Shown here: one piece after another, positions 1 through 64,000 of the stretch
Layout: each line of letters opens with the position of its first letter
How positions within the stretch are numbered: position 1 is the first letter of the stretch
DNA from: Salinigranum halophilum
GTDB taxonomy: Archaea; Halobacteriota; Halobacteria; Halobacteriales; Haloferacaceae
DNA: 64,000 nucleotides
NCBI RefSeq assembly: GCF_007004735.1
Contig: NZ_ML660182.1
Coordinates: 428,130-492,129 of the forward strand
Direction of reading: 5' to 3'
The notes under the pieces: generated by a model
Databases searched by the model: none
Told to the model about the DNA's origin: nothing
What the model saw: only the letters and a program-made list of their open reading frames with translations
Made by a program: the position numbers and the translations under genes

Positions 1-13
1 GAAAAAACGGAAC

Positions 14-298
14 TTAGTGTGAGTGACCCATCGCGTCGGCGAGCGAGACGCCGAAGCGCTCCTCGAAGATGTTCTCCATCTCGTCGTTCAGTTCCTCGAG
101 GTCGCCGGGGACTTCGCCCTCGGCGTGGTGGACGACGACGTGTGCCTGCTGTGCGAACGCCTGGACGACGATGTCGCCGACGACGTCCGTCGGTTCCTCG
201 CCTTGCTCGGCGAAGATGTCGACGAGGCCGCTCGGGAGCTGAATCTCTTCGACGTCGCCGTCGGGTCCTTCGATGGTGTACGTCTCGGTTTCGACCAT
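14..298 (-). CDS. Conserved acidic haloarchaeal protein, function unknown
   Basis: A complete 94-residue acidic protein with an ATG start at 298. It has no membrane segment or signal peptide. The N-terminal 30 residues look like a short beta-rich segment, and the remainder is helical, ending in a His-containing tail (GHSH). I do not recognise a catalytic motif. It is the same strand as the thioredoxin reductase gene, with about 140 bases between them, so it may be transcribed separately. Codon use and acidity match the neighbouring haloarchaeal genes, which supports it being real. Confidence 0.8.
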   Translation of the reverse strand: MVETETYTIEGPDGDVEEIQLPSGLVDIFAEQGEEPTDVVGDIVVQAFAQQAHVVVHHAEGEVPGDLEELNDEMENIFEERFGVSLADAMGHSH

Positions 299-436
299 AC
301 CCCCTCTGGGAGGTCACCACTAAAGGGTCTGTGGGAATCGGACGCCGTGAGCGTGAGGCGACCCGCCCGAGTCGAACGCTCACGGCGGTCCGCGCACGCC
401 GTTCGCGGCACGGCAGCGAAGGGCCAGCGGCGCAGT

Positions 437-1504
437 TCAGTCGTCGGACTCGGCCGCGGCGGCCTCTTTGGGCTTCGCCGCCGTCCGGTCGAGGTCTTCG
501 AGGTAGTCGTCGGCGTCGAGGGCGGCCTTCGAGCCCATGCCGCCGGCGGTGACCGCCTGCTGGTAATGGTAGTCGACGACGTCGCCGGCGCCGAACAGGC
601 CCTCGACGTCCGTCGCGGTCTGGCCGCCGCCGGAGCCCCCCTTCGTCTTCAGGTAGCCCTCGTCGTCCATCCGTGCGTCCGTCCCTTCGAGATACGCGGT
701 GTTCGGCGTGTGACCGATGGCGTAGAAGACCGCGCCGACGTCGAAGTCGAACTCCTCCGTCTGGGGGTCGTCGAGCCTGTCGGTCGGGTGGCCCTCCGGG
801 TGGCGCACGAGCGTGACGTGGTCGACGCCCTCCTCGGGTGTACCGTGCAGTTCGGTCACCTCGGTGTTACGCATGATCTCGATCTCTCCCTCGTCGACCT
901 TCTCCATCGTCCGGTCGATCCAGTAATCCTCGGCGCGGAACTCCTCGCGGCGGTGTACGAGATACACCTTCGAGGCGAACTTGGTCAGGAAGTTCGCCTC
1001 CTCCATCGCGGCGTCGCCGCCGCCGACGACCATGATCTTCTCGTCGCGGAAGAACGCGCCGTCACACGTCGCACACGTCGACAGCCCGTAGCCCATCAGG
1101 TCGTCCTCGCCGGGGATACCGAGCGTCCGTGCCGACGCACCCGAGGCGGCGATGACCGCGTCCGCGGTGTAGACGTCGCCGTTCTTCAGTTCGACTCTGA
1201 ACGGGCGCGAAGAGTCGTCGAGCGAGGTGAGGATACCGTGTTTCACCTCGGCACCGAAGCGCTTCGCCTGCGTTTTCATGTTGTTCACCAGTTCCGGCCC
1301 GGAGATGCCCTCGGGGAAGCCGGGGTAGTTGTCCACCTCGGTGGTGAGCGTCAACTGTCCACCCGGTTCGTCGCCCTCGAAGACGAGCGGGTCGTTGTTC
1401 GACCGCGCCGCGTAGATGGCCGCGGTGAGCCCTGCGATACCCGAACCGGCGATGATGAGCCGACGGTGTTCGACCACGTCGGCGTCCTGCGACGTCCCTG
1501 TCAT
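437..1504 (-). CDS. trxB: Thioredoxin reductase (FAD/NADPH-dependent)
   Basis: This 355-residue flavoprotein is expected to pass electrons from NADPH through FAD to a redox disulfide, and on to thioredoxin in the cytoplasm. The FAD-binding GSGIAG motif lies at residues 20-25. The active-site CATC lies at 144-147. The NADPH-binding VVGGGDAAMEE segment (about 159-169) is followed by HRR (184-186), which is typical of NADPH-preferring members. The late GLFGAGDVVD motif binds FAD. The length is slightly above the usual 310-330 because of a 10-residue N-terminal extension and an acidic Ala/Glu tail. ATG start at 1504. Haloarchaea have several paralogues, so the exact partner thioredoxin is not known. 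Confidence 0.93.
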   Translation of the reverse strand: MTGTSQDADVVEHRRLIIAGSGIAGLTAAIYAARSNNDPLVFEGDEPGGQLTLTTEVDNYPGFPEGISGPELVNNMKTQAKRFGAEVKHGILTSLDDSSRPFRVELKNGDVYTADAVIAASGASARTLGIPGEDDLMGYGLSTCATCDGAFFRDEKIMVVGGGDAAMEEANFLTKFASKVYLVHRREEFRAEDYWIDRTMEKVDEGEIEIMRNTEVTELHGTPEEGVDHVTLVRHPEGHPTDRLDDPQTEEFDFDVGAVFYAIGHTPNTAYLEGTDARMDDEGYLKTKGGSGGGQTATDVEGLFGAGDVVDYHYQQAVTAGGMGSKAALDADDYLEDLDRTAAKPKEAAAAESDD

Positions 1505-1656
1505 TAGCGTTGAGTACTCCGTGGCGGGGTATTACGCTTGTGCTGTCGTGCAGCAATCGGCGTCCACGCGGTTCGTGATACCACACCACAGTCTGCGAGG
1601 CGGGGCTGCCTCGACACGCCGAAGCGCTCTTGTCGTCTCTCCCGGGTGTGTCGCAC

Positions 1657-1938
1657 ATGGCCGACCTACAGGAGAAGACCGACCGCTACGAGCGGATGCT
1701 CGCCGACGCCCTCTCGGCGGCCACTGTCGCCGTCCCGCCGGATACGCCACTCGGTGCGGCCGCCGGGGAGTGTGAAGAGATGGCTCGCTCGTACCTCGAG
1801 GACGGCCGGCACTTCCGAGCCGACGACGACCTCGTGAACGCGCTCGCCTCGTTCTCGTACGGCTACGGCTGGCTCGACGCCGGCGTCCGCATGGGGCTGT
1901 TCGCGGTCCCCGACGACTCACACCTGTTCACGATGTGA
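1657..1938 (+). CDS. DUF357-type small helical protein
   Basis: A 93-residue, mainly helical acidic protein. The N-terminal pattern of a charged helix (EKTDRYERMLADAL) and the C-terminal helical part resembling GYGWLDAGVRMGLF match the archaeal DUF357 family, which has no known function. An upstream in-frame start exists, but the ATG at 1657 gives the family-like N-terminus. The gene is divergent from trxB and the two share a 150-base control region. Confidence 0.8.
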   Translation: MADLQEKTDRYERMLADALSAATVAVPPDTPLGAAAGECEEMARSYLEDGRHFRADDDLVNALASFSYGYGWLDAGVRMGLFAVPDDSHLFTM

Positions 1939-2021
1939 GAGACGGCACCCGGGCGACGGCCGGCGGTCGTGACTGTCCTCTGTCGATGACCTTACGTATC
2001 GGGGGTGTGTCGAGAGGGGTG

Positions 2022-2297
2022 ATGGAGGCGGTCCTCTGGTACGTGTTCACCGGGACGCGAGGTGGAAAGAACCGCCTCCGTATCCTCGAGACTGTCGACG
2101 AGCGACCGCGTAACGCCAACCAGTTGGCGGAGGCGCTCGACCTGGACTACAAGACCGTCCGGCATCACCTCGACGTCCTCGTCGACAACGACGTCGTGCA
2201 GAAGAGCGGTGACGGCTACGGAGCGGTGTACCTCCCCTCCGACCGCGCCCGGCACCACTGGGAGACAATCGAGCAGATTATGGAGCAGGTGACGTAA
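2022..2297 (+). CDS. Winged-helix (ArsR-like) transcriptional regulator
   Basis: A 91-residue DNA-binding protein. After a short N-terminal segment it has a winged helix-turn-helix: NRLRILETVDERPRNANQLAE, then the recognition helix around DYKTVRHHLDVL, then a wing with the DGYGAVYLPS strand pair. A C-terminal helix could mediate dimerisation. The ATG at 2022 is chosen because the upstream in-frame starts add residues outside the domain. It lies 100 bases before a gene for a small membrane protein. Such regulator-plus-membrane-protein pairs recur in haloarchaea, so it may control that neighbour (inference). Confidence 0.82.
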   Translation: MEAVLWYVFTGTRGGKNRLRILETVDERPRNANQLAEALDLDYKTVRHHLDVLVDNDVVQKSGDGYGAVYLPSDRARHHWETIEQIMEQVT

Positions 2298-2397
2298 CCG
2301 TGAGCGTAATCGTGCGTCCGTCCGCGTCGAGTCGTGCGCCGACTATGGAGAGATTTGGGAAAGTGTATTTGCCGCCCCGGTTGCAAGGAGAGCCTAG

Positions 2398-2703
2398 ATG
2401 AGTCTCTGGTTCGACGTGGCACGGCTGGCAGCGGGGCTCAACATCCTGTTGCTCGCCGTGTTGCTCTTCATCTGGGGACGCAACTACCTCGACCTCCGTT
2501 CGAAGCACGCGCTCGGACTCATGGTGTTCGCCGTCCTCCTCCTCTTGGAGAACGCCGTCGCACTCTACATCTACTCGCTCGACCCGACGCTCTCGGTGTG
2601 GTTCGCCTCCGCGGTCCCTCCCATCGCCTGGCGCGGCCTGATGTCGCTCCACGTCCTCGAGACGGTGGGAATCGGCTTCCTCGTGTGGATCACGGTCGAC
2701 TGA
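2398..2703 (+). CDS. Small three-TM membrane protein
   Basis: A 101-residue integral membrane protein with three predicted transmembrane helices (about residues 7-27, 38-60 and 80-99) and almost no soluble part. The family is unknown to me. It follows the winged-helix regulator at 2022-2297 and probably forms a regulatory pair with it. The upstream spacer contains an AT-rich stretch (GTGTATTTG) near 2359, which may serve as its own promoter. Confidence 0.72.
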   Translation: MSLWFDVARLAAGLNILLLAVLLFIWGRNYLDLRSKHALGLMVFAVLLLLENAVALYIYSLDPTLSVWFASAVPPIAWRGLMSLHVLETVGIGFLVWITVD

Positions 2704-2734
2704 GGCGTCTCTCCTCGGCGGTCAGTCCTCGTCC

Positions 2735-4213
<1,479 letters not shown>

Positions 4214-4235
4214 CGCCGGAGAGTTGACGCGCGGC

Positions 4236-4241
4236 TTTTTT
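4236..4241 (-). promoter_or_regulatory. TATA-like element of cysS
   Basis: A run of six A on the minus strand (six T in the given strand) lies 23-28 bases before the cysS ATG, the spacing expected for a haloarchaeal leaderless promoter. About 40 bases further upstream is a perfect 12-base palindrome (4281-4292), listed separately. Confidence 0.5.
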
Positions 4242-4280
4242 GAACTCGTCGGAACTCGTGTGGGACGGAGACGAGGGGGT

Positions 4281-4292
4281 GTGAGCGCTCAC
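4281..4292. promoter_or_regulatory. 12-base palindrome upstream of cysS
   Basis: GTGAGCGCTCAC is a perfect inverted repeat placed about 70 bases before the cysS start, upstream of its TATA-like tract. Position and symmetry fit an operator for a dimeric regulator, but no regulator is identified, and short GC-rich palindromes also arise by chance in this genome. Confidence 0.3.
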
Positions 4293-4459
4293 GTTCGCGT
4301 CGCACGCGTGATGCGCGCCCGTGTTCGACCGGTGCTGGAGTGGCGTGTCGGTGTCGGGAATCGTCTCGCTCCCGCGCGCCGACCGCCGCAGGACAGGAGG
4401 GTGGCGTGTGAGGCGATACCTTCCCTCAGAACAGACACCCCACGAACCGAACCCCCGAC

Positions 4460-6190
4460 TCAAACCCCGTCGGGTCGCTCGAGCTCACCCCGTCGAACCT
4501 TCGCCTTCGTCTCCTCGTCGAGCATCTCCTTGACGAAGTCCGGCATCTCCGCGGGAAGGCCGTCGGGCGTGTCGTACAGCGACGCTGTCGCGTTCTCGGC
4601 GTCACCGGTGACGTCGACGCCGCCGTCCGACCGCGGGCGACTCGTCCCTCCTCCGCCGTCGGTCGCCGCATCCCGCGTCCGGTTCAGCGAGTCGAGGTCG
4701 GCCTCGGTGTTGATGCTCTCGACGGCGTCGTCCATCTCGACGGCCCGTTCGGCCTGCTCGGCGACGCTGTCGTTCATCTCGTCGAGCCGGGTGGACACCT
4801 CGTCGGCCTGTTCGGCCGCGGTGTCGACGTATCGGGCGATTTCGGAGGACATCTCCGCCTGTTCTTCGGTCGCGCGGGCGACCTCCTCGATTCCGTCCGT
4901 GACCTCGGTGACGGCGGTGGTGATGTCGTCGAGCCGTCCTGTGACCTCCTCGACGCGGTTGACGCCTGTGTCGATGTGCTGGTCGGCGTCCTCGAGGTTC
5001 ACCGCCGTCCCTTCGATCTGCTCTGTCACCTCGCCGATCATCCCTTCGACCCGGCTAGCCTGCTCTTTCGACTCGTTCGCCAGCGCCTTCACCTCGTCGG
5101 CGACGACGGCGAACCCCGACCCGGCTTCGCCGGCGCGAGCGGCTTCGATGCTCGCGTTGAGCGCCAGCAGGTTCGTCTGTTCGGCGATGCTGTTTATCAT
5201 CTCGACGATCCCGTCGATCTCGTCGATGGTGTCGACGAGCGTGTCGACCTTGGTGGTGATCTCGTCGCGCGACTCCGAGAGTTCGTCCATCGCGTCGATG
5301 GCTTCCTCGGCGAACGACCGGCCGTTCGCGGCCTGTTTCCGCGCGTCGTCGGTCTGGCGGGCGACCTCGTCGGCCGTCGCCGCGACCTCCTCGACAGTCG
5401 CACTGAGCTGAGAGACCTCGTTCGCGATCTGGTCCGTGTTCGACGCCTGCTTCGCGGCGAGGCTCTCGATCTCCGAGATACTCATCGCCGTCTGGTTCGT
5501 CTCCGTCTGGAGGTTCTCGACCGTCTCGTCGACGTTCTCGCGCAGTTTGCGGGACTCTTCGATCTCTTCGCGCATCTCCTCGGCGAAGGAGTTGAGGTAG
5601 GTGTCGTTGACGACCTGCATGTCGAGGTTCAGCCCGCGGACGACCGCCATCGCGTCGGCGAACGCCTCGTCGAACGCCGCGTCGACCTGAGCGGCCGCCT
5701 CGGGGTCGAGCCCCTCCGTCGCCGCCTCGGTCCCCGCCTGGTTCAGCGCGTCGAAGACGATGCCCGTCGCGTTGGCGAACATCCCGCCGAAGAAGTGCAG
5801 CGGCATCCCGACGGTGTCGTGGAGCCGGCCGATGCGGGTCCGCGCGGCGTAGTAGCCGAGGTCGTACGTCCCACCGGTGAGCGACGTGAAGTAGCCGCCG
5901 ACGACCCGGTCCATGTACGTCCGGTCGTCGACCCGAGCCACGTCGGACCGGGCGAGCACCTCACGCGTCTTGTCGTGTCCGTAGAGGTAGTCGTTGAACG
6001 CGTCGACCAGCGCGTCGAGGTTCTCGTCGACGACGGGACTCAGCGACGCCAGGCGCTCTGCGTCCGCGTCGTCGAAGCCGATGAACTCCTTTCGCCAGCG
6101 GAGCTCCGCACTGTCGATTCCGATATCAGCGAGGAGTTCTCTGCCAGAGACCCCGAGCGTCCCGTCTCCGATCGCGTCCCGTGTTGCCAT
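4460..6190 (-). CDS. hemAT: Globin-coupled (HemAT-type) transducer protein
   Basis: A soluble, 576-residue aerotaxis-type receptor. Residues about 20-180 form a protoglobin sensor; the RIGRLHDTVGMPLHFFGG segment carries the likely heme-ligating proximal His (H124 from this start). A linker helix leads into a long coiled-coil methyl-accepting signalling domain, whose conserved hairpin tip includes EQTNLLALNASIEAARAG. No transmembrane helix is present, so oxygen would be sensed in the cytoplasm and relayed to CheA/CheW. The ATG at 6190 is preferred to an upstream in-frame TTG. No other chemotaxis gene lies in the window. Confidence 0.92.
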   Translation of the reverse strand: MATRDAIGDGTLGVSGRELLADIGIDSAELRWRKEFIGFDDADAERLASLSPVVDENLDALVDAFNDYLYGHDKTREVLARSDVARVDDRTYMDRVVGGYFTSLTGGTYDLGYYAARTRIGRLHDTVGMPLHFFGGMFANATGIVFDALNQAGTEAATEGLDPEAAAQVDAAFDEAFADAMAVVRGLNLDMQVVNDTYLNSFAEEMREEIEESRKLRENVDETVENLQTETNQTAMSISEIESLAAKQASNTDQIANEVSQLSATVEEVAATADEVARQTDDARKQAANGRSFAEEAIDAMDELSESRDEITTKVDTLVDTIDEIDGIVEMINSIAEQTNLLALNASIEAARAGEAGSGFAVVADEVKALANESKEQASRVEGMIGEVTEQIEGTAVNLEDADQHIDTGVNRVEEVTGRLDDITTAVTEVTDGIEEVARATEEQAEMSSEIARYVDTAAEQADEVSTRLDEMNDSVAEQAERAVEMDDAVESINTEADLDSLNRTRDAATDGGGGTSRPRSDGGVDVTGDAENATASLYDTPDGLPAEMPDFVKEMLDEETKAKVRRGELERPDGV

Positions 6191-6274
6191 AGGTTTCAAA
6201 TCGCCAATCCGTCCATAAAGCTACGCTCCAGGATATCAGCGAGGATAACTGCGTGACACGGCCTCCTGTCCGCT

Positions 6275-6304
6275 CCCCCCGCCGCGGTCGACCGCGGCGG
6301 GGGG
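6275..6304 (-). terminator. Perfect 30-base GC palindrome, terminator-like hairpin
   Basis: Fifteen bases followed by their exact reverse complement (six C, then GCCGCGGTC, mirrored), with no loop. It begins 10 bases after the stop codon of the minus-strand gene at 6314-6814 and precedes hemAT on the same strand. That fits a termination or transcript-stabilising hairpin that uncouples the two genes. No strong T tract follows it, so termination is an inference from position. Confidence 0.5.
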
Positions 6305-6313
6305 CGGTCGGCG

Positions 6314-6814
6314 TCAACGCTCCTCGACGCACGCCTCGGCGAGACGCAGCGCCGTCGCCCCCTGTCGACGCGGCACGACGAGGACGAGTTCGTCGCCGGC
6401 GACGCCCGCGGCGTCGACGAGCACGCGCTGCACCCGACACCGTTCGACGACGGCCGTGAGCAGCGTCGCGTCGACGTCGCCCGAGACGCGAATCGCCGTC
6501 AGTTCACCCCCTCGCGTGACACGGGCGTCGCCGGCACCGACGACCACGTCGTCGCTCGTGTGCCCGTCCGCGACGCCGTCTTCGTTCTCGTATCCGACGC
6601 CGTTCTGCATGCGAACCGCTGCCGTCGCCCCCCGGTCGTCCACGGGGTCGAGTTCCTCCGCGAAGCGGCGGAGCGCCGTCGCCACCGCCTCGGGGTCGCC
6701 GTCGAGGTCGAGGTAGTCGGCGGCGGCGCGGTAGTTGACGACCCCGGCACAGAGTGCGTCGTAGAGGAACGGTCGACGGCGAACAGCGTCGCGGGCTTCG
6801 GCTGCGAGGGACAT
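6314..6814 (-). CDS. Conserved haloarchaeal protein, unknown function
   Basis: A 166-residue acidic soluble protein. The N-terminal 55 residues are helical (AARDAVRRRPFLYDALCAG region). The C-terminal 70 residues look like alternating beta strands and helices, giving an ACT-like small alpha/beta domain (TAIRVSGDVDATLLTAVVERC...). No catalytic residues are evident. It is divergent from cbiX, with only about 130 bases between the starts. The ATG at 6814 is used; an upstream in-frame start would extend it into an Arg-rich stretch that looks non-coding. Confidence 0.75.
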   Translation of the reverse strand: MSLAAEARDAVRRRPFLYDALCAGVVNYRAAADYLDLDGDPEAVATALRRFAEELDPVDDRGATAAVRMQNGVGYENEDGVADGHTSDDVVVGAGDARVTRGGELTAIRVSGDVDATLLTAVVERCRVQRVLVDAAGVAGDELVLVVPRRQGATALRLAEACVEER

Positions 6815-6945
6815 GGTCCGGTGCTCGCCGCCGAGGGGCAAAAACCCGCCGGCGTCGCGTCTCTGGGACGGTCGACCCCGGCGTCGTCTCCCCGCGCGAG
6901 CCGAGAGCCGAAGTCCATAAGGACGCGCCGTCCTCTCGTTCACGT

Positions 6946-7821
6946 ATGAGCGCGCTGGTCATCGTCGCACACGGGTCGCACCTGAACCCCGACTCCTCGA
7001 CACCCACGTACGACCACGCGGACACGATTCGCGCCGTGGGTGCGTTCGACGAGGTCCGCACCGGGTTCTGGAAGGAAGAGCCCTCGTTCCGGGAGGTCCT
7101 CCGAACCGTCGACTCCGACGAGGTGTACGTCGTCCCGCTGTTCGTCTCGGAGGGGTACTTCACCGAGCAGGTCATCCCTCGCGAACTGCGACTGCGCGAG
7201 TGGGACCCCGAGGCGTGGGAGTCGGACGGCACGAGCGCCACGGACGTGACGCTCACCGCAGAAGACACGGGACAGACCATCCACTACTGTGGGCCGGTGG
7301 GGACACACGACTCGATGACGGACGTCATCGTCCGCCGCGCGGAGTCGGTCACCGGCGACCCCGACGTCGGGGATGGGTTCGGCCTCTGCGTCGTCGGCCA
7401 CGGCACCAAGCGCAACGAGAACTCCGCGAAGGCGATCGAGTACCACGCCCGTCGCGTCGAAGAGATGGACCGCTTCGACGAGGTCCGGGCGCTGTTCATG
7501 GACGAGGACCCCGAAATCGACGACGTCACCGACTACTTCGAGGCCGAAGACGTCGTCGTCGTCCCGCTGTTCATCGCCGACGGCTTCCACACCCAGGAGG
7601 ACATCCCCGAGGACATGGGTCTCACCGACGACTACCGCACGGGGTGGGAGACGCCCGCCACGGTCGACGGCCACCGCATCTGGTACGCCGGCGCTGTCGG
7701 CACCGAGCCGTTGATGGCCGACGTCGTCCTCGAACGTGCAGCCGACGCCGGGGCCGACGTCGGAAACGCGGTCGAGACGGTCCGCGAACGGACCCGACAG
7801 ACCGGCTCTCCGGCCGACTGA
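6946..7821 (+). CDS. cbiX: Sirohydrochlorin cobaltochelatase CbiX (two-domain form)
   Basis: Inserts Co2+ into sirohydrochlorin in the anaerobic (early cobalt) cobalamin pathway. The 291-residue protein contains two CbiX half-domains. The first opens with VIVAHGSH (metal-binding His9 and His12). The second has VVGHGTK with His152. Each half ends in a VVPLF(V/I) strand and a GY/GF-containing segment, typical of the long duplicated form. The ATG at 6946 gives the family-like N-terminus. It is followed after about 195 bases by the DR2241-like gene, a common companion of cbiX. Confidence 0.93.
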   Translation: MSALVIVAHGSHLNPDSSTPTYDHADTIRAVGAFDEVRTGFWKEEPSFREVLRTVDSDEVYVVPLFVSEGYFTEQVIPRELRLREWDPEAWESDGTSATDVTLTAEDTGQTIHYCGPVGTHDSMTDVIVRRAESVTGDPDVGDGFGLCVVGHGTKRNENSAKAIEYHARRVEEMDRFDEVRALFMDEDPEIDDVTDYFEAEDVVVVPLFIADGFHTQEDIPEDMGLTDDYRTGWETPATVDGHRIWYAGAVGTEPLMADVVLERAADAGADVGNAVETVRERTRQTGSPAD

Positions 7822-8015
7822 CCCGGCCGGCCTCGGTCTCGGCCACCTCGTCTACGCCCTCGACGTCGAAGCCGACCTCGGCGACGAGGTCGTCGGGGGC
7901 GACCTCGCAGAGGAGGACCGACCCGTCGCCGCCCGAGCGGCCCGTCGTCGCCCCGTGGACGGCGGGGGACGGACGAACCGGCCGACTTTTTCCGTTCGAC
8001 TCCCTGCCCTCGACT

Positions 8016-9119
8016 ATGACTGCCGAACGCGTGGACGCGCTGGTGGCCACCGCCTCTGACGGCATCGACTTCGACGGCCTCCGCGTCGAAGCGACCGACG
8101 ACGGCTACGCCTTCGAGACGCCCGACGCCGACCACGCCGGGCTCGACGAGGCCGCCCTCCGCGACGTCGCCGCGGGGTCGGACTACGTGTCGAACTGGTA
8201 CGTCTGGCACGCCGTCGTCCCGCAGAAGCCGGACCGCTGGGCGTTTCTGCGGTGGCTCGAAGGTGCCGACGTCGGCGCCGACGTCGACGGGTCGGACGTC
8301 GTGGCGCGCTACGACGCCCTCACGGAGGGCGTGACGACCGAGTGGGGGCAGCTGTCGATTACCGCGCGTCTCGACGACGACGAGGGCGGACGGCGTCGGT
8401 ACGAGGTTCGCCACGTGGACGACGTCGGGCGGGACGGACTCGACAGGTACGACGACCCGCTCGAGGCTCGCGACCTCGCGACGCACGACGAACGCGGGCG
8501 GTACCGGCCGCTGAAGGCCGCGCCCTCGCTCCGGACCGGCTGGCAGTTCGCCGCGCTGGACCCGACGGCGCTGGTCGAGGTCGTGGAGGCGTTCTACCCC
8601 GCTTCCGTGCCGAACTGGTACCGCGAGCGCGAGGGTGAACTGGACGTGACCCACTGGCGCGAGACGATGGGTCGTCAGACCGGGATGTACGGCGTCGTCA
8701 AGACCTGGGACCGCGGCGAGGGGTACGAACACGTCAACTGGGTCGCCGAGGCGACCTGCGACGACTCGCAGTGTCTCAAACGGCGCGAGTGGCAGTACGA
8801 CGACGAGACGGACCTCGACGTCGACGGCGGCGACGGTCAGTTCCCCTGTCGTGAGCCCTGTTCGGTCGTCGTCTCCGGGGCGCGGAAGTGGACCAAACTC
8901 GAGTCCGAACAGCCGCGGACGTACGAGTTCGAACTCACGCCGTCGGAGAAGGAGCAACTGGAGGAGGTCATCGACGCGGTGGCCGACGGCCGGACCGACG
9001 AGATCAGAGAGGCCGACGTCTCCGACGGGGCGAACCGCTTCCGGGCGCGGTTCCTGCGCGCGAAGCTGTTCGACGACGAGGGCAACCTCGCGGGGACGCC
9101 GACCGACCGCGAAACGTAG
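8016..9119 (+). CDS. DR2241-family 4Fe-4S protein
   Basis: A 367-residue protein of the DR2241 family, repeatedly found beside cbiX. The N-terminal 200 residues form the DR2241 domain (YVSNWYVWHAVVPQ segment). The C-terminal part carries a cysteine set CDDSQC ... CREPC (about residues 249-289) that should bind a 4Fe-4S cluster. Its place next to cbiX suggests a redox or metal-delivery role in cobalamin or siroheme synthesis, but the reaction is unknown. ATG start at 8016. The last 60 residues are charged and helical. Confidence 0.87.
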   Translation: MTAERVDALVATASDGIDFDGLRVEATDDGYAFETPDADHAGLDEAALRDVAAGSDYVSNWYVWHAVVPQKPDRWAFLRWLEGADVGADVDGSDVVARYDALTEGVTTEWGQLSITARLDDDEGGRRRYEVRHVDDVGRDGLDRYDDPLEARDLATHDERGRYRPLKAAPSLRTGWQFAALDPTALVEVVEAFYPASVPNWYREREGELDVTHWRETMGRQTGMYGVVKTWDRGEGYEHVNWVAEATCDDSQCLKRREWQYDDETDLDVDGGDGQFPCREPCSVVVSGARKWTKLESEQPRTYEFELTPSEKEQLEEVIDAVADGRTDEIREADVSDGANRFRARFLRAKLFDDEGNLAGTPTDRET

Positions 9120-9125
9120 CGTCGG

Positions 9126-9707
9126 TCACCTGATGCTGTAGACGAGCGCGGCGACCGCGCCGCCGATGACGACGCCGACGCCGACGAGGACCGCCGGACT
9201 GCTCGCGCCGACGAAGTAGACCGCACCGGCGGCGATGACGACCGCCAGGAGGACGAAGAGCACGAAGGGGAGCGCATCCGGACCGGGAAGCGCCGTGAGC
9301 CCCTTGCTCACGGCCGACTGCTGGGGTTCTCTGGGTTTCGGTTTCGAGAGGGACTCGTCGACGGCGACCTGCTGTGTCTCCTCTTCGAGGGGTTCGATGG
9401 TCACGTCGACGTTCGTCGTCTCGGCGCCGTAGCCGGTCGACACCTTCAGCCGCCCGGAGACCGCCGTCGAGGGTCGGTCGTCGACGACGATGTCGATTCG
9501 CGACGTGGTGTCGCCGGCGACGAAGACGTTGCTCTCGCCGAGTCGCGCGACGCGCGAGAGGGCGTCGTCCAGGTGGAGGTGGACGTGGACGCCTTCGCCG
9601 TGATTCGACAGGTCGACGTAGAAAGAGCCGTCGCTCGTGAACTCCACGGGTGCCTCGATGGCGTGTAAGCGTCCACGATTGAGTTCGACGGGCAACGACG
9701 CTGGCAC
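9126..9707 (-). CDS. Tail-anchored conserved haloarchaeal protein
   Basis: A 193-residue protein with an N-terminal beta-sandwich-like domain (about 1-110; NHGEGVHVHLHLDDALSRVA region), a Pro/Lys linker, and two hydrophobic helices at the C-terminus (about 143-167 and 170-190). The soluble domain has no signal peptide, so it probably faces the cytoplasm or is inserted by its tail. GTG start at 9707. A later in-frame TTG at 9695 is also possible. Function unknown. It is convergent with the DR2241 gene, with 6 bases between stops. Confidence 0.75.
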   Translation of the reverse strand: MPASLPVELNRGRLHAIEAPVEFTSDGSFYVDLSNHGEGVHVHLHLDDALSRVARLGESNVFVAGDTTSRIDIVVDDRPSTAVSGRLKVSTGYGAETTNVDVTIEPLEEETQQVAVDESLSKPKPREPQQSAVSKGLTALPGPDALPFVLFVLLAVVIAAGAVYFVGASSPAVLVGVGVVIGGAVAALVYSIR

Positions 9708-9800
9708 ACCTTGGTCTCTGCTCGGGGGGGCAAAAAGGTTGAGGCTCGGACGAGTCAGCGACCAGTCTGCCGTCCGTGACTCACACCCCGACTCGACGGC

Positions 9801-9986
9801 TTACTCGTCGCGCATGTCCGGCGGCCGGAGGTCCGGGATGCCGTCCTCGATGGGGTACTCCTCGCCCGTGACCGTACCGACGAACTTCCCCTCGATAATC
9901 TCGTCCCCGTCGCGCTTGGTGACGTGGAGTTCGAGTTCGCTCTTGTCGAGCGGGTCGCAGAGGATGTCCACGAGTGACTCTTTCAT
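9801..9986 (-). CDS. Trm112-like methyltransferase activator
   Basis: A 61-residue protein with the Trm112 pattern: the N-terminal LVDILCDPLDKSELEL and the C-terminal YPIEDGIPDLRPPDM. Family members are small partners that activate several SAM-dependent methyltransferases acting on tRNA, rRNA and protein. Only one of the usual zinc-binding cysteines remains, as is common in archaeal versions. The ATG at 9986 fits the family start; an upstream TTG-type extension was rejected. It sits downstream of purA on the same strand. Confidence 0.83.
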   Translation of the reverse strand: MKESLVDILCDPLDKSELELHVTKRDGDEIIEGKFVGTVTGEEYPIEDGIPDLRPPDMRDE

Positions 9987-10048
9987 CACTCTTCTCTTCG
10001 TGGGTGCCGACAAAAAGCGTACGGCTTCGCCCCGAGGCGCGAACGTCT

Positions 10049-11380
10049 CTACCCCTCGAAGGGGTCGTGGAGTTCGATGGTCTCCGCGCGGTCGGGACCG
10101 ATACCGACGGCGTACACCGGCGCACCGACCTCGTCCGAGACGTAGTTCAGGTAGTCACGTGCGCCCGAAGGCAGGGCGTCGTACCCCTCGCCCGCGACGG
10201 CCGTCCAGTCGACCTCCGGCCACGGTTCGAACTCCTTCAGGACGGGCTCACACCGCGCCCAGCGCTCGGTGGTCGACGGAATCGTCTCGACCTCCTCGCC
10301 GTCGAGTTCGTACGCGTGGCCGACCTGCACCTCGTCGAGTCCGGCGAGCACGTCGACGTGGTTGACGGCGATTCCGGTGAACCCACTCACTCGGGAGGCG
10401 TGTCTGAGCATCGGGATGTCGAGCCAGCCGATACGTCGGGGCCGGCCGGTGACGGTGCCGAACTCGCCGCCTTTCTCGCGGATGTGGTCGGCGAGCGTCT
10501 CCTCGCGGTCGTCGCCGTCCAGTTCCGTCGGCATCGGCCCTTTGCCGACCCGTGAGAGGTACGCCTTCACGATACCGACGACCTCGCCACGGCCGGTGAC
10601 GGTCGGTCCGACGCCCGACCCGGTGGCAGCGCCGCCGGCGGTCGGGTTCGACGAGGTGACGTACGGGTAGCTCCCGTGGTCGATATCGATGAGCGTCCCC
10701 TGTGCACCCTCGAACATGACCTCGTCGCCGGCCTGCCGGCGTTCGTAGAGGAAGTCCGAACAGTTCACGGTCATCCCCTCCTCGGCGAGTCGCTCGCCGA
10801 TCTCGCGGTACTCCTCGTAGAGGGCGTCGACGTCGAACGCTTCGTCGGCGTCGAGACCGAACACCTTCTCGACGAGCGCCCGCTTCTGCGGGACGACGTA
10901 CTCGAGGCGGTCGCGGAGTACTTCGGGGTCGAGGAGGTCGCCGACGCGAACCCCGCGGCGACCGACCTTGTCCTCGTACGTCGGGCCGATTCCCCGGCCG
11001 GTCGTGCCGACCTCGTCGCCCGACTCGGATTTGGCCTCCTCCTCGATTCCGTCGAGCCGACGGTGGTACGGCATGATGACGTGCGCGCGCTCGGCGACTC
11101 GGACGTCCGGGTCGAGGCCGCGCTCGCGCAGGGCGTCGATCTCGTCGAACAGGGTGCGGGGGTTGACGACGCAGCCGTTCCCCAAGACTCCGACTTTGTC
11201 GCGAACGGCACCACTGGGGACGAGCGAGAGCTTGTACTCCTCGCCTCCCTCGACGACGGTGTGGCCGGCGTTGTCGCCGCCCTGATATCTGACGACGACA
11301 TCCGCCGCGCCACCCCACAGGTCGACGAGGGCGCCTTTGCCCTCGTCACCCAACTGAGAGCCGACAATCGTGACGGTCAT
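10049..11380 (-). CDS. purA: Adenylosuccinate synthetase
   Basis: Catalyses GTP-dependent joining of IMP and aspartate, the first step from IMP to AMP. The 443-residue protein shows the glycine-rich GDEGKG nucleotide loop at residues 11-16, an early GNGCVVNPRTL segment, the GRGIGPTYEDKVGRRGVR region and the GAQGTLIDIDHGSYPYVTSSN motif that binds IMP. The ATG at 11380 gives the standard N-terminus; longer in-frame starts run into an Ala/Arg-rich stretch. The Trm112-like gene follows 62 bases downstream. Confidence 0.97.
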   Translation of the reverse strand: MTVTIVGSQLGDEGKGALVDLWGGAADVVVRYQGGDNAGHTVVEGGEEYKLSLVPSGAVRDKVGVLGNGCVVNPRTLFDEIDALRERGLDPDVRVAERAHVIMPYHRRLDGIEEEAKSESGDEVGTTGRGIGPTYEDKVGRRGVRVGDLLDPEVLRDRLEYVVPQKRALVEKVFGLDADEAFDVDALYEEYREIGERLAEEGMTVNCSDFLYERRQAGDEVMFEGAQGTLIDIDHGSYPYVTSSNPTAGGAATGSGVGPTVTGRGEVVGIVKAYLSRVGKGPMPTELDGDDREETLADHIREKGGEFGTVTGRPRRIGWLDIPMLRHASRVSGFTGIAVNHVDVLAGLDEVQVGHAYELDGEEVETIPSTTERWARCEPVLKEFEPWPEVDWTAVAGEGYDALPSGARDYLNYVSDEVGAPVYAVGIGPDRAETIELHDPFEG

Positions 11381-11546
11381 AGACGCGGCTTTCACGCCAT
11401 GGGTCAAACCGGTTACGGTCCACTCACGCGACAGTCGGTGTGCGGCGAGAGTCGCCCGCGCGACGAACGCGGCCGGCGCGACGGGGGCGCGCGAGGGCTG
11501 GTCCCCGATGGGCCGCGAACCTCCTCGCACTCTGACGTGTTACCAC

Positions 11547-11584
11547 ACAGACGGAAGTGTTAACATGGTGTACCGTGTCTGTGC
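11547..11584. promoter_or_regulatory. Inverted repeat upstream of HTH regulator
   Basis: CACAGAC (11547-11553) and GTCTGTG (11578-11584) form a 7-base inverted repeat. The hexamer GTGTTA also occurs twice around it. The repeat lies 36 bases upstream of the TATA-like box of the downstream regulator gene, a plausible place for an activator or autoregulatory operator. Confidence 0.35.
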
Positions 11585-11619
11585 AATCGGCCTGTTTTAC
11601 TCCGCGGTGGAGGGCAACG

Positions 11620-11626
11620 TTTAAAA
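11620..11626 (+). promoter_or_regulatory. TATA-like box of HTH regulator gene
   Basis: TTTAAAA lies 27-33 bases before the ATG at 11653, the expected position for a haloarchaeal TATA box serving a transcript with almost no leader. Confidence 0.55.
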
Positions 11627-11652
11627 CCTCGAAAGACAAGTTAACAAATGGC

Positions 11653-11958
11653 ATGATAGATCGACTCGAGAAGGAAGTGGATATGTTGGAACGGCATCTG
11701 CAGGTGCTGAAGATGGTCATCGACAACGAGCCCATCGGCATCGTCAAGATGTCTAATGAGACCGGGTACCCACACCACAAGGTCCGGTACTCGCTGCGCG
11801 TCCTCGAAGAGGAGAACCTCATCGAACCCTCCAGTCAGGGTGCAATCACGACAGAACGAACCGAAGAGTTCGTCGACGAACTCGACGAGAAACTCGACGA
11901 CATCGTCCAGAAGCTCCAGTCGATGAAGATCGAGGACGCCGCCGAAATCGAGTCCTAA
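11653..11958 (+). CDS. Helix-turn-helix regulator with coiled-coil ends
   Basis: A 101-residue acidic DNA-binding protein. An N-terminal helix (residues 1-22) is followed by a winged helix: NEPIGIVKMSNETGYPHHKVRYSLRVLEEENLIEPS with wing residues. A long C-terminal heptad helix (EFVDELDEKLDDIVQKLQS) should drive dimerisation. It belongs to a widely conserved archaeal regulator type of unknown target. The ATG at 11653 agrees with the promoter position. The upstream inverted repeat suggests autoregulation (inference). Confidence 0.85.
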   Translation: MIDRLEKEVDMLERHLQVLKMVIDNEPIGIVKMSNETGYPHHKVRYSLRVLEEENLIEPSSQGAITTERTEEFVDELDEKLDDIVQKLQSMKIEDAAEIES

Positions 11959-12034
11959 CGCGACGCGAACACCGTACTGCTACTCTCGTTCTCACACGGA
12001 CGTCCGACGCGAGGAGCGACGCCCGTCTCCCGCC

Positions 12035-14488
12035 TCACAGCTCCGGCACCGTCAGGTGGAACTCGCCGTCGCGGGCCTCGACCAGACAGAGGTGATACCC
12101 CTGTTTCCGTGAGAGCTTCACGAAGCTCTTCTTCGAGCTTCGGCTCAAGAGGCCGCTCTTCGTCGCCTCACCGACGGCGTCGAGCGCGCCGGGTTCGAAG
12201 AACGACGTCGTGACGGAGAAGGCACCGCCGAGGGTGTCCTTCGACTCGCCGACGGCCCGCGCTCCGTCGATGAGCGACCCGACCATCTCCTGTGTGGTCG
12301 CGTTCCGACTCGTGTCGACGTCGACGACGAACAGCGGGTCGCCCATCGAGTCCCAGAAGACGAGGTCGAACGTGCGGCTCTCGTGACGCTGGCTCTCCCC
12401 GTCGTCGACGGTCACCGGGACGGCCCCATCGAACTCGATTCGGTCGACCTTCGGGATGCGGTCGAACAGCGGGGCCAGGTCGACGCGGTGGCCCGACCGA
12501 CCGATTTCGTAGAGGAGTTCCTCGACGACCCACTTCGTGAACTGCCACTCCGTCGTCCCGTAGAGGAACGCCTCGTAGGGCTCGCCGTCGACGGTCGTCT
12601 CGTCGCTTTCGAACGTCGTGTGGTACTCCAGTCGGAGGTTCTCGACGACCGCCGACTGTTTGGCCTCGCCAGCCTGCGCTTTCTTCAGCGTCGGCTGCCC
12701 CTTGCTCCGGTATCGAACGAAGAGGTTCGTCCCCTCGCGGGCGGCCGCGGGCGACAGCCGCTGGCCCTCGTCTCCGTGACCCGCGTCCCCTTCCGCGGGC
12801 GTGGTCGCTTCGCGGCGGGCCGACAGCTCCGATTCGAGGTCCGCGACCCGTGCTCTGAGGCGGTCGCGCTCGCGAGTGACCGACTCGAGGTCCGACTCGA
12901 GCGCCCGAGCGTTCGAGGCGAGTTCGTCCCGCTCCGCCCGCACCCGCTCGAGACGCGACTGCAACTCGCTCGCGTCCGCTGCCGACCCCATCGGTGCCGC
13001 AGACCCCGCTGCGTCTGCACGCCCACCGGGGGCCGGCTTTCGCTGGCTGTCAGTCGCTTCACTCTCCGTGTCGGTCGCGCCCTCGTCGCCCCCCTCGGCC
13101 GTCGCCGACGCCGCCTCGCGTTCGAGCGACTCGTCGGGGGAGAGCGCCGGGATGCGCCGCGTCTGCTGCCACTGTCGCTCCGCGGAGAACGCGCCGCTCT
13201 CGTCGGCACCAGCGGGCTCCGTTTCCGCCGGCTCGCCGTCACCCGCCTCCGGAGCGGCCTCTGGTGTCGGCTCTGCGGCCGAGACCGGGTCTGCGTCGGT
13301 GGCGTGCTCCGCGGCCTCCCCGTTCGTCGCGGCGACGGCGTCTTCGGAGTCGTCGGTATCGGCGTCGGTGTCGCCGCTCGTGGGGTCGGTTCCCTGCGCC
13401 GAGGGGCCCTCCGCCGTTGCCTCGTCCTTTCTCTCCGTCGATTCCTCACGGGCTGCCGGCGTCGACGCCGCGTCGAGACCGGTCCCGACCGCTTCGGCGT
13501 CGTGTCCGACGTCTTCGGTCCCGTCGTCGGCTTCGGATTCCCGGTCAGGCTCGTCCACCTCGTCAGCCTCGGCCTCCCGGTCAGGCTTGTCCACCTCGTC
13601 GGTTCCGTCCGTCGCGTCGGCCTCGTCCGCCTCCTCGCCCGTCGTGACGTCCCCGAACGTGTCTTCGTCGGTCGCGTCCGTCGCCCCGTGTCCACCCTCG
13701 TCGGCCGGCGCGTCGGCAGTCGACGGTTCGGCCGCCTCGTCGCTGTTGAGCCCGATTCCCATCCCCCCGGTGAGGCCGTCGTACCGGTCCGGGTCGGTGT
13801 CCGGCCCGGTCGCGGCCTCGGTGCCGGGGTCCTCGGTGGATTCGTCGGCTGCCGCCCCGAACGTCACGCTCTCCTGGTCGGGGGCGTCGGCGTCGACTCC
13901 CCCCGCCTCGGCACTGTCACCGTCCGCGCCGGCGACGTCGCCGCGGCCCGCCCCATCGGGGAGGTCGGTGACGGTGACCTCGACGGCGTTGACGGCGTAG
14001 ATGCCGACCTCGTCGGCGGCGCGGTCGAACGCCTCGTCGCCGGTGACGAGGCGCTCGCTCGCCCCGACGTAGGCGACGCTCATCGACCGACCGCCGTGGT
14101 AGACGACGTAGTAGTCGCCCGAGAGGACGTTCTCCGACAGTTCGACGTAGCCGGTGAACTTCCCCGACGAGAGCGTCCGGTCGACCTCCCGGAGCGAGGT
14201 CTCCTCGGAGTAGTACTTCGCGCGGGTCTCGCCGCCGGTCTCCTGCATCGCGAAGAGCAGCGGGAGCGCGGGGTCGGGAGCCCGGTAAACGGTGACGTCG
14301 CCGCCCTCGAAGTCCTCGAGTGTCCCGTCGAAGAGCCCGACGACGCGGCCGTTGAGGAGGAACGCCCACGCGGCACCCGCCGTCACCGCGCCGGAGAACT
14401 CGTCGCGAGCGAGCGACGGGAGGTCGCCAGCCCCCCGTCCCGTGACCGTCTCCCACCCGGTCACTCTGTCGACGATTAGTGAGTCCAT
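12035..14488 (-). CDS. Large acidic multi-region protein, unknown function
   Basis: An 817-residue protein in three parts. Residues 1-200 form a conserved beta-rich domain that begins MDSLIVDRVTGWE and contains GDYYVVYHGGRSMSV. Residues about 200-500 are an extremely acidic Asp/Glu/Thr/Ala-rich low-complexity linker. Residues 500-565 form a coiled coil (LERVRAERDELASNARALES). The conserved C-terminal domain (585-817) contains FDLVFWDSMGDPLFVVDVDTS. No membrane segment or signal peptide. The ATG at 14488 is where conserved sequence begins; upstream in-frame sequence belongs to other genes. Function unknown. The C-terminal domain has the look of a restriction-endonuclease-like fold without the usual Lys (weak inference). 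Confidence 0.8.
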   Translation of the reverse strand: MDSLIVDRVTGWETVTGRGAGDLPSLARDEFSGAVTAGAAWAFLLNGRVVGLFDGTLEDFEGGDVTVYRAPDPALPLLFAMQETGGETRAKYYSEETSLREVDRTLSSGKFTGYVELSENVLSGDYYVVYHGGRSMSVAYVGASERLVTGDEAFDRAADEVGIYAVNAVEVTVTDLPDGAGRGDVAGADGDSAEAGGVDADAPDQESVTFGAAADESTEDPGTEAATGPDTDPDRYDGLTGGMGIGLNSDEAAEPSTADAPADEGGHGATDATDEDTFGDVTTGEEADEADATDGTDEVDKPDREAEADEVDEPDRESEADDGTEDVGHDAEAVGTGLDAASTPAAREESTERKDEATAEGPSAQGTDPTSGDTDADTDDSEDAVAATNGEAAEHATDADPVSAAEPTPEAAPEAGDGEPAETEPAGADESGAFSAERQWQQTRRIPALSPDESLEREAASATAEGGDEGATDTESEATDSQRKPAPGGRADAAGSAAPMGSAADASELQSRLERVRAERDELASNARALESDLESVTRERDRLRARVADLESELSARREATTPAEGDAGHGDEGQRLSPAAAREGTNLFVRYRSKGQPTLKKAQAGEAKQSAVVENLRLEYHTTFESDETTVDGEPYEAFLYGTTEWQFTKWVVEELLYEIGRSGHRVDLAPLFDRIPKVDRIEFDGAVPVTVDDGESQRHESRTFDLVFWDSMGDPLFVVDVDTSRNATTQEMVGSLIDGARAVGESKDTLGGAFSVTTSFFEPGALDAVGEATKSGLLSRSSKKSFVKLSRKQGYHLCLVEARDGEFHLTVPEL

Positions 14489-14615
14489 TTGGCACAGTTT
14501 CGCGGTAAACGCGTGAAATACTTTCCCCCGTTCTCTCGTCCGTGATAACGACCCTCGTCCGCAGTGGGTGTTTTCGTCGCGCTCGTCGCGCCCGTCGGCT
14601 CGCTCGCGTGACTGC

Positions 14616-14891
14616 TCAGCCGGACGCGTCGGTCTCGGCGTCGCCGCCGTCCCCGTCGCTCCCGGCGTGCTCGTCGACGTAGCGTAGTTCGACGACGCGG
14701 CGTTCTCCGTCGACGTACTTGTACCGGACCCCGTCCTCCTCGTCTTCGGCCTGCCGGTGAGAGCCGTCGCAGAACGGCCGGTTCGCGCTGAGTCCACACC
14801 GACAGATGGCGACGTCGCCGTACTTCTCGTCGATGTCCTCGGCGGTGAGTCGGTACGGTCCGTCGGCGGTGTGGGTGACCTCTCGTGACAC
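14616..14891 (-). CDS. CDGSH iron-sulfur domain protein
   Basis: A small 2Fe-2S protein of the CDGSH (mitoNEET-like) type. The motif CRCGLSANRPFCDGSH gives the three Cys and one His that hold the cluster. A GTG start at 14891 yields an N-terminus (SREVTHTADGPYRL) like other archaeal members. A second GTG at 14939 would overlap the neighbouring gene by 23 bases and add an unlikely extension. The protein is 91 residues with an acidic Gly/Asp tail. A role in electron transfer or cluster storage is known for the family, not for this member. Confidence 0.87.
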   Translation of the reverse strand: MSREVTHTADGPYRLTAEDIDEKYGDVAICRCGLSANRPFCDGSHRQAEDEEDGVRYKYVDGERRVVELRYVDEHAGSDGDGGDAETDASG

Positions 14892-14916
14892 GGTCGCTGG
14901 TGCGACCAGCAGCGAG

Positions 14917-15279
14917 TTAGTCGTTTGGCCGTCCGCCACGACGCCACAGCACGCTCGCGGCGAGGACCAGGAGGTAGGTGAGAAGCGCCGCGACGAGCGC
15001 CGTGAGCACCCACGGGCCGACGAGGAGCGCGAGGCCGACCCCGCCCACGAGGCCGACTACGACGGCCGTCGCCTGCACCGCTCGCCGTCCCCAGACGGCT
15101 CGGACCCACGCCGACCGGAGCGACAAGAGGAGTTCGGCGACGACCGTCGCGGCGGCACCGGCCGCCAGCGCCGTCGGTGTGACCGGTGCGCCGACGAGAA
15201 ACGCCGCGCTCGCGACTCCCCCGAGCACGACCCCGGTCAGCGCGGCGTCACGCCGCGCGCTCGCGTCGCCGTCGGCCAT
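14917..15279 (-). CDS. Four-TM small membrane protein
   Basis: A 120-residue Ala/Val/Leu-rich integral membrane protein with four predicted helices (about 14-33, 36-54, 67-88 and 89-110). No motif is recognised. ATG start at 15279. It ends 26 bases before the CDGSH gene and probably shares its transcript. It is divergent from the channel gene at 15332, with only 52 bases between starts, so the two promoters overlap. Confidence 0.72.
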   Translation of the reverse strand: MADGDASARRDAALTGVVLGGVASAAFLVGAPVTPTALAAGAAATVVAELLLSLRSAWVRAVWGRRAVQATAVVVGLVGGVGLALLVGPWVLTALVAALLTYLLVLAASVLWRRGGRPND

Positions 15280-15331
15280 ACTGGTCGGTGGGACGGTGTG
15301 CTTTTATCCCCCGCGGGTCGAAGCCGGTGGT

Positions 15332-16987
15332 ATGTCGCAGGCCAGCGTCGACGGTGCCCTCACCGAGGCCCGTCGGCGTGCCCTCCTGTACCTCGGCGTC
15401 GCCGCCGCGGCGATGTTCGTGTACGCGCTCCTCTACCAGTACGGGATGCGGACCCTCGAGGGTGTCGACGTCGGCTACGTCGAGTCCCTGCACGTCGTCG
15501 TCGAGACGTTCACCACCACCGGTTACGGCGAGGACGCCGCCCGCTGGTCGACGAACGGGATGTTCCTCCTGATGATGGTGATGCAGTTCACCGGGGTGGC
15601 GCTCATCTTCACGACGCTCCCGCTCTTTCTGGTTCCACTCGTCGAAGAGTCGCTCCGGACCGCGCCGCCGACGGCGACGTCGCTCACCGACCACGTCGTC
15701 ATCTGCGAGTTCACCCCCCGAGGCGACACGCTCGTCGGGGAACTGGAATCGATGGGCACCGACTACGTCATCGTCGAATCCGACCGCGAGGTCGCCCGCG
15801 AACTCGTCGACGACGGGTACGCCGTCGTCCACGGCGACCCCGAATCGGTCGGTGACCTCACCGCGGCCAACGCGGACGAGGCGGTCGCCCTGGTCGCCGA
15901 CGCGGACGACGAGACGAACGCGAGCATCATCCTCTCGGCGAAGCAGGTCGACCCCGACATCCGCGTCATCAGCCTCATCGAGAACGCCGACCTCGCCGAC
16001 TACCACCGGTACGCCGGCGCCGACCGGATCGTCTCCCCGCGCCGACTCCTCGGCGACAGCCTCGCGAGCAAGGCCGCGACCTCCATCTCGACGGACCTCG
16101 GCGACGCCGTGGAGATCGCCGAGGACTTCGAGGTCGTCGAACTGCTCGTCCAGCAGGGGGCCGAGGTGGAGGGAAAGACCATCGCCAACTCGGGCATCGC
16201 CGCCGAACCCGGCGTCACCATCATCGGCGCGTGGTTCCGCGGCGAGTTCGTCTCCCCGCCGCCGCCCGAGGAGGTCATCGACGAACACACCATCCTGCTC
16301 GTGACGGGCCGCGAGCCGCAGCTCGACCGGCTGAAGGAGCTCACCCTCTCGGAGGCCCGCCGCTACCGCCGGGGGACGGTCGTCGTCGTCGGCAACGGCG
16401 AGGTCGGCTCGACGGCGGCCGACGCGCTGGCGGCCGCGGAGGTTCCGACGGTCGTCGTCGACCTCGAGGAGGGACCCGGCGTCGACGTCGTCGGCGACAT
16501 CACCGACAGACAGACCGTCCAGAAGGCGGACGTCGAGAACGCCCGTAGCGTCGTCCTCGCGGTCGACAACGACACCACGGCGGTGTTCGCGACGCTCGTC
16601 ATCAACCAGGTCGCGCCGGGTATCGAGGTCATCGCCCGGGCGAACGAGGCCGAGAGCATCCCCAAGCTCTACCGCGCCGGCGCGGAGTACGTCCTCGCGC
16701 TGGCGACCGTCTCCGGTCGGTTGCTCGCCTCGAACCTGCTCGACGAGGAGGTCATCGCGCCGGAGGCACAACTGGAGATCGTCCGGACGACCGCCCCGGC
16801 GCTCACGGGGAAGACGCTCGCGCAAGCCGACGTCCGCGCGCGAACGAACTGCACCGTCGTCGCCGCCGAGCGCGACGGCGAACTCATCACCGAGGTCGGA
16901 CCGGACTTCGTCGTCCGAACGGGCGACACGCTCGTCGTCGTCGGCCCCGACCGCGACGTCAACCGGTTCAACGAGATCGTCAGTTGA
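15332..16987 (+). CDS. Two-TM potassium channel-like protein with tandem RCK domains
   Basis: A 551-residue membrane protein built like MthK-type channels. TM1 is at about 18-38, the pore helix at 52-60, the selectivity filter TTTGYGE at 61-67, and TM2 at about 77-103. Two cytoplasmic RCK units follow. The first TrkA_N starts at about 120 (VVICEFTPRGDTL) with a TrkA_C near 255-330. The second starts at about 348 (VVVVGNGEVGSTAADAL) with a TrkA_C ending the protein. The filter sequence indicates K+ selectivity; NAD or Ca2+ gating is known for the family. ATG start at 15332. Confidence 0.9.
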   Translation: MSQASVDGALTEARRRALLYLGVAAAAMFVYALLYQYGMRTLEGVDVGYVESLHVVVETFTTTGYGEDAARWSTNGMFLLMMVMQFTGVALIFTTLPLFLVPLVEESLRTAPPTATSLTDHVVICEFTPRGDTLVGELESMGTDYVIVESDREVARELVDDGYAVVHGDPESVGDLTAANADEAVALVADADDETNASIILSAKQVDPDIRVISLIENADLADYHRYAGADRIVSPRRLLGDSLASKAATSISTDLGDAVEIAEDFEVVELLVQQGAEVEGKTIANSGIAAEPGVTIIGAWFRGEFVSPPPPEEVIDEHTILLVTGREPQLDRLKELTLSEARRYRRGTVVVVGNGEVGSTAADALAAAEVPTVVVDLEEGPGVDVVGDITDRQTVQKADVENARSVVLAVDNDTTAVFATLVINQVAPGIEVIARANEAESIPKLYRAGAEYVLALATVSGRLLASNLLDEEVIAPEAQLEIVRTTAPALTGKTLAQADVRARTNCTVVAAERDGELITEVGPDFVVRTGDTLVVVGPDRDVNRFNEIVS

Positions 16988-17262
16988 CGGCGACAGGGGC
17001 AGGCGTGGCGTTCAACGAGCGGGCTGACACACTGTGCGTGGGGGGTGCTGGGGCTGGTTCGGTGAGCGCACGACTGCCGCGCCCGTGCGCGGTGCGGTCT
17101 GCTTGTTTGCCCTGGCCGACTCCTCGGGAATCCGACGCGCTGCCGACATCAAGTACACTCACTTCACTGCACACGAGTCCGGGAGTCGCACGGCAGAAGA
17201 GCCCACACCGTCCAGTGCGTCACCGACCGCGAGAAAACCAGTCCGAACCCACTCGACCGCGA

Positions 17263-18120
17263 TTATGCGACTTCCGCGCCGACGTAGAGGACGACGACGA
17301 GGAACACCCAGACGACGTCGACGAAGTGCCAGTACATCGAGGCGGTCGAGACGGAGACGTGCCGTTCCGCGGAGTACTGCCCGAGCAGGGCGCGGACGAA
17401 GACGATGCCGAGGATGACGGCACCGAGCGTGACGTGCAGGCCGTGCAGCCCCGTCAGACCGAAGAACGCCGACGAGTAGATGCCGGAGGTGAGCGTGAAT
17501 CCTTTCCCGATGATGAACTCGTAGTACTCCAGCACCTGCCCGCCGATGAAGACGACGCCCAGGAGGAGCGTTACGGCGAGGCCGAGGATGAAGTTCCGGC
17601 GGTCCTCGTTGCGGATGGCGACGTGCGCCCAGTGGAGCGTGAACGAAGAGGCCACCAGCAACGCCGTGTTGGCGATGACGAGTGAACTCGTCAGTGGCGG
17701 GAGCTCCTGGGGCGGCCACGTCCCCGCGCGGATGAAGAAGTAGTACGTGAACACGGCACCGAACGTCGCGAGTTCGGAGCCCAGGAACGCGATCATCCCC
17801 CACCGGAGCTTGGTCTCGGAGTGGTGGTCGATACCGCGGTCCCAGAAGTGGACGACGAAGGCGTGGTAGAGCCAGCCGTAGATGCCGACGAGGAACAGGC
17901 CGATGGAGCCGACGGTGACGCCGGGACCGAGCATCGGGCCGACGATGGAGCTCTCTCCCTGTCCCATGATGTACAGCGCGGCACCGACGTAGATGCCCGC
18001 GCCGCCGAGCGCGGTGACGAAGGGCCACCAGCTGGCTTCACCGAACCCCCGGGGCCAGTCCTCGACGGCCGGGAGGTGGTGACCACCGTGACCGTGGTCG
18101 TCGTGTTCTTCCAGACTCAT
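17263..18120 (-). CDS. cox3: Cytochrome c oxidase subunit III
   Basis: A 285-residue heme-copper oxidase subunit III with seven predicted membrane helices. The His-rich N-terminus is cytoplasmic-like. Conserved segments include SELATFGAVFTYYFFIR, the helix with HWAHVAIRN, and LHGLHVTLGA, then YWHFVDVVWVFLF-type near the C-terminus, the classic subunit III ending. It supports proton uptake and stability of the oxidase. No other cox subunits lie in the window. ATG start at 18120. The 88-base gap to the next divergent gene holds both promoters. Confidence 0.95.
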   Translation of the reverse strand: MSLEEHDDHGHGGHHLPAVEDWPRGFGEASWWPFVTALGGAGIYVGAALYIMGQGESSIVGPMLGPGVTVGSIGLFLVGIYGWLYHAFVVHFWDRGIDHHSETKLRWGMIAFLGSELATFGAVFTYYFFIRAGTWPPQELPPLTSSLVIANTALLVASSFTLHWAHVAIRNEDRRNFILGLAVTLLLGVVFIGGQVLEYYEFIIGKGFTLTSGIYSSAFFGLTGLHGLHVTLGAVILGIVFVRALLGQYSAERHVSVSTASMYWHFVDVVWVFLVVVLYVGAEVA

Positions 18121-18208
18121 GGCCGCCAGTTACGATTCGACTGGTAAAAATCCACCCAAACGACCGCCGAGTCGCAACCTACTCTTTCCCCCACCCCCAA
18201 CCGCGCGT

Positions 18209-19633
18209 ATGGAGCGTCTCTTTCGCGTCGCGTCCGGCGGTCCTGGGGCCCGCCGTCCCGCGGCCCGCTGGTTCGCAACCGCGTTCGTCGCGCTCGTCGC
18301 GCTGGTCGCGACTGCGGGCGTCGCGGCCGCCCACGGCGGGGCCGTCCGCGGGGCCGCCCGCGAGTCGCTCGCCGTCCCCACCTGGCTGTTCCTCCTCACG
18401 GGCGGGGGCGTCGTCGGCGCGTCGTTCCTCCTCGCGAGCTTCGTCACCGACCGGGCGTTCATCGCCAGCATCCACGCCTGGCGTCGCGCGCTCCCGGCAC
18501 CCGCTCGTCTCCTCTCTCGACTCGGACAGGTGGCCGGCGTCGTCTCCCTCGTCGCCGTGGTCGTCCTCGGCTTCGTCGGGCCGGACACGCCGACCCGGAA
18601 CCTCGCCATCCTCGTCGTCTGGGTCGGCTGGTGGGGGGGGTACGTCGCCTCGACGTACCTCGTGGGCAACACCTGGCCGAGCGTCAACCCCTTCCGGACG
18701 CTGGCCTCCCCCCTCCCGTCGCTCGACCGGCCGTACCCCGAGCGCTTCGGCACGTGGCCGAGCGTGGTCGGGTTGCTCGCGCTCGTCTGGCTCGAGGTCA
18801 CCTCCCCGCTCGCGGAGGACCCCGTCCTCCTGTCCACCGTCGTCGTCGCGTACACGGTCGTCACTCTCACGGGTGCGGTCGTCTTCGGCACCGACACGTG
18901 GTTCTCGATGGCCGACCCGCTCTCGCGGGCACTGCGGTACTACGGTCGCGTCGCCCCCGTCGAACGGACCGACGAGGGACTGCGCCTCCGGCTTCCCGGC
19001 GCGGCGCTGTCGGAGACGCGACTCGTCACCGGCCGCGACGAGGTGGCGTTCGTCGTCGCCATCCTGTTCGTGACGACCTACGACGGCCTCATCGCGACGG
19101 AGCTCTGGGCCGGCGTCGTCCGGACCGTCGTCGGCGTCGGCGTTCCGCCGCTCGTGGTCTACCTCGGCGCGTACCTCGCCGGCTTCGGCCTCTTCCTCGT
19201 CGCCTACGACCTCGCGACCGCCGCGGCCCGACGGACGTGCGACACCTATCTCTCCGCCGCCGAACTCGGCCGGCGGTTCGCTCCCGCGCTCCTCGCCATC
19301 GCCGCCGGCTACCACCTCGCGCACAACCTCGGCACCGTCCTCACACTCACACCGACGTTCCTCCAGGTGCTCGCCGCGCCGCTGTCGCCGCCGGCGAACC
19401 CGACGGTGCTGGTCGTCCCCGGGTGGTTCACCGCGCTCGACCTCGGGTTCGTCCTCGCGGGCCATCTGGTCGCCGTCTGGGTCGCCCACGCGACGGCCTA
19501 CGACCTCTTCCCCAGTCGGCTCCAGGCCGTCCACAGCCAGTACGGCGTCACCGCGGTCATGATCGCGTACACGATGGTGAGCCTCTGGGTCATCGCCGAA
19601 CCGTTCGTCGCCCCACCGTTCCTCTCCACCTGA
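18209..19633 (+). CDS. Polytopic membrane protein next to cox3, unknown function
   Basis: A 474-residue hydrophobic protein with about ten to twelve predicted membrane helices. An N-terminal signal-like helix (about 25-41) ends in AAAHGG. Conserved-looking segments are WVGWWGGYVASTYLVGNTWPS, GTDTWFSMADPLSR and GYHLAHNLGTVLTL; the buried His residues could bind metal or heme (inference). It overlaps no gene and is followed 1 base later by the zinc-finger membrane protein, so the two form an operon. Proximity to cox3 hints at a link to respiration or oxidase assembly, but this is not shown. Confidence 0.78.
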   Translation: MERLFRVASGGPGARRPAARWFATAFVALVALVATAGVAAAHGGAVRGAARESLAVPTWLFLLTGGGVVGASFLLASFVTDRAFIASIHAWRRALPAPARLLSRLGQVAGVVSLVAVVVLGFVGPDTPTRNLAILVVWVGWWGGYVASTYLVGNTWPSVNPFRTLASPLPSLDRPYPERFGTWPSVVGLLALVWLEVTSPLAEDPVLLSTVVVAYTVVTLTGAVVFGTDTWFSMADPLSRALRYYGRVAPVERTDEGLRLRLPGAALSETRLVTGRDEVAFVVAILFVTTYDGLIATELWAGVVRTVVGVGVPPLVVYLGAYLAGFGLFLVAYDLATAAARRTCDTYLSAAELGRRFAPALLAIAAGYHLAHNLGTVLTLTPTFLQVLAAPLSPPANPTVLVVPGWFTALDLGFVLAGHLVAVWVAHATAYDLFPSRLQAVHSQYGVTAVMIAYTMVSLWVIAEPFVAPPFLST

Positions 19634-19634
19634 G

Positions 19635-19979
19635 ATGTCCTCGAACACCCAACCGCCGACGGATGCCGCATCGCCAGTCGAACCGACGACGAGAGCCGAG
19701 GCGACGGCGTCGCCACGGACCACCGTCGAAACCGACGTTCCCGAGGGGGGGCCGGTGTATCGCTGTGCGTACTGCGGCCGCCCCTTCACCGAGGAGTCGT
19801 ACCTCGTCTTGCACCGCGGACTCGCCCACGGCGACGTCGTGACCGCGGACGAGCGCGAGGCGTTCGAGGCGGCCTACGCGGAGGAGAACGCGTCGCTCCG
19901 GCGGTTCCGTATCATCGCGCTCGGGCTCTTGGTCCTCCTCTACTTCGGCTTCCTCTTCGTCTTCGCCGTCGTGACGTGA
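19635..19979 (+). CDS. C2H2-type zinc finger protein with C-terminal membrane helix
   Basis: A 114-residue protein. After a disordered Thr/Pro-rich N-terminus comes one zinc finger, YRCAYCGRPFTEESYLVLHRGLAHG (Cys-x2-Cys ... His-x4-His, about 42-66), then a charged helix and one membrane helix at 92-113. It starts 1 base after the stop of the preceding polytopic membrane protein, so the two are likely coexpressed and perhaps interact. Function unknown. Confidence 0.85.
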   Translation: MSSNTQPPTDAASPVEPTTRAEATASPRTTVETDVPEGGPVYRCAYCGRPFTEESYLVLHRGLAHGDVVTADEREAFEAAYAEENASLRRFRIIALGLLVLLYFGFLFVFAVVT

Positions 19980-20011
19980 GGCTGTCGGCGACGCCGAGCC
20001 CGAGACGTCGG

Positions 20012-21238
20012 TCACTCAGTCGGCGTCTTGTCAGCCCTTGGGCGATGCTCCTCCGCCTGTCGCTCGTATCGGAGAAGCGACTCGACGTCAGACTCCGAGT
20101 CTTCCCCACTGACTGTGAACATCGTCCGGGTGAGGAGTCGCTCGGAGAACCCGGCGACGAATGCAAGTAGGAGCGCGGTCGGGGCGTTCGAGACATCGAC
20201 GGGGAACGAGAAAACCAAGTCGGGCAGACCGCTCTCGACGAGTGTTACCAGCACTAGCGCTGCCCCGACTCCGGTGTACAGTCGAGCCCACGCCAGCATA
20301 CGCAGGTCGATGGTGACGACGGGAACCCGTGCAGAGGGTGCGGTTCCGCGGAGGGTGAGCAACCCGCTGATCGACGCGCCCAGCAGTCCGAACAGCGCCA
20401 CCGCGACGTAGAATACCGGCCCGTACTGGAGCGTCAGCCCACCAAACAGTCCGAGCAGTTCGTTGCCGGAGGCGAACCCGACGAACCACCCCGACAGCCA
20501 GGACACGAGCGAGGCGAGGTACGGCGAAACGACGGCGAGGGCGACGACAGCGAGGGCGCTGGCTCCTGCGGCGTTCATGAACAGACTGTACTGCCGTTCG
20601 AGGATATCGGCTAACTCGATCTGTCTGAGCGTCTGCTCGTCGTACACCTGTCGTGCCTCGATAACGGTGCTGATTTCGAGGTGCTCACGGAGCTGTGAGC
20701 CGTCCGCCGTGAGCATCCGCACGATCACGTAGAACGCCCAGCCGGAGAGTTCGTTCTCCGCTCGTGTCAGGAGCTTCGTGGCCTCTTGGCGGACGAAGTC
20801 TTGTGAAGACTTCACCCCCTCGCCCGCGTTGGACGACGTGGACGGTTCGACGAACGCGAACCAGCGAAGGTGGAGCAACTCACGCTTCGCCGCAAACAGC
20901 GCCTGATACGCCGACACGATATCTTCTCCTCCGGAGATCTCCTCCGTCGGTTCCTCACTCGCACCAATCGACCGGTACGCTACGTCGAGGTGACTCCGGC
21001 ACGCCTCCACGTCTGGTAGCGCTCTCGTGTCGGCTCTGCCTTCCCGGATTTGTTTGTCCAGCCGTTCGAGTTCCAGCTTGGAGATGTCGATTTTGGTCTT
21101 CAACTGCCGGATTCGTGGGGAGGTGTACAGCGGGAGGTACGTACGTATCCCTCCCAGTGTCGTTTCGGGCTCTCTTATCTGGGCCTCCTCGCCGGTCGAA
21201 AACTCCGGACGGTTCGTTTCGTCGGTCATCGAACTCAT
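20012..21238 (-). CDS. Four-TM membrane protein with long cytoplasmic N-terminus
   Basis: A 408-residue protein. The first 230 residues are soluble and largely helical (LKTKIDISKLELERLDKQIRE coiled segment). Four membrane helices follow (about 225-250, 270-292, 312-335 and 340-358), the last leading into FVAGFSERLLTRTM. A GFSER-like element after the last helix is seen in several uncharacterised membrane proteins from diverse prokaryotes. Slightly lower GC and different codon choices than its neighbours suggest possible acquisition by transfer. Monocistronic by position. Function unknown. Confidence 0.78.
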   Translation of the reverse strand: MSSMTDETNRPEFSTGEEAQIREPETTLGGIRTYLPLYTSPRIRQLKTKIDISKLELERLDKQIREGRADTRALPDVEACRSHLDVAYRSIGASEEPTEEISGGEDIVSAYQALFAAKRELLHLRWFAFVEPSTSSNAGEGVKSSQDFVRQEATKLLTRAENELSGWAFYVIVRMLTADGSQLREHLEISTVIEARQVYDEQTLRQIELADILERQYSLFMNAAGASALAVVALAVVSPYLASLVSWLSGWFVGFASGNELLGLFGGLTLQYGPVFYVAVALFGLLGASISGLLTLRGTAPSARVPVVTIDLRMLAWARLYTGVGAALVLVTLVESGLPDLVFSFPVDVSNAPTALLLAFVAGFSERLLTRTMFTVSGEDSESDVESLLRYERQAEEHRPRADKTPTE

Positions 21239-21378
21239 CTGTTACCCCCTCCAGAAAAAGTACGCTATGTGACATCATAAGCGGTCGGGTCGTTGGTTCC
21301 GAACACGACCCGCGTCGAGGCGTGGTCTGCGAGGGGAGCGATGGACCGATTCGAGGCTCTGTCCAGCGACCCGCCGAA

Positions 21379-22455
21379 TCAGTCGGCGCTCGTCCGCGCG
21401 AGGTGGTACGGCTGGCGGTAGATGAGCTCTTTCAGCTCCGCGAGCGACTCTCTACCCGTACTCCCCGTCATCGCGCCGACGACGGCGAACACCTCCTGGC
21501 GGGAGATCTTCACGCCTTGCGAGGAGACCGCGTCCTCGGGGCGAGCGAGCAGTTCGCGGAGGGTCCCCACCGCGAGGAGGAACGGGATGGCCCACGCGGC
21601 CAGCGTGTTGCCGTCGGTGAGTGGGACCGTCTCGAGGTACGTCTGCGCGTCGTCGAGGAAACCGGTCGCGTGGTCGGCGGTGCGCTCGACGACCGCGGCG
21701 GTGCCGGGGGCGTTCTCCGGGGCGAGGACGGCGTCCTGAGCGATGCCCTCCTCGGCGAGCCACTCCGCGGGGAGGTAGACGTTGTTCTCCTCCTCGTAGT
21801 CGTCGCGGACGTCCTTCGCGATGTTCACGAGCTGGAGGAGCAGACCGAACTCCTCGGCGGTCTCGTACAGCTTGGCGCGGCGCTCGGAGGCGACGTCGCC
21901 GCGGGTGACGAGGTTCGTGATGAGGTTGCCGACGGTGCCGGCGGCGTAGTAACAGTACTCTTCGAGTTCCTCGCGGGACTGGATGCGGAGCCCACCCTTC
22001 TCGGCGTACCGCTCGACGAACATCGCCATGCCCTGGACCAGTTCGCGCGCGGGCGGCGTCACCGCCTCGCGGACGTCGTGTGGGAGCCCCTCGAAGGTTC
22101 GGACCACCCGCGGAGCGTTGGCGACGACGTCCCAGTCCTCGGAGCGGTCGTCTTCGGGCGGGAGATACGGGTCGACGTTCTCGACGAACGTCTCGATGGT
22201 GGTCTCGTCCTCGGGGTCGAGCGCCGCGTCGTACAGCCGGAGGAGCCGCGCCTGCGCCTCGGGCGGGATGTCGTCGGCGTCCTCGACGGTGTCGGCGATG
22301 CGGCAGACGAGGTAGCCGACACAGATGTACGACGACATGGGCTCTTCGAGCACGTCCACGGTCAGGGCGAAGGTTCGTGAGACGCCCTGGACCGCCTCGT
22401 GACACCACTCTATGTCGGCGTCGGCTCCCGGCGGACGGTCTGCGTGTCTAGACAT
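21379..22455 (-). CDS. Squalene/phytoene synthase family protein (probable squalene synthase)
   Basis: A 358-residue trans-isoprenyl diphosphate synthase that condenses two prenyl diphosphates head to head. Aspartate-rich motifs are DTVED (55-59) and DVRDD (near 210), followed by ENNVYLP. The SRTFALTVD segment starts the family fold. The haloarchaeal relatives with this N-terminus (WCHEAVQGVSRTFAL, MSSYICVGYLVCRIADT) are generally assigned to farnesyl diphosphate to squalene, feeding menaquinone-like and squalene lipids; phytoene synthase activity is the alternative. ATG start at 22455 with an AT-rich box 30 bases upstream. Confidence 0.88.
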   Translation of the reverse strand: MSRHADRPPGADADIEWCHEAVQGVSRTFALTVDVLEEPMSSYICVGYLVCRIADTVEDADDIPPEAQARLLRLYDAALDPEDETTIETFVENVDPYLPPEDDRSEDWDVVANAPRVVRTFEGLPHDVREAVTPPARELVQGMAMFVERYAEKGGLRIQSREELEEYCYYAAGTVGNLITNLVTRGDVASERRAKLYETAEEFGLLLQLVNIAKDVRDDYEEENNVYLPAEWLAEEGIAQDAVLAPENAPGTAAVVERTADHATGFLDDAQTYLETVPLTDGNTLAAWAIPFLLAVGTLRELLARPEDAVSSQGVKISRQEVFAVVGAMTGSTGRESLAELKELIYRQPYHLARTSAD

Positions 22456-22483
22456 TCGAGATAGCCGGATGTAGGCATGGGGG

Positions 22484-22492
22484 CATAAAAAG
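22484..22492 (-). promoter_or_regulatory. TATA-like box of squalene synthase gene
   Basis: On the minus strand CTTTTTATG lies 29-37 bases before the ATG at 22455. Position and base content fit a haloarchaeal promoter with a very short leader. Confidence 0.45.
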
Positions 22493-22619
22493 TTCGTGGG
22501 ACATGGATTCGTTCCCGCGCGCGACGGTCGAACGGCCGGTGCGACGGCGAGCGACGTCGCGGGTCCACACGACGTCACGGCGCGCCAACATTCAAGCCGC
22601 GACCCCTCGAAGCGCGGGT

Positions 22620-23765
22620 ATGGACTTCGCCCTCACGACGGAGCAACGACAGATTCGAGATATGGTCGCGGAGTTCGTCGACGAGGAGATCGCGCCGCGC
22701 GCGGCGGAGATCGACGAGACCGACGAGTTCCCGTGGGACCTGGTGAACGAGATGGCCGAACTCGGCCTCATGGGGATGCCGTTCCCCGAAGAGTACGGCG
22801 GGGCCGGCCTCGACTACCACTCGTACGCCATCGGCCTCGCGGAGATATCGCGGGGGAGCGGCGGCCTCGGCACCGTCGTCGCCGCACACACCTCGCTCGC
22901 GGGCAACATGCTCTACGAGTTCGGGAGCGAGGCGCAGAAGAACGAGTACCTCGAGCCGCTGAACCTCGGCGAGGACATCGGGGCGTTCGCGCTCTCGGAG
23001 GCCGGTGCCGGCTCCGACGTGCCCGCGATGGAGACGGTCGCGCGCAAGGAGGGCGACGAGTACGTCGTCGACGGGTCGAAGCTGTGGATCTCGAACGGGT
23101 CGGTCGCGGACACCGTCACCGTGTTCGCCAAGACCGACGAGGAAGCCGGCAACCGCGGCATCTCGTCGTTCGTGGTCCGGCCCAAGGAGGACACGGGCTT
23201 TCACGTCGAGGGGACCGAGCACAAACTCGGCGACAAGGGCTGTCCGACCGCGGAGTTGCGGTTCGACGACATGCGCATCCCCGAGTCGCGGCTCATCGGC
23301 GAGGAGGGTGAGGGGTTCGTCCAGGCGCTGAAGACGCTCAACGGCGGCCGCATCACCATCGCGGCGCGCGGTGTCGGCATCGCCCGCGCGGCGCTGGACG
23401 AGGCGAAGCAGTACGCGAACGACCGCGAGCAGTTCGGCCAGCCCATCGGCGAGTTCCAGGCCATCAAGCACAAACTCGCGGACATGGACACCAAGCTACA
23501 GGCGGCCACACTCCTGATGCACCAGGCGGCTGACCTGAAGATCAAGAACGAGTCGTACATCAAGGAGGCCGCACAGGCGAAGCTGTACGCGTCGGAAGTG
23601 TCGAGAGAGGTGGCGAACGAGGCCATCCAGATTCACGGCGGCTACGGCTACACGAAGGACTTCCCCGTCGAGCGGTTCTACCGCGACGCGAAGCTCAACG
23701 AGATATACGAAGGGACCTCGGAGATTCTCCGGAACACCATCGGCGACCAGGTGCTGGACTCGTGA
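22620..23765 (+). CDS. Acyl-CoA dehydrogenase
   Basis: A 381-residue FAD enzyme that introduces the alpha-beta double bond in acyl-CoA during fatty or branched-chain acid breakdown. The N-terminal helical domain starts with FALTTEQRQIRDMV. The FAD/substrate signature ALSEAGAGSDVPA lies at about 124-136 and the WISNG motif at 156-160. The catalytic base is the Glu of EIYEGTSEI near residue 364, preceded by IQIHGGYGYTKDFPVER. Substrate chain length is not deducible. ATG at 22620; upstream in-frame codons look non-coding. It is divergent from the squalene synthase gene. Confidence 0.95.
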   Translation: MDFALTTEQRQIRDMVAEFVDEEIAPRAAEIDETDEFPWDLVNEMAELGLMGMPFPEEYGGAGLDYHSYAIGLAEISRGSGGLGTVVAAHTSLAGNMLYEFGSEAQKNEYLEPLNLGEDIGAFALSEAGAGSDVPAMETVARKEGDEYVVDGSKLWISNGSVADTVTVFAKTDEEAGNRGISSFVVRPKEDTGFHVEGTEHKLGDKGCPTAELRFDDMRIPESRLIGEEGEGFVQALKTLNGGRITIAARGVGIARAALDEAKQYANDREQFGQPIGEFQAIKHKLADMDTKLQAATLLMHQAADLKIKNESYIKEAAQAKLYASEVSREVANEAIQIHGGYGYTKDFPVERFYRDAKLNEIYEGTSEILRNTIGDQVLDS

Positions 23766-23793
23766 ACGGGAACGAGTCGACGCTACACGGGGC

Positions 23794-25293
23794 TCACTCG
23801 CAGGCGTAGGGGTTCTCCCTGGTCTGTGGGGGGTACTGCACGCGGAGATACGGCGGCTCCTCGACGTACTCGACGAGCGACGTCGTCCCGACGAAGCCAC
23901 AGGGTGACTTCCTGAGCGTGACGTACTGGAGGCCGTCTTCTTCCATCCAGACGTCGAGCACCTGGTCGGCGGCGTTCCGGTAGAAGGCACTGATCTGGTC
24001 GCCGATGGTGTCGGGGTTCGACACGTGCAACAGCGTGTCGCCGTCCTCGACGAGTTGGGCCTCCTCGAAGTAGCGGACCTGCCGCGCCTCCTCGTCGCCG
24101 AACGCGTGTGTCACGGCGTCGGCGTTGACGATGTGGAACCGGTCGCGGTCGGTCCGGTTGTCGAGGTCGGAGATGAGGTCGGTCAGTTCGGCCCCGCTGT
24201 CGGGTGAGCCGTAGACGTTCGGCACGGACTGGTCCCACGCGCCGATGAGGTCGACGACGAAGAGACGGTCCTCGGCGAGGAGTTCGTCGAGCGCGAGGCC
24301 GTGGCCACCCAGCAGCGACTCGACGCGCGACTGCCGGAGCGCGATGGTGGGCACGAGCAACACGGTGTGGTCGGTGTCGAACGCGTGCGCGAGCAGGACC
24401 GAAAAGAGCGCCGCCAGGTTCGCTTGCCCGTCGTGCTGGAGGAGGACGCCCGCACCGCGGACGAGTCCGCCGCCACAGAGCGCGTCGAGTCCCGGGATGC
24501 CGACGGGCGCGTGGCGGTGGTCCTTCAGCGCCGGCGGCTGTGAGCGTCGGAGCGGCCCGACGCGGACGCCGTCCGGCGCGATCTCCAGCTCCATCGAGCG
24601 ATGGTCGTGGTCGACGCCTCGCATCTTCGACACCTCGAGGAAGCGGTGAGTGTCCGAGCGGACCGTCCGCCGCGAGAGTTCGATGACGCCGTGGCTGGTG
24701 AAGCGGAGGAGATCACTCCCGGTGAGTGAGTCGGTCCCGTGGGCCTCCGCGGTCAGGAGCGTCGTCGCACCGGCGTCGTCGCTGAAGAAGCGGACGAGGT
24801 CCAACACGGTCCGGCGGTAGAGGTTCTCGTCGCTGGAGATGGCGGAGAGGCCGGAGGTGCTGTCGAAGACCACACGGTCACACGGGACGTACCGTTCGAG
24901 GTACTGCCGGATGTACTCCCCGGTGAATGGAGCGTCGAACCCGGGTCCGAGAATCTCTTGGTCGTCGAGCGACTGGAGTGTGAGTTCGTCGTCGCCTTCG
25001 ATGGTCTGTCCCGGCGTGGCGTGGATGGAGACGAACGTGAGGTGGTCGTGGTCGATGTCGAACGTGAACGACGCGAAGGCGTCGTGGAGTTCGTCGAGCG
25101 TCTGTTCGGTGCTGACGTACAGACAGTCCTCGCCCGCGTCGAGTCCTGCCTGGAGGAACTGCATCGCGAGCGTGCTCTTTCCGGTCCCGGGCCCACCGGT
25201 GACGAGCACCGCGCGGTTCCGGGGAAGTCCACCGCCCAGCATCTTGTCGAGGACGGAGTCGCCGACGCCGACCCTCGTCTCGGTCTGTGACAT
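23794..25293 (-). CDS. Double KaiC/RAD55-like ATPase (HTR-like protein)
   Basis: A 499-residue cytoplasmic protein with two RecA-like halves. The first has an intact Walker A, GGPGTGKST (33-41), a Walker B strand RVVFDSTSGLS and the TEQTLDEL segment typical of RAD55/KaiC-like proteins. The second half starts near residue 265 (GIPGLDALCGGGLVRGAGVLLQ), but its P-loop position reads HDGQANLA and lacks the Gly-Lys-Thr, so it probably does not bind ATP. Haloarchaeal relatives are often linked to signal transduction, but no target is known. ATG start at 25293. It is convergent with the acyl-CoA dehydrogenase gene. Confidence 0.85.
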   Translation of the reverse strand: MSQTETRVGVGDSVLDKMLGGGLPRNRAVLVTGGPGTGKSTLAMQFLQAGLDAGEDCLYVSTEQTLDELHDAFASFTFDIDHDHLTFVSIHATPGQTIEGDDELTLQSLDDQEILGPGFDAPFTGEYIRQYLERYVPCDRVVFDSTSGLSAISSDENLYRRTVLDLVRFFSDDAGATTLLTAEAHGTDSLTGSDLLRFTSHGVIELSRRTVRSDTHRFLEVSKMRGVDHDHRSMELEIAPDGVRVGPLRRSQPPALKDHRHAPVGIPGLDALCGGGLVRGAGVLLQHDGQANLAALFSVLLAHAFDTDHTVLLVPTIALRQSRVESLLGGHGLALDELLAEDRLFVVDLIGAWDQSVPNVYGSPDSGAELTDLISDLDNRTDRDRFHIVNADAVTHAFGDEEARQVRYFEEAQLVEDGDTLLHVSNPDTIGDQISAFYRNAADQVLDVWMEEDGLQYVTLRKSPCGFVGTTSLVEYVEEPPYLRVQYPPQTRENPYACE

Positions 25294-25415
25294 AGGTCAC
25301 TTCACACCTGTCGCGTATATAGCTCTACGTCCCCGATTCTCACGACTCACCACGCGTGTCCGTCGGACACTGCGGAAACCGACAGGTTTGGGTTCACAGA
25401 ATCCAAGCGGCGGTC

Positions 25416-25691
25416 ATGAGCAGCGCCAGCGCGGACGACATCGGCGTGACCGCCCGCTACTACGAGACCGACACCGAACGAGTGCTGGAGTTCGACCGCG
25501 ACGGCCGGACGGCGGCCATCGCCCAGAACCGCGAGGGATACGCGATGTTGAAGGTGCGCCCCACCGCGGACGGCGACGAACTCGAACGCTACTACGGGTT
25601 CGACATGGCGCTCGACCACGCCGGCGAACTCCTCGGCGTCGACCCCTACGCGCTCCCGGTGCCCGAGGACGCTACGGACATGGGGATGTAG
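25416..25691 (+). CDS. Small conserved haloarchaeal protein, unknown function
   Basis: A 91-residue acidic soluble protein, beta-rich in the first 60 residues (ARYYETDTERVLEFDRDGRTAAIA) and helical in the middle (LERYYGFDMALDHAGELLG). No catalytic motif seen. ATG start at 25416; an earlier in-frame GTG would add residues unlike the rest. It is divergent from the KaiC-like gene, sharing a 120-base control region. Confidence 0.75.
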   Translation: MSSASADDIGVTARYYETDTERVLEFDRDGRTAAIAQNREGYAMLKVRPTADGDELERYYGFDMALDHAGELLGVDPYALPVPEDATDMGM

Positions 25692-25711
25692 CCGAGGGTG
25701 GTGTCGGGCGG

Positions 25712-26392
25712 TCAGAGCCCGTCGCGCCAGTAGAACACCGGCCCCAAGAGGAGGTAGCCGAGCGCCAAAAAGAGCAAGGCGTAGGCGAACCCGCGGCCGT
25801 ACCAGCCGGGGGCGACGATGGCGACGAACTGGACGACGCCCATCACGAGCGCGTCCTGGGCGTGCAAGTCGGGGTAGACGACCGTCGTCACCATCAGCGC
25901 GGCGAGGACCAGGGTGAGCACCACCAGCACGAGCGGGTCGACGAATCCGGCGAGGACGGTGGCGGCGATGACGGTCGCCGCGAGGGTCGTCTGGACGCCC
26001 TGGGTCTCTTTCACGTCGGTGTCGTAGGCCGTGTAGAGGCCGAGGCGGACGACGGCCATCACGACGAACACTGCGGTCACCGCGAGGCCGACGCCGACGC
26101 GGAGCGTCTCGGACGCCCACGCCTCCCGCACGACGACGGCGACGAGGAGCGCAGGGGCGACGCCGAACGAGGCGACGTCCGCCAGCGAGTCGAGATACGG
26201 GCCCGCGGGCGTCGAGCCGACCCGGCGGGCCACGACGCCGTCGAGCGCGTCAGCGATGGCCGCGAGCAGGATGAGCCGCGCCGCGAGCCCCGCGTCGACC
26301 GTCGCCGCGGCGGCGGCCAGAAAGCCCAGGCCGGCGTTCCCGACGGTCACGGCATCTGCGAGGCCGAGTCGACCGACGAACCGCGGCTTCAT
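25712..26392 (-). CDS. pssA: Archaetidylserine synthase (CDP-alcohol phosphatidyltransferase)
   Basis: Transfers the archaetidyl group from CDP-archaeol to L-serine in membrane lipid synthesis. The 226-residue protein has about seven membrane helices. The CDP-alcohol transferase signature D-x2-DG-x2-AR-x7-G-x3-D-x3-D is complete (Asp48, Asp51, Gly52, Ala55, Arg56, Gly64, Asp68, Asp72). In haloarchaea this subfamily also supplies lipid for archaeosortase-dependent C-terminal lipid anchoring of surface proteins. ATG start at 26392. Archaetidylserine rather than inositol specificity is by family resemblance. Confidence 0.87.
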   Translation of the reverse strand: MKPRFVGRLGLADAVTVGNAGLGFLAAAAATVDAGLAARLILLAAIADALDGVVARRVGSTPAGPYLDSLADVASFGVAPALLVAVVVREAWASETLRVGVGLAVTAVFVVMAVVRLGLYTAYDTDVKETQGVQTTLAATVIAATVLAGFVDPLVLVVLTLVLAALMVTTVVYPDLHAQDALVMGVVQFVAIVAPGWYGRGFAYALLFLALGYLLLGPVFYWRDGL

Positions 26393-26514
26393 ACCTCTCG
26401 CGTGAACGAGGGCGGTTTTACGTCTTTACATCCGCACCCGGCCGCGCCGTCCGTCTTTCTCGTCGGCTCAGACGAACCACGCGACATTTACGCACGCGCT
26501 CCTCACCTTCGGAC

Positions 26515-26958
26515 ATGAGCCGTTTCACCGACGCGACGTCGCGGCGACGGGTTCTCGGTGCCCTCGGGGCGGCCGGCGTCTCCTCGCTCGCCGGGTGTAC
26601 CGCACTCGTCACGGGCGGGAGTGGCGGGGAGTTCGACGTCGGCATGACCGCGGCCGCGTTCAACCCACCACAGATCACGGTGCAGGTGGGCGAGGAGGTC
26701 GTCTGGCACAACACCAGCGCCCGCGGCCACACCGTCACGGCGTACGAGAACGCCATCCCGGACGACGCCGTGTACTTCGCCAGCGGCGGCTTCGCGAGCG
26801 AGTCCGAGGCGCGCGACGCCTGGCAGGACCGTCTCGGCGGGAAGATCGACTCCGGCGAGTCGTACAGCCACACGTTCGAGGTTCCCGGCCGGTACGACTA
26901 CGTCTGCCTCCCGCACGAACCCGGCGGGATGATCGGGTCGGTCATCGTCGAGGAGTAA
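26515..26958 (+). CDS. Halocyanin-like blue copper lipoprotein
   Basis: A 147-residue secreted electron carrier. The N-terminus has a Tat motif (SRRRVLGAL, residues 9-17) followed by the lipobox LAGC with Cys28, so the protein should be exported folded and lipid-anchored outside the membrane. The cupredoxin domain supplies the copper ligands: His in RGHTV and Cys, His and Met in YVCLPHEPGGMIG. It likely moves electrons between membrane respiratory complexes. ATG at 26515, with an AT-rich ACATTTACG box about 25 bases upstream. Confidence 0.93.
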   Translation: MSRFTDATSRRRVLGALGAAGVSSLAGCTALVTGGSGGEFDVGMTAAAFNPPQITVQVGEEVVWHNTSARGHTVTAYENAIPDDAVYFASGGFASESEARDAWQDRLGGKIDSGESYSHTFEVPGRYDYVCLPHEPGGMIGSVIVEE

Positions 26959-27064
26959 TCGAGACGCTCCGTGTTGACAGGCGACGTCCTACTCGTGGAG
27001 CGGGCTTTCGGGGGTATCTCGACGGATGCTGACGACACGACGACCGCGTGGTGCACGGGCGCGA

Positions 27065-27301
27065 TGGACCGCAGTCACGAGCCTCCCCAGCCGACTCCTT
27101 CACTCCCTTCGGTCGTTCAGTCGTCCCTCGCGCGTGAGTCACGCGGACGGACCGCGTGACGTCACGCGCCACCGCACCACGCTGTGACGGTCGGCGCGCG
27201 GAAACAGACCGCGCGAAGCGAGTGCGTGACTCGTGCGAGGGGACTGTGTTCGCGCCTCCGCGCGCGAGCACCCGGCTGGGGAGGGACGAAACCGCGGTCC
27301 A
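27065..27301. ncRNA. Candidate structured RNA or repeat in a 523-base gene-free stretch
   Basis: No convincing gene occupies 26959-27481. Inside it, TGGACCGC (27065-27072) can pair with GCGGTCCA (27294-27301), and CCTCCCCAGCCG (27082-27093) with CGGCTGGGGAGG (27273-27284). These two nested long-range stems are separated by a nine-base by nine-base internal loop. Between them lies a perfect hairpin, GTCACGCGG / CCGCGTGAC with a 5-base loop (27138-27160). Such nesting suggests a folded RNA or a structured intergenic repeat. The transcribed strand and any function are unknown. Confidence 0.4.
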
Positions 27302-27433
27302 CCACCCTGGCGACTCGTACTTCGTCTGTCCTCTGTCACACCACCGAGACGAGCCTCTACTCACCGAGACACACGTACTCTGCTCCTCACCGACACCGTC
27401 CAGCCGTCGCTGTCACTCGCAGTCTGGGGCTGG

Positions 27434-27439
27434 AAAAAA
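27434..27439 (-). terminator. T tract after the rps15-rps3ae operon
   Basis: On the minus strand six T follow the rps3ae stop codon by about 40 bases. T-rich tracts are the main signal for archaeal transcription termination, and this one ends the ribosomal-protein operon. Confidence 0.4.
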
Positions 27440-27481
27440 CGCGAAGTCGTGTGTGTATCCGTCTCCGCTGAGCCCGCGTCT

Positions 27482-28126
27482 TCAGTCCTCGTCGACGGCC
27501 ACTTCGTCGGCGTCGACGTCGACGGCGGCTTCCTCTTCGGCCTCGACCTCTTCGGGGCGGGCTTCGAGGGTGAGCTTCTGGACCTCCACCCGGCGGAGCG
27601 GGTAGATGACCTTGGCTTCGCCGTAGATGGCGGAGGAGAGACGGCCCTCAACGACGCTGTCGACGAGCTGCTCGTACGTCCGCTCGCGGGCGGCCTCTTC
27701 GACGATGTCGATCATGACCCGGCGGATGGCCTGCTCCTGGCTGCGGTCGGCCTTCTTCGTCGTGAAGGCGGCCGGCTGCAGCTGGACGCGGTGGTCGTCC
27801 GTCGTCAGGACGGTGATGTTCGCGTCGATCTTCGACGCGCCGCGGCGCACGAGGCTCCGCAGGTAGTCGCGGGTGAGTTCGTGCTTGATGAACTCGGTGT
27901 AGGCCGTGTCCGAGGCGACCTCGGTGATCTTGAACGTGAGCTTGGTGTTGTTGGCACCGGCGTCGCCGGTGATCTCACCGAGCGTCACGTCGATGGTGCG
28001 GCCCTCTACTTTCTCCGGTTCGTCGGCGAAGGTGGTCCCCAGTTCCTCGCGGTCGAACTGCTCGGGGGCGAGGATGGTGTACCAGCGCTTGCCGCGCTTC
28101 TGTCTCGAAACTGATCGTTCACTCAT
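27482..28126 (-). CDS. rps3ae: Ribosomal protein S3Ae (eS1)
   Basis: A 214-residue small-subunit ribosomal protein found in archaea and eukaryotes. The N-terminus (QKRGKRWYTILAPEQFD) and the sections GRTIDVTLGEITGD, SLVRRGASKIDAN and the C-terminal IYPLRRVEVQK are family hallmarks. A halophile-style acidic tail of Glu/Asp/Val extends the C-terminus. ATG start at 28126, overlapping the end of pcc1 by 8 bases, so translation is coupled. It is the last gene of a four-gene minus-strand operon. Confidence 0.97.
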   Translation of the reverse strand: MSERSVSRQKRGKRWYTILAPEQFDREELGTTFADEPEKVEGRTIDVTLGEITGDAGANNTKLTFKITEVASDTAYTEFIKHELTRDYLRSLVRRGASKIDANITVLTTDDHRVQLQPAAFTTKKADRSQEQAIRRVMIDIVEEAARERTYEQLVDSVVEGRLSSAIYGEAKVIYPLRRVEVQKLTLEARPEEVEAEEEAAVDVDADEVAVDED

Positions 28127-28436
28127 GATTGTCGTGTGTTGTGTCTGTGTGGTCGGCTGTCGGTTCGTCTCGCGTGTCCGTCACTGCCGTCGTGTCCGTC
28201 TCCACCGTGTCGGAATCGTCCGTTCCGGCCAGTCGGTTCGCCACCGTGAGGTTCACCACGTAGTCGTCGACCGACGAGTGGAGTCCACCGGTGGTCTCGC
28301 GCTCGATGGTCGTCTCGACGGTCGACCCCTCGACGCGCGTCGTCATCGAGTCGGTGTTGTCCGGTTCGATGGCTCCGGCGACGATTTCGGCCGTCGCGGG
28401 CGTGGCGTGCGTCGTGCGGACGGTCGCTCGTCTCAC
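28119..28436 (-). CDS. pcc1: KEOPS complex subunit Pcc1
   Basis: A 105-residue subunit of KEOPS, which makes the t6A modification at position 37 of ANN-decoding tRNAs; Pcc1 serves as the dimerisation and tRNA-binding subunit. The short alpha/beta domain (AEIVAGAIEPDNTDSM ... VEGSTVETTIERET) covers residues 15-70 and is followed by an acidic Thr/Asp tail. A GTG start at 28436 overlaps the stop of the preceding RecJ-like gene as GTGA, which supports this start and coupled translation. Confidence 0.88.
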   Translation of the reverse strand: MRRATVRTTHATPATAEIVAGAIEPDNTDSMTTRVEGSTVETTIERETTGGLHSSVDDYVVNLTVANRLAGTDDSDTVETDTTAVTDTRDEPTADHTDTTHDNHE

Positions 28437-29626
28437 GACAGGGCCTCCCTGGCCGCCGTCTCGAACGACTCCGGCGGGCCGTCGAACCGGGCGTCGGCCT
28501 CACGGGCCGTCCCGTCGGCCGTGCCGGTCTCGTCGGGTCCGAGGCCCGTCGTGAGCGCGCTCGTCACGTCGACCGCGTCGTCGTGGGTCGCCGCGGCGGC
28601 GACTCCCTCACTCACGACCAGCACCGTCGGTTCTGGCGAGCGGAAGTCGCGAGCGAGTCGCGCCACGGTCCGGAGGCGGCCGGCCGCGCGTCGGCGTTCG
28701 ACGTCGTCGGTCCCGTCCGCGCTCGCCTCGGCCGAGGCAGCACGGACGACGAAGACGCCGCCGTATCGGGCCGTCTCGGCCTCGCGAAGCGTCGTGTGGA
28801 CGTGGTTCGCGTGTGTGCGCCACGCCTCCAGGGCTCCCGTCCGCGCGTCGTGACCCAGTGCGAGGGCCACTCCGGTGCCGGGGTCCTCGCGGGCGACCGC
28901 CGAGAGCACGTCGCCGTAGCCCTCGACCGTCGCGAAGGGCGCGTCTTCGCCGAGGTGAAGCGGGTTCAGCGCACGGGCGATGGACTCGGCCGCCCGAGGT
29001 GTCGCGCCGGGCGCGGTCGTCGTCTCGACCGCGACGAGCGAGGCGAACTTCCGGCGAGCGTCCGCGTCGAGTTCGGCGGGCAGGTTCCACTCCGCGAGCG
29101 TCGCACCCGCGGCGTCGGCACCGCCCGAGACGGGCCCGTGCAGGAGCGTCGTGTGTCCGAGGCCGTCGGCGAGGTCCGTCACCGGGAGGCCGACACCGGG
29201 GGCGCGCTCGAGGCCCGCCCTGTCGGCGAGCGTCGACGCCGCCGGGTCGGCTTCGCCGGCCGCGATGCCCGCGAGTGCGAGAGACGGGTCGGCTGCGGTC
29301 TCCAGCGCCCGCGCGACCTCGAACGCCACTGCCGGCGTGCGTGCCGCGTCGCCGAGCGTCAGGTCTGCGGGGCCGGCCGAGCCGATTCGAAGCGTGAGGG
29401 CGTCGTCGTCGACCGCGTACGCCGAGGCGCGGCGGACGCGCACCTGGAACGGCACGGTCCGCTCACGCAGGGCGCGGGCGATGACGCCGCTGGCCGCGAG
29501 GGCACCCCCCGTCGGCGCGACGACGACCCGGACGAACGGGGCGTCGGCGAGCCGCGCGGCGAGCTCCTCGGGGCTCGGTGTCGGCGCGGCGGTGGATGGC
29601 GATTCCATGACGGCGGTGGTGGACAT
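28433..29626 (-). CDS. RecJ/DHH-like protein lacking catalytic residues
   Basis: A 397-residue protein with the overall layout of archaeal RecJ-like DHH phosphoesterases: an alpha/beta first domain and a C-terminal DHHA1-like domain (about 300-397). The usual first motif (Asp-x-Asp-Gly) is replaced by APTGGALAASGV (about residues 37-48), and no DHH triplet is visible, so nuclease activity is doubtful. It lies between rps15 and pcc1, its ATG directly following the rps15 stop. A replication- or translation-associated scaffold role is possible (inference). Confidence 0.75.
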   Translation of the reverse strand: MSTTAVMESPSTAAPTPSPEELAARLADAPFVRVVVAPTGGALAASGVIARALRERTVPFQVRVRRASAYAVDDDALTLRIGSAGPADLTLGDAARTPAVAFEVARALETAADPSLALAGIAAGEADPAASTLADRAGLERAPGVGLPVTDLADGLGHTTLLHGPVSGGADAAGATLAEWNLPAELDADARRKFASLVAVETTTAPGATPRAAESIARALNPLHLGEDAPFATVEGYGDVLSAVAREDPGTGVALALGHDARTGALEAWRTHANHVHTTLREAETARYGGVFVVRAASAEASADGTDDVERRRAAGRLRTVARLARDFRSPEPTVLVVSEGVAAAATHDDAVDVTSALTTGLGPDETGTADGTAREADARFDGPPESFETAAREALS

Positions 29627-30091
29627 CTACTCCAGCAGTTCGACGGCGACGTCGTAGCTGTAGGTGAACTCCTCGTCGAGCTTCCCGCCGCGGTAGTACT
29701 TGACCAGACGGCGAATCTTCGACTCGGTGTTCTGCAGCGCGCGCTTGTTCTGGGCGTCCTGGGGGTTCTGCTCCATGTGTTCGCGCAGGCGAATGGCGCG
29801 CTCCATCAGGTTGGTGAGGTCTTCGGGGAGCTCCGACGCGGCGTCGTGCTCCTCGAGAATCGTGGTGACCTTCTTGCCGGTCGCGAGCTTGACGTTCGGG
29901 ACCGGCGTACCCTTGACGCCCTCGTCGCGGAGCTTCATCCCGATCTGGGAGGGGTCGTGCCCCTGCTCTGCGAGTTCGACGATGCGTGCTTCGACGTCGT
30001 CCGCGTCGACGTCGCTCCATTCGGGGGGGTCGTCTGCCACCGGCTTGTCCGAACTGGACGAGCCGCGGCGGCGGGTGTGCATTCGTGCCAT
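29627..30091 (-). CDS. rps15: Ribosomal protein S15 (uS15)
   Basis: A 154-residue small-subunit ribosomal protein in the archaeal/eukaryotic long form. It starts with MARMHTRRRGSSSSDKP. The N-terminal extension carries the WSDVDADDVEARIVELAEQG segment, and the core rRNA-binding helices include LMERAIRLREHMEQNPQDAQNKRAL and RRLVKYYRGG. ATG start at 30091. First gene of the operon rps15 - RecJ-like - pcc1 - rps3ae, whose junctions overlap or abut. Confidence 0.97.
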   Translation of the reverse strand: MARMHTRRRGSSSSDKPVADDPPEWSDVDADDVEARIVELAEQGHDPSQIGMKLRDEGVKGTPVPNVKLATGKKVTTILEEHDAASELPEDLTNLMERAIRLREHMEQNPQDAQNKRALQNTESKIRRLVKYYRGGKLDEEFTYSYDVAVELLE

Positions 30092-30317
30092 TGGTTGAAT
30101 TGGAACCCACAGACCGCAGGAGAGCGTCGAATCTACCGACGCACTTCCGCAATCTCGAAGCCCGACGCCGACGCCGAGCGAGTCAGATTTGCGGCCGTGC
30201 TGGTTCCCTACCTATCTTCCTTCTCGCGCCGAACTAAACGGTTACGACATCCCGCGGCGTGAGGAGCGAACGGCTGTCGTCGGAGACAGTCGAAGATAGT
30301 GTCATACACCCAATCAC

Positions 30318-30326
30318 TATTTATGT
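30318..30326 (+). promoter_or_regulatory. TATA-like box of small coiled-coil gene
   Basis: CTATTTATG lies 22-30 bases before the ATG at 30348, the canonical placement for a leaderless haloarchaeal transcript. Confidence 0.5.
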
Positions 30327-30347
30327 AGGCACGGACACACTACTCAC

Positions 30348-30632
30348 ATGAGTTCCATTCGAGACGACCTCTCGGCTGCGAGTGACGACCTCGCGAAAGC
30401 CCTCGACAGTGCGGGTGACGAACTGAAGTCCGGCGTACAGAGTGCCTCTTCACAGGTCTCGAAGCTCGTCGACGACCTCGAGGCAGGAGCAGAAGACGCC
30501 GAATCACAAGCGCGAGAGCGACTGGACGAGTTACTCGCCGACGTCGACCGCCTCATCGACGAGGCGAACGAGGAGACGACAGAGCACCTGCAAGCAGTCC
30601 GAAATCGACTCCAGTCCGCGAAAGAAGACTGA
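30348..30632 (+). CDS. Small acidic coiled-coil protein
   Basis: A 94-residue protein that is almost entirely one heptad-repeat helix of apolipoprotein-like character (SKLVDDLEAGAEDAESQARE). It has no signal peptide or membrane segment. Its own promoter is clear. The function is unknown; the closest general resemblance is to stress-associated amphipathic helical proteins (inference). Confidence 0.72.
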   Translation: MSSIRDDLSAASDDLAKALDSAGDELKSGVQSASSQVSKLVDDLEAGAEDAESQARERLDELLADVDRLIDEANEETTEHLQAVRNRLQSAKED

Positions 30633-30718
30633 ACCCCTCACCTGTGCCAGTCTCTGTCGCAACCCCGCCGAGTCGAAGCCCTTAATACTCCCTCCCGGAT
30701 ACGATTGGATGCGTTCGA

Positions 30719-30790
30719 GGGCTCGTAGATCAGGGGTAGATCACTCCCTTGGCATGGGAGAGGCCCCGGGTTCAAATCCCGGCGAGTCCA
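30719..30790 (+). tRNA. tRNA-Ala (GGC)
   Basis: A 72-base cloverleaf. The acceptor stem GGGCTCG pairs with CGAGTCC (30783-30789) with one G-U pair, and the discriminator is A. The D arm is GATC...GATC, the anticodon stem CTCCC/GGGAG encloses TTGGCAT with anticodon GGC, and the T arm is CCGGG TTCAAAT CCCGG. A TTAATAC box lies about 34 bases upstream. It is not interrupted by an intron. The AT-richer stretch with a decayed integrase begins directly after it. Confidence 0.95.
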
Positions 30791-31007
30791 TCAGGATTCT
30801 GCGCAGAACTAAATTGAACAGACAGCGGCGGTTCTATACCTCGATGCCACTCCGTCTGAGGGGGCAGTTACTACCTGAAACCGGCAAGTGCGTCTGAGAG
30901 CATTTGCACCCTTTGAGGTGTTCGCCCTCCTGAGACACATCGATTTCATCCAGTGAGTCATGATGCGCGACATAATTCTCACCCTGAATTCAGCGAGGAG
31001 TGCCAAA

Positions 31008-31925
31008 TCAAAGTGGGAGTAGATTGAGATTGTACGCATGCGAGATATGTGCTCCAATCATGAGATAGAGGAACGTGGACAGAACAAGAGTTTGTTTAAA
31101 TGATGACAACTCTCCAAAACTCACGATACCATACCGCCCATACAGGAATCGGAAAGAAACCATGAGATAATTTACACAAAGGAAAGAGAAGATTCCAAGA
31201 CCGAATATTGCTATTCTACCCACAATCGAATCTGCAGGCAATAACCACACAAATACGATTCCAGAAATGACAAAAAGCGAAAGCATCCCGGCCACTGCCA
31301 GTAGGACTCCGAGGTTTCCCCCTACTCGCTCCCATTTCTCAACCTCCTGGACAGACATTCCCTCCGAGTCAAGAATTACGTCTACTTCTGGAGGATAGTC
31401 CTTCGCGTCCAACAGACCAATCTTAAGAGTGTTCTGTATGGCCTCAATAACCTGGTCGCCATATTTTGTTTTCTCGATACTTCCGTCGTACTTGTCGTAT
31501 GCAAACGCGGCCATCATCAGCATGAAATCTCTGAAATACAGCTCATACGGTACTATTGACAACAAAATAATTATGAAAGTGAAAACCAGCGCAAGAATCA
31601 ACGGGCTGAGCGGGACAACCACTGAAGCGTAAGTTCCCAAAGCGAGAGCGAAATACAAGCCTGAGTAGGTGCTGAGGATAACGAGAGCCGATGTTGTATT
31701 TTGAATCACCCGCTTTGACAAGGCAAACTGATTGATTACTGCCATCCGCCGTATCAGAGTTATTAGTAGAAGTGACATGGCAACACCGTATGTTGGTATC
31801 CGTAGAGGTGAGCTGATGTTTGGATCTGCAAGAAGGCCCGTTGCGAGAAAAGCCGCCAAGGTAATCTCAAAATCTACGGAACTAGCTTTGTCATCGAATA
31901 CATTTTCAACCAGACTGTCACTCAT
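31008..31925 (-). CDS. AT-rich four- to seven-TM membrane protein, likely foreign
   Basis: A 305-residue membrane protein with two hydrophobic clusters (about residues 21-130 and 207-300) around a soluble middle (VDVILDSEGMSVQEVEKWERVGG). The gene uses many AT-ending codons and Ile/Lys/Asn residues, unlike every neighbour, and lies between tRNA-Ala and an integrase remnant. Both facts point to cargo of an integrated element. ATG start at 31925. I do not recognise the family. Confidence 0.75.
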   Translation of the reverse strand: MSDSLVENVFDDKASSVDFEITLAAFLATGLLADPNISSPLRIPTYGVAMSLLLITLIRRMAVINQFALSKRVIQNTTSALVILSTYSGLYFALALGTYASVVVPLSPLILALVFTFIIILLSIVPYELYFRDFMLMMAAFAYDKYDGSIEKTKYGDQVIEAIQNTLKIGLLDAKDYPPEVDVILDSEGMSVQEVEKWERVGGNLGVLLAVAGMLSLFVISGIVFVWLLPADSIVGRIAIFGLGIFSFLCVNYLMVSFRFLYGRYGIVSFGELSSFKQTLVLSTFLYLMIGAHISHAYNLNLLPL

Positions 31926-31973
31926 AATATAAAGGATAGGCTAGGCCCTCATCAAGCATGGGGAGTGGTACAT

Positions 31974-32204
31974 CTATTCTTTAGATATTATCCAAGAAGT
32001 CCCGCTGTAACCTCCGCTTGTCCTCCTCTGTCTGCACGTTCTAGTGCTCCGAAGCACCTCTGGACTCATAGCTATCCTATCGCTCGCCATCTCTTCGGGC
32101 ATCCCGTCGTTCAAGTTCTTGCTCGCCGCTACGCCGCAGGGCGTGCGCCGAGTGTGACGATAGACGCTTTGCGGCGTTGTTGTAACAGCGGAGTCCGCCA
32201 ACAA
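31974..32204 (-). pseudogene. Decayed C-terminus of a tyrosine recombinase (integrase)
   Basis: Translating the minus strand in pieces gives the end of a haloarchaeal integrase broken by frameshifts. HALRRS (box II His-x-x-Arg) appears in one frame. LNDGMPEEMASDRIAMSPEVLR follows in a second. A third frame continues as EH-stop-NVQTEEDKRRL and then QRDFLDNI before a real stop. The catalytic Tyr that should follow EH is a TAG codon. A single missing G after MSPEVLR explains the last shift. Only about 75 residues remain, so the gene is dead. It lies 1.2 kb from tRNA-Ala. Confidence 0.68.
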
Positions 32205-32210
32205 GCCGAG

Positions 32211-33185
32211 TTACGCTGCTGAGCCGCACTCCCCGTACCGCTCCTCGGCCTGGGTCCGCCGTCGCTCGGCCCGGTCGGGGTTCCCGTCCAGGTGTTCACG
32301 ACACGCCGCGCGATACTCCACACACGCCAGTCGCGCCGCCCCGACCTCACACCGGTACTGCTCCAGCGCGGGGGCCAGCGGGCCGGACATCCCCTCGGCA
32401 CCTTCGAACCGGTCGCGGGCGTCGGTGAACTCGCGGACGAGGTCGGCGAAGGTGTTCTGTGCGTCGCGGTACGACTCGTTCTCGTAGCTCGCGACGGCCT
32501 GCTGGTACCGCTCGCGCGACTGCATCGCCTGCTGGAGACCGCGGGCGAACGGCGTGAGCGCGTTGGCCGTGTCGCTGACGCGGAACACCTGTGCTTCGAA
32601 CGCCTCGTAAGAGACGTCGAGTTCCGGGTCGAACGACTCCATCGAGTCGTACCGCGAGGTCGCGGTCCCCGCGGAACTGGCCGCCTCGGTCGCGAGGGTC
32701 TGTAGCCGGGTCAGTGCGGTCGTCGCCTCCGACGTGAGCTCGCTCGCCGCGTACGGCTCACGAAGCTGTTCGTGGACGGTGTAGGCCTCGTCGAATCGGA
32801 CGAATGCTCGGACGAGACGGTCGAAGATCCAGCGCGTGTCCGACAGCGACTGAAGTCGGTCCGCATCGGCACTCTCCGACTCCCGCTCGTTCGCGATGGC
32901 CGCCTGGACCGCTCCGAGGCGGTCGGCGAGTGCGTCCGTGTCGAGGTCGCTCACTTCGAGCGTCTCGAGCGCGGGTTCCAGCGTGGCGTACACCTCGTTC
33001 AGGGCCGTGACGATGCCGTCGATTCCCCCCATCGCGACAGCCGGTGTCGGGGTCGCTGTTGCCGTCGCCGAGGCTGTCGCCGTCTCCGTCGCTGTCGACT
33101 CCGGCGTCGCCGTCGGCTCCGAGGACTGTGACGAACAGCCGGCGACGGCGCCGATGAGGAGCCCGAGCGCGTGTCGTCGATGCAC
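32211..33185 (-). CDS. Lipoprotein, unknown function
   Basis: A 324-residue exported protein. The N-terminus has twin Arg (RR at 3-4), a short hydrophobic stretch and the lipobox AVAGC with Cys17, so Tat export and lipid anchoring outside the membrane are likely. A Thr/Ala/Glu/Pro linker (18-50) follows, then a long helical domain with repeated Ser/Ala/Arg heptads and, near the end, cysteines in RCEVGAARLACVEYRAACREH. GTG start at 33185. It lies directly against the integrase remnant, but its composition is like the host genome. Confidence 0.78.
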   Translation of the reverse strand: MHRRHALGLLIGAVAGCSSQSSEPTATPESTATETATASATATATPTPAVAMGGIDGIVTALNEVYATLEPALETLEVSDLDTDALADRLGAVQAAIANERESESADADRLQSLSDTRWIFDRLVRAFVRFDEAYTVHEQLREPYAASELTSEATTALTRLQTLATEAASSAGTATSRYDSMESFDPELDVSYEAFEAQVFRVSDTANALTPFARGLQQAMQSRERYQQAVASYENESYRDAQNTFADLVREFTDARDRFEGAEGMSGPLAPALEQYRCEVGAARLACVEYRAACREHLDGNPDRAERRRTQAEERYGECGSAA

Positions 33186-33292
33186 ACTCCCACGTCTCTT
33201 GTCGACGAGATAACTGTTTTGTGGTCGGCCCCGGTCGGCGACGGAACCCCGAGACCAACAACCATTTCGGGCACGACGGCGAATCGCCGCGT

Positions 33293-33736
33293 ATGGCAGA
33301 CGACGCCACAGACGAGACGGAGGACGTGCAGGAGTCAGCCGACGAGCCTGCGGACGCGGGCGAAGGCGACGGAGAGGAGAAGTCGTTCCGCGAGCGCGTC
33401 GAGGAGATCCGCGAGCGACGCGAGAAGGAGCGCGAGGAGGGCGAGCGTCCCGGCCCCGAGGAGATGATGGGCGGCGAGGGCGGTCCCGGCGGACCGGGCG
33501 GCATGGGCGGCGGCAACCCCTTCGCGCAGATGATGTCCGGGATGATGGGCGGTGGCGGCCCCGGTGGTCAGGGCGGCATGGGCGGCGGCCCGCCGGGCAT
33601 GGGCGGTCCCGACCGCGGCCGCGAGGAGAGCGCCGGTAACGAGGAACTCGTCCGCGAGGTCCGTCAGCTCCGCGACGAGGTCCGCGACATCACGCGGCAG
33701 CTCCAGCGCATCGGCGACGCGCTCGAGGACGACTGA
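33293..33736 (+). CDS. Gly/Met-rich charged protein
   Basis: A 147-residue protein in three parts: an acidic/charged N-terminus with an EKEREEGER helix (1-57), a low-complexity Gly-Gly-Met-Pro segment (about 58-110, with repeats of GGMGGG and GGPGG), and a C-terminal coiled-coil helix (NEELVREVRQLRDEVRDITRQL). There is no signal peptide. The middle is probably disordered. The C-terminal helix could oligomerise it. ATG start at 33293. Function unknown; Met-rich stretches sometimes bind copper, but there is no evidence for that here. Confidence 0.72.
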   Translation: MADDATDETEDVQESADEPADAGEGDGEEKSFRERVEEIRERREKEREEGERPGPEEMMGGEGGPGGPGGMGGGNPFAQMMSGMMGGGGPGGQGGMGGGPPGMGGPDRGREESAGNEELVREVRQLRDEVRDITRQLQRIGDALEDD

Positions 33737-33781
33737 CGCCGCCGCGTTGAGCGCTCGTTCGACGGGCGCTGCCCCGTCGTC

Positions 33782-34915
33782 TCACACGCGAGGCGAGGCG
33801 ACCTGCCGGACGCGGTCGTAGACCGCCTCGAGGTCGTCGACGGCCCGTTCGACGCTGATCGGTTCGCGGCGGGCCAGACAGTTCTCCCGGAGCGTGTCGT
33901 ACTCGTCGAGCGCTCGCCGAATCCCGTCGCGGAACCCGTCGATGTCACCGGGCTCGTAGTGGTAGCCGGTGACGCCGTCGTCGATGGTGTCCCGGAGTGC
34001 CCCCTCGCGCACGCCGACGACGGGCGTCCCGCAGGCGATGGCCTCGAGTGCGACCAACCCCTGGGTCTCGACGGGGCTCGGGAACGCGAACACGTCGAGG
34101 GCGCTGTAGAACGCCGGCAGCGCTTCGCGGGGGAGGAAGCCGAAGAACCGCGCGTCGATGTCGTGTCGTGCCGCCAGCCGCTCTACCGACTCCCGGGCGG
34201 GGCCGTCGCCGCCGAACACGACGGTGACGTCGTCGAGGCCGTCGGCGGCCCGGACGATGTCAGGCAGGCGCTTCTCGAAGCCGTGCCGACCCGTGTAGCC
34301 GACGAGCGTGTCGCCGTCGAGACCGTGTCGTTCGCGGAACGCCGTCGCGTCGACGGGCGCGAACTGCTCGATGTCGACGCCGTTCTGCACGACCGAGATG
34401 TCGCTCTCGACGCCGACCCGGGCCAACCGGTCGCGAGTCTCGTCGCTGGGGACGATGACGGCGGCGGCGTGAGAGAGAAACCAGCGTTCGTACCGCGTGC
34501 TCAACTGCTCGATGCCGTTCTCGAGCCGCGCGTTCGAGGTCAGGTAGTCCGCGTACTCCGCCGTCGGGGTGTGGTACGAAGCGACGAACGGGACGTCCCG
34601 GCGGGAAGCGAGCCGCAGCCCCGCGAGCCCGAGACTGAAGGGCGTGTGCGAGTGGACGACGTCGACGTCGCCGCGTCGGACTCGCCGCGGGACGCGCGGG
34701 GCCGCGACGCGAAAGCCGTCGTAGAAGGGAAACGCGATCGACCGGACCGGATACTCGCCGCGGTCGGGGTCGTGGTCGGTCGTCTCGGGGAACACCACGT
34801 CCATCCGCCCGCCGCGCCGCTCCCAGCGTTCGCGCCACGTCTTGATGGTGTAGGTGACGCCGTTGACGGTCGGCAGGTAAGTATCGGTGAAGGCGACGAC
34901 CGACGCTCCGTCCAT
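33782..34915 (-). CDS. GT4-family glycosyltransferase
   Basis: A 377-residue retaining glycosyltransferase with a GT-B fold. N-terminal DTYLPTVNGVTYTIKTW and the acceptor-domain HSHTPFSLGL motif resemble enzymes that glycosylate membrane lipids. The nucleotide-sugar site has the E-x7-E motif in ETQGLVALEAIACGTPVVG (about 287-305). No membrane helix, so it would act at the inner membrane face. ATG start at 34915. Another GT4 gene follows upstream on the same strand; together they may build glycolipids or a surface glycan (inference). Confidence 0.87.
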   Translation of the reverse strand: MDGASVVAFTDTYLPTVNGVTYTIKTWRERWERRGGRMDVVFPETTDHDPDRGEYPVRSIAFPFYDGFRVAAPRVPRRVRRGDVDVVHSHTPFSLGLAGLRLASRRDVPFVASYHTPTAEYADYLTSNARLENGIEQLSTRYERWFLSHAAAVIVPSDETRDRLARVGVESDISVVQNGVDIEQFAPVDATAFRERHGLDGDTLVGYTGRHGFEKRLPDIVRAADGLDDVTVVFGGDGPARESVERLAARHDIDARFFGFLPREALPAFYSALDVFAFPSPVETQGLVALEAIACGTPVVGVREGALRDTIDDGVTGYHYEPGDIDGFRDGIRRALDEYDTLRENCLARREPISVERAVDDLEAVYDRVRQVASPRV

Positions 34916-34979
34916 GTCGACGGCCCTTCACAGCACGGGGGTTAATCGCTTCCGACTCGGTGACGTCCGGCCAGCGTGG

Positions 34980-36038
34980 TCAGCGACCGGATTCGCGGAC
35001 GTCGGTGTACGCCTCGACGAGTCGCTCGCCGACCCGGTCGAGCGAGTGTTCTCTCGCCGTCTCGCGGGCGTTCTCACCCAGGCGACGGCGGAGGGCGGGG
35101 TCCTCGTTCAGCCGGCGGAGTGCCGCGCGGAACTCCCCGTGGGTGTCGCACTTCAGGCAGTCCTCGCCGTCGGTGTAGAACTCCTCGAACACCGGGATGT
35201 CGCGGAGCACGCAGGCTTTCCCGCAGGCCATCGCCTCGAGCACGGCGATACCCTGGTTCTCGTTCTTCGTCGGGAACAGGTAGACGTCGCCGGCAGCGAA
35301 CGCGCCGCGTTTGTCGTCGACCCACCCGGTGAACGTCACGTTCTCGGGGGGGTTCTGTACCCAGTATCGCACGACGGACGACGCGTGTGGACCGGTGTCG
35401 TAGGGACCGAACCACGCGAAGTCGTAGTCGGTCTCCTGTGCCAGTTCGCAGAACGTCGAGAGCCCCTTCCGCTCGAAGACGTTGCCGACGGCGAAGACGA
35501 CCATCCCCTCCAGCCCGAACCGTGTCCGGTACTCGTCACGGAGCCCCTCGAATCCGGCGAGCGAGTCGAGGTCGACGCCGTTCGTCATGGGACGGATGGG
35601 TGCGTCGACGGGGTACGACTCGAGCACCCGTTTCGTGTACTCGCTCGGACAGAGCACGAGGTCGGCCTGTGAGTAGAACCATCGGAGGTACCGGCCGAGC
35701 GGGCGCGAGACGTACGTCGACCCGCGGAACGATTCGGCGAAGTCCTCGCGCGTGACGTGTGCGTGCAGCACCAGCGGCGTCCCCGTCCGCTTCGCGTGAC
35801 GGGCGACCGCGACCGTCCCCGGCCCGATGAGATTGCAGTGTGCGACGTCGTACGCGCTGAAGCCGCCGCGCCCTCGAAGCGCGTACTCGGCGGCGGCGAC
35901 GGGCGAGTCGCCCTTCCACGGACTGGTGACGACGTCGACGTCCGTCGTCCGGAGCGCGGCCCGCTGCTGGTCGGCCGCCGTCCCGATACCACTCCTGTCG
36001 AGCCGGGATTCGAGTTCGAGGTAGTTGAGGACCCGCAC
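34980..36038 (-). CDS. GT4-family glycosyltransferase
   Basis: A 352-residue GT-B glycosyltransferase. Its donor-site E-x7-E motif lies in ENQGIAVLEAMACGKACV, and NVFERKGLSTFCELA marks the start of the C-terminal Rossmann-like domain. GTG start at 36038. It precedes the other glycosyltransferase gene by 65 bases, and the two likely form one transcript. The donor and acceptor are not deducible; diglycosyl lipid synthesis is one plausible shared pathway. Confidence 0.85.
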   Translation of the reverse strand: MRVLNYLELESRLDRSGIGTAADQQRAALRTTDVDVVTSPWKGDSPVAAAEYALRGRGGFSAYDVAHCNLIGPGTVAVARHAKRTGTPLVLHAHVTREDFAESFRGSTYVSRPLGRYLRWFYSQADLVLCPSEYTKRVLESYPVDAPIRPMTNGVDLDSLAGFEGLRDEYRTRFGLEGMVVFAVGNVFERKGLSTFCELAQETDYDFAWFGPYDTGPHASSVVRYWVQNPPENVTFTGWVDDKRGAFAAGDVYLFPTKNENQGIAVLEAMACGKACVLRDIPVFEEFYTDGEDCLKCDTHGEFRAALRRLNEDPALRRRLGENARETAREHSLDRVGERLVEAYTDVRESGR

Positions 36039-36134
36039 GAGCGGGTGCTCGCCGTTCAGCGGTTTGACGCTGTCGCTTCGCCCTCGCTCGCGTGCTCCGG
36101 AACGACTTTATCGGTCACGGAACCCACCTGAGAC

Positions 36135-36410
36135 ATGGGCATCCCGGAAGAGCGGATCGAGCGACTCGAGACGCTCGCGCGCGACGCCGTCCGCGCTGGC
36201 GATGAGGACCGCGCACGGGAGTACGTCCGCCTCGCTCGACGGATCGCCGAGCGACACCGGCTTCGCCTCCCGCGTCACTTTCGGCGGTTCACCTGCGACC
36301 GGTGCGACGCGTATCTCCGCCCGGGCGTCAACGCACGGGTCCGACTCCAGTCCGGCACGGTCGTCGTCGCCTGTGACTGTGGCGAACTCGCGCGCTATCC
36401 GTACCGGTGA
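36135..36410 (+). CDS. rnp4: Ribonuclease P protein component 4 (Rpp21)
   Basis: A 91-residue RNase P subunit of the Rpr2/Rpp21 type. It supports 5' end processing of tRNA precursors with the catalytic RNA. The helical N-terminus (IPEERIERLETLARDAVR) and the zinc ribbon with FTCDRC and a later ACDCGELARYPYR (Cys-x2-Cys ... Cys-x-Cys) are characteristic. ATG start at 36135. It is followed by the YhbY-like gene after a short promoter-bearing gap, a pairing that recurs in haloarchaea. Confidence 0.9.
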   Translation: MGIPEERIERLETLARDAVRAGDEDRAREYVRLARRIAERHRLRLPRHFRRFTCDRCDAYLRPGVNARVRLQSGTVVVACDCGELARYPYR

Positions 36411-36536
36411 GGGACGAGGCGCTCCGCTTCGGTGCCTGCGAACTCGCACCGTCGGACCGTCCTGCCTGAGTATTCAGGCTACAAAGCCGTCATTAAAGCC
36501 AACATACAAATGTGGAGCGTCCGAACCGGCGGTATC

Positions 36537-36785
36537 ATGTGTACACAGGAGCTGCGGAAGCGGGCGCACGACCTCGACGTGACCGTCTGGGTCGGGAAGG
36601 CGGGCATCGAGTCGGTCGTCGACGAACTCGCCGACCAGTTGAAAGACCGTGAGCTGGTGAAGGTGAAGTTCCTCCGTGCGGCTCGCGGCGGGACGACGAC
36701 CGAGGAACTCGCCGAGGAACTCGCCGACCTCGTCGATGCCGAGCTCTTCGAGACCCGCGGCCACACCGCGGTGATGCATCAATGA
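36537..36785 (+). CDS. YhbY-family (CRS1/CRM) RNA-binding protein
   Basis: An 82-residue single-domain protein. LRKRAHDLDVTVWVGKAGIES is followed by VVDELADQLKDRELVKVKFL, with the GTTTEELAEELAD helix and the RGHTAVMHQ ending, typical of the YhbY/CRM fold seen in proteins tied to ribosome assembly and RNA folding. The ATG at 36537 is chosen because a TTAAAG box (36493-36498) lies too close to the earlier ATG at 36510 to serve it. The stop overlaps the start of the MscS gene as ATGA. Confidence 0.88.
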   Translation: MCTQELRKRAHDLDVTVWVGKAGIESVVDELADQLKDRELVKVKFLRAARGGTTTEELAEELADLVDAELFETRGHTAVMHQ

Positions 36786-37690
36786 GCGCGGGCGTCCCGC
36801 TTCAGGCGGCCGGCGGTGGCGGGTTCATCGGGCGGTTCCTCGCGCAGAACGGCGTCCCTTACGCGGACGCCATCGGGGGAATCGTCTCGTTCGTCGTCGC
36901 CTTCGTCGCCATCTACCTCGTCGGACGAGCGGTCCTCTTCCCGGTCCTCGACCGGGTCTTCGAGGCTCGTGGGCTCGAACCACACGCCATCAAGCCGTTG
37001 AAGAAAGTCGCCGGCGTGCTCGTCGTCTTCGTCGCCATCGCCGTCGCGTTCGGCTTCGCCGGCTACGGCAACTTCCTCACGTCGCTGGCGACCATCGCCG
37101 CCGCGGCGACGCTCGCCATCGGCTTTGCGATGCAGGACGTCATCAAGAACTTCGTCTCGGGCGTGTTCATCTTCACCGACCGTCCGTTCAAGATCGGCGA
37201 CTGGATCGAGTGGGACGGGGAGTCGGGCATCGTCGAGGACATCTCGTTCCGGGTCTCCCGCGTGCGGACGTTCGACAACGAACTCTTGACCGTACCGAAC
37301 TCGCAACTCACCGACGGCGTCGTCAAGAACCCCGTCGCGAAGGACAAGCTCCGCCTGAAGGTGCCGTTCGGTATCGGCTACGACGACGACATCCCGAAGG
37401 CCACGGAGATCATCATGGAGGAGGCCGAGGTCCACGAGGGAATCATGGCCGACCCCGCGCCCTCGGTGCGGCTGACCGAGCTGGGTGACTCCTCCGTCGT
37501 CCTGCAGTCGCGCGTGTGGATCGACAATCCCAGCCGCGCCGACTTCGTCAAGACGCGCGGCGAGTACGTCACGAACGTGAAAGAGCGGTTCGACGCCGAG
37601 GACATCAACATCCCGTACCCGAACCGCACGCTCCACGGTGCGCTCCAGGTCGAAGGCGTCCAGGCGGTCGCGCCGTCGGCGGACGACTGA
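36782..37690 (+). CDS. mscS: MscS-type mechanosensitive channel
   Basis: A 302-residue channel that releases solutes on hypo-osmotic shock. Three membrane helices occupy about 35-58, 72-95 and 100-125, the last with the pore helix GNFLTSLATIAAAATLAIGFAMQ. The beta domain follows (RPFKIGDWIEWDGESGIVEDIS, then FDNELLTVPNSQLTDGVV), and a C-terminal alpha/beta domain ends near 290. The ATG overlaps the YhbY stop by 4 bases, indicating coupled translation. Haloarchaea depend on such channels for osmotic protection. Confidence 0.93.
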   Translation: MSAGVPLQAAGGGGFIGRFLAQNGVPYADAIGGIVSFVVAFVAIYLVGRAVLFPVLDRVFEARGLEPHAIKPLKKVAGVLVVFVAIAVAFGFAGYGNFLTSLATIAAAATLAIGFAMQDVIKNFVSGVFIFTDRPFKIGDWIEWDGESGIVEDISFRVSRVRTFDNELLTVPNSQLTDGVVKNPVAKDKLRLKVPFGIGYDDDIPKATEIIMEEAEVHEGIMADPAPSVRLTELGDSSVVLQSRVWIDNPSRADFVKTRGEYVTNVKERFDAEDINIPYPNRTLHGALQVEGVQAVAPSADD

Positions 37691-37708
37691 CCCCGTCGGA
37701 GCCGTCCG

Positions 37709-38512
37709 TTACAACTCGATTCGCTCGACCAGCTGTGAGTCGTCGGACTTCGTGTTGACCGCGACGATGCGGATCTCCTCCTCGAGCATCGAGTCTTTCA
37801 GTTTGGCCTTCAGCAGGTTGTCCACCTGGTAGACACCCGCAGCGTTGACCATCTCGATCTCGACCTGGACGGGGACGCCGTCGCCCCGCCGGAGGAGGAC
37901 GTTCGTGATGGCCTGCGAGGAGAGCGTGTTGATACCCCGTCCGCCCTTCTCGTAGGGGATGCGTGACCGTCCACGCTCCATGTCCAGCGCGTCGGCGACG
38001 CGGATGACGCCCGCCTCCTTCGTGAGCGGCGTCTCCTCGGTGTGGTGACAGAGGATGGCGTGGAGCGTCTCGGCTTTGACGCGCACGGCGTTCGTCGTGT
38101 CGTAGAACTGTGGCAGGAGGCGGTCGAGGATGTCCGACGCCAGCGGAATGGAGTAGTACGCGTGGTCGTCGCGGTGGACGATGTGGCCGATGTCGTGGAG
38201 GGTCGCCGCGAGCGCGATGATGACGGGTTCGTCCGTCTCGTCGAGTCCCTGGTCTGCGGCACCGTTGAACTCGCAGCCGCCCGCTTTCAGCAGTTCGTAC
38301 AGCCGCAACGCGCGGTTGCGGACGATGGAGATGTGTTTCGGGCCGTGGTCGTTGTACCCCTTCCGCGCGACGGCGTTGACGTTCTGCGCCTCGAGGAGGG
38401 TCGTCACCTCGGGGTCGTCGAGTAGATGCGGGAGGATCTCGTTGAGCTTCTGGTCGGGGAACGCGTGGTCGTCGTCGGGGTCGTACGCGCGACCACCGGT
38501 TGTATCGCTCAT
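37709..38512 (-). CDS. HD-domain phosphohydrolase
   Basis: A 267-residue metal-dependent phosphohydrolase. Metal ligands of the HD domain are seen as His56/His60 in GYNDHGPKH, the HD pair at 106-107 in LHDIGHIVH, and an Asp in RVADALDMERGR. The C-terminal 60 residues form a beta/helix unit (IEMVNAAGVYQVDNLLKAKLKDSML). The substrate is likely a nucleotide, but which one is not deducible. The ATG at 38512 is preferred to an in-frame TTG-type upstream extension. Convergent with the MscS gene. Confidence 0.88.
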   Translation of the reverse strand: MSDTTGGRAYDPDDDHAFPDQKLNEILPHLLDDPEVTTLLEAQNVNAVARKGYNDHGPKHISIVRNRALRLYELLKAGGCEFNGAADQGLDETDEPVIIALAATLHDIGHIVHRDDHAYYSIPLASDILDRLLPQFYDTTNAVRVKAETLHAILCHHTEETPLTKEAGVIRVADALDMERGRSRIPYEKGGRGINTLSSQAITNVLLRRGDGVPVQVEIEMVNAAGVYQVDNLLKAKLKDSMLEEEIRIVAVNTKSDDSQLVERIEL

Positions 38513-38592
38513 CGTCTCTTCGACGACAGGCGACGAAAAAAACCCGACGGATGCGTGCGTCCCGACGGAGATACGCCGCCGGACGCGGCTCC

Positions 38593-39069
38593 TCACTCCG
38601 CGGCCGCGGCCGCCTCCTCGACGGCCTCGTAATCCGGCTCGACGGTGGGGTCGTCGGACACCCAGGCGTAGGTGACGACGCCGTCACCGTCGACGACGAA
38701 CACCGACCGCTTGGCGAGGTCGTAGACGCCGTACTTCTCGAAATCCATCGAGACGTCGTACTTCTCGATGAGCTCGCGGTTGGTGTCACTGATGAGGGGG
38801 TACTCGATGCCGTGTTGCGTCCGGAGCTCGTTGAGCGTGAACGGTGTGTCGATGCTGATGCCGTAGACGGTCGCGCCGACCTCCTCGAACGCCGCGAGTC
38901 GCGCTTGGAACGTCGAGAGCTCCGTCATGCAGGTGGTGGTGAACGCCGCGGGGAAGAACGCGAGGACGAGCGGTGCCTCGTCGAGGTGGTCGGAGAGCGT
39001 GAACGACTCGACCTCTCCAGTGGCCATCGGTGCGGTGAAATCGGGGGCGGTGTCGCCGACGTTGGGCAT
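38593..39069 (-). CDS. Peroxiredoxin (1-Cys, AhpE/BCP-like)
   Basis: A 158-residue thioredoxin-fold peroxidase. The peroxidatic Cys47 lies in FFPAAFTTTCMTEL, the PxxxTxxC site. No second Cys is present, so the enzyme must be recycled by an external thiol, for example thioredoxin, perhaps through the thioredoxin reductase at 437-1504 (inference). The later SDTNRELIEKYDV segment is conserved. The ATG at 39069 follows the family N-terminus (NVGDTAPDF). It lies 81 bases from the HD gene start on the same strand. Confidence 0.92.
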   Translation of the reverse strand: MPNVGDTAPDFTAPMATGEVESFTLSDHLDEAPLVLAFFPAAFTTTCMTELSTFQARLAAFEEVGATVYGISIDTPFTLNELRTQHGIEYPLISDTNRELIEKYDVSMDFEKYGVYDLAKRSVFVVDGDGVVTYAWVSDDPTVEPDYEAVEEAAAAAE

Positions 39070-39224
39070 AGTTACTGTGTCGTCGGTGGGTCGTTTGATG
39101 TTTGCGCTCTCGGTTGCGGCGTGCGACTCCTCTGACGAGGAGCCGCTGGTCCCCATCTCGGGACGTACTGGCCCTTCTCGACGACAGAAAACTGGTTTAT
39201 GCGTTGATTCACTAGCCGCCACTA

Positions 39225-39848
39225 ATGACAGCGGGAGAACAGGAGCTGTCTGCAGGAGAGATCATGGAATACTTTCTCGACCCAGACGACCCCTGGGAGC
39301 AACCACGTGCCTACGTCGGGGCGTTCGAGCGGAGCCGTCTCCTCCACGAGCTCGTCGCTTCGCGGAACGATTCGTCGGATCGTGTCCTAGAGCTCGGCTG
39401 TGGTGCGGGTGCGAACCTCGCACACCTGTACGACCACGGCTATCGGGACCTCGTCACGATCGAGGTCAACCCTGACATGCTCTCGTTGTTCGAGTCACAC
39501 CATCCCCAGACGTTCGAGACGGCCGAAGTCGTTCGCGGGACAATCCAAGACGAGATAACGACCATCCCGACCGACGGGGTCGAGGTGACAGCCGCGGTCG
39601 CCGTGTTGACTCACCTGCACCCGGACCACGAGTTCGTGTTCGACGAACTCGTCCGTGTCACCGCGGAGACGCTGATAACGATCGAGAACGAGGAGACCGT
39701 TGACGACATCTTCTTCCCGCGCAACTACGGCGACGTGTTCGAGTCGCGGGGCTGTGAACAGGTCGACGTCGTCGATTCGGAGACGCTCTCGCGTCGGACG
39801 GAGTTGAGCGACAACTGCTACGCGCGCGTCTTCAGCGTCGACACGTGA
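39225..39848 (+). CDS. SAM-dependent methyltransferase, class I
   Basis: A 207-residue methyltransferase fold. Motif I VLELGCGAGANLAHL lies at 54-68, and an acidic residue of the second strand follows in DLVTIEVNPDM. A conserved AVLTHLHPDHE segment occupies the motif IV region. The substrate is not deducible. It uses somewhat more AT-ending codons than its neighbours and may be transferred. ATG start at 39225. Confidence 0.85.
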   Translation: MTAGEQELSAGEIMEYFLDPDDPWEQPRAYVGAFERSRLLHELVASRNDSSDRVLELGCGAGANLAHLYDHGYRDLVTIEVNPDMLSLFESHHPQTFETAEVVRGTIQDEITTIPTDGVEVTAAVAVLTHLHPDHEFVFDELVRVTAETLITIENEETVDDIFFPRNYGDVFESRGCEQVDVVDSETLSRRTELSDNCYARVFSVDT

Positions 39849-39956
39849 ACTGGACGGCCACCGTCGCAACTCGCTCGGTGTCTCCGAACGGGCGTCAATC
39901 CCACACGGGCGGCCAGCGAGGAGTCGGCGCTCACGGCGGCCGCGGGAGCAAAAAGC

Positions 39957-39965
39957 CTATAATTG
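39957..39965 (+). promoter_or_regulatory. TATA-like box of tatA
   Basis: CCTATAATT lies 25-33 bases before the tatA ATG at 39990, as expected for a leaderless haloarchaeal transcript. Confidence 0.5.
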
Positions 39966-39989
39966 CTACTTGGTTAAGCTGAGATAGCG

Positions 39990-40274
39990 ATGTTCGATGT
40001 CATACTGTTCCCGGGGCTGCCGGGTGGGCCGGAGCTGCTCATCGTGCTGTTCGTGCTCGTCCTGCTGTTCGGGGCCAACAAGATCCCCAAGCTCGCTCGG
40101 TCGACCGGGCAGGCGATGGGCGAGTTCCAGCGAGGCCGCCAGGAGATAGAAGAGGAACTGAAAGAGATGGAGAAACAGCCGGACGAGGACGACGAGGAGT
40201 TCGAGGCGCGCAAGCGCGAAAAGGAGCGCGAACTCGAAGAGGCCGAGACCGACGAGACCGCATCCAGCAGCTAA
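39990..40274 (+). CDS. tatA: Twin-arginine translocase subunit TatA
   Basis: A 94-residue Tat pore-forming subunit. After a short N-terminal segment (FDVILFPGLPGG) lies one membrane helix (about 13-31, PELLIVLFVLVLLFGANKIP), the conserved hinge with KIPKLARSTGQAMGEFQRGR amphipathic helix, and an acidic, Glu/Lys-rich tail. It would export folded proteins, such as the Tat lipoproteins of this window, together with TatC, which is not here. Length is typical. Confidence 0.93.
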   Translation: MFDVILFPGLPGGPELLIVLFVLVLLFGANKIPKLARSTGQAMGEFQRGRQEIEEELKEMEKQPDEDDEEFEARKREKERELEEAETDETASSS

Positions 40275-40347
40275 CTCGCAGTCTTCTGTCTTCTTGCCAC
40301 CACTGCCGACGGTCAGCTTTTAGTCGGCGGCTTCGATACACCGGCCA

Positions 40348-40420
40348 GGGCGTGTGGCCTAGCGGATAGGGCGAGAGGTTCCTAACCTCTCGATCGCGGG
40401 TTCGAATCCCGCCACGCCCG
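40348..40420 (+). tRNA. tRNA-Arg (CCT)
   Basis: A 73-base cloverleaf. The acceptor stem GGGCGTG pairs with CACGCCC (40413-40419), discriminator G. The anticodon stem AGAGG/CCTCT encloses TTCCTAA with anticodon CCT, reading AGG. The T arm is GCGGG TTCGAAT CCCGC. A CTTTTAG box lies about 28 bases upstream. Its 3' end is repeated twice downstream (40481-40496 and 40596-40611). Confidence 0.95.
40405..40420 (+). repeat. tRNA-Arg 3' end, copy 1 (inside the tRNA)
   Basis: AATCCCGCCACGCCCG forms the end of the T arm and acceptor strand of tRNA-Arg(CCT). It is the first of three direct repeats in 207 bases and the natural target for tRNA-type integrases. Confidence 0.8.
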
Positions 40421-40480
40421 CTTACTCGCTGTCGCTCGTTCGCGGCCGTGGCGAACATCGCGGAATCGACGGTTCCGCTC

Positions 40481-40496
40481 AATCCCGCCACGCCCG
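40481..40496 (+). repeat. tRNA-Arg 3' end, copy 2
   Basis: A perfect 16-base repeat of the tRNA-Arg 3' end, 76 bases after copy 1. The bases before it (GGTTCCGCTC) no longer match the T loop, so it is an isolated fragment rather than a second tRNA. It fits an attachment-site scar. Confidence 0.75.
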
Positions 40497-40595
40497 TTTC
40501 GACCGAGCCACAGCGAGGTGTGAGGCGGCCAGGAGATTCGAGCACGGCAAGTCGCAGCGCCGGGCGAAGCGAGGCGACCGTCTCGCTCCGGTTCG

Positions 40596-40611
40596 AATCC
40601 CGCCACGCTCG
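40596..40611 (+). repeat. tRNA-Arg 3' end, copy 3
   Basis: AATCCCGCCACGCTCG matches copy 1 at 15 of 16 bases. The match extends upstream through GGTTCG (40590-40595), covering the T loop as well. It lies 115 bases after copy 2 and fits an older or distinct attachment-site scar. Confidence 0.72.
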
Positions 40612-40790
40612 CCCCCTTCAGGTCGTTCAGCCGACGGCGGTGCGGTGAACTCGGTGAACCGCTGGTGAGGGGGAACTCGCAACTCGACGAGCCAGCGACG
40701 GGTTCTGTCCGTTCATGCTATCTACGGGACAGTTCTGCTCACTATATAAGGGGTACTTGAACATGATTTATAAGAGACGACGGTGCGTTC

Positions 40791-40808
40791 GATATCAATA
40801 TTGATATC
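40791..40808. promoter_or_regulatory. Perfect 18-base palindrome in the pil control region
   Basis: GATATCAATATTGATATC is identical to its reverse complement. It lies in the AT-rich 40700-40964 stretch, which carries no gene, about 90 bases upstream of the main TATA-like box and 157 bases before the PilB start. A small hairpin, GAGCGTTCGCTC, follows at about 40817-40828. A binding site for a dimeric regulator of the pilus-like operon is likely by position. Confidence 0.5.
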
Positions 40809-40889
40809 TCATTTCCGAGCGTTCGCTCAGTGTTATTATAAGATAAAATATGTATAGAGCTAAAACAAGCATACAGTAACGTAGTAATC

Positions 40890-40898
40890 TATAAAATA
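40890..40898 (+). promoter_or_regulatory. TATA-like box of the pilus-like operon
   Basis: TATAAAATA lies 67-75 bases before the ATG at 40965. This would put the transcript start near 40920, leaving a leader of about 45 bases that contains a Shine-Dalgarno sequence. It is a rarer arrangement here than the leaderless genes. Confidence 0.45.
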
Positions 40899-40954
40899 TG
40901 TCTGGTATGACTGCCCCTCCCGCCGCAGAAGCCTTTTTGATGGGTTCTCTCTTG

Positions 40955-40960
40955 AAGGAG
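40955..40960 (+). promoter_or_regulatory. Shine-Dalgarno site before the PilB gene
   Basis: AAGGAG ends four bases before the ATG at 40965 and complements the 3' end of archaeal 16S rRNA. It supports this start. Confidence 0.5.
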
Positions 40961-40964
40961 AACA

Positions 40965-43640
40965 ATGGCTATCGACGACGCTGACACAGCCGGCGCGACT
41001 CAGTCGGAGTCAGCGCCGTCGCAGTCGGCCGGGGTGACGCTCGGCGAGTACACCTGGGAGCAGTACCTCCGCGAGTACGGCGACCCGGGGGACGCCGAGG
41101 CCGCTGCGACGACGCGCCGTCGTGGCGACATCGACTGGGAGGAGGTCGCGGCCGAGGACAGGGCCGCGACGGACCTGGGGGTCCACCCGACGGAAATCGA
41201 GACACGGCTGGCCGCCGCGGCGACGGCGGCAACCCGCGTCGAGGACTCGCTCGAACCGACCACCGACCTCTCGGACCCACCGGTCGTGAAGGACTGGTAC
41301 GCCGAGGAGCATTTCGCGGCCGACCACCCGGAGACGGCACTCGACGAGGCGCTCGGCTTCGACGCCGAGGACGTCGAGGGCGTCCTCTCGCACGCCGAGA
41401 ACCTGGCCGCGGAACTCGACGACGTCGTCGACCAGCGGACGGTCACGGTCCAAGACGACTTCGACGAGGACGCGTTCTTCCGGACCGACGAGGGACACTC
41501 GACCGTCGTGACGCGGTACGACCTCGAGAAGACGGTGCCGCTCGCGAAGAAGGTCCACTTCCGCGAGGTCGAGCGCTACTGGGTGAACGAGCCGTACTCG
41601 TTCGTCATCATCTTCCACTCGACGAAGGAGAACGAGAAGAAGTACTACGTGGTCCAGCCGTACATGAATCGGATCGAAGACGACCTCGTGGACTACCTCA
41701 CGGGGAAGCTTCGGACGGCCATCAAGTACTCCGACGACGACGTCATCGCCGCCAACACCGAGGACCGACAACACGTCATCGAGTCGGAGACGCTCAACCT
41801 CCTCGACCGGTACGGCCTCTTCGCCGCCCCTGCATCGGCGGTCGGCGGCTCCGAGCCGGGATTCCTCCGCCAGGGCCCTCTCGGTGCGCTCGCGGACTTC
41901 TTCGGCCTCGGCGACGACGACGAACCCGAGTCGTCGTCGACTGCGCTCGGCGTCGGGAGGCTCGAGGGCATCGAGGCCCGTCCCGAAGCAGCAGTGCTCG
42001 AGGAAGACTCCGAACGACTCAACGAGTACCAGGTCGAGAAGCTGCTGTACTACCTCCGCCGCGACTTCATCGGCTACGAACGCATCGACGGCATCAAACA
42101 CGACATCAACGTCGAGGACATCTCGTGTGACGGCTACAACTCGCCCGTCTTCGTCTACCACTCCGACTACGAGCAGATCATCTCAAACATCTACCACGGC
42201 CGCGAGGAGCTCGACGACTTCGTCGTGAAACTCGCCCAGCGGTCGGGGAAGGGTATCTCGAAGCGGAGCCCGCAGGTCGACGCAACGCTCCCCGACGGGT
42301 CGCGCGCCCAACTCACCCTCGGCCAGGAGGTGTCGGACCACGGGACGAACTACACCATCCGGCAGTTCAAGGACGTCCCCTTCACGCCCATCGACCTCAT
42401 CAACTGGAACACGTTCTCGCTCGACGAGATGGCGTTCCTCTGGCTCTGTATCGAGAACCACAAGTCGCTCATCTTCGCCGGGGGGACGGCGTCGGGGAAG
42501 ACCACCTCGCTGAACGCGGTGTCGCTTTTCATCCCGTCGAACTCGAAGATCGTCTCCATCGAGGACACGCGCGAGGTCGAACTCCCCCAGCGCAACTGGA
42601 TCGCGTCGGTGACTCGTCCCTCGTTCGCCGACGACGACGGCGGCGACGTCGACGAGTTCGCCCTCCTCGAAGCCGCCCTTCGACAGCGACCCGACTACAT
42701 CGTCATGGGTGAGATTCGTGGCGAGGAGGGGCGGACGCTGTTTCAGGTCATGTCGACGGGACACACCACCTACACGACGTTCCACGCCGACTCCGTCGGT
42801 GAGGTGCTGAAGCGATTCACGACGGAGCCGATCAACGTCTCGAAGACGATGTTCACCGCGCTGGACCTCGTCTCCATCCAGACGTCCACCCGGGTGGGTG
42901 GGAACAAGGTCCGACGGAACAAGTCGCTGACCGAGATCAACCACTACGACGCGGAGAACGACGAGATCAACGTGCAGGACGTCTACCAGTGGCAGGCGGA
43001 GACGGACGAGTTCCTCAAGATGGGGAACTCGAACACGCTGGAGGAGATCATGTTCGACCGCGGGTGGACTCCCGGGAAGCTCGACCGAGAGCTGTTCAAA
43101 CGCCAGCTCGTGCTCGCGTATCTCATCGACCGCGAACTCAGTTCGTACGCGCAGGTCGCGGCGACGTTCCAGGCGTTCATCAACGACCAGGAGACGATCC
43201 TCTCGCTCATCGCCGACGACCGCCTCGAGCAGTCGCTGGAGGACCTCCGCGAGATGGAGTCGGTCCAGATCAACATCGAGCCCGAGAAGGAGGCGATGGT
43301 CCCTCGGCCCTCGCCCGACACGGAGACCGCGGCGCTCGCGGCGGGCATCCTCGGCCGCGCCGAGGAGTCGCTGCTCCCCGAGTACCGGGGGAACGTGACC
43401 GCGGACGTCGCGGCGGCGCTGGCCGACATGGAGCCGGCGACGGACGTGACTGTCGGCCGCGGCGAGAGCGAGGGACCGACGGCCGTCGGTGCGGACGGCG
43501 GCGACGCGTTCACCGATGCCCTCGATGACGCGACGAAGGCAGAGACGGACGAGCCGGGCGGGGGAGACGCCGGGGAGGACGAAGAGACCGGCGGCTTCGG
43601 CTTCGGCTTCGACACAGACCGGTCGGACGGTGCAGAGTGA
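40965..43640 (+). CDS. pilB: Type IV pilus/secretion-like ATPase (PilB family)
   Basis: An 891-residue secretion ATPase that would power assembly of type IV pilus-like filaments. The N-terminal 290 residues are acidic and contain the N1 domain (TRYDLEKTVPLAKKVHF). A low-complexity insertion follows (about 285-345). The catalytic domain has Walker A GGTASGKT with Lys512, the catalytic Glu583 in MGEIRGEEG, and the His box GHTTYTTFHAD soon after. A C-terminal acidic tail rich in Gly/Glu (from about 800) is unusual. It is the first gene of an eight-gene block and is followed 3 bases later by the platform protein gene. Confidence 0.93.
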   Translation: MAIDDADTAGATQSESAPSQSAGVTLGEYTWEQYLREYGDPGDAEAAATTRRRGDIDWEEVAAEDRAATDLGVHPTEIETRLAAAATAATRVEDSLEPTTDLSDPPVVKDWYAEEHFAADHPETALDEALGFDAEDVEGVLSHAENLAAELDDVVDQRTVTVQDDFDEDAFFRTDEGHSTVVTRYDLEKTVPLAKKVHFREVERYWVNEPYSFVIIFHSTKENEKKYYVVQPYMNRIEDDLVDYLTGKLRTAIKYSDDDVIAANTEDRQHVIESETLNLLDRYGLFAAPASAVGGSEPGFLRQGPLGALADFFGLGDDDEPESSSTALGVGRLEGIEARPEAAVLEEDSERLNEYQVEKLLYYLRRDFIGYERIDGIKHDINVEDISCDGYNSPVFVYHSDYEQIISNIYHGREELDDFVVKLAQRSGKGISKRSPQVDATLPDGSRAQLTLGQEVSDHGTNYTIRQFKDVPFTPIDLINWNTFSLDEMAFLWLCIENHKSLIFAGGTASGKTTSLNAVSLFIPSNSKIVSIEDTREVELPQRNWIASVTRPSFADDDGGDVDEFALLEAALRQRPDYIVMGEIRGEEGRTLFQVMSTGHTTYTTFHADSVGEVLKRFTTEPINVSKTMFTALDLVSIQTSTRVGGNKVRRNKSLTEINHYDAENDEINVQDVYQWQAETDEFLKMGNSNTLEEIMFDRGWTPGKLDRELFKRQLVLAYLIDRELSSYAQVAATFQAFINDQETILSLIADDRLEQSLEDLREMESVQINIEPEKEAMVPRPSPDTETAALAAGILGRAEESLLPEYRGNVTADVAAALADMEPATDVTVGRGESEGPTAVGADGGDAFTDALDDATKAETDEPGGGDAGEDEETGGFGFGFDTDRSDGAE

Positions 43641-43643
43641 CAG

Positions 43644-45662
43644 ATGAGTCTCGAATCCAAACGCGGCCTCGACGGCAGCACCGACGCACTCGGTGACGCG
43701 TTCTACCCCGCGTTCCAGTTCCTGTTCGACGAGAACAGCGACTTCGTGAGCGACGTCGAAGAGCGTCTCGAACAGGCCCGGATGGGCGAGAACGTCGAGC
43801 TGTACATCTCACGGGCGCTCGCCATCGGCGTGCTGCTCGGCGGTGCGCTGTGGCTCTTCGGGACGCTCGTGGGCTTCGGCCTCGTCCAGTTCGGTATCCT
43901 GACCGAGGAGGTCGTCAGCCTCGGGATTCCGGTCCCCGACGAGCAGACCGCCGCGACGCTCTCGGCCATCGCCGTCCCCGTCGCTGTCGGCATCATGGGA
44001 GTGGTCTTCGGGAGTATCGGGTTCGGCGTCGGCTTCGGGACGCTCATCGCCATCCCGTACTCGCGCGCGTCGGCCCGGAAGCGCGAGATCAACATGTTGC
44101 TCGCCGACTCGGTCTCGTTCATGTACGCCCTCTCCGTCGGGGGGTTGAACCAGCTCGAAATCCTCGAGGCGATGGCGAAAGCCGAGGACACCTACGGCGA
44201 GGTCGCTCGGGAGTTCCAGAGCATCGTCCAGGAGACGGAGTACTTCGGCACCGACTACCGAAACGCCATCCGCCAGCAGGCCATCGTCACCCCCAGCGAC
44301 GACCTCTCGCAGTTCCTCACCGACATGCTCTCCATCGTCAACTCCGGCGGAGACATGCAGCAGTTCCTCTCCGACAAGAAGGAAAAGCATCTCCGGACGT
44401 CGAAGCAGGAACAGGAGATGACGCTCGAGACGCTGGAGCTGTTCGGCGAGATGTACATGACGCTCTCGCTGTTTCCCCTCCTTCTCATCATCATCCTCGT
44501 CATCATGTCGATGCTGGGCGAGGCCCAGGACATGCTGCTGTTCGGGACCATCTACCTCCTGACCCCCCTCATCGGGTTCGGCTTCCTCGTGCTGGTCTCG
44601 ACGGTCAAACAGGACGAGCCCGGCGACGGGTACCTCCAGCTCTCGGACGAGCCAGCCCCCGACGGCGCGAGCCAGCGCGACGGGGCGCTCCGACTCGGAC
44701 TCATCAACCGGTTCGTCGGCGAGTTCGCGCTGTTCTCGCATATCAAGCATCGCGAACTGCTGCACAACGTGCGCGGTATCCTCGCGGCCCCGCACGTCTT
44801 CTTCCGTGACAACCCGATGTACACGCTCGCGCTGACGGTTCCGCTGGCGCTCGTTGCGCTCGTGGTTCCGGCCGCGCTGGGGGTCGCACCGACCAGCTGG
44901 GACGCGCTCGTCGCCCGCCCCGTCTGGGGGACGTTCGTCTGGGTGTACCTCCCGGTGTATCTCGTCGCGTTACCCCTCACGGTGTTCTACGAGTGGAACG
45001 TCCGGCGCCGGGGTTCGATCACCGGGAAGCTCTCGGAGAACCTCCGCAAGCTCTCCTCGGCGAACGACACGGGACAGACGCTCCTGGAGTCGGTGCGGAC
45101 GGTGTCGTCGACCTCGTCGGGACAGCTCGCCGACGAGTTCGACATCATCTACGCGAAGGTCAACTACGGGACGAGCCTCCGCGAGGCGCTCATCGAGTTC
45201 AACAACAAGTACCACATCCCGCGGCTGGCACGGACCATCAAGCTCATCTCGAAGGCCCAAGAGGCGTCCTCGCAGATCACGGACGTACTCTCGACGGCGG
45301 CGCAGGCGTCGGAGAATCAAGACGACATCGAGCGCGAGCGGCGCTCGCGGACGATGATGCAGGTCGCCATCATCCTCATGACCTACTTCACCCTGCTCGC
45401 GGTGATGGCCATCCTGAAGACGCAGTTCCTCGACGTGATGGCCGGCCTCACCGAGCAGGCCGGAAGCGGGGGCGGCGGACAGTTCAGCGGCGGCGTCGAC
45501 CCGAACCAGCTCTCGCTGTTGTTCTTCCACGGCGTCACCATCCAGGCGATCATCTCGGGGCTCATCAGCGGCTACATCCGGACCGCCGACGTCCGGTCGG
45601 GGCTCAAGTTCACGCTCATCCTGATGACGGTCGCGCTCGGCACGTGGACGGTGGTGGGCTGA
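43644..45662 (+). CDS. pilC: PilC-type membrane platform protein
   Basis: A 672-residue membrane protein with two T2SF/GspF-like domains. Membrane helices lie around 53-75, 100-135, 270-290 and 295-315 in the first half, and near 385-405, 430-450 and 575-600 in the second, with one more near 640-660. Conserved helical stretches such as LADSVSFMYALSVGGLNQLEI and QFLTDMLSIVNSGGDMQQFL belong to the cytoplasmic bundles that hold the ATPase. The ATG starts 3 bases after the PilB stop. Together they form the motor and base of the machine. Confidence 0.93.
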   Translation: MSLESKRGLDGSTDALGDAFYPAFQFLFDENSDFVSDVEERLEQARMGENVELYISRALAIGVLLGGALWLFGTLVGFGLVQFGILTEEVVSLGIPVPDEQTAATLSAIAVPVAVGIMGVVFGSIGFGVGFGTLIAIPYSRASARKREINMLLADSVSFMYALSVGGLNQLEILEAMAKAEDTYGEVAREFQSIVQETEYFGTDYRNAIRQQAIVTPSDDLSQFLTDMLSIVNSGGDMQQFLSDKKEKHLRTSKQEQEMTLETLELFGEMYMTLSLFPLLLIIILVIMSMLGEAQDMLLFGTIYLLTPLIGFGFLVLVSTVKQDEPGDGYLQLSDEPAPDGASQRDGALRLGLINRFVGEFALFSHIKHRELLHNVRGILAAPHVFFRDNPMYTLALTVPLALVALVVPAALGVAPTSWDALVARPVWGTFVWVYLPVYLVALPLTVFYEWNVRRRGSITGKLSENLRKLSSANDTGQTLLESVRTVSSTSSGQLADEFDIIYAKVNYGTSLREALIEFNNKYHIPRLARTIKLISKAQEASSQITDVLSTAAQASENQDDIERERRSRTMMQVAIILMTYFTLLAVMAILKTQFLDVMAGLTEQAGSGGGGQFSGGVDPNQLSLLFFHGVTIQAIISGLISGYIRTADVRSGLKFTLILMTVALGTWTVVG

Positions 45663-46174
45663 TGACCTCCCGGCGGCCACCAGCGGTCGCGTCGGCGACG
45701 ACACCGACCGACGCCGACCGCGGCCAGACGACGATCGACTTCGCCGTCGGGGCGACGCTGTTCCTCCTCACGATGGCGTTCGTCTTCGCGTTCGTCCCCG
45801 TGATGTTCCAGCCCTTCGCGACCAGCCAGTCCGACCCGCTCGTCGCCGACCGCGTCGCCAACCGGTTGGCGACGGACGTTCTCGGCGACTCCGGGGAGCC
45901 GTACGTCCTCAACGCGACGTGTACGCAGGAATTCTTCGCCAGCAACTCGCCCCCGGCGGGCTGTTCGTACGCGTACGACACCGCCAGCGATCATCCGAAC
46001 CTGGCGCTCGGCGTCGACGCCGACACCACCCTCAACGTGACGGTCGTCGACCCCTCCGGGAGCGTCGTGTTCGACGCGGGCGACGACACGGCGAACGCTC
46101 AGGACGTCATCACGGCTCAGCGGCGGGTCCTGTACGACGGACGGTCGTACGAACTGTTCGTCAGGGTGTGGTGA
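45662..46174 (+). CDS. Pilin-like protein 1 of the pil cluster
   Basis: A 170-residue protein. Residues 17-21 read ADRGQ, followed by a hydrophobic helix (about 28-48), an arrangement typical of archaeal class III prepilin signals, with Asp at the fifth position of the presumed mature protein. The outside domain has two Cys (in NATCTQEF and AGCSYAYD) that may pair. The ATG overlaps the PilC stop by one base (TGATG). From memory it may be the haloarchaeal DUF7287 family (not checked). Likely a minor subunit; function unknown. Confidence 0.75.
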   Translation: MTSRRPPAVASATTPTDADRGQTTIDFAVGATLFLLTMAFVFAFVPVMFQPFATSQSDPLVADRVANRLATDVLGDSGEPYVLNATCTQEFFASNSPPAGCSYAYDTASDHPNLALGVDADTTLNVTVVDPSGSVVFDAGDDTANAQDVITAQRRVLYDGRSYELFVRVW

Positions 46175-46177
46175 ACG

Positions 46178-46831
46178 ATGCGCGAGCCGAGGACACACAC
46201 ACGACTACGACCCCGCCGGCCACCCCGACCAGCGACGCGACGGGCCGAGCGCGGCCAGGCCCACACGCTGGAGGCGTTCGCCGCCGCGACCATCCTGCTG
46301 GCGAGTATCGTCTTCGCCCTGCAGGTGACGGCCGTGACACCGTTGACCGCCTCGACGTCGAGTCAGCACATCGAGAACCAGCAGGAGGCGGTCGCAACCG
46401 GCGTCCTCGCGGCGGCGGCGGAGAACGGGACGCTCGAGCCGACGGTCCTCTACCTGAACAACTCGAGCGGGAGCTTCCACGGCAACACGTTCGAGGGACA
46501 GTACGTCTCCGGCGGGCCGCCGACACGGCTCGGTGAGACGCTCAACGCGACGTTCCTCGAGCGGGGAATCGCGTTCAACCTCTACGTCCACCACCGGACG
46601 AGCGACCGAACCATCCGGCGTGAGACGGTCGTCAGGATGGGCGGGCCGAGCGACAACGCCATCTCCGCGCGGTGGCGGGTGACGCTGTACGACGACGACG
46701 TGCTGTACGCCGCGGACAACACGCCGACGACCCACACGCTGGCGAACTCGACGACGTTCTACGCCGCCGACGTCTCACCGGGCCCGCTGTACAACGTGCT
46801 CGAGGTGGAGGTGGTCGTATGGCGGATGTGA
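46178..46831 (+). CDS. Pilin-like protein 2 of the pil cluster
   Basis: A 217-residue protein. An Arg-rich leader ends in AERGQ near residue 27, followed by a hydrophobic helix (TLEAFAAATILLASIVFALQV). A Glu lies five to six residues after the presumed cleavage site. The outside part is rich in Asn-x-Thr/Ser sequons (for example NNSSGS and NATF), consistent with a glycosylated surface protein. The gene begins 3 bases after its predecessor and ends 13 bases inside the next. Possibly DUF7288 (memory only). Function unknown. Confidence 0.74.
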   Translation: MREPRTHTRLRPRRPPRPATRRAERGQAHTLEAFAAATILLASIVFALQVTAVTPLTASTSSQHIENQQEAVATGVLAAAAENGTLEPTVLYLNNSSGSFHGNTFEGQYVSGGPPTRLGETLNATFLERGIAFNLYVHHRTSDRTIRRETVVRMGGPSDNAISARWRVTLYDDDVLYAADNTPTTHTLANSTTFYAADVSPGPLYNVLEVEVVVWRM

Positions 46832-47868
46832 GGCGTCCGCCGACTCGCCCGCGGCGACCGCTCGGGGGTGCGACCGGGAGTGACGGCGGGGGCGACGACC
46901 GCGGCCAGTTGTTCCTCGTCGGCGCGCTCTCGCTCGCCGTCCTGTTCGTCGGGTTCGCGCTGCTGTTGAACACCGCCATCTACACGGAGAACCTGGCGAC
47001 GCGGAACACCGACCCGGGGACCGACCCCTCCATCAGCTACCGCGCGGCCGCCGAAGACGCCTCCCGAGAGATTCTGCTCCGCGAGAACCGGAACGGGACC
47101 GACCCGACGTGGAGTGAGAACACGCGGTGGTTCGAGTCGAGCATCCACGCGTGGAGTGACACCGCCGGGCTCCACGCCGCGCGACGCGCTCGCGTGGCGT
47201 CGGTCACCGTCGATTCGACCAACGGAACGCGGTTCCAACAGACCGACGCCTCGCGGAACCTCACGAACCGCAACTACGTCGAGGACTGGGAACTCGGGAA
47301 CAACCCGTCGGCGGTTCGGGACGCGAGCCTCACCGTCAGCGCGGACTCGCTCGTCCAGCGGAACCTCACGAACCTCCTGACCGGCACCTACCCGTTCGCA
47401 GTCGAGTTCGAGGACACCGACACCGGCGACGAGTGGCACGTGTACGTCTACGACGACTCGGACACCGGGGGAGACGACGTGACGGTCGCCGTCCGCGACG
47501 GCATCACCGAACAGGAGTGCACACACGTCGGCCCGGCCGCACGTATCGACCTCTCGAACGGGACCATCAACGGCACCGCGTGCCCGGCGTTCGACCTGCT
47601 CGACCTCCCGGACGACGCCGTCGACGACAAGGACATCCGGCTGCGCTTCGAGAACGGCGACCACGCGACCGGGACCTACGACATCAAGGTCGCCGAGGGG
47701 GCGGACATCTCGAACAACGTCTACGACAACGAGAACACCGGTGACCACGACAACGGCGCGGCGTTCGCGACGGCCATCATCTACGAAGCCGACATCACCA
47801 TCTCTTACGAGAGCACGGACGTCTCGTACCAGACGACCGTTCGGCTCGCCCCGGAGGAGATTCGATGA
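46819..47868 (+). CDS. Pilin-like protein 3 of the pil cluster
   Basis: A 349-residue protein. GDDRGQ (about 27-32) precedes a strong hydrophobic helix (QLFLVGALSLAVLFVGFALLL). The large outside part contains many possible N-glycosylation sites, two Cys that may pair (QECTHV and GTACPAF), and an Asp-rich beta domain. The ATG at 46819 overlaps the previous gene by 13 bases. Possibly DUF7261 (memory only). Its size suggests a surface-exposed module carried on a pilin-like stem. Confidence 0.73.
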   Translation: MADVRRPPTRPRRPLGGATGSDGGGDDRGQLFLVGALSLAVLFVGFALLLNTAIYTENLATRNTDPGTDPSISYRAAAEDASREILLRENRNGTDPTWSENTRWFESSIHAWSDTAGLHAARRARVASVTVDSTNGTRFQQTDASRNLTNRNYVEDWELGNNPSAVRDASLTVSADSLVQRNLTNLLTGTYPFAVEFEDTDTGDEWHVYVYDDSDTGGDDVTVAVRDGITEQECTHVGPAARIDLSNGTINGTACPAFDLLDLPDDAVDDKDIRLRFENGDHATGTYDIKVAEGADISNNVYDNENTGDHDNGAAFATAIIYEADITISYESTDVSYQTTVRLAPEEIR

Positions 47869-48353
47869 GCCCGGCGCGCCCTCGTCGGCGGTGGTCGCTC
47901 GGCCGCGACGACCGCGCGGTCTCGACGACGCTCGGCTACGTCCTCTCGCTCGCCATCGCGAGCCTCCTCGTCTCCGGGCTGATGCTCGCCGGCGGCGGCT
48001 ACGTCGAGACCGAACGCGAGCAGGTCATCCGCTCCGAACTGGAGGTGGTGGGCCAGACGCTCGTCGCGGACGTCGAGGGTGCCGACCGGCTGGCCGCCGC
48101 CATCGACGGGACGGTCAGCGTCCGGTCGGCGCTGCCCCGCCGCGTCGGGAGTTCCGCGTACTCCATCGAGCTCTCCGACCAGGGTGGTGGCGTCACGCTC
48201 GTCACGCTCTCGGCGGCCTCCGTCGACGTCTCCGTCTCCCTCCGGCTGGTGACGAACACCCCGCTCGCGGAAGGGAGGGTCGAAGGCGGCGAACTCGTCG
48301 TCGTCTACGACGCCGCCGACGCGTCGCCCACACTGGAGGTGCAGACGAGATGA
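47865..48353 (+). CDS. Pilin-like protein 4 of the pil cluster
   Basis: A 162-residue protein. GRDDRAVSTTLGYVLSLAIAS (about 13-33) is a prepilin-like junction with Ala instead of Gly after the Arg and a hydrophobic helix beyond it. This resembles the start of haloarchaeal pilins. The outside part is a compact beta-rich domain without Cys. The start overlaps the preceding stop as ATGA, and its own stop overlaps the next start by 4 bases. Possibly DUF7266 (memory only). Confidence 0.73.
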   Translation: MSPARPRRRWSLGRDDRAVSTTLGYVLSLAIASLLVSGLMLAGGGYVETEREQVIRSELEVVGQTLVADVEGADRLAAAIDGTVSVRSALPRRVGSSAYSIELSDQGGGVTLVTLSAASVDVSVSLRLVTNTPLAEGRVEGGELVVVYDAADASPTLEVQTR

Positions 48354-49108
48354 TGGCGGGGACCGACCGCGGCGTCAGCGACACGCTCGGCTTCGTGTTC
48401 ATCTTCGCGCTGGTGATGTCGACGGTCGGGCTCACGTTCACCTTCGGCTACAGCGGCCTCCAGGACACCCGTGACTTCGAGCGGCTCAACAACGCCGAGC
48501 GGGCGTTCGACGTGATGGGCGACAACTTCGACGACATGGTCCGGCGCGGCGCGCCGAGCCGCGCGACGGAGGTGAAAGTCGCCGACGCGCAGTTGGCCCT
48601 GGCCGACACGACGACGGTGAACGTCACCGTGACGAACGCGACGGGTGCGACACAGAGTGTCCGGTACGACATCCAGCCGGTAGTCTACGAGGCCGGCGAC
48701 GGCCGTATCGTCTACTCGAACGGCGCGGTCTTCCGCGAGGACCCCGGCGGCGCAGTCGTCGTCAGACACTCGGAGTTCGTCCTCCGAGAAGAGCGCGTCC
48801 TGCTTCCCGTCGTGCACACGCGCGGGGCGGGCGAGACGGCGTCGGTCGGCGGGACGACGACGGTCCTCGTTCGCGCGACGAGTCCGGAGGGACAGCGTCA
48901 GAGCTTCGGCTTCGACGTGGCCCGCACCGAGCCACAGTCGGCGGTGATGGTGAACGTCACGAGTCCGCGTCCCGCGGCCTGGGAGCGCGAACTCGGCCGA
49001 TACGACGATGCCAACTGCGACGTGTACGGAGACACCGTCTCCTGTACCGTCTCGAACCCCGACCGGGTGTACCTCCGCGAGATACTGATCGACATCAGCT
49101 TCGAGTGA
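48350..49108 (+). CDS. Pilin-like protein 5 of the pil cluster
   Basis: A 252-residue protein. TDRGVSDTLGFVFIFALVMS occurs within the first 24 residues, so the leader before the presumed cleavage at RG is only about 7 residues. After the hydrophobic helix comes the conserved section RGAPSRATEVKVADAQL and a beta-sandwich-like outside domain. A final Cys pair (NCDVYGDTVSC) may form a disulfide. It starts 4 bases inside the previous gene. Possibly DUF7289 (memory only). Confidence 0.74.
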   Translation: MMAGTDRGVSDTLGFVFIFALVMSTVGLTFTFGYSGLQDTRDFERLNNAERAFDVMGDNFDDMVRRGAPSRATEVKVADAQLALADTTTVNVTVTNATGATQSVRYDIQPVVYEAGDGRIVYSNGAVFREDPGGAVVVRHSEFVLREERVLLPVVHTRGAGETASVGGTTTVLVRATSPEGQRQSFGFDVARTEPQSAVMVNVTSPRPAAWERELGRYDDANCDVYGDTVSCTVSNPDRVYLREILIDISFE

Positions 49109-49112
49109 ACAC

Positions 49113-50813
49113 ATGAACGACACACCTCCCGACCGACGACCGGACCGACAGCACAGTGGTGAACCCCGACGCGCCACGAGCCAGGGGCGGGACCGACAGC
49201 GGGGGCGACCCACCGCGGCGGACGCGACTGGGCCGCCGCGCCCACCGGCGCTGTACCGGCTGGTCCGCGACCGGAGCGGCCAGGCGACGACCATCGGCGT
49301 CGCGCTCATGCTCGCCATCGCGGCCATCGGTGTCACCGCCGTCGTCGCCCTCGGCGGGACCGCGCTGACCGACTCACAGGAGTCCGTCGACGTGCAGCGC
49401 ACGGAGCACGCGATGACCCTGCTCGACTCGCGCGGGGCGATGGCGGCCCTCGGCGAGTCCCAGAGTCAGCGGGTCGTCCTCAGCGGGAGCGGCGACGGGA
49501 GCTACGAGATCGACGACGACGCCGGGTGGATACGCGTCGTGCACAAGAACTTCACCGACCCCACGCCCTCCGAAGAGACCATCTTCAACCGGTCGCTCGG
49601 GACGGTCCGCTACACCCGTGGCGACGCCGTCGTCGCCTATCAGGGCGGCGGCGTCTGGCGGACACAGGACGGCGGGTCGGTGATGATTTCCCCGCCCGAG
49701 TTCCACTACCGCGACCAGACGCTGACGATGCCGCTCGTCCGCGTCGCCGGCTCCGGGAGCGCGTCGGGGCGAATCACCGCCGAGGTGTCGCCCGTCTCGA
49801 CGGGGACGGACGTGAGGCGTATCTTCCCGAACGAGACGGCGAACACGGCGAACGGCCCCGGCGCGCCGTACGACGACGCCGCCGACACCAGCTACGACAA
49901 TCCCGTGACGAACGGCACCGTCGTGGTCACGGTCCACAGCGAGCACTACCGGGCGTGGGCGACCTACTTCGACGAACGGACCGAAGGCTTCCTCACCGTG
50001 GACGATGCGAACCAGACGGCCTCCATCGAACTCCGGACGCTCGCCGGCGCACCGGGGGCGTTCGACATGCCGCGGGTGGGCGAGTCGCTGGAGACGCCGA
50101 GCGTGGCCAAACAGCACAACGTCACGCAGTTCGACCTCCAACTCGCCCCGGACACCTCGAACTCGAACGCGTTCAACCAGCTCCACTGGTCGCTGTACTA
50201 CCAGGGGCCGAGCGGGCAGCAGTTCGAGATACACTTCGCGGGGCAGGGCCGGTGTGACACGGCCACTGCCGCCGGGTTCACGAAGGGGAGCACGGAGCTC
50301 AGCGTCTCCCTCTACTACCGCCACAACAGCTCCGCGCCGTCGGAAGAGTGGGAGCGGGTGCTCTCGGACCCGAGCGACCAGAGCAAGGCCATCCACGTCG
50401 ACTGCAGCAGCGGAGCGCCACGGCTCGATGCCGACCTCACGTCGTCGTCGTTCGACATGGAGTACACGGACATCGACATCAAAGGGAGCGACAACAAGTG
50501 GCACTTCGGGAACCAGATCAAAGACCAGGAGGCGCCCGAGGAGCTGACGTTCGACCAGCACGCCGCCGACCACGCCGACGACTACGAGAAGGACGACGAC
50601 TCCGAGGCGGTCGGATTCCTCATCGACCATTACTTCTCCCGGCTCGGACCGGACTTCCGGCTCACCGTCGACGCCGGCCCCGGCGGGAGTCAGAACCGCG
50701 TCAGCGAGGAGGCCTCCTCCGGCGTCCTGCTGTACGACACCATCGACGGCGAGGAGTTCATCCAGTTCCTCCACATCACCGAGAACGAGGTGCGAGTCGA
50801 ACTGAACGGCTGA
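49113..50813 (+). CDS. Large pilin-like protein 6 of the pil cluster (possible tip or surface subunit)
   Basis: A 566-residue protein. A long Pro/Arg/Gly-rich cytoplasmic leader (1-54) ends in DRSGQ, followed by a hydrophobic helix (TTIGVALMLAIAAIGVTAVVAL). About 490 residues should lie outside, with many Asn-x-Ser/Thr sites and a C-terminal domain from about 430 (SSSFDMEYTDIDIKGSDNKW). Its size makes it the best candidate for an adhesin-like tip or the main cargo of the machine (inference). It starts 4 bases after the previous stop and is the last gene of the block. Confidence 0.74.
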   Translation: MNDTPPDRRPDRQHSGEPRRATSQGRDRQRGRPTAADATGPPRPPALYRLVRDRSGQATTIGVALMLAIAAIGVTAVVALGGTALTDSQESVDVQRTEHAMTLLDSRGAMAALGESQSQRVVLSGSGDGSYEIDDDAGWIRVVHKNFTDPTPSEETIFNRSLGTVRYTRGDAVVAYQGGGVWRTQDGGSVMISPPEFHYRDQTLTMPLVRVAGSGSASGRITAEVSPVSTGTDVRRIFPNETANTANGPGAPYDDAADTSYDNPVTNGTVVVTVHSEHYRAWATYFDERTEGFLTVDDANQTASIELRTLAGAPGAFDMPRVGESLETPSVAKQHNVTQFDLQLAPDTSNSNAFNQLHWSLYYQGPSGQQFEIHFAGQGRCDTATAAGFTKGSTELSVSLYYRHNSSAPSEEWERVLSDPSDQSKAIHVDCSSGAPRLDADLTSSSFDMEYTDIDIKGSDNKWHFGNQIKDQEAPEELTFDQHAADHADDYEKDDDSEAVGFLIDHYFSRLGPDFRLTVDAGPGGSQNRVSEEASSGVLLYDTIDGEEFIQFLHITENEVRVELNG

Positions 50814-50858
50814 CGCGCCGCTCGTCGCCCGTGTCAGCCGGAAAATACGAGTCCGAAC

Positions 50859-51044
50859 TCAGTCGTCGTCCTCGTCGCGCATCTCGCCGAGGCGGCTGAC
50901 GAGGTCGTCCGTCGAGACGTCGGATTCGACGCTGACCTTGCCGTCGTGGTCGTGCTCGTGGACGTTGATGCCGTCCTCCTCGCTGTCGGAGTTGTTCTGT
51001 TGCTGACGTTCCTGCTCGGACTCGTCGTAGCTCCCGAAGCCCAT
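50859..51044 (-). CDS. DUF5786 small acidic protein
   Basis: A 61-residue, very acidic, Gln/Asn/Ser-rich protein starting GFGSYDESEQERQQQ. The motif and length match the haloarchaeal DUF5786 family of unknown function. A His-rich centre (NVHEHDHDGKV) is present. ATG start at 51044. It is convergent with the pilin-like cluster, 45 bases from the last stop. Confidence 0.83.
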   Translation of the reverse strand: MGFGSYDESEQERQQQNNSDSEEDGINVHEHDHDGKVSVESDVSTDDLVSRLGEMRDEDDD

Positions 51045-51133
51045 ACGTCCTGTCGCCGACGCACCCGTAAAAACCCACACGCCTCGAAGGCGGCGTGCGA
51101 GCGGTTGTCTCCCCTGTGAGCGGTTGGCTCGGC

Positions 51134-51913
51134 TCAGCCGAACGCGCCGAGGCTCGACTGCAGGTCGCGGTCGACGCTCCCCGCCCGGAGTTCGTAGCCG
51201 ACGAGGTCGCGGAGGTCGACCGCGTAGGTGCTGCCGGCGTGGTCGAGGACGAGAATCCGACCCTTGGTCCCCCGGACGGTCCCCGTAGCGATGGTCTCTC
51301 TGACGGGGCGCTCGGCGAGGTCGAGGCCGTAGTCGAACGTGAACGTGTCGAGGACGTCGAATCCATCGAGGAGTGACTCCCACGCGCTCTCGTCGAACCG
51401 GTCGCCGAGCCCCTCGAGCTTCGTGTCGACCCGGACGAAGTCCGAGAGGTCGGTCGCGAGTTCGGCCTCGAGTTCGCGGGCGATGCGGCCGTTCGAGACC
51501 GTGTAGAGGTGTGCCCCCCGGTCGGCACCCTGCTCTCGCAGTCGGGTCTCGAGTCGCCACGCCTTCGTCACACCCACCTTGAACGCGTCCGGCGCGAACG
51601 CGGCGAGGTAGACCGCGTGGTCGTCGTAGCAGTCCATCTCGTCTTTGAGACACGTCCCGGTACAGCGTGCACAGACCCACGTCGAGCGGTGGCTGGCGCA
51701 GTACGGCGCGTCGGGTTCGTCGCAGGCGACGTGCGACCGCGACGCGCTGCCGTACAGCGTTCCGGCACAGTGACGCTCGTCGAGGGCCCACGAGAGCTCT
51801 GCACCCGGGTCCAGCGAGACGGCCTCGACCGTCCCGGACTCGTCGTGTTCCGCGGCAGCACCACGACTCACGAGGAGCGTCCCGGAGACGGTGTCGTAGC
51901 CGACGACTTGCAC
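51134..51913 (-). CDS. DUF2797 protein with cysteine clusters
   Basis: A 259-residue protein of the DUF2797 family. Cysteines in HCAG, ACDEPDAPYCASH, WVCARCTGTC and DCYDD (about residues 40-90) could bind zinc or an Fe-S cluster. The next part (VGVTKAWRLETRLREQGA) has a GIY-YIG-like feel in members of this family, but no nuclease is proven. GTG start at 51913 (QVVGYDTVSGTLLV); no ATG is available in frame nearby. It is followed upstream by the epimerase gene, 44 bases away on the same strand. Confidence 0.83.
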   Translation of the reverse strand: MQVVGYDTVSGTLLVSRGAAAEHDESGTVEAVSLDPGAELSWALDERHCAGTLYGSASRSHVACDEPDAPYCASHRSTWVCARCTGTCLKDEMDCYDDHAVYLAAFAPDAFKVGVTKAWRLETRLREQGADRGAHLYTVSNGRIARELEAELATDLSDFVRVDTKLEGLGDRFDESAWESLLDGFDVLDTFTFDYGLDLAERPVRETIATGTVRGTKGRILVLDHAGSTYAVDLRDLVGYELRAGSVDRDLQSSLGAFG

Positions 51914-51957
51914 AGGGGGAGAGAGGTGCGAGGCGGTGAAAGGTGTCTCGCTCGCGG

Positions 51958-52905
51958 CTAGGCCTGTTCGTACTCGGCCCGCAGTTCCTCGTACAGCTGT
52001 TCGGCCGCGTTCCGCACAGCCTGGTCGGAGGGGGTGGCGGGCTCCCAGCCAAGCGCCGACACCTTCTCGACCGAGAGGCGCATCCGTGGGACGTCGCCAG
52101 TCCAGCCGCGGTCGCCACCGGTGTACTCGTAGTCGGGGTCGAGCCCCATCACGTCGGCGACGATGTCGGCGATTCGCGTCACCGAGGTGGTCGTCCGCGT
52201 GCCGAGGTTGTAGGTGTTGACGGGTCGGTCGGCGTGTTCGACGACGTGGCAGATCGCGTCGACGCAGTCGTCGACGTGGAGGTACGACTTCTCCTGACGG
52301 CCGTCGCCGAGAATCTCCAGGGTGTCGGGGGTCTCGAGGAGCTTCTCGATGAAGTCGGGGACGACGTTTCCTCGTTGCTTGGGGCCGACGATGTTCGCGA
52401 AGCGGAAGACGTAGGCGGTCATCCCGTACGAGTGGCCGTAGGTGGAGACGAGTCCCTCGTCGGCGAGCTTCGACGCGCCGTAGATGGAGATGGGTTCGAG
52501 CGGCGCGTAATCTTCGGGCGTCGGCATCGGTGCCTCGCCGTACACCGTCGACGAGGAGGTGAACGCGACGTGGTCGACGCCGACCTCGTCCATCCGTTCG
52601 AGGACGTTGTACGTCATCTCGGTGTTCTCCTCGAACAGCTGTCGCGGGTTCCCGTAGTTCGTGTCGGTGTACGCCGCGAGGTGGAACACCATATCGACGT
52701 CCGCGGTGACGGCCTCGGCGACGTCGCCGGGGTCGGTCATGTCCGCGGTGACGAACTCGACGCCGTCTGGGACGCGTTCGCGCGTCCCCTTCGAGAGGTC
52801 GTCGGCGACGACGACGTCGTTGTCGGGTGCAAGCCGCTTCGCCAGGTGCGAGCCGACGAGTCCGGCCCCGCCTGTGACGACGATTCGCTTGTCGGAGAGG
52901 TCCAT
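51958..52905 (-). CDS. NAD-dependent sugar-nucleotide epimerase/dehydratase
   Basis: A 315-residue extended SDR enzyme acting on a nucleotide sugar, of the GalE/UDP-glucose 4-epimerase type. NAD binding is by VTGGAGLVGSHL (residues 9-20). The catalytic Ser-Tyr-Lys are TSSSTVYG and YGASK (about 145-149). The substrate lid region contains GPKQRGNVVPDF. The ATG at 52905 is better than the GTG three codons upstream. Its product could feed surface glycosylation, for instance of the pilin-like proteins with many sequons (inference). Confidence 0.9.
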   Translation of the reverse strand: MDLSDKRIVVTGGAGLVGSHLAKRLAPDNDVVVADDLSKGTRERVPDGVEFVTADMTDPGDVAEAVTADVDMVFHLAAYTDTNYGNPRQLFEENTEMTYNVLERMDEVGVDHVAFTSSSTVYGEAPMPTPEDYAPLEPISIYGASKLADEGLVSTYGHSYGMTAYVFRFANIVGPKQRGNVVPDFIEKLLETPDTLEILGDGRQEKSYLHVDDCVDAICHVVEHADRPVNTYNLGTRTTTSVTRIADIVADVMGLDPDYEYTGGDRGWTGDVPRMRLSVEKVSALGWEPATPSDQAVRNAAEQLYEELRAEYEQA

Positions 52906-53009
52906 GTGGCTCACACGTCCAAGCGAACGGATAAGTGCGTTCTGATACCGCGAACCGGTGGTGGTCGCGACGGAAGTGTAATGTGTGTGAACCTCGCAGT
53001 GAAGAAAGC

Positions 53010-53768
53010 ATGGCTATCGCGCCGTCGTTCGCGGAGCTCCTCGCCAGCGTCGACGAGCGACGCCGAACGGTGACGGTCTACGCCCCCGCGCTTCCCGACG
53101 CCGTCGAACGGCTCTTCGACACGCGACACGTCCGACTCGAACACGAGTTCCTCCCGCGGGGTGCCGGCGAGCCGTTTCTCACCGTCGTCGACGGTGACCG
53201 GTACGTCGGGAGCCTCGACCTCCCGGCGGTGTACGATTTCAGCCACCCGAGGATACACGAGGTCGGCTCGCCCGAGTTCGTCGACGCGGCCTACCGGAAG
53301 CTCACGTCCCTGTTGCCAGACACCGTCTTCTCCACGCTCGACCGACGACAGCTGCTGGCGACCTCGCGCGAGATCGAAGACCGCGCCTGGCGGGTCGGCA
53401 CGGGGCGGCTCGACGTGGGCTTCCAGGCGCTCTCGAAGCTCCGGGCGCAGACCGACGTCTACGAGGCGCTCGTCGAGCGCGGGCTCGACGTCCACGTCTA
53501 CGGCGCGCCCGACTGGACACCGCACTTCGTCGACGACGTGACCGTCCACGGCGACAGCAACGGCGACGGTGGCGATGGCGAACTGGGCGCGGTCTGGTTC
53601 ATGGCGTACGACGGGGGCGACGACCCGGGACAGGCGTGCGGGCTGGTCGCCGTCGAGCGGTCGGCGGGGTCGTTCGAGGGGTTTTGGACCTACGACCCCG
53701 AGACCGTCGAGCAGGTCTTCGCGTCCGCGTCGCGTTTCCCCGCCACGCCCGAAAGCGAACTCCCATAA
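53010..53768 (+). CDS. DICT sensory domain protein
   Basis: A 252-residue cytoplasmic protein of the DICT type, a sensor domain found with two-component and diguanylate cyclase systems and common as stand-alone forms in haloarchaea. The SFAELLASVDERRRTVTVYAP start, FSHPRIHEVGSPEF and YEALVERGLDVHVYGAPDW segments are characteristic. An acidic Gly-rich tail follows. ATG at 53010. It is divergent from the epimerase gene. The ligand is not known. Confidence 0.85.
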   Translation: MAIAPSFAELLASVDERRRTVTVYAPALPDAVERLFDTRHVRLEHEFLPRGAGEPFLTVVDGDRYVGSLDLPAVYDFSHPRIHEVGSPEFVDAAYRKLTSLLPDTVFSTLDRRQLLATSREIEDRAWRVGTGRLDVGFQALSKLRAQTDVYEALVERGLDVHVYGAPDWTPHFVDDVTVHGDSNGDGGDGELGAVWFMAYDGGDDPGQACGLVAVERSAGSFEGFWTYDPETVEQVFASASRFPATPESELP

Positions 53769-53791
53769 CCTCGGACGGCCGACTCGGCGGT

Positions 53792-54382
53792 ATGTGTGAG
53801 AACGCCCCCGCCGAGGTCACGGTCCTCCGACTCGGGCACCGGCCCGGCCGCGACGACAGGATGACGACCCACGTCGCGCTGACGGCCCGCGCGCTCGGTG
53901 CCGAGCGCGCGCTCCTCGTCGGCGACACGACGCAGTCGCGAGACACGGTCGAAGACATCACCGCCCGGTTCGGCGGTCCGTTCGCGGTCGAGGTACTCGA
54001 CGAGTGGCGGCCCGTCCTCCGCGACTGGGACGGGAAGGTAGTCCACCTGACGATGTACGGCGAGCGCGTCCAGGACGTCGAAGACGACGTCAGGGTGGCC
54101 TGCGTCGACGGCGGCGAACCGTTGCTCGTCGTCGTCGGGTCGCAGAAGGTCCCGTTCGAGGTGTACGACGCCGCCGACTGGAACGTGGGCGTGACGAACC
54201 AGCCCCACTCGGAGGTGGCCGGACTCGCCGTCTTCCTCGACAGGCTGTTCGAGGGACGGGAGCTGTCGAGAGCGTGGGAGAACGCGGAGAAGCGGGTGGT
54301 CCCGATGGAGACGGGAAAGCGGGTGGTCGAGGGGGACGCTGCCGGCGGTTCACGCGGCAGCAACGACACCGACGGCGAGTGA
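53792..54382 (+). CDS. trm56: tRNA (cytidine(56)-2'-O)-methyltransferase
   Basis: Methylates the 2'-OH of C56 in the T loop of tRNA. The 196-residue SPOUT-class protein shows VLRLGHRPGRDDRMTTHVALTAR (about 11-33), the archaeal Trm56 signature, and the deep-knot region VVVGSQKVPFEVYD with NVGVTNQPHSEVAGLAVFLDR. It is slightly longer than usual because of a Gly/Ser/Asp C-terminal tail. ATG start at 53792. It lies 23 bases after the DICT gene. Confidence 0.93.
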   Translation: MCENAPAEVTVLRLGHRPGRDDRMTTHVALTARALGAERALLVGDTTQSRDTVEDITARFGGPFAVEVLDEWRPVLRDWDGKVVHLTMYGERVQDVEDDVRVACVDGGEPLLVVVGSQKVPFEVYDAADWNVGVTNQPHSEVAGLAVFLDRLFEGRELSRAWENAEKRVVPMETGKRVVEGDAAGGSRGSNDTDGE

Positions 54383-54514
54383 GGCGTCCGCTCGCTCGAC
54401 GGGCGAGACCGTCGTGACGCTCGGTCGACTGGCGCTCACGACTCGGGCGTCCGGTCCGATGTGCCCACCACACATCCGGAACTTTGAAACGACTGAACGG
54501 CGGATGTGAGTCCA

Positions 54515-55039
54515 ATGGCTTTTGAGGAGCTGCTGAACGACCCGGTCATCCAGAAGTACCTCCACGAGCTGGTGGGGCCGACGGGGATGCCGGTCGCCGC
54601 TGCACCGCCGGACGGGGAGGTGACCGACGAGGAACTGTCTGAGGAGTTGGGGCTCGAACTCAACGACGTGCGCCGCGCGCTCTTCATCCTCTACGAGAAC
54701 GACCTCGCCTCTTATCGACGAGTCCGCGACGAGGACTCGGGGTGGCTCACCTACCTCTGGACGTTCAAGTACGAGAACATCCCCGAGAACCTCGAAGAGG
54801 AGATGTACCGCCTCCTCGACGCGCTCGAAGACAGAGAGGAGTACGAGCGGACCCACGAGTTCTACCTCTGTGAGGTCTGCTCGCTCCGGTTCGAGTTCGG
54901 CGAGGCGATGGACTTCGGCTTCGAGTGTCCCGAGTGTGGGTCGCCGCTCGAATCGATGGAGAACGGCCGCCTCGTCGAGGCGATGAACAGACGAATCGAA
55001 GAGTTGAGAGACGAACTCAACGTGGACGTCACCGGCTGA
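54515..55039 (+). CDS. tfe: Transcription factor E (TFIIE alpha homologue)
   Basis: A 174-residue general transcription factor that stabilises the open complex of archaeal RNA polymerase at promoters. The N-terminal winged helix spans about 5-95 (LLNDPVIQKYLHELVG ... ELGLELNDVRRALFILYENDLASYRR). A linker follows, then a zinc ribbon with LCEVC and ECPECG (four Cys, about 117-150). The ATG at 54515 gives the family N-terminus AFEELLNDP; a GTG three codons upstream is possible. The stop and next start overlap as TGATG. Confidence 0.96.
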   Translation: MAFEELLNDPVIQKYLHELVGPTGMPVAAAPPDGEVTDEELSEELGLELNDVRRALFILYENDLASYRRVRDEDSGWLTYLWTFKYENIPENLEEEMYRLLDALEDREEYERTHEFYLCEVCSLRFEFGEAMDFGFECPECGSPLESMENGRLVEAMNRRIEELRDELNVDVTG

Positions 55040-55710
55040 TGGTCGTCCTCGCAACCAAGTGCTACGTCGAGGGGGACGCCCGCTCTCGTGCGCTCGACGG
55101 GATGGAGGCGATGGTCCGCGACGACCTCGGCGACCTCGACGTCGAGTGGACCGTCGGCGTCCGTGACGACGACTTCGTGAGCGTGACCGTCGAGGGCGCG
55201 GACGAGACGGTGGCCCGGAACCTGCTCCGCGAGCGGTGGGGCGAGGTGCCGTCGGACGGCCGCCTCGTCGAGGGCGAGACCTACACCGGCACGCTCGAAT
55301 CGTGGGACGACGAGGGGTTCGTCCTCGACGCTGGGGTGGAGGTGCGCGTGCCCACCGCGGAACTCGGCCTCGGCCGCGGGAGCGCCGCACAGGTCCGCGA
55401 CCGGTTCGGCCTCGTCCAGCACCTCCCGCTGGAGTTCGTCTACGGCGACCCCGCCCGACTGTCGGACGCCGAGCGTGACCGTCTCTACGACTGGTCGCGC
55501 GGCCAGGGTCGCGTCAACGTCAACTCCACGACGAGAGGGGAGGCGCGCGCGACGGTCAATCGCGCCGGCCACGCACAGGACATCGTGACGGTCGAGCGTA
55601 TCGGACTCCTCGAACAGAGCATCGTCTGTGCGGAGGGAACCGACCCACCCGGACTCCTCGCGAGCATCGGTCGGCACCTTCCCGCGGAATTGAAGTGCGT
55701 CATCCCCTAG
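55039..55710 (+). CDS. DUF2110 protein
   Basis: A 223-residue acidic protein of archaeal family DUF2110, regularly found after tfe. It contains the TLESWDDEGFVLDAGVEVRVPT segment, which resembles a small beta-barrel, and a helical middle (GLVQHLPLEFVYGDPARLSDAERDRLYDW). No function is known. The ATG overlaps the tfe stop by one base, so translation is coupled and a link to transcription is suggested (inference). Confidence 0.88.
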   Translation: MVVLATKCYVEGDARSRALDGMEAMVRDDLGDLDVEWTVGVRDDDFVSVTVEGADETVARNLLRERWGEVPSDGRLVEGETYTGTLESWDDEGFVLDAGVEVRVPTAELGLGRGSAAQVRDRFGLVQHLPLEFVYGDPARLSDAERDRLYDWSRGQGRVNVNSTTRGEARATVNRAGHAQDIVTVERIGLLEQSIVCAEGTDPPGLLASIGRHLPAELKCVIP

Positions 55711-55725
55711 GGTAGACGGAAACCG

Positions 55726-56508
55726 ATGAACCGTCGCCATCTCCTCGCGCTCGTCTCCCTCGCACTCCTCTCGCTCACCGCCGGCTGTTTCGGCCCCGGT
55801 GCGATTTCCTCGGAGCAACTCGACCAGGAACCGGCCGAGCCGTACGAGTGGGACACCACGCGTGACGTCCACATCGCCATCCAGACAGACTCGTCGTTCC
55901 GCGGCGTCTACAACGTCTCCGAACGGGACAGCATCGAACTGTTCAGACGCGACGGCTTCGGCGGGCGCAACCCCCTGAACGTCCGTGCCGTTCGGTATCG
56001 CTACCCGAACGGTACCGTCCTCACGGGGTCCGAACTCGAAGCGCGCGGGGGGGGCATCGACCGGACGCGGGAGGTCGTCACCGTCACCTTCCCCAACGGC
56101 ACCACCGAGGGGGGACAGCTGGCGTTCACCGCGGGTGCCACCCCGAAGCGGTTCAGCCTCCCGGTGTTCGTCGAGGGCTCGTACGAGGTGGTGCTCCCGC
56201 CGGACCGCCGGGTCGACCTCCCTGTCTTCGGAACGGTTTCGCCGCGCGGGTCCACGGCGGAGACCATCGACGGGCAGACCCACATCCGGTGGGAGGAGGT
56301 CACGTCACGGGGCGTCACCGTGCAGTACTACCTCCAGCGTGACATCCCCATCTTCGGGGCTATCGCCGCCGTCTCGCTCATCATCGGCTTCGGCGGGGCC
56401 TTCTACTACAAGCGTCAGATCGAGGAACTCCGCGAACTCCGCGAGGAGATGGGACTGGACGTCGAAGTCGAAGAGAAGGACGACGGCCCGCCGCCGGGCA
56501 TGGGATGA
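55726..56508 (+). CDS. DUF5803-type lipoprotein with C-terminal membrane helix
   Basis: A 260-residue exported protein. The N-terminal signal (RHLLALVSLALLSLTAGC, lipobox Cys21) predicts a lipid anchor outside the membrane. The outside domain (22-200) is beta-rich (FPNGTTEGGQLAFTAGATPK). A membrane helix at about 206-226 is followed by an acidic cytoplasmic tail ending in PPPGMG, so it is anchored at both ends. It lies 15 bases after DUF2110 in the tfe operon. Function unknown. Confidence 0.82.
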   Translation: MNRRHLLALVSLALLSLTAGCFGPGAISSEQLDQEPAEPYEWDTTRDVHIAIQTDSSFRGVYNVSERDSIELFRRDGFGGRNPLNVRAVRYRYPNGTVLTGSELEARGGGIDRTREVVTVTFPNGTTEGGQLAFTAGATPKRFSLPVFVEGSYEVVLPPDRRVDLPVFGTVSPRGSTAETIDGQTHIRWEEVTSRGVTVQYYLQRDIPIFGAIAAVSLIIGFGGAFYYKRQIEELRELREEMGLDVEVEEKDDGPPPGMG

Positions 56509-56715
56509 GCGCGGCGGCGGACTGCTGACTCGTCCGTCCGCCGCGGTGGGACGACTCGTCACCTGGACTGGTTCGAACGGAAAGACGGGAGAGACGCGAG
56601 CACGAGGGGAGAGACTCCCGCCGCGCGTACCGACGACGTGTGGGGTGGGGGAGGGAGAGAATCGCCGACTGCGGCTCTGCCCGCAGTGGCAGTGGGCCGC
56701 AGTGCCGTGTAAAGC

Positions 56716-56837
56716 TTTGTGAGTATTCGAGTGACACCCCCGTGTCGAGGTGTCGGATCTCCAGCCAGTCGTCCGAGGGGTTTGGATTCGTACATCTGTC
56801 AGCGAGTAACTGTCGGTGTCACGGGGAAACTCACAAA
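56716..56837. repeat. 122-base inverted-repeat element (structured RNA or MITE candidate)
   Basis: TTTGTGAGT (56716-56724) pairs with ACTCACAAA (56829-56837), and GTGACACC (56731-56738) with GGTGTCAC (56815-56822), with six unpaired bases on each side between the two stems. The symmetry is striking. The rest of the 56509-56951 stretch has no gene. It may be the terminal inverted repeats of a small non-autonomous element or a structured leader before the TrmB-like gene, whose start is 115 bases downstream. Confidence 0.5.
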
Positions 56838-56951
56838 CTGTTTTGAGACCGTGTTTGAAACGTGGAGGTATGAGACGCAGAGGCACCCGCTCTCCGACCC
56901 CTCCGCGGTGTTCGGCCCTCCACGCCGTTAGCATCCCCGCTCCCGACAGCC

Positions 56952-57299
56952 ATGACTGTCGACTCGGATAGCGAGGCGCGCGCGGAGGCAGTCGCACAGC
57001 TCACCGAACTGGGTCTCGGGTTGTACGCTGCACGGACGTTCGTCGCACTCACGACTCTCTCGGGAGGGACCGCCGTCGAGGTGAGCCGCGCGGCCGACGT
57101 CCCACGGACCCGGGTGTACGACGCCGTCGAGGAGCTGTCGGAGGCCGGCCTGGTCGACATCGACGACACGACGCCGAAACGGTTCACGCCGGTCGGCGTC
57201 GCGGAGGCGGCCGACCTGCTCCTCGGCGAGTACGAGACTCGCGTCGAGACGCTGCAGGACGCGCTCACCACGCTCGAAGCCGAACGCGACAGGTCCTGA
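56952..57299 (+). CDS. TrmB-type helix-turn-helix regulator (stand-alone)
   Basis: A 115-residue protein with just the N-terminal DNA-binding unit of TrmB regulators: QLTELGLGLYAARTFVALTTL, then the HTH AVEVSRAADVPRTRVYDAVEEL and wing DDTTPKRFTPVG. A C-terminal heptad helix (YETRVETLQDALTTLEAERD) likely dimerises it. The sugar-binding domain of full-length TrmB is absent, so any effector is unknown. ATG at 56952. Confidence 0.87.
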   Translation: MTVDSDSEARAEAVAQLTELGLGLYAARTFVALTTLSGGTAVEVSRAADVPRTRVYDAVEELSEAGLVDIDDTTPKRFTPVGVAEAADLLLGEYETRVETLQDALTTLEAERDRS

Positions 57300-57393
57300 C
57301 TTCGGCACCCGCAGAGGAACGTATCGTCTCCCCGACAACCCGGTGACGCGGCCGTCGCCTCGTGCTTTTTACCGTCGGGTTCGTACGCCGGGT

Positions 57394-58092
57394 ATGCGAG
57401 TAGCAGTCGTGACCGTCGGGGACGAACTCCTCGCCGGCGACACGGTGAACACGAACGCGACGTGGCTCTGTGAGCGCCTGACTGACCGAGGCGTCCGGGT
57501 CGAACGCGTCACGACGGTCCCCGACCGGGTGGCCGACATCGCCCGCGTCGTCAACGAGTACCGCGCGGAGTACGACGCCGTCGTAATCACGGGCGGGCTC
57601 GGCCCCACCCACGACGACGTCACGATGGAGGGGGTCGCCGCCGCGGTGGGGCGGACCGTCGAACAGCACGACGAGGCGCTGGAGTGGCTCACGACCCACG
57701 GGGGCTATCAGGCCGGTGACCTCGTCGAGGGGACGACCCACCTCCCGAGCGGGGCGCGGATGCTCCCCAACACCGAGGGCGTCGCCCCGGGCGCGGTCGT
57801 CGAGTCGGTGTACGTCCTGCCGGGCGTTCCGACGGAGATGAAGGCCATGTTCGAGGCCGTCGAAGCGGAGTTCTCCGGCGAACGGACCTACACCGAAGTC
57901 GTCGAGACGCCCGACCCGGAGTCGTCGCTCATTCCGGTGATGGACGAGGTGCAGGCGGAGTTCGCGGTCAGGGTGGGGTCGTACCCCGGTGAGTCCGTCC
58001 GCCTGAAGCTCTCCGGTACCAGCGAGGCGGAGGTCGGTGCCGCGGCCGAGTGGCTCCGAGAGCGAGTCAGTCCGATGACGGACGGCGGGTGA
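57394..58092 (+). CDS. CinA-like/molybdopterin-binding domain protein
   Basis: A 232-residue protein with the MoCF/CinA N-terminal fold: AVVTVGDELLAGDTVNTNATWLCERL, then VITGGLGPTHDDVTMEGVA (about 67-85) and VLPGVPTEMKAMFEAVE. The C-terminal nicotinamide-deamidase domain of bacterial CinA is absent. Relatives are annotated as competence/damage-inducible or molybdopterin-binding, with no proven archaeal role. The ATG at 57394 is preferred to an upstream in-frame start. Confidence 0.9.
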   Translation: MRVAVVTVGDELLAGDTVNTNATWLCERLTDRGVRVERVTTVPDRVADIARVVNEYRAEYDAVVITGGLGPTHDDVTMEGVAAAVGRTVEQHDEALEWLTTHGGYQAGDLVEGTTHLPSGARMLPNTEGVAPGAVVESVYVLPGVPTEMKAMFEAVEAEFSGERTYTEVVETPDPESSLIPVMDEVQAEFAVRVGSYPGESVRLKLSGTSEAEVGAAAEWLRERVSPMTDGG

Positions 58093-58098
58093 GGCCGG

Positions 58099-58221
58099 TC
58101 AGCGACCGAGATAGAGCAACCACGCGATGGTCACGAGCAGGCTCGCGACGAGCACGGCGGTCCCCGTCGCCCCGATGGGCAACGCCTGTTCTGCGGCCTC
58201 CTGCAGCACGATTGGGTTCAT
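58099..58221 (-). CDS. Very small single-TM membrane protein (40 residues)
   Basis: A minus-strand reading frame begins with ATG at 58221 and encodes NPIVLQEAAEQALPIGATG and then one hydrophobic helix (about 17-38) ending YLGR. It fills the gap between the CinA-like gene and the ATP-NAD kinase gene and has normal haloarchaeal codon use. Its size is below common annotation limits. A real membrane microprotein is likely by composition, but conservation has not been checked. Confidence 0.6.
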   Translation of the reverse strand: MNPIVLQEAAEQALPIGATGTAVLVASLLVTIAWLLYLGR

Positions 58222-58338
58222 ACTCGAACGCACCTGCCCGCCCCGCATAACCGTGGCGGTTCCGGTGACCGAAGCCGTCGCACACGGTGACGGCTCGGAC
58301 CCCGCGGCCTTTTGTCCGTCCTCTCTCTACTCTCCTGT

Positions 58339-59397
58339 ATGCGCATCGGCGTCGTCGTCAACCCCATCGCGGGGTTGGGCGGACGAGTAGGACTGAAAGG
58401 GACTGACGGGAAGGTCGCAGAGGCACTCGCGCGCGGCGCGGAGCCGCGCGCGCCCGACCGTGCCCGGCGAGCATTCGACGAACTTGCTGCGCGTACGCCC
58501 GAGGCGACAGTCCTCACGTGGGGTGGGTCGATGGGCGCTGACGCGGTTCGCGCGGCGGGGTTCGAGCCGACGGTGCTCGGGGCCCCCGCCGGCGAGGAGA
58601 CGACCGCGCGTGACACCCGGTGTGCCGTTGAGGCGTTCTGTGACGCCGACGTCGACCTCGTGTTGTTCGTCGGCGGCGACGGCACCGCCGCGGACGTGGC
58701 GGCGGCGCTTTCGGGCACCGAGACGCCGATGCTCGGCGTCCCCGCGGGGGTCAAGGTGTACTCGTCGGTGTTCGCCGTCTCCCCGGAGGACGCCGCGGTC
58801 ATCGCGGCGACGTTCACGCGGGTCGAAGAGCGGGAGGTGATGGACATCGACGAGGACGAGTATCGTGAGGGGGAGGTCCACCCCGAACTCCGCGCCGTCG
58901 CGTGGGTCCCCGTCGCAGAGGACCTCCAGTCGTCGAAACAGACGGGTGGTGGCTCCGTCGAAGCGCTCGCCGAGGGCGTTGCCGCCAGCGTCCGCGAGGG
59001 CGTCACCTACGTCCTCGGCCCGGGCAGCACCGTCGGGGCGGTCAAACGGGCGCTCGGCTTCGAGGGGTCGCCCCTGGGCGTCGACGTCTGGCGGGACGGC
59101 GAGGTGCTCGTCCGCGACGGGAGCGAACGGGAGATTCTCGCGGCGCTCGGCGAGGAGAACGTGGTCGTCGTCTCGCCCATCGGCGGCCAGGGGTTCGTCT
59201 TCGGTCGTGGGAACCCCCAGCTCTCGCCAGCGGTCATCCGCCACTGCGACGTCCAGATCGTCGCCTCGCGGGCGAAACTCGACGACATCGGCGTCCTCCG
59301 GGTCGACACGGACGACCCCGACCTCGACGACGACCTCCGCGGGTGGACACGGGTGCGCGTCGGCCGCGTCGAACAGCGGATGATGCAGATCGTCTGA
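58339..59397 (+). CDS. ATP-NAD kinase family (AcoX-like) protein
   Basis: A 352-residue protein with the NAD-kinase-like fold. RIGVVVNPIAGLGGRVGLKG opens the protein, and VGGDGTAADVAAAL (about 111-124) holds the GGDGT nucleotide motif. Later SPIGGQGFVFGRGNPQLSP is typical of the AcoX-like branch, which is separate from the housekeeping NAD kinase, so its phosphate donor and substrate are uncertain. ATG at 58339 chosen. Confidence 0.87.
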   Translation: MRIGVVVNPIAGLGGRVGLKGTDGKVAEALARGAEPRAPDRARRAFDELAARTPEATVLTWGGSMGADAVRAAGFEPTVLGAPAGEETTARDTRCAVEAFCDADVDLVLFVGGDGTAADVAAALSGTETPMLGVPAGVKVYSSVFAVSPEDAAVIAATFTRVEEREVMDIDEDEYREGEVHPELRAVAWVPVAEDLQSSKQTGGGSVEALAEGVAASVREGVTYVLGPGSTVGAVKRALGFEGSPLGVDVWRDGEVLVRDGSEREILAALGEENVVVVSPIGGQGFVFGRGNPQLSPAVIRHCDVQIVASRAKLDDIGVLRVDTDDPDLDDDLRGWTRVRVGRVEQRMMQIV

Positions 59398-59565
59398 GTC
59401 CGCGAGCGGCTGCCGCGCGGCGGCCGACGAGTACGCCACCCCCACCAGAACGGTCTAGTGAAGTGACTATGTGATTCCCTCTCGCACTGGTTCTCCCTGT
59501 AAGATAATGTTGTATAATCGCAATATGGTGAAGATTAAGGTTATTGAAGGGGTATAGGTGGACAT

Positions 59566-60597
59566 ATGGAGACGCGGAAGGTTCAGCGGCTCGGTCCGTC
59601 GACGCTCGCGATGACGCTCCCGGCGGAATGGGCGAAGGAACACGGTGTCGAGAAAGGTGACGAGGTGTCGTTACGGATGGGTGGCAAAGGAACGCTCACG
59701 GTCCTGCCCGAGTCCGCGAACACGGAAGACTCGAAGGCGGTCATCCGCGCGGACAAACTGAACGCGAACGCGCTCGAACGCGCGATCGTGGCGCAGTACG
59801 TGCTCGGGCGGCGCATCATCCACATCGAGAAGTCGGAGGGTGCGCTCGACTCCGAGCACATCAACGCGGTGTACAAGGCCGAGACCCAGTTGATGGGCCT
59901 CGGTGTCATCGAAGAGACGCCAGAGCGAATCGCCATCCGATGTTCTGTCGACCCCGAGGACTTCACGCTCGACAACCTTCTCGAACGCCTGGAGAACACG
60001 GGGAGTACGATGCGCGGCGAGGCGGTCAAGGCGCTCGCACACGGCAACCCCGACCTCGCCCAGCGCGCCCTGAACCGCGAACGGCAGGCGAACAAGATAT
60101 TCGTCCTCCTGCTCAGACTCATCTTCACGGCGTACCAGAACCCGAGTCTCGCCCGTGCGGTCGGTCTCGAGGAGGGGTTCCCACTCATCGGCTACCGCTC
60201 CGTCGCGAAGAACCTCGAACTCACCGCGGACAACGCCGAGGACATCGCCAACATCTGTCTGAACGCCGAGGACCACACCCTCGACGTCGACTCGGCGACG
60301 ATGCGGCGCATCCGCGAGTTCACCGACCAGGTCGACGACATCACCGCGACGGCGGTGCGCGCCGTCGTCGACCGCGACTACGACCTCACCATCGAGGTCC
60401 GCGACCTGTTCCGCGATCTAAAAGACCGCGAACGGGATATCCTCGACGACCTCCCGGAGATGGAGAACCAGAAGCTCCTGCAGGTGCGCGAAGTGCTCGT
60501 CAGCCTCCAGCAGACAGCTCAGTACGCGATGCGGAACGCCGAAATCGCGGCGAACCTCGCGCTCAACGAGGAGTCCGAGCACGTCACGCTCATCTGA
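59566..60597 (+). CDS. AbrB-PhoU phosphate-uptake-type regulator
   Basis: A 343-residue protein. Residues 1-50 form a SpoVT/AbrB-type DNA-binding swapped hairpin (RKVQRLGPSTLAMTLPAEWAKEHGVEKGDEV). Two PhoU helical bundles follow (about 115-330; RGEAVKALAHGNPDLAQRAL and RRIREFTDQVDDI). Haloarchaeal proteins of this type are thought to regulate phosphate transport genes; none lies in the window. AT-rich promoter elements (TGTATAATC at about 59511) precede the ATG. Confidence 0.9.
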   Translation: METRKVQRLGPSTLAMTLPAEWAKEHGVEKGDEVSLRMGGKGTLTVLPESANTEDSKAVIRADKLNANALERAIVAQYVLGRRIIHIEKSEGALDSEHINAVYKAETQLMGLGVIEETPERIAIRCSVDPEDFTLDNLLERLENTGSTMRGEAVKALAHGNPDLAQRALNRERQANKIFVLLLRLIFTAYQNPSLARAVGLEEGFPLIGYRSVAKNLELTADNAEDIANICLNAEDHTLDVDSATMRRIREFTDQVDDITATAVRAVVDRDYDLTIEVRDLFRDLKDRERDILDDLPEMENQKLLQVREVLVSLQQTAQYAMRNAEIAANLALNEESEHVTLI

Positions 60598-60643
60598 CTC
60601 GCGGTCCCGCTCCCAGTCCCAGCCCCGCCCCCTGTGGGCGTTG

Positions 60644-61222
60644 CTATCTCGCGGCCGTCACGACGACGGTGGCGAGCGTGACGACGGTGGCGGTGAGCAG
60701 ATAACTCCCAACCGCGAGCGATGCCGGGCGCAACAGGTCGCTCGCGCGTGCCTCGTGGAGGTCGACTGACGTGCGAAACGCCGAGAGGCGGACGACGAGA
60801 ACGAGCGCCGGGAGGCAGAACGAGAGTGCCGCGAGCACGAGGCCGACGGCGACGGAGCCGACGTCGTCCGGAACCGTTCCCGGGGCGACCGCTCCACCAC
60901 GCCGCTCGTGGACCCACGCGACGACGCGGAGCGCCGGCGCCGTCCAGAGCCAGGCCCCGAGGACACAGCAGGTCAGGTGGTAGCCGACGACACGCCGGTG
61001 GGGGGTGTCGGCCGAGTAGTACGGCCACGTCCACGGTGGGGTGAACCCGACACCCGCCCACCACAGGAGCGGCAGCGTGAGGAGGCCGCTCGCGAGTCCG
61101 ACGGGCAGCCAGAGACGGACGTCACGGACACCCAAGAGGAGCAGGTCGGGCCCTTCGAGAACGAGCGCGAACGAGACGAGCACCGCACTCGCGTGGAGCG
61201 CGCGGACGGTCCAGCGTCTCAT
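60644..61222 (-). CDS. Membrane protein with about five TM helices
   Basis: A 192-residue Ala/Val/Leu-rich membrane protein with predicted helices around 8-27, 33-53, 78-100, 118-142 and 164-190. WWAGVGFTPPWTWPYYSADTPHRR lies in an outside or inside loop. Family not recognised. ATG start at 61222. Convergent with the AbrB-PhoU gene and divergent from the small gene at 61320. Longer in-frame reading frames upstream overlap other genes and are rejected. Confidence 0.7.
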   Translation of the reverse strand: MRRWTVRALHASAVLVSFALVLEGPDLLLLGVRDVRLWLPVGLASGLLTLPLLWWAGVGFTPPWTWPYYSADTPHRRVVGYHLTCCVLGAWLWTAPALRVVAWVHERRGGAVAPGTVPDDVGSVAVGLVLAALSFCLPALVLVVRLSAFRTSVDLHEARASDLLRPASLAVGSYLLTATVVTLATVVVTAAR

Positions 61223-61319
61223 CGTTGTTTTACTCTCGGAGTGGCGACGGAAAGCGTGACCGGTGACGGGGATGCGCGGTGTCGAATGAACTAAGTAGGC
61301 ACTCGCGCTCTCCCAGAGT

Positions 61320-61499
61320 ATGCAAGCGTCTGTCGGTTCGGACAAGGGAATCGGGTTCGCGGTGGTGCTGTCGCTCCTGACGGTCGTCGGTGCCGCGGTG
61401 ATGCTCGCCGGCCCGGGACAGATGACGAAGGCGTGGGGCTTCGCGCTGGCGATGGTCGCCGCCATGCTCGCCGTCGTCTTCACCCAGCTGTACTGGTGA
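61320..61499 (+). CDS. Small two-TM membrane protein (59 residues)
   Basis: The ATG at 61320 opens a frame reading QASVGSDKGIGFAVVLSLL then a second helix AWGFALAMVAAMLAVVF, ending QLYW. Two membrane helices (about 11-30 and 38-56) with a short GPGQMTK turn form a hairpin. Haloarchaeal homologues of this look occur as stand-alone proteins of unknown function. It is divergent from the membrane gene at 60644-61222, with about 100 bases between them. Confidence 0.7.
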   Translation: MQASVGSDKGIGFAVVLSLLTVVGAAVMLAGPGQMTKAWGFALAMVAAMLAVVFTQLYW

Positions 61500-61544
61500 G
61501 CGACGAGGGACTGATTCTCCGGACTGGTAGCCGACAAGCAACCG

Positions 61545-61552
61545 TTAATAAC
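61545..61552 (+). promoter_or_regulatory. TATA-like box of the small HTH-like gene
   Basis: TTAATAAC lies 22-29 bases before the ATG at 61574, consistent with a leaderless transcript. Confidence 0.5.
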
Positions 61553-61573
61553 GTCTGAGCCCAAGGTTCGACG

Positions 61574-61798
61574 ATGACTGAATACACCGAGGAAGAGCAG
61601 CGGATCGTCGCCTACCTGCGAGAGAGTGTCTCGTGTGGAGAGCGATACTTCCGTGCCAAGAACATCGCCGAAGCCATCGGACTCTCGGCGAAGCAGGTGG
61701 GGGCGCGCCTGCCGACGCTCGCCGAGAAGTCCGAAGAGGTCGAGATCGAAAAGTGGGGCCGAGCGCGGTCGACGACCTGGCGCGTCACCCCCTCCTGA
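61574..61798 (+). CDS. Small winged-helix-like conserved protein
   Basis: A 74-residue protein. EEQRIVAYLRESVSCGERYFR is followed by NIAEAIGLSAKQVGARLPTL, an HTH-like pair, and a wing-like strand (EVEIEKWGRARSTTWRVT). It is conserved in haloarchaea and probably binds DNA or RNA; the target is not known. ATG at 61574 agrees with the promoter. Confidence 0.83.
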   Translation: MTEYTEEEQRIVAYLRESVSCGERYFRAKNIAEAIGLSAKQVGARLPTLAEKSEEVEIEKWGRARSTTWRVTPS

Positions 61799-61889
61799 CG
61801 CCCTCGTCGGACGCACCGCTCGGTGCTGCTTCCTCCGTGTCTTCACGACGATTCCGCGCTTTTTTATCGACGCCGACGGATACTGAGGT

Positions 61890-62324
61890 ATGACAGTCCG
61901 TGTCCAGCGGACCTTCGAGTTCGACGCTCCAGGTGAGCGCGTCTGGGAGTTCATCTCCGACCCCGGGAAACGCGCCGAGGCGATAAGCGTCGTCGAACGG
62001 TTCGACGTCTCCGACGACGGCAGGCGAGCGACCTGGCACATCGCACTTCCCATCCCCGTGATTAGCCAGACGGCCGAGGTGGAGACCAAAGACATCGTCG
62101 TCGAGCCGCCCCGCTACGTCAAGTTCGTCGGCAAGTCGTCGGTGATGCGCGTCACGGGCGAGCACACCATCGAGACGGTCGACGACGACAGCTGTCGGCT
62201 CCGGAACGAGTTCGTCGTCGACGGTCGACTCCCCGGGGTCGAGCGGTTCTTCAAGAAGAACCTCGACCGCGAGCTCCGCAACCTCGAACAGGCACTGCGT
62301 CGTGACCTCGAACTCACCGCCTGA
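61890..62324 (+). CDS. SRPBCC (START-like, CoxG-type) protein
   Basis: A 144-residue protein with the SRPBCC helix-grip fold. FEFDAPGERVWEFISDPGKRAEAI opens the domain, and the strands RYVKFVGKSSVMRVTGEHTIE line the pocket. Such proteins bind small hydrophobic ligands; the ligand here is unknown. ATG at 61890 follows an AT-rich TTTTTTATC box at about 61859. The next gene starts one base after the stop. Confidence 0.85.
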   Translation: MTVRVQRTFEFDAPGERVWEFISDPGKRAEAISVVERFDVSDDGRRATWHIALPIPVISQTAEVETKDIVVEPPRYVKFVGKSSVMRVTGEHTIETVDDDSCRLRNEFVVDGRLPGVERFFKKNLDRELRNLEQALRRDLELTA

Positions 62325-62325
62325 G

Positions 62326-63135
62326 ATGCAGCTCACACTCGTCCAGCTCGAACAACGGGCCGGAGACGTCGACGGCAACAGGCGGCGGGCGGCCGGCGCC
62401 ATCGAGCGCGCCGCCTCGCGCGGTGCGGACCTCGTCGCCCTGCCCGAACTGTGGAACGTCGGCTACTTCGCGTTCGACTCGTACGCACGCGAGGCCGAAG
62501 GTGTGGAGGGGCCGACCCTCTCGGAGATGAGCGCGCTCGCCGCGGAACACGAGGTCGGCTTGCTCGCAGGGAGCATCGTCGAGGACCTCGCCGCCTCGGC
62601 CGAGGTCGGCATCGACGTCCCGGCCGACGAGGGGCTCGCGAACACGGCCGTGTTCTTCGACCGCGACGGGACGCGGCGAGGCATCTACCGCAAACACCAC
62701 CTCTTCGGCTACGGCTCCGCCGAGACGCGACTGCTCACGCCCGGTGAGCGGCTCCTGACGGTCGACTTCGAGGGGTTCACCCTCGGCTTCACGACGTGTT
62801 ACGACCTCCGCTTCCCCGAACTCTACCGCGACCTCGCGGCGGCGGGTGCGACGCTCGTCGTCGTTCCGAGCGCGTGGCCGTACCCCAGAGTCGAACACTG
62901 GACGACCCTCTCGCGCAGTCGCGCCATCGAGAACCTCTCGTACGTCGCGACGGTCAACGGCTCTGCGACGTTCGACGAGGGGACGCTCCTCGGTCGGTCG
63001 ACCGTCTACGACCCGTGGGGGACGACCCTCGCGAGCGCCGGCGACGATCCCGCACTCGTCACCGCGGAGGTGACGCCGGACCGGGTCGAGAGCGTCCGAG
63101 ACGAGTTCCCCGCGTGGGAGGACCGCCGGCGTTGA
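62326..63135 (+). CDS. Carbon-nitrogen hydrolase (nitrilase-fold amidohydrolase)
   Basis: A 269-residue enzyme of the nitrilase superfamily. The catalytic triad is Glu41 (VALPELWNVG), Lys123 (IYRKHHLFGYG) and Cys158 (GFTTCYDLRFPEL). It hydrolyses an amide in a small metabolite; relatives are omega-amidase-like, but the substrate cannot be read from sequence. ATG at 62326, one base after the SRPBCC stop, so the two are one operon. Confidence 0.92.
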   Translation: MQLTLVQLEQRAGDVDGNRRRAAGAIERAASRGADLVALPELWNVGYFAFDSYAREAEGVEGPTLSEMSALAAEHEVGLLAGSIVEDLAASAEVGIDVPADEGLANTAVFFDRDGTRRGIYRKHHLFGYGSAETRLLTPGERLLTVDFEGFTLGFTTCYDLRFPELYRDLAAAGATLVVVPSAWPYPRVEHWTTLSRSRAIENLSYVATVNGSATFDEGTLLGRSTVYDPWGTTLASAGDDPALVTAEVTPDRVESVRDEFPAWEDRRR

Positions 63136-63202
63136 CACCGGCACTGACCGCGCCGAACTCGCCTCGGAACCGACACCCACACGTTCGGCCGCGGTCGGTG
63201 GG

Positions 63203-63208
63203 TTTAAC
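63203..63208 (+). promoter_or_regulatory. TATA-like box before the hairpin cluster
   Basis: TTTAAC within GGTTTAACTC lies 24-29 bases before the first hairpin of the candidate RNA at 63230. It matches the usual haloarchaeal promoter spacing, though no transcript is proven. Confidence 0.35.
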
Positions 63209-63229
63209 TCGTTGCTCCTCGTAGCCGCT

Positions 63230-63370
63230 ATTGCCAACGGACGACGCTTTTCTCGTCGAAGTTGGCACTCAACAAATCCGCCGCGCCACCGCCACAGTAT
63301 CGGGGTCTACTGTGGCAACTCGACCCGGACCGTCTGGCCACGTTCCCTGAGCCCGGCAGGGAGTCGGCCG
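63230..63370 (+). ncRNA. Candidate small RNA with three consecutive hairpins
   Basis: The 63136-63581 stretch contains no gene. Inside it, TGCCAAC/GTTGGCA (63232-63267) encloses CGACG/CGTCG. GCCACAGTA/TACTGTGGC follows with an 8-base loop (63291-63316), then TCCCTG/CAGGGA with a 7-base loop (63344-63362). A TATA-like box lies 24-29 bases upstream of the first stem. The combination fits an independently transcribed small RNA. I found no match to known conserved RNase P or SRP RNA sequence motifs. Confidence 0.45.
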
Positions 63371-63581
63371 CACATCCGGTTCACTCCACCTCGCCTCCCG
63401 TTTCGTTGCGTGTGCTGATTCACTCGCCGAGCGGTGCGTCGTGACCTGTAACACCGCCTCGTGAGTCACCGTCGCCGAGAGGCGCTCGCCTGTCCCGAGC
63501 GAGAGCGGTGAACGACACGTCGTGAGAAGAGACCGAGAACCGCGGTAGCGACCACCGATAGCGGACACAGCCGCCCGACGC

Positions 63582-64000
63582 TCAGTCGTCTTTCGTCTTG
63601 ATGTCCGCCGAGAGGCCCTGCGCCATCTGGATGTCCTTGGAGTTGTTGAGCGTCCACGCCGTGCGCTCGGTGACGGCCTCGATGATTTCCCGCGCGCTCG
63701 GGTAGCCGTTCCCGGACTTCTTCACGCCGCCGAACGGCAGGTGGACCTCGGCACCGATGCAGGGGAGGTTGCCGTAGGCCAGTCCCACCTCGGCGTTGTC
63801 ACGGTAGTAGTTGATCTGACGGTAGTCCTCGGAGATAATCGCACCCGCGAGGCCGTAGTCGGTGTCGTTGTGGTACTCGACGGCGTCTTCGATGTCACCC
63901 GAGTACTTCAGCAGGGCGACGTGCGGCCCGAACACCTCCTCGTGGGTGCAGCGGAGGTCCTCGTCGATGTCGGCCTCGTAGACGAACGGACCGACCCAGT
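63582..64000 (-). CDS. Aldehyde dehydrogenase, C-terminal part (cut by window end)
   Basis: Only the last 139 codons are present; the reading frame continues past 64000. The translation contains CTHEEVFGPHVALLKY, then a NAEVGLAYGNLP segment, the HLPFGGVKKSGNGYPSAREI block and an ending with TAWTLNNSK, all typical of the C-terminal part of NAD(P)-dependent aldehyde dehydrogenases. The catalytic Cys lies outside the window. Substrate unknown. Convergent with the nitrilase gene. Confidence 0.93.
   Translation of the reverse strand, partial: WVGPFVYEADIDEDLRCTHEEVFGPHVALLKYSGDIEDAVEYHNDTDYGLAGAIISEDYRQINYYRDNAEVGLAYGNLPCIGAEVHLPFGGVKKSGNGYPSAREIIEAVTERTAWTLNNSKDIQMAQGLSADIKTKDD

Follow-up and report, generated by a model that had tools for sequence, protein, structure and literature searches.

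A family of hairpin units ending in copies of the host tRNA 3' end lies behind haloarchaeal tRNA genes

Why the 3' end of a tRNA-Arg(CCT) gene should be found three times within 207 bases of a haloarchaeal chromosome is the question raised by a stretch of 64,000 nucleotides (hereafter the window) from Salinigranum halophilum, situated on contig C1 of a 4.2 Mb genome assembled in 11 contigs. A sequence-only reading of the window had reported that the 16-base end of this gene recurs exactly 76 bases downstream and again, with one mismatch and the T loop included, 115 bases beyond that, and both statements were borne out. The sequence AATCCCGCCACGCCCG at 40405-40420 is the tRNA end, its exact recurrence is at 40481-40496 (+76) and the one-mismatch copy is at 40596-40611 (+191), the match of the latter extending to 22 of 23 bases. 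The copy at 40481-40496 shares nt 58-73 of the tRNA only, whilst the copy ending at 40611 shares nt 54-73. With up to three mismatches allowed, shuffled windows yielded a mean of 1.76 chance matches per 64 kb. At no more than one mismatch, the three window sites accounted for all occurrences of AATCCCGCCACGCCCG in the 4.2 Mb genome, in which the reversed control pattern had zero matches. The features of the locus are as follows.

39990..40274, plus strand: tatA-like gene (Pfam TatA_B_E), upstream context outside the unit; synteny with the tRNA is kept in relatives
40348..40420, plus strand: tRNA-Arg(CCT) gene (ARAGORN)
40401-40420, plus strand: nt 54-73 of tRNA-Arg(CCT), the segment recurring downstream (boundary profile, 179 arrays)
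40421..40496, plus strand: type-b unit, consisting of a C-rich lead, inverted acceptor arm, inner hairpin and exact copy of tRNA nt 58-73 (40481-40496)
40497..40611, plus strand: type-a unit, consisting of the degenerate lead hairpin H1, the T-arm hairpin H2 and then the copy of tRNA nt 54-73
about 40497-40530, plus strand: H1 lead hairpin, degenerate, part of the type-a unit
40534..40600, plus strand: H2 hairpin, matched by covariance model R1 (71.7 bits, E=9.8e-17)
40534-40543, 40550-40559, 40575-40583 and up to 40600, plus strand: parts of H2, respectively the inverted T-arm, AGTCGCAGCG, CGACCGTCT and the T-arm copy
40592-40611, plus strand: type-a tail, copy of tRNA nt 54-73 with one mismatch
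40965..43640, plus strand: PilB3-like secretion ATPase (Pfam T2SSE, PilB3_C), first gene of the downstream pilus-like operon, context only

The copies thus form the ends of two short units, of about 76 bp (type b) and about 115 bp (type a), standing in tandem behind the tRNA gene. In the type-b unit, the inverted acceptor arm at 40447-40453 forms a stem with 40486-40492. Across the family, type-a units begin with H1, followed by H2, which comprises an inverted T-arm, GCAAGTCGCAG, a variable stem, ACCGTCTTGC, GG, the T-arm copy and the acceptor end; the apical loop of the variable stem is often of the form GA-NN-GNA-NN-GA. The inverted T-arm differs from tRNA to tRNA, matching the host tRNA. 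Type-b units comprise an inverted acceptor arm, an inner hairpin and the acceptor end (about nt 60-73). An inverted acceptor arm was present in 56 of the 68 type-b candidates beside tRNA-Arg(CCT), and their G-A apex lies on the opposite strand (antisense in 39/68, sense in 8/68), these counts stemming from a loose detection whose candidate set includes some distant chance matches.

BLAST comparison of the region with 60 relatives showed the tatA-tRNA-Arg(CCT) order to be conserved, and positions 40535-40603 to match many other places. Nineteen of 20 such matches fetched came immediately after a tRNA gene (Ser, Gly, Thr, Ala, Val, Arg or Leu); these carried the T-loop-to-3'-end sequence of their own tRNA at the end, and the inverted T-arm about 50-60 bases before it. 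GTDB genomes were then scanned with the pattern AGTCGCAGCG-N8..34-CGACCGTCT, giving at least 80 loci, of which 80 were read. Among the matches listed, 49 of 64 from haloarchaea had a same-strand tRNA within 400 bp upstream, and 45 of these 49 ended in a copy of nt 54-73 of that tRNA, compared with 0/18 bacterial chance matches near a tRNA; the other listed haloarchaeal matches mostly concerned tRNAs with introns or cut by contig ends, few being truly elsewhere. A stricter pattern requiring a perfect T-arm pair proved too strict, with zero matches in the Salinigranum halophilum genome itself. At two loci, from Haladaptatus and Haloarchaeobius (L156, at about 4432, and L198, at about 3073), the H2 core was found at the 3' terminus of one protein-coding gene (C-terminus ...RCFRHD), perhaps a non-tRNA target.

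The covariance model R1 matched 140 of 145 haloarchaeal genomes, with 1-33 matches per genome, a lower bound as few candidates were scored. There were no matches in about 160 genomes of other Halobacteriota, and all 31 positives of the phylum sample were haloarchaeal. For one genome (G085), 27 of the 30 R1 matches checked lay no more than 600 bp downstream of a tRNA, and 25 ended in the tail copy of that tRNA. In the Salinigranum halophilum genome, a tail copy was present within 450 bp downstream of 11 of the 44 tRNA genes, with none upstream and none antisense. A haloarchaea-wide family of hairpins behind tRNA genes of nearly every isotype can be regarded as established, and no published description of it was found in a search limited to open-licence papers. 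Viral contigs were rejected as a source of the units: two pattern scans of IMG/VR gave matches that lay away from tRNAs and reached at most a weak R1 score (26.6 bits), with no convincing carrier.

In an alignment of 48 H2 hairpins, 91.6% of cells were paired and 13 of 25 pairs showed double-sided changes. The covariation score was 0.281 as against 0.127 when shuffled, with 0/500 shuffles as high, and pairing fell to 27-47% in slid structures. Most of the aligned hairpins were selected by pattern, and their invariant core columns are in part a product of that selection; the core variants AGACGCAG and GGAACGTCT appeared among later R1 matches. Minimum-free-energy z-scores of the window units were modest (about -0.4 to -1.1, unremarkable, for type a and about -1.2 to -2.3 for type b), and it is therefore the covariation that carries the structural case. 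An Rfam search of the unit returned no family match; its output was confined to tRNA, an S15 leader and weak matches below threshold. The inner stems contained 601 Watson-Crick, 7 GU and 6 AC pairs, a near absence of wobble that resembles a DNA palindrome more closely than it does an RNA helix. The apical motif YGA-NN-GNA-NN-GAR was present in 31 of the 48 hairpins, and its NN pair covaries; the motif was noted among H1 leads as well. G-A triloops are unusually stable in single-stranded DNA, and the G-A apical loops of H2 may be a hint that the folded form is single-stranded DNA and not RNA.

Strong covariation, near-universal occurrence in haloarchaea and a core loop conserved across isotypes would suit a functional element under selection, whether a structured RNA (a pre-tRNA trailer domain) or a protein-binding DNA hairpin, with a role in, for example, 3' processing, termination or protection. 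However, a tail copy accompanies only the 11 of 44 tRNA genes noted above, five of the 145 haloarchaeal genomes had no R1 match, the number, order and even strand of the units vary, and within nt 54-63 the inverted arms track the upstream allele and not their own copy. We consider this explanation quite unlikely.

The sequence-only reading had instead interpreted the copies as attachment-site duplications at a repeatedly used integration hot spot, that is, as att scars left by ordinary integrative elements that had once inserted and since been lost. Archaeal elements with tyrosine integrases (SNJ2, pT26-2 and SSV types) do duplicate att at tRNA 3' ends, which archaeal att sites favour (PMC8371274). 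As in those duplications, the 3' end of the tRNA is repeated in direct orientation, the repeat is bounded on its 5' side at a tRNA loop and the tRNA is restored by the insert, here through the nt 54-73 repeat, and the 13-14 bp att of SNJ2 is similar to the type-b tail. Furthermore, a congener (G001, locus L035) carries a 6.1-kb element with identical 39-bp direct repeats at its ends at the same tRNA-Arg(CCT), encoding a Phage_integrase/SAM-like protein (tyrosine integrase). The element additionally encodes a truncated second integrase and a 968-aa protein rich in repeats.

The att of the G001 element, however, spans tRNA nt 37-73 plus 2, and is longer than the nt 54-73 repeated by the units; the element itself sits between the tRNA and a type-a unit whose tail has decayed, hence upstream of the unit. 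In the window, the 76 and 115 bp between copies are free of integrase, cargo or any other genes. Unlike integrase att duplications, the units are about 100 bp long, gene-less, integrase-less and tandem; in each of them a conserved hairpin core is accompanied by an inverted copy of the T-arm or acceptor, and they occur beside nearly all isotypes. The 76-120 bp between copies is a conserved hairpin, alike in kind at other tRNAs and in other genera, and not a random remnant. Att scars are thus a very improbable explanation. The hot-spot proposal holds insofar as an att-like repeat and an integrase element occur at this tRNA, but the window copies are the ends of short hairpin units and not of lost large elements, with similar units beside tRNAs of nearly all isotypes. 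Comparison with relatives, which had been proposed as a check, revealed the 6.1-kb insertion in G001 together with differences in unit number and order between species. An involvement of the neighbouring AT-rich region and pilus operon was unsupported. Elsewhere in the window, an AT-rich island (31000-32000, GC 0.44) lies just 3' of tRNA-Ala(GGC) (30719-30790) and contains a 305-aa ORF (31008-31925, minus strand) without a Pfam match. The 3' end of tRNA-Ala(GGC) was not found again downstream of that gene.

The limits of the repeated segment were examined in a boundary profile of 179 arrays. Identity between tRNA and copy was 0.91-0.99 over nt 54-73 and fell sharply to about 0.25 immediately 5' of nt 52 and to 0.36-0.56 past nt 73, with about 0.3-0.5 at variable positions of nt 54-73 in the other-isotype control. 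In arrays with differing ends, the inverted arm at nt 52 paired with its own unit rather than the upstream end (20 vs 1), whereas at nt 54-63 it paired with the upstream end rather than its own unit (42 vs 13). Such a switch at nt 53/54 is the trace expected of insertion with a crossover there, although the 42-vs-13 bias is also expected if unselected copies decay. Consistent with decay, the tRNA's own end paired better than the displaced copy in 35 of 40 differing arrays. The 5' half of the tRNA was mostly not matched better by displaced copies than by the tRNA's own end, a comparison informative at Arg loci only.

More resistant to the decay explanation are two loci, L336 and L350, at which two natural tRNA-end alleles trade places between tRNA and copy, the arm following the upstream allele both ways, since the displaced copy is in each case a good tRNA allele of another congeneric species (with one further mismatch in L350). 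This comparison covered one genus, with 39 species searched and 30 loci read. Similarly, L333 consists of the tRNA and a type-b unit, and L338 of the tRNA, a type-a and a type-b unit; in L338 the tRNA itself bears another acceptor allele, and the common one is displaced downstream. To judge from these sequences, the pair looks like an empty and a filled site. The unit orders at tRNA-Arg(CCT) included b, ab, bab, abab (L347) and aabaaab (L056), arrays ranging from none to seven units. Behind a tRNA-Val(TAC) (L089), one array unit had its H2 core inverted. At L113, L144, L163, L200, L209, L215 and L313, a T-loop change, TTCACAATCC (one extra C), was common to the tail copies of several tRNAs, whilst in most of these loci the inverted arm remains GGATTTGAA.

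The best explanation, which we consider to have an even chance of being correct, is that the units are hairpin cassettes of about 100 bp put into the tRNA T-arm by site-specific recombination, through a putative enzyme and a mechanism deduced from the arrays. A cassette would enter the tRNA gene at nt 53/54 and supply its own nt 54-73, completing the tRNA, whilst the old tRNA end would be pushed downstream to become the next copy. The inverted arm would fold the cassette so that the T-arm turns double-stranded for the putative recombinase. Tandem units would arise from repeated insertion and local duplication, and be lost via repeat-mediated deletion. Several results weaken the cassette explanation. 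Phage_integrase gene counts did not differ between unit-rich genomes and genomes lacking units; unit abundance showed no correlation with integrase gene number, and no recombinase is linked to the units by these counts. A circle of 100 bp is also very small for double-stranded recombination. Lastly, nothing suggested that units jump from one tRNA gene to another within a genome: units of different tRNAs were no more similar within a genome (0.676) than between genomes (0.678). Exchange, if real, would therefore take place between copies of the same tRNA locus.

Units of the same array were up to 0.98 identical, and units of the same anticodon were slightly more alike across genomes, which together with the lack of jumping between tRNAs would be at home with non-mobile repeats. 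Such repeats would have been present early at each tRNA, slippage between the 20-bp repeats duplicating or deleting units, and gene conversion with hairpin-templated correction matching tails and arms. The scarcity of G-U wobble in the inner stems is as such correction predicts, and short-repeat deletions have been reported in Haloquadratum, two of them at partial tRNA duplications (PMC3119063). Taken alone, non-mobile repeats leave unaccounted for the conserved core common to units of different tRNAs and the sharp arm-pairing switch at nt 53/54, and we regard them as a real but lesser possibility.

Unlikely in our estimation is an integron-like system with tRNA genes as its platform, in which gene-less cassettes recognised as folded single strands would be inserted at nt 53/54 by a putative recombinase and would exchange tRNA 3' ends, the inverted T-arm copy making the site on the folded strand double-stranded. 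The units share with integron attC arrays their tandem arrangement of short units, terminal direct repeats, varying order and an apical variable loop; both are imperfect palindromes conserved in structure beyond sequence, the folded palindrome of the units showing covariation in the 48 hairpins. Unlike integrons, the units hold no gene cassettes between sites, have many target tRNAs in place of one attI and end in tRNA sequence. Tandem repeats behind a tRNA gene, each with the tRNA 3' terminal bases, also occur at E. coli tyrT (rtT), at one locus and with a longer repeat than the haloarchaeal units; they are not known to form part of a family that spans a class and whose inverted T-arm matches the isotype.

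The hairpins form a family of repeats, for which no description was found in open-licence papers, that follows tRNA genes in almost every haloarchaeal genome examined and whose ends copy the host tRNA. For annotation, their 'partial tRNAs' are easily mistaken for prophage scars; partial tRNAs adjoining full tRNAs have been noted in Haloferax gibbonsii LR2-5, in a main text that describes no hairpin, conserved core or family (PMC7921747). They raise the testable question of whether the cassettes are mobile and, if so, through which enzyme. The family is relevant to what makes tRNA ends hot spots of recombination and, through the allele exchange seen in one genus, on the evolution of tRNA 3' ends.
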